A stretch of 7,243 nt of DNA from contig CAOXUF010000100.1 in assembly GCA_948560485.1 (NCBI GenBank), positions 1-7,243 of the forward strand, given 5' to 3'. How positions within the stretch are numbered: the first letter of the stretch is position 1; each line of letters starts with the position of its first letter. The translations under genes and the position numbers were made by a program. The stretch comes from an uncultured Eubacterium sp. Its GTDB lineage: Bacteria > Bacillota_A > Clostridia > Lachnospirales > Lachnospiraceae. The notes beneath the pieces were generated by a model. That model saw only the letters and a program-made list of their open reading frames with translations. It had not been told where the DNA came from and searched no databases. Below, piece after piece: positions 1 through 7,243 of the stretch.

Positions 1-249
1 AGTGCGGTACTGATTCCAGAGAGTGTGAAATTTTTTCTGTAAATAGTGTTTTGAAAGGTCTTCTATGATAAAATAAAAAATCATAGGAGGCTTTTTATTA
101 TGGCAAGAGAAAAGGAACCGGTACACAGAGTACAGATGACAGAAGGAAAATGAAATATCATCAACCAGCTTTTGGAAGGGTACGGCATCCAATCCGCTGA
201 AGACATCTAGGATGCCCTCAAAGACCTCCTTGGCGGGATCATCAAGGAG
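1..249 (+). mobile_element. Left-end remnant of an IS256-family insertion sequence
   Basis: The first 99 bases look like the left flank of an IS256-like element, followed by the start of its transposase. An AT-rich stretch at 15-45 is a candidate terminal inverted repeat, but no matching right end was seen anywhere in the window. CTATGAT (63-69) and ATCATAG (80-86) form a short hairpin just before the transposase start, and the second arm overlaps the ribosome binding site AGGAGG (85-90). Similarity to the transposase stops near 249, so only the left part of the element survives. The exact left boundary is a guess. Confidence 0.45.
100..249 (+). pseudogene. IS256-family (mutator-type) transposase, N-terminal fragment
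   Basis: Translation from ATG 100, ten bases after AGGAGG, begins MAREKEPVHRVQMTEGK and continues after a stop with NIINQLLEGYGIQSAEDI and DALKDLLGGIIKE. From memory this is the highly conserved N-terminus of a Clostridia IS256-type transposase, which is normally about 400 residues. TGA at 151-153 and TAG at 208-210 interrupt it in frame. After codon 50 (position 249) the frame stays open to TAA at 298-300, but the residues no longer resemble the family, so the gene was cut and joined to other DNA there. The DDE catalytic domain is absent, so it cannot transpose itself. Confidence 0.75.
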
Positions 250-449
250 ACAATAACCTATACATTTAACATCGAAAGATCGGTAAGAGATGAAAAATAA
301 GAGGATTTCTTAATTCGGAACAGATTGCGGAAATAGAAAGAGAAACTGACCATTGGAAGATGGAAATGTAACACAGAGACAACAGCAGAAAGCGGCATAA
401 CAGCAGAAAACTGCTTTGTACATAAATTTGAATAACATATTAGCCAAAG
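250..449. other. Relict intergenic stretch, no intact gene
   Basis: No reading frame with a credible start is present. Short frames read like eroded coding DNA, for example SEQIAEIERETDHWKMEM around 315-370, and a frame through 401-526 that includes ALYINLNNILAKGRYIFY, but stops interrupt all of them and I do not recognise the proteins. An 11-base direct repeat, AACAGCAGAAA, occurs at 381-391 and 399-409. The second copy runs into a small AGCAG-AAAA-CTGCT hairpin (402-415). The stretch is best read as mixed remnants between the truncated insertion sequence and the next mobile-element genes. Confidence 0.4.
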
Positions 450-482
450 GGCGTTACATCTTCTATGATGGACGCCTTTTTT
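450..482 (+). terminator. Intrinsic terminator-like hairpin with T6 tail
   Basis: GGCGT (450-454) pairs with ACGCC (472-476), and inside it CATC (457-460) pairs with GATG (467-470) around a TTCTAT loop. Six T residues follow at 477-482. This is the shape of a rho-independent terminator on the plus strand. The same bases are also open in one frame, so a relict coding origin is possible, but the hairpin plus T-run is the stronger reading. Confidence 0.6.
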
Positions 483-484
483 CG

Positions 485-502
485 GTGCGCCTGAAGGCGC
501 AC
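485..502. repeat. Perfect 7-bp inverted repeat with TGAA loop
   Basis: GTGCGCC (485-491) and GGCGCAC (496-502) are exact reverse complements around TGAA. The stem lies directly after the T-run of the preceding terminator-like hairpin. It has no T-tail of its own. It may be a second stem of the same terminator region or a remnant of a mobile-element regulatory structure. No function can be assigned. Confidence 0.5.
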
Positions 503-526
503 GTTGCTAATGTTGAACATCCCTAA

Positions 527-643
527 TCTGCTCAAGTAGTGGGAAGGATACAACCAAGACCAAAGGTGCCCATCGTGAGCTGGGATATGAAGAAAGGTGG
601 AGGCAAATCTCGGGTGCGACGAACAGAAATTACATTAGGCTAA
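527..643 (+). pseudogene. Possible C-terminal remnant of an unrecognised mobile-element gene
   Basis: This frame is open from just after TAA 524-526 to TAA 641-643 and contains PKVPIVSWDMKKGGGKSRV and then RRTEITLG before the stop. The basic, glycine-rich tail and the overlap of its stop with the expected start of the next gene (634) are typical of tightly packed conjugative-element operons. There is no start codon with a ribosome binding site, so at best it is a tail fragment. I do not recognise the protein. The alternative is chance open frame. Confidence 0.3.
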
Positions 644-930
644 CACAATATGAGCAGGAGACTGTAATCAATTTCAATGCAGAGGATCCGCATGCGACAG
701 TTTACACCCGTGATAAAGCTGTTATGAAAAAACTTGACGCATTAGTTACCGAGTTCCCAGAGGTCTTTCAGTGCATAGGCAAAACGGATATCGACAAGAC
801 CTATACAATGTCAAAATCACGTGTTAAATACCATAAGCTGAGAAGGATATCTGGGGCAAAGGGAGAGCAGTCAAGAGAAGTGATGAAAAAAGTCATCTTA
901 AAACAGCAAGTGTTACTAATAGTCCGTTGA
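634..930 (+). pseudogene. Small conjugative-element protein, start lost and C-terminus altered
   Basis: The frame reads IRLTQYEQETVINFNAED, then TVYTRDKAVMKKLDALVTEF and DIDKTYTMSKSRVKYHKLRR before ISGAKGEQ. From memory this matches a small protein of roughly 90-100 residues, function unknown, that recurs in Firmicute conjugative transposons and begins MRLTQYEQET. Here the expected initiator codon is ATT (634-636). The next in-frame ATG is 724, which would remove the conserved N-terminal third. The frame is 98 codons from ATT to TGA (928-930). Its last residues, roughly LKQQVLLIVR, do not look like the family, and the stop lies inside the controller operator. The restriction cassette therefore probably replaced the natural 3' end. 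A shortened 68-residue product from ATG 724 is conceivable but has no clear ribosome binding site. Confidence 0.6.
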
Positions 931-942
931 CTTATAAGTAAC
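912..942 (+). promoter_or_regulatory. Paired C-box operator upstream of the controller gene
   Basis: The left box TACTAATAGTC (914-924) and the right box GACTTATAAGTA (929-940) are separated by CGTT. Each is close to the GACTnnnAGTC pattern known for restriction-modification controller proteins. The right box contains a perfect 10-base palindrome, ACTTATAAGT (930-939), but its spacer is four bases instead of three. The reverse complement of 912-924 matches the box at 1187-1199 in 12 of 13 positions. The box-CGTT-box layout closely resembles, from memory, the Esp1396I operator with its 4-bp CGTG spacer. It should bind two C-protein dimers and give self-regulation of the gene at 975. Confidence 0.8.
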
Positions 943-954
943 GTGATGGATAAT
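927..954 (+). promoter_or_regulatory. Promoter of the controller gene
   Basis: TTGACT (927-932) is a good -35 box and lies inside the right C-box. GATAAT (949-954) is the best -10 box, 16 bases downstream. Transcription would start near 960, leaving about 14 bases before ATG 975 with GGAGG inside that leader. The overlap of the operator with the -35 box fits repression at high C-protein levels, with the left box available for activation at low levels, as known for this family. Promoter use is inferred, not shown. Confidence 0.65.
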
Positions 955-974
955 GATATGTGGAGGTATTTTCT

Positions 975-1181
975 ATGATTGCTGAAAAAGTAGGACAGCG
1001 AATTAAACAACTTCGCAACGAGCAGGGATTGAGTCAAGAAAAGCTTGCTTTAAAAGCTGAACTAGATAGAACGTATTTAGCAGGAGCTGAATTGGGGAAA
1101 AGAAATATTTCACTTAAAAGTTTAGAGAAGATAGTAAATGCTCTGAATGTTTCTTTTGGTGATTTCTTTAAGGGAATATAA
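975..1181 (+). CDS. Restriction-modification controller (C) protein, HTH Xre-like
   Basis: This 68-residue protein is a small dimeric helix-turn-helix regulator that sets the timing of a restriction-modification system. Its N-terminal helix contains GQRIKQLRNEQGLSQEKLA. The recognition-helix region, LDRTYLAGAELGKRNISL (about residues 30-47), and the closing SLEKIVNALNVSFGDFF are hallmark C-protein features, and the length matches the family. ATG 975 is chosen because GGAGG sits at 962-966 with eight bases of spacing. An upstream in-frame GTG at 960 would overlap that site. The gene sits between two sets of C-boxes, one before it and one before the nuclease gene, which is strong context for the role. 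Family members usually read AGIERG or SGIERG where this one has AGAELG, so the recognition or dimer contacts may differ. Confidence 0.93.
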   Translation: MIAEKVGQRIKQLRNEQGLSQEKLALKAELDRTYLAGAELGKRNISLKSLEKIVNALNVSFGDFFKGI

Positions 1182-1183
1182 CT

Positions 1184-1221
1184 GTTGACTATAAGTAACA
1201 ATTAAGGTATAATTATGGAGG
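1184..1221 (+). promoter_or_regulatory. C-box overlapping the promoter of the nuclease operon, with RBS
   Basis: GTTGACTATAAGTAAC (1184-1199) contains a single C-box, GACTATAAGTA (1187-1197), matching GACTnnnAGTC in seven of eight defined positions. It overlaps a -35 box TTGACT (1185-1190). TATAAT (1208-1213) follows after exactly 17 bases, a near-consensus promoter. Transcription would begin close to 1220, inside or beside the ribosome binding site GGAGG (1217-1221), seven bases before ATG 1229, so the leader is very short. No clear second box lies upstream. A dimer bound here would sit on the -35 box, suggesting repression rather than activation of the nuclease gene. That is inference. Confidence 0.8.
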
Positions 1222-1228
1222 TACAGAC

Positions 1229-2485
1229 ATGAAATTGATGATTCAAGACCCCACCTATGCAGCAAGTATGAGGCTTGGAGAAGCGCTGATTGACGCATGT
1301 AATAAGGGGCAAGACGGAGCTGGAGCTTTTGCATTTGCAGAAGAGAATGGAATTGATTTGTTTTTGGGTGATCCAGACTTTAGCGATTACATTAAAACTC
1401 ATAAGTATGAGTTGGTTGTCGGTACTGATTCAATTACTGATCCGAAGGCGGTTACAAGGTTAAGAGCATATTGCAAACTTTACCATAATTTAACTGTATA
1501 CGGTTATGTTCATGATTCAAAAAAGTATTTATTTCATCCTAAGATTACTTGGTTTGAAACAACGGCAGGTGGCCTGTCTATTATTGGATCGGGCAATTTG
1601 ACTGAGCGTGGGTTGTATCATAACATCGAAATGTATTCATATAATGAGTTACATAATACAGACTTCACAAAGCTTAAAATTGACTGGCAGGATTGGTTAG
1701 ATTATTCGATCAATAATAATCTTATATTTGATATTAATGATCCGATTATTGATCATGCCGTTAATCTAAGTGCTGCAAAAAAAGCAAAATCATTTTCGGC
1801 ACCTAAATCTTCGGCAGGAAAGATGGTTGCTCCGGATTCTTCACTATTGGCGTTGTATAAAACCCAGCCCCAAACTACATCTGTACGCAAGCCTGTTACT
1901 GTGTCTATGCTTAGAAAGACTAAACCTAAAAAGTCATCAGCCATAATAGCAACACCGATTCCTACCGTAGAACCAGTAGTAGTTGCACCAACAATTAGCC
2001 CAGTTTGGACAGTTTCTACTACAGACAGAATTTTGGTGGCTGAAATTCCAAAAGCAAGCACTAGATGGAAGCAGATTAATTTTGATAAAGCATCTTTTCA
2101 AAACTATTTTGGAGCTACGCCTCGGGGTACTAGTGGTACCTATAGGATTCTTCTGAAGAACGTTGATTCAGCAGGGACATTGGGGGCTACAGAATCAAGA
2201 CCAAGTGTTTCGGTAGCTAGCCACAATTGGCGGTTTGAAATAAGTGCGGCTAGTGGACTTCCTTATCCGAGCGGAACGAACAGACCTTATGTTGTTTTCT
2301 CGGAGGCATCTACAAGATCGTTCCTTTATGAATTACTGATGCCGGGAGATTCAAGATACTTCGAAGTAGATAGTTTTGTAAAATTATGGAAAAGAGCCAA
2401 TGGTGTGTCTGGCATTGCTAGATTTATCACAGATGTAAGCACCATTAAACCAAGCACTCCAAGCCTTGGGCTCTGGAAAGTTTAA
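1229..2485 (+). CDS. PLD-family restriction endonuclease (BfiI/NgoFVII-like)
   Basis: This 418-residue protein is the likely DNA-cleaving subunit. The N-terminal domain (about 1-170) carries one phospholipase D-type half-site: H103 and K105 in FHPKITWFE, then N123 in GSGNLTERGLYHNIE and E134. Known enzymes of this type, such as BfiI, dimerise to form one active site and cut without a metal ion. From memory the BfiI residues H105 and K107 fall at almost the same place. Residues about 180-262 are a Ser/Thr/Pro/Lys-rich linker, longer than I recall for BfiI. Residues about 265-418 form a separate domain with SVSVASHNWRFEI and RPYVVFSEASTRSFLYELL, probably the B3-like specificity domain seen in such enzymes. 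ATG 1229 has GGAGG seven bases upstream. The gene lies between the C protein and the methyltransferases, which start two bases after its stop. Target sequence cannot be read from the protein. Confidence 0.85.
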   Translation: MKLMIQDPTYAASMRLGEALIDACNKGQDGAGAFAFAEENGIDLFLGDPDFSDYIKTHKYELVVGTDSITDPKAVTRLRAYCKLYHNLTVYGYVHDSKKYLFHPKITWFETTAGGLSIIGSGNLTERGLYHNIEMYSYNELHNTDFTKLKIDWQDWLDYSINNNLIFDINDPIIDHAVNLSAAKKAKSFSAPKSSAGKMVAPDSSLLALYKTQPQTTSVRKPVTVSMLRKTKPKKSSAIIATPIPTVEPVVVAPTISPVWTVSTTDRILVAEIPKASTRWKQINFDKASFQNYFGATPRGTSGTYRILLKNVDSAGTLGATESRPSVSVASHNWRFEISAASGLPYPSGTNRPYVVFSEASTRSFLYELLMPGDSRYFEVDSFVKLWKRANGVSGIARFITDVSTIKPSTPSLGLWKV

Positions 2486-2487
2486 AT

Positions 2488-3822
2488 ATGGATACAAGTG
2501 TTAAGACAGTCCATTATCTAGGCAGTAAAGCTCGTATGTTAACTCCAATCAAGAAATATATAGATGAGCTTACCCATGGAAATGGAAGAATATGTGATTT
2601 GTTTTGTGGCTCAGGAGTAGTATCTGAGTATTTGCTTAAACAGTATGACGTATTAGCAGTAGATATTCAAAACTATTCAAAAGTGTACTGTGAAGCACGT
2701 TTGTTGGGATTGCCAAAAGATTTCGATTATAAAAGAATTATAGCCAGAATAAAAGAATCCGAACCAAGAAGAACCAACTTGATAGTTTACAAGCCTATTC
2801 TTGTTTATGAGGACGAGTGTAGAGACTCATTATTATCCAGGGAGTTGGAGCCAATCTATGAGGTTATTGAAAAAGGATCTTTGTATGCCTACTTAAATAA
2901 TCTGCCTTATAGTGAAACGGATCTTTCCCCTTCTCTTGAAAAAGCTTTTGCTATGGTTAAAGACACCAAGGGAATAGATTTACAATCTTTGGATTCAATT
3001 ATCACGCGTTATTATGGAGGATTGTACTTTTCTTTTAAACAAGCTATTGATATTGATGCAATTTCTTCATATGCCTTTGCACAAAATGAAAGGGTTAAGA
3101 ATGCAATGTTGGCAGCACTTATGGGTGCTACAACTGACGTGGTAAATACTATTGGAAAGCAATTTGCTCAGCCATTAAAAGTAAGAAATAAAGATGGTTC
3201 TTTAAAAAAGAATCTGGCAAAAAAAATTTTGTCTGATAGAGAATTAGATGTTTTTGAACAATTTGAAAAATGGATGCAATACTATATAGAATTACCGCGA
3301 AATACGCATGATTTTGAAATAATCTGTGATGACTATATAGAAGTTTTGAAAAGATTGCAGCCTGGTCATGTAGAGGTTATTTATGCCGATCCGCCTTATA
3401 CGCGATACCATTATAGCCGTTATTATCATATTCTTGAGACTATTTGCTTGCACGATAATCCACAAATATCGACTACATTTCCTAATGGGAAAGGTGGATT
3501 AAGTAGAGCAATTTATCGAAACGATAGACACCAATCTCCTTTTTGTATTAAGAGCAAAGCGCCACGGGCATTTGACGATTTATTCATGTATGCAAGCAAA
3601 GCTCGAGCTTCAATTGTACTTTCATATTCTCCATTTGATGCAAATAGTGGAGCTACACCGAGATTGCTTTCAATTGAAGATATTATAAGTATTGCTCAGA
3701 AGTATTACAAAAATGTGTCGGTAGTATCACCGGGACAGTTTATGCATAGTAGGTTTAATAGGCAGGATAATAATTACGAAATTAACTACGAAGCAGAAAG
3801 ATTAGTTATATGCAGAAGGTGA
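2488..3822 (+). CDS. DNA adenine methyltransferase, alpha-class (D12-like)
   Basis: This 444-residue enzyme should methylate an amino group, most likely adenine N6, from S-adenosylmethionine and protect the nuclease target on one strand. Motif X is YLGSKARMLTPI (10-21). Motif I, DLFCGSG, is at 37-43. The catalytic motif IV, DPPY, is at 301-304, followed by TRYHYSRYYHILET. Motif I before a large target-recognition region and then motif IV is the alpha-class order, as in Dam. At 444 residues it is much longer than Dam-type enzymes (about 270-290). The extra length lies mostly between motifs I and IV (about 70-290), where specificity should reside. It starts two bases after the nuclease stop, with GGAAAG at 2475-2480 as a modest ribosome binding site, so translation is probably coupled. 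Its end overlaps the next gene. Codons are AT-rich like the rest of the cassette. Confidence 0.9.
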   Translation: MDTSVKTVHYLGSKARMLTPIKKYIDELTHGNGRICDLFCGSGVVSEYLLKQYDVLAVDIQNYSKVYCEARLLGLPKDFDYKRIIARIKESEPRRTNLIVYKPILVYEDECRDSLLSRELEPIYEVIEKGSLYAYLNNLPYSETDLSPSLEKAFAMVKDTKGIDLQSLDSIITRYYGGLYFSFKQAIDIDAISSYAFAQNERVKNAMLAALMGATTDVVNTIGKQFAQPLKVRNKDGSLKKNLAKKILSDRELDVFEQFEKWMQYYIELPRNTHDFEIICDDYIEVLKRLQPGHVEVIYADPPYTRYHYSRYYHILETICLHDNPQISTTFPNGKGGLSRAIYRNDRHQSPFCIKSKAPRAFDDLFMYASKARASIVLSYSPFDANSGATPRLLSIEDIISIAQKYYKNVSVVSPGQFMHSRFNRQDNNYEINYEAERLVICRR

Positions 3823-4949
3823 ATTTAGCAGTGAGAATAGCAAAAAAATCGTTTCTTGAGAAGAAGATATTAAATCCACGTGTTTTAATACTGGGAGACA
3901 ATCAAAAGGTATTAAAAGACATTAAGGATACATATGAGCATCAAGTTAGCTTGATATATATTGATCCACCGTATAATAGAGGTGATGATTTTAAGTTTTA
4001 TAAAGATACTAAGAATCATGACGATTGGTTAGAAGAGATGCGCACAACTATCATAGAATTAAGAGAGTTTTTGAGTGCTGAAGGAAGTATATGGATATCT
4101 ATTGATGACTCCGAAATGGCATATTTAAAAGTATGTTGCGATGAAATTTTCGGTAGAGAGAACTTTGTATCTACAATAGTTTGGCAAAAAAGAAATACAC
4201 GGGAAAATAGAAGAATATTTTCTAACAATCACGAGTATGTTCTTGTATATGCAAAAGATATAAATAAATTTAAAAAGAAAAGGAATTTACTGCCTGCAAC
4301 TCAAAAGTTATTGGATAGATATAAAAATCCGGACAATGATACTAGAGGGTCCTGGCAATCGGTTACATTATCAGTCCAAGCTGGACATGCCGTTAAATCT
4401 CAGTTCTATACTATTGTTTCGCCAACAGGCAAGAAGCATAAGCCACCGAAAGGAAGATGTTGGATTTACAATGAGGAGAGGATGCAAGAAGAGATTAAGA
4501 ATAATAATATTTGGTTCGGAAGTGATGGCAACGGAGTTCCAAGATTAAAAAAAATACTGGATGTTTCAAAGCTTGGTATGGTTCCGGAAACCCTTTGGAA
4601 TGTTGAATTTGCCGGTTCAACCAAAGAGGCCAAGCAAGAACTTTTGGCTTTAGAAATATATGATGAAGATGTATTTGATACACCGAAGCCAGAGCAGCTG
4701 ATATATAGAATTATGCAAATAGCTACAAATGAAAACGATTTGGTGCTAGATTGCTTTATGGGTTCCGGCACAACAGTAGCGGTTGCTCACAAATTTGGAA
4801 GAAACTATATTGGAATTGAATTAAACAAAAAGGTATATAAATATGCTTCAGAAAGATTAAAAAAAGTATGTAATGGAGAAAGCGGAGGAATATCTTCAGC
4901 ACTAGTATGGAACGGCGGTGGGGAATATTTATCCTGCGAATGGAAGTAA
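3810..4949 (+). CDS. DNA amino-methyltransferase, beta-class (type III Mod-like)
   Basis: This 379-residue enzyme is a second adenine-N6 or cytosine-N4 methyltransferase, of a different permutation from its neighbour. Motif IV, IDPPYNRGDDF, comes first (51-61), followed by SIWISIDDSEM (93-103). A recognition region follows (about 125-265, including KNPDNDTRGSW and PPKGRCW). Motif X is around TPKPEQLIYRIM (291-302), and motif I, FMGSGTT, is at 316-322 with IGIEL after it. That order is beta-class. The closing WNGGGEYLSCEWK resembles the usual Mod C-terminus, so the protein looks complete, although it is shorter than typical type III Mod (over 600). No type III Res helicase is nearby, so it probably serves the PLD nuclease. 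The ATG overlaps the previous gene by 13 bases, suggesting coupling. GTG 3819 or 3831 are weaker alternative starts. Confidence 0.9.
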   Translation: MQKVNLAVRIAKKSFLEKKILNPRVLILGDNQKVLKDIKDTYEHQVSLIYIDPPYNRGDDFKFYKDTKNHDDWLEEMRTTIIELREFLSAEGSIWISIDDSEMAYLKVCCDEIFGRENFVSTIVWQKRNTRENRRIFSNNHEYVLVYAKDINKFKKKRNLLPATQKLLDRYKNPDNDTRGSWQSVTLSVQAGHAVKSQFYTIVSPTGKKHKPPKGRCWIYNEERMQEEIKNNNIWFGSDGNGVPRLKKILDVSKLGMVPETLWNVEFAGSTKEAKQELLALEIYDEDVFDTPKPEQLIYRIMQIATNENDLVLDCFMGSGTTVAVAHKFGRNYIGIELNKKVYKYASERLKKVCNGESGGISSALVWNGGGEYLSCEWK

Positions 4950-4977
4950 ATAGTAATTTATAGGAAATGGAAGTGGT

Positions 4978-5387
4978 ATGACAGAGTTTTGTCTTAACAC
5001 TTTTTTCTTGATTGTAAAGGTTGCATGGGGAAGCGGAAAAGAAGATGACTATAAAAATTATATCAAAAAGGAAATGGCGCAGGAGGATCTCAGTGATGAG
5101 TCATCTGTAGTTGTGATTGGTGGAACGCCAGAGATTAGCCAACCATTGGCAATTATGTATGAGGGAGAAAAGGCAAAAGTGGTTCCCACTAATGCAATGG
5201 CTAATGATAGATTGATGAGGAGGGCAGGTCTGACAGCCTGCGTATGCGGGATGGGAAGATCACCGTGCGGGACAGCAACGGGCAGGAAGACGAATGCACA
5301 ATCCATGTGCAATCAAGTGCGGGAGGCATTGCGCCTCCTGCATTTTTTGCTGTTGATCTTATCCCCACAGTCGAGAGATCACGATAG
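4978..5387 (+). pseudogene. Unrecognised decayed reading frame(s) after the RM cassette
   Basis: A frame opens at ATG 4978, four bases after GGAAG, and reads plausibly as protein to about 5220 (for example DDYKNYIKKEMAQEDLSDES and PLAIMYEGEKAKVVPTNAMA). Beyond that it becomes Cys/Arg/Leu-rich and unconvincing up to its stop at 5461-5463. From about 5211 a different frame looks better, with LRMRDGKITVRDSNGQEDE and APPAFFAVDLIPTVERSR ending at TAG 5385-5387. This suggests one frameshift near 5215, or two unrelated fragments joined. An intrinsic terminator lies inside the second part. I do not recognise either protein. Neither resembles a restriction-modification component. Confidence 0.35.
5319..5348 (+). 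terminator. Intrinsic terminator downstream of the RM cassette
   Basis: GCGGGAGGC (5319-5327) pairs with GCCTCCTGC (5333-5341), nine base pairs with one G-T pair, around an ATTGC loop. The right arm is followed after one A by T6 (5343-5348). This is the first good plus-strand terminator after the second methyltransferase, so the cassette transcript that starts near 1220 could end here. Confidence 0.75.
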
Positions 5388-5702
5388 AGGAAAAGAGGTT
5401 CCTTTACAAAGGCTGTTCAAAGATCCGCTATGGACTTTTTTTCTCTGCTCCTATGTGATATGATAGAGATGCGGTCAATGGGGCCAGACAAATGAAAGCC
5501 GAAGGTAAAGATTAAAGATGAAGAGGGACTTGTATTGATTGATTCTGGTTGGAATCATGGTAGTTTCTTTATGGTGCTGCAAAGGGGGCTGTTACAAAGA
5601 TTAGGAAAGTATATAAGATGAAGTTGGACATGCTAACTAGAAATATGCTGTGAGTTGTGGTAGAACGACACAGCAAAAATTTAATATAAGAGGTAAGATT
5701 AC
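5388..5702. other. Gene-poor relict stretch before the membrane-protein operon
   Basis: No complete gene is visible. An open frame at 5496-5621 reads KPKVKIKDEEGLVLIDSG and then WNHGSFFMVLQRGLLQRLGK. It looks like a protein fragment, but a stop lies directly upstream and there is no start codon with a binding site. I do not recognise it. The last bases, AAGAGG at 5688-5693, are the ribosome binding site of the next gene. I saw no convincing promoter for that gene here. Confidence 0.4.
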
Positions 5703-6356
5703 TTGAAAAACAAAGGGAAAATTATCAGGAATTTTTTGATCGGAGTCATCATGGTTTCATTGGGAACAGCGTTTGACCCGGAGAAAGATCAGGAGTATCG
5801 GCCTTTTCTGGTAGTGATAGCTTTTGCGACGCTAATATTCTTCCTTGTGGAGATCAACCAGTTTAATTTGAAAAGGCATCATAAAACAATCTTCTTTTTC
5901 TTTATTTCACTGACGGAGATGCTGTGGCTGGGCTGGGTTGGCGTAACATTAAGCTGGCAATTCACTCTGGGCTTTATGGCCGCAGTCTGTGGTACATGGT
6001 TTCTGATAAATCTCGTCTGGGTATATCTGCACCAGCGGAAAGTAGTATCACAGTGGAACACGGCATATGCAGCCTGGAAGTCCGGGGGCAGCGCAGAGGA
6101 CTATATGAAAGAGATGGAACAGTGTGAGGCCAAGATAAAAAACGATACCGGCATTATGCTTGTATATGGTGGTATTCCCCTGAATGATTATATTTCGGTA
6201 CATAAAATCTACTTGCTGAAAGAAATGCAACGGAATCAGGAGTGTCTTGCCCTGCTGAAAGGTATTCAGCCAAAAATCAAAAATCAGGAAGTGCAGAAAT
6301 CCCTTTCGGAAGTAGAAGCAGAAATAACAAAGACGGAGGCTGAACTACATGGATAA
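5703..6356 (+). CDS. Four-helix membrane protein of unknown function
   Basis: This is a 217-residue integral membrane protein that I do not recognise. Hydrophobic segments lie at about 7-24, 34-53, 61-83 and 86-109. A hydrophilic tail follows (110-217), ending in a charged, probably coiled-coil stretch around KSLSEVEAEITKTEAELHG. The start is TTG 5703, chosen because AAGAGG (5688-5693) lies nine bases upstream and MKNKGKIIRNFLIGV is a natural basic-then-hydrophobic beginning. No upstream in-frame ATG competes. The next reading frame begins eight bases before its stop (ATG 6349), so the genes look like an operon. Codons are richer in CTG, CCG and CGG than in the RM cassette, suggesting a different origin. 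Membrane proteins in small arrays are sometimes immunity factors for secreted toxins, but nothing here shows that directly. Confidence 0.75.
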   Translation: MKNKGKIIRNFLIGVIMVSLGTAFDPEKDQEYRPFLVVIAFATLIFFLVEINQFNLKRHHKTIFFFFISLTEMLWLGWVGVTLSWQFTLGFMAAVCGTWFLINLVWVYLHQRKVVSQWNTAYAAWKSGGSAEDYMKEMEQCEAKIKNDTGIMLVYGGIPLNDYISVHKIYLLKEMQRNQECLALLKGIQPKIKNQEVQKSLSEVEAEITKTEAELHG

Positions 6357-6712
6357 AATAGGGCAGCTTTTAGATAGAGGCTTTTGGGGTGGGATTGTAA
6401 GAGAGATCCAGAACCTCTATACACAGTCCGGCACAAAAATGATTCTTGTGAGTGCTTTGATGGAGAGTATTTATACAATGATACAATGGTCTGCGAATGG
6501 GCACCTGATACAGTTGCCTATGATCCGGATGCGTCCATTTCATAGACGTGGCAGAGGAAATGATGAAAAAATATGATGTGCCGCTCCCGGCAAGTGAGAC
6601 GATCCAGTTTCTTATAGCCCCAAAAGACTTTTCTCTTGGAAAACCTTTTGAAGGATTGCGTCTTTCGTATCGGTCTAAAACTGTAAGTAATAGTGAAAGG
6701 ATGAAAATATGA
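6349..6712 (+). pseudogene. Unrecognised gene broken by two frameshifts
   Basis: Three frames follow one another without much overlap. The first, from ATG 6349, gives MDKIGQLLDRGFWGGIVREI and continues to about 6455. The second takes over with FDGEYLYNDTMVCEWAPDTV and AYDPDASIS, ending at a TAG at about 6543-6545. The third continues with IDVAEEMMKKYDVPLPASET and FLIAPKDFSLGKPFEGLRL to TGA 6710-6712. Joined, they give a roughly 120-residue acidic soluble protein. Two single-base shifts, near 6456 and near 6542, would repair it. Only the first frame has a start, overlapping the upstream gene by eight bases. The next gene overlaps its end by four, so it sat in one operon with its neighbours. 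I cannot name the family. Sequencing error is possible, though two errors so close together would be unusual. Confidence 0.6.
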
Positions 6713-7243
6713 AAAAATGTACCATAGGACTGTTTTCAAAAATTATTACATTCCTGGTTTTTGCGGTTTTCTTCATTCCGCTGACGGGTATCTGCTTTTA
6801 CATAACATTCCTCTATCCCCATGCAACACAGGAAGAAAGGCTGCTCTTTCTGGCAGGGGTCCCCATGTTTGGCGGCCTTGTTGCCTTTGCTATTTACCGT
6901 ACTTTTTATTTAGGGCTGGTCTGGGTGGAATATGATATGGAAAATGTGATCTTTCACTACTCACGCAAAGAAGGGTATCGGTTCCGGTGGGCGGAAATAC
7001 CGGGGAACCGGATGCAGGTTGAACGGGCAGGCGGCGGATACGTTTTCTATATCCAGGAGAATGGGCGGCAGAGAAAAATCCCTCTGAACCGTCTTTCAAA
7101 AGGCTATAAAGATTTTGAAAAAACACTGGAGCAGACGGGAGTGCTGTACCGGATCGGCGTAAAGACACAGGAAGAATTTAAGAGGGATGCGGAACGGGTA
7201 TTTGAGCAGTATCAAAAATACCGTGAAGCACATCCGGGTTCCA
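6709..7243 (+). CDS. Membrane protein with cytoplasmic domain, partial at window end
   Basis: ATG 6709 is followed by 178 codons with no stop before the window ends, so the C-terminus is missing. AAAGG (6696-6700) lies eight bases upstream. The protein begins MKKCTIGLFSKIITFLVFAV and has two hydrophobic segments (about 9-35 and 44-72). A beta-rich region follows (about 73-132, with VWVEYDMENVIFHYSRKEGY and FYIQENGRQRKIPLNRLSKG), then a helical, charged stretch to the edge. Two helices followed by such a region recall bacterial PH-like membrane proteins, but this is a resemblance only. It overlaps the broken gene before it by four bases. High CGG, CTG and CCG use contrasts with the RM cassette. 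Function unknown. Confidence 0.8.
   Translation, partial: MKKCTIGLFSKIITFLVFAVFFIPLTGICFYITFLYPHATQEERLLFLAGVPMFGGLVAFAIYRTFYLGLVWVEYDMENVIFHYSRKEGYRFRWAEIPGNRMQVERAGGGYVFYIQENGRQRKIPLNRLSKGYKDFEKTLEQTGVLYRIGVKTQEEFKRDAERVFEQYQKYREAHPGS

Follow-up and report, generated by a model that had tools for sequence, protein, structure and literature searches.

What kind of system is encoded by a small controller-type gene that is followed in tandem by a predicted nuclease and two methyltransferases of unlike build, and what does the controller protein act upon? This question is raised by the 7,243-nucleotide stretch of DNA analysed here (the window), in which the ORF list contains all four reading frames (C, R, M1 and M2) at the positions first assigned to them. 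The original prediction of a C protein, a PLD nuclease with an HxK...N...E active site, and an alpha-class and a beta-class methyltransferase in tandem is confirmed by the ORFs, the Pfam matches and the order of the methyltransferase motifs.

Gene layout and the nuclease R

The genes and their diagnostic motifs are as follows.

975..1181, + strand: C, controller protein, 68 aa, helix-turn-helix (ORF; HTH_3 and PADLOC matches; GGAGG just upstream)
1229..2485, + strand: R, PLD/B3 restriction endonuclease, 418 aa (ORF, Pfam, alignment, predicted fold)
1535..1543, + strand: HPK of the PLD active site, residues 103-105 of R (invariant in the alignment)
2009..2482, + strand: B3-like DNA-binding domain of R, residues 261-418 (predicted)
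2488..3822, + strand: M1, D12 (alpha-order) adenine methyltransferase, 444 aa (Pfam, motifs)
3388..3402, + strand: DPPYT, motif IV of M1 (motif search)
3810..4949, + strand: M2, beta-order adenine methyltransferase, 379 aa, type III Mod-like (Pfam, PADLOC, structure match)
3963..3977, + strand: DPPYN, motif IV of M2 (motif search)

With only 2 nt between R and M1 and a 13-nt overlap of M1 with M2, these three genes look like a single operon, while C and R are co-directional with a gap of 47 nt between them. The cassette is probably a small defence system, in which foreign unmarked DNA would be cut and the DNA of the host marked by two adenine methyltransferases. That R, M1 and M2 together make up a type IIS-like restriction-modification cassette is considered quite likely.

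By sequence, R matches the PLDc_2 family weakly (E 4.3e-4, 20.6 bits, under the 27-bit cut-off), and an alignment of 26 sequences (the window protein and 25 relatives) shows no variation at H103, K105, N123 or E134. The structure model predicts a PLD domain and a B3-like domain in the layout of BfiI, and a Foldseek search found resemblance to the R-protein of NgoAVII (4rct, E 4.3e-5). The BfiI DNA-binding family PF18243 is absent from R of the window at E <= 1 in a Pfam search, whereas the BfiI-like protein of locus L021 scores 2.1e-70. Cleavage by R is, judging from the modelled fold, probably metal-independent. By the precedent of BfiI and NgoAVII, the PLD domains would dimerise R into one metal-independent active site, and the B3-like domain would read an asymmetric site. 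If this is right, the cassette might furnish new metal-independent restriction specificities; LlaKI, described as a metal-independent isoschizomer of FokI (PMC4392985), remains a lead.

The C-terminus of R also resembles the H. pylori LlaJI.R1 domain 6c5d in the structure search. A specificity module common to the C-terminus of R and E. coli LlaJI proteins found no support in a profile of this region. GCGTA, guessed as a specificity from a supposed link between H. pylori HpyAXIV and LlaJI, proved wrong, HpyAXIV being listed as HP1517, a type IIG enzyme (PMC3936762). In a separate locus on a Paenarthrobacter plasmid (L005, 3004-8462), the gene of a free-standing B3-like protein (profile E 2.7e-17, 14 proteins) adjoins two methyltransferase genes, and the other strand carries an AAA ATPase gene; this is possibly another split restriction system.

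The likeness of R to the NgoAVII R-protein, which is reported not to cut without its ATPase (PMC4267653), also points to a different reading, namely that a further protein encoded elsewhere is required, an ATPase as in NgoAVII and CglI. However, the window contains no ATPase-sized ORF besides R, M1 and M2, and by eye no ATPase gene adjoins the trio in three other loci (L004, L019 and L020), and such a requirement is judged improbable.

Two predicted adenine methyltransferases and the recurrence of the trio

The two methyltransferases differ in architecture. In M1 (D12, E 3.9e-15) motif I (FCGSGV, residue 39) precedes motif IV (DPPYT, residue 301), with about 260 aa between them, while in M2 (PF01555, E 1.5e-53) motif IV (DPPYN, residue 52) precedes motif I (FMGSGT, residue 316). 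A fold search with M1 gave no match at E <= 0.001, the first entries being 7m6b (E 1.0e-3) and T4 Dam (E 3.7e-3). The best matches of M2 are type III Mod families (E 1.3e-95) and the Mod structure 6k0w (E 2.3e-45). With regard to METHYLTRANSFERASE chemistry, DPPY is found in both M1 and M2 as well as in their aligned relatives, and both enzymes match adenine-N6 families best. The suggestion that they might use different chemistry is for this reason unsupported, and adenine-N6 methylation is expected on both strands, M1 and M2 each adding, to go by their motifs, an N6-methyl group to adenine. Enzymes of the type III Mod kind mark a single strand, which fits the need for a second methyltransferase beside M2. 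It is likely, by analogy, that M1 and M2 each modify one strand; the BfiI precedent and the likeness of M2 to type III Mod make one enzyme per strand of the site the most likely division. Pairs of unlike chemistry are described among type IIS systems of H. pylori, HpyAII combining m6A with m4C and HpyAVI m6A with m5C (PMC3936762).

The association of R, M1 and M2 is not restricted to the window. The same gene order, R-M1-M2, is found in two distant Bacillota genomes (G479 and G632), and all three genes are present on an Acinetobacter pittii plasmid, where M1 lies on the opposite strand. Identities to the window in these three loci, in that order, are 42, 38 and 32 % for R, 44, 44 and 36 % for M1, and 57, 54 and 50 % for M2, the highest of the trio. 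This recurrence shows that the association is not due to chance. Clusters of R and M1 with an identical longest-contig size, which serves only as an indirect sign of a common contig, number 24 pairs among the 120 R clusters listed of 608 and the 120 M1 clusters listed of 1572 (120 shifted controls: mean 1.03, maximum 4). Over these 24 pairs the distances of R and M1 correlate at 0.906, a value reached in 0 of 2000 permutations. The recurrence of the trio, combined with the co-divergence of R and M1, indicates that R, M1 and M2 form a unit.

Shared contig sizes tie M2 to the other two genes less strongly than they tie R to M1, the pairs R/M2 and M1/M2 numbering seven each (controls: means 1.10 and 1.13, maxima 4 and 5). 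Moreover, a homologue of M2 (46.7 %) on an Acinetobacter lwoffii plasmid has a DEAD/DEAH helicase gene for a neighbour, an arrangement known from type III systems; the context was examined for this and the A. pittii record, of 72 records. One could therefore regard R and M1 alone as the restriction pair, and M2 as an independent, type III-derived methyltransferase with a motif of its own that merely travels with them. Against this stand its position next to R-M1 in the window, G479, G632 and the A. pittii plasmid (there with M1 turned round), its being the most conserved of the trio, and the overlap of M1 and M2 in the window. In addition, a partial M2 (P0303) lies on a contig of size 8967, which matches that of locus L001; L002 and L003 stop short of the place where M2 would lie. 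The independence of M2 is considered unlikely, and the reading of R, M1 and M2 as one unit is retained.

In sampled genomes R is rare. Surveys gave 1 positive genome of 397 at E 1e-8 and, at E 1e-10, 3 of 398, 1 of 38, 1 of 19, 1 of 3 and 1 of 295, tallies which include the centre genome and come from samples that possibly overlap; only G479 and G632 are new beyond the centre genomes. A contig scan for R reduced 15 pattern matches to three loci, and viral contigs, queried with the two proteins R and M1 as well as with the alignment of R, gave pattern matches, none of which was confirmed as a relative. Among phage records no match was found to R (E 1e-3) or to R of G479 (E 1e-5), and all 388 records matching M2 are below 60 % identity. 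Plasmid records matching R number two, those matching R of G479 three (one of them Salipiger), and those matching M1 39, of which four further contexts were examined. The Acinetobacter cassette gave no match in the E. coli genomes searched. In a Mediterraneibacter-labelled genome (L002, 8001-10430) a single stop interrupts the frame of R and that of M1 is split, C and the operators being still present, and this cassette looks decayed.

The sequences flanking the cassette offer observations of their own. Upstream of C, positions 569-726 match the Rfam group II intron family D1-D4-3 (48.8 bits, E 1e-7), which suggests a mobile-element neighbourhood. A short ORF at 724-930, which gave no Pfam match, resembles by eye an ORF upstream of C in L003 (7496-7678) and recalls what we take to be small ORFs of Lachnospiraceae conjugative elements. 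The interrupted reading frame at 100-300, a 29-residue piece of which gave no Pfam match, by eye resembles what is presumably the start of an IS256-family transposase. The ORFs at 5703-6356 and 6709-7243 gave no significant Pfam or PHROGs match; the former looks membrane-bound by eye.

Controller protein and its operators

The C protein matches HTH_3 (E 1.2e-15) and the PADLOC family Control_protein (E 1.4e-19), and an alternative GTG start at 960 is less likely than that at 975. The elements upstream of C and R are as follows.

914..924, + strand: C-box O_L upstream of C (TACTAATAGTC), part of the 29 nt that match the double C-box of L002
927..954, + strand: C promoter, TTGACT - 16 nt - GATAAT (10 of 12 consensus positions, tied with four other sites in 850-5100)
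929..940, + strand: C-box O_R (GACTTATAAGTA), overlapping the -35 of the C promoter (C-box match, promoter scan)
1185..1213, + strand: R promoter, TTGACT - 17 nt - TATAAT (11 of 12 consensus positions, best of 18 promoter-like sites in 850-5100)
1187..1197, - strand: single C-box that nearly repeats O_L in inverted orientation and overlaps the R-promoter -35 (C-box match)

O_L has two mismatches to GACTTATAGTC. The 29-nt double C-box of L002 is matched at 914-942 with three mismatches (0 of 200 shuffles), and the centre of this double box fits the AhdI C-box, given as AGTCCN2GGACT (PMC5282649), and likewise the PvuII-type form GACT-tat-AGTC (PMC4824078). The -35 hexamers of the C and R promoters each lie inside a C-box. 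Compared with inverted O_L over 13 positions, the box at the R promoter has one mismatch in the window (2 of 5000 shuffles), none in L001 (0 of 5000), two in L002 (8 of 5000) and three in L003 (242 of 5000, not significant). An earlier test, made on a narrower region that did not include the L002 box, gave 2, 0, 2 and 294 of 300 shuffles for the window, L001, L003 and L002, respectively. The box pattern by itself is short, occurring with two or fewer mismatches in 32 of 200 shuffles, and the core GACTTATAGTC is found at this stringency twice inside M1 (2735 and 2904), which is taken as chance. In all four C-bearing loci the -35 hexamer of the R promoter begins 44 nt before the start codon of R; since three of these loci are near-identical, L002 (C 63 % identical) is the real comparison.

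If the transcript is taken to begin 7 nt beyond the -10, a hand count places the centre of O_L at about -42, an activator position, and those of O_R and the box at the R promoter at about -27 to -28, a repressor position. These positions suggest that C activates and then represses itself, and that it represses the R-M1-M2 operon. C would bind the double C-box at its own promoter as well as the lone inverted box at the R-promoter -35 and, on accumulating, would probably hold down the whole operon, the direction of control being read from operator position only. The description of the system as C-controlled is thus borne out in that C-box operators are present, with the modification that their geometry suggests repression of the entire restriction-modification operon; that C represses the R promoter has a chance of about one half.

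The double box upstream of C has the form usual in PvuII and AhdI, and this and the co-directional arrangement of C and R across the short gap would suit a classical controller, a delayed activator of both C and R from the C promoter, with the box before R being weak or serving for fine-tuning. This is quite possible, if short of probable. However, R is preceded by a near-consensus promoter with a C-box of its own, at the same position in four of four C-bearing loci, and with both methyltransferase genes downstream of R, a delay of the classical kind would hold back protection as well if M1 and M2 lack promoters of their own. A scan for such promoters found sites in 850-5100 to be no commoner than in shuffled sequence (18 against 15.4, standard deviation 4.2).

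C was seen upstream of R in four of seven loci (the window, L001, L002 and L003). In G479 and G632 no C-like ORF (at least 45 aa, by eye) precedes R on its strand, and on the Acinetobacter plasmid the HTH gene upstream of R comes after a RelE/ParE toxin gene, whose antitoxin it appears to encode. C is optional for the trio. If repression by C is right, the system would make it possible to ask whether a controller protein can serve as a plain dose-limiter of an entire restriction-modification operon.

Relation to known restriction systems

The view of the locus as a BfiI-like PLD restriction-modification cassette, associated with C and carrying two methyltransferases of unlike architecture, is supported. 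Its likeness to BfiI and BmrI (type IIS, ACTGGG) extends to the PLD domain and C-terminal B3-like domain of R and to the two methyltransferases beside it. BfiI's own methyltransferases are cytosine-N4 enzymes, and the BfiI-like locus L021 has SPPY, the cytosine-N4 kind, in both, whereas the window has DPPYT and DPPYN. The gene order is R-M1-M2 in the window but M-M-R in the BfiI-like loci L021 and L022, and the window further differs in the lack of a PF18243 match in R and in the presence of a C gene. For BfiI, two independent methylases are described as acting on opposite strands (PMC4267653), and one methyltransferase per strand is thus not new.

With NgoAVII, CglI and NgoFVII the window shares the PLD and B3-like R-protein. 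The NgoFVII Pfam domain is found in a 40 % relative (P0112), and the Acinetobacter R falls just under the cut-off (23.4 against 23.8 bits). NgoAVII and CglI are reported to have one C5 methyltransferase and an ATPase (PMC4267653), whereas the window has two predicted adenine methyltransferases (D12 and PF01555); beside R there is no partner ATPase gene of this kind, the window holding no further ORF above 217 aa. A relative of M1 (34 % identical) occurs in a LlaJI-type system of an E. coli plasmid. LlaJI itself is described as having McrBC-like restriction subunits and two 5mC enzymes (PMC1459862), and the window has no ORF for such McrB/McrC-like subunits. On an E. coli plasmid (L011, 5821-11649), a LlaJI-family system lies beside two genes annotated as DNA adenine methylases, in contrast to the pair of 5mC enzymes in LlaJI. 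The families and structures that M2 matches best are those of type III Mod, but M2 is shorter than a homologue of the 512-residue class in L024, and no ORF for a type III Res helicase-nuclease subunit is present in the window.

The C protein and the double GACT/AGTC operator recall PvuII, AhdI and Esp1396I. In Esp1396I a separate single operator is described before M (PMC3758141, PMC4824078), whereas the single operator of the window precedes R together with the downstream methyltransferases, and not M alone. REBASE is reported to hold more than 40 putative PLD restriction enzymes (PMC4081073), and members of this system may well be catalogued there as putative; a literature search, with REBASE outside its scope, found the combination described in no title or abstract. 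It is proposed, tentatively, that these loci represent a recurrent unnamed PLD/B3 class with a D12 (Dam-like) and a type III Mod-derived enzyme, one for each strand, and that in Lachnospiraceae-type loci a gained C represses the entire operon via a single operator under the -35, setting its dose and not delaying the nuclease. If right, a BfiI-type nuclease has been put together with unrelated adenine methyltransferases, of which one seems to derive from type III systems. The system is a variant of a known PLD-type restriction kind, and not a new kind.
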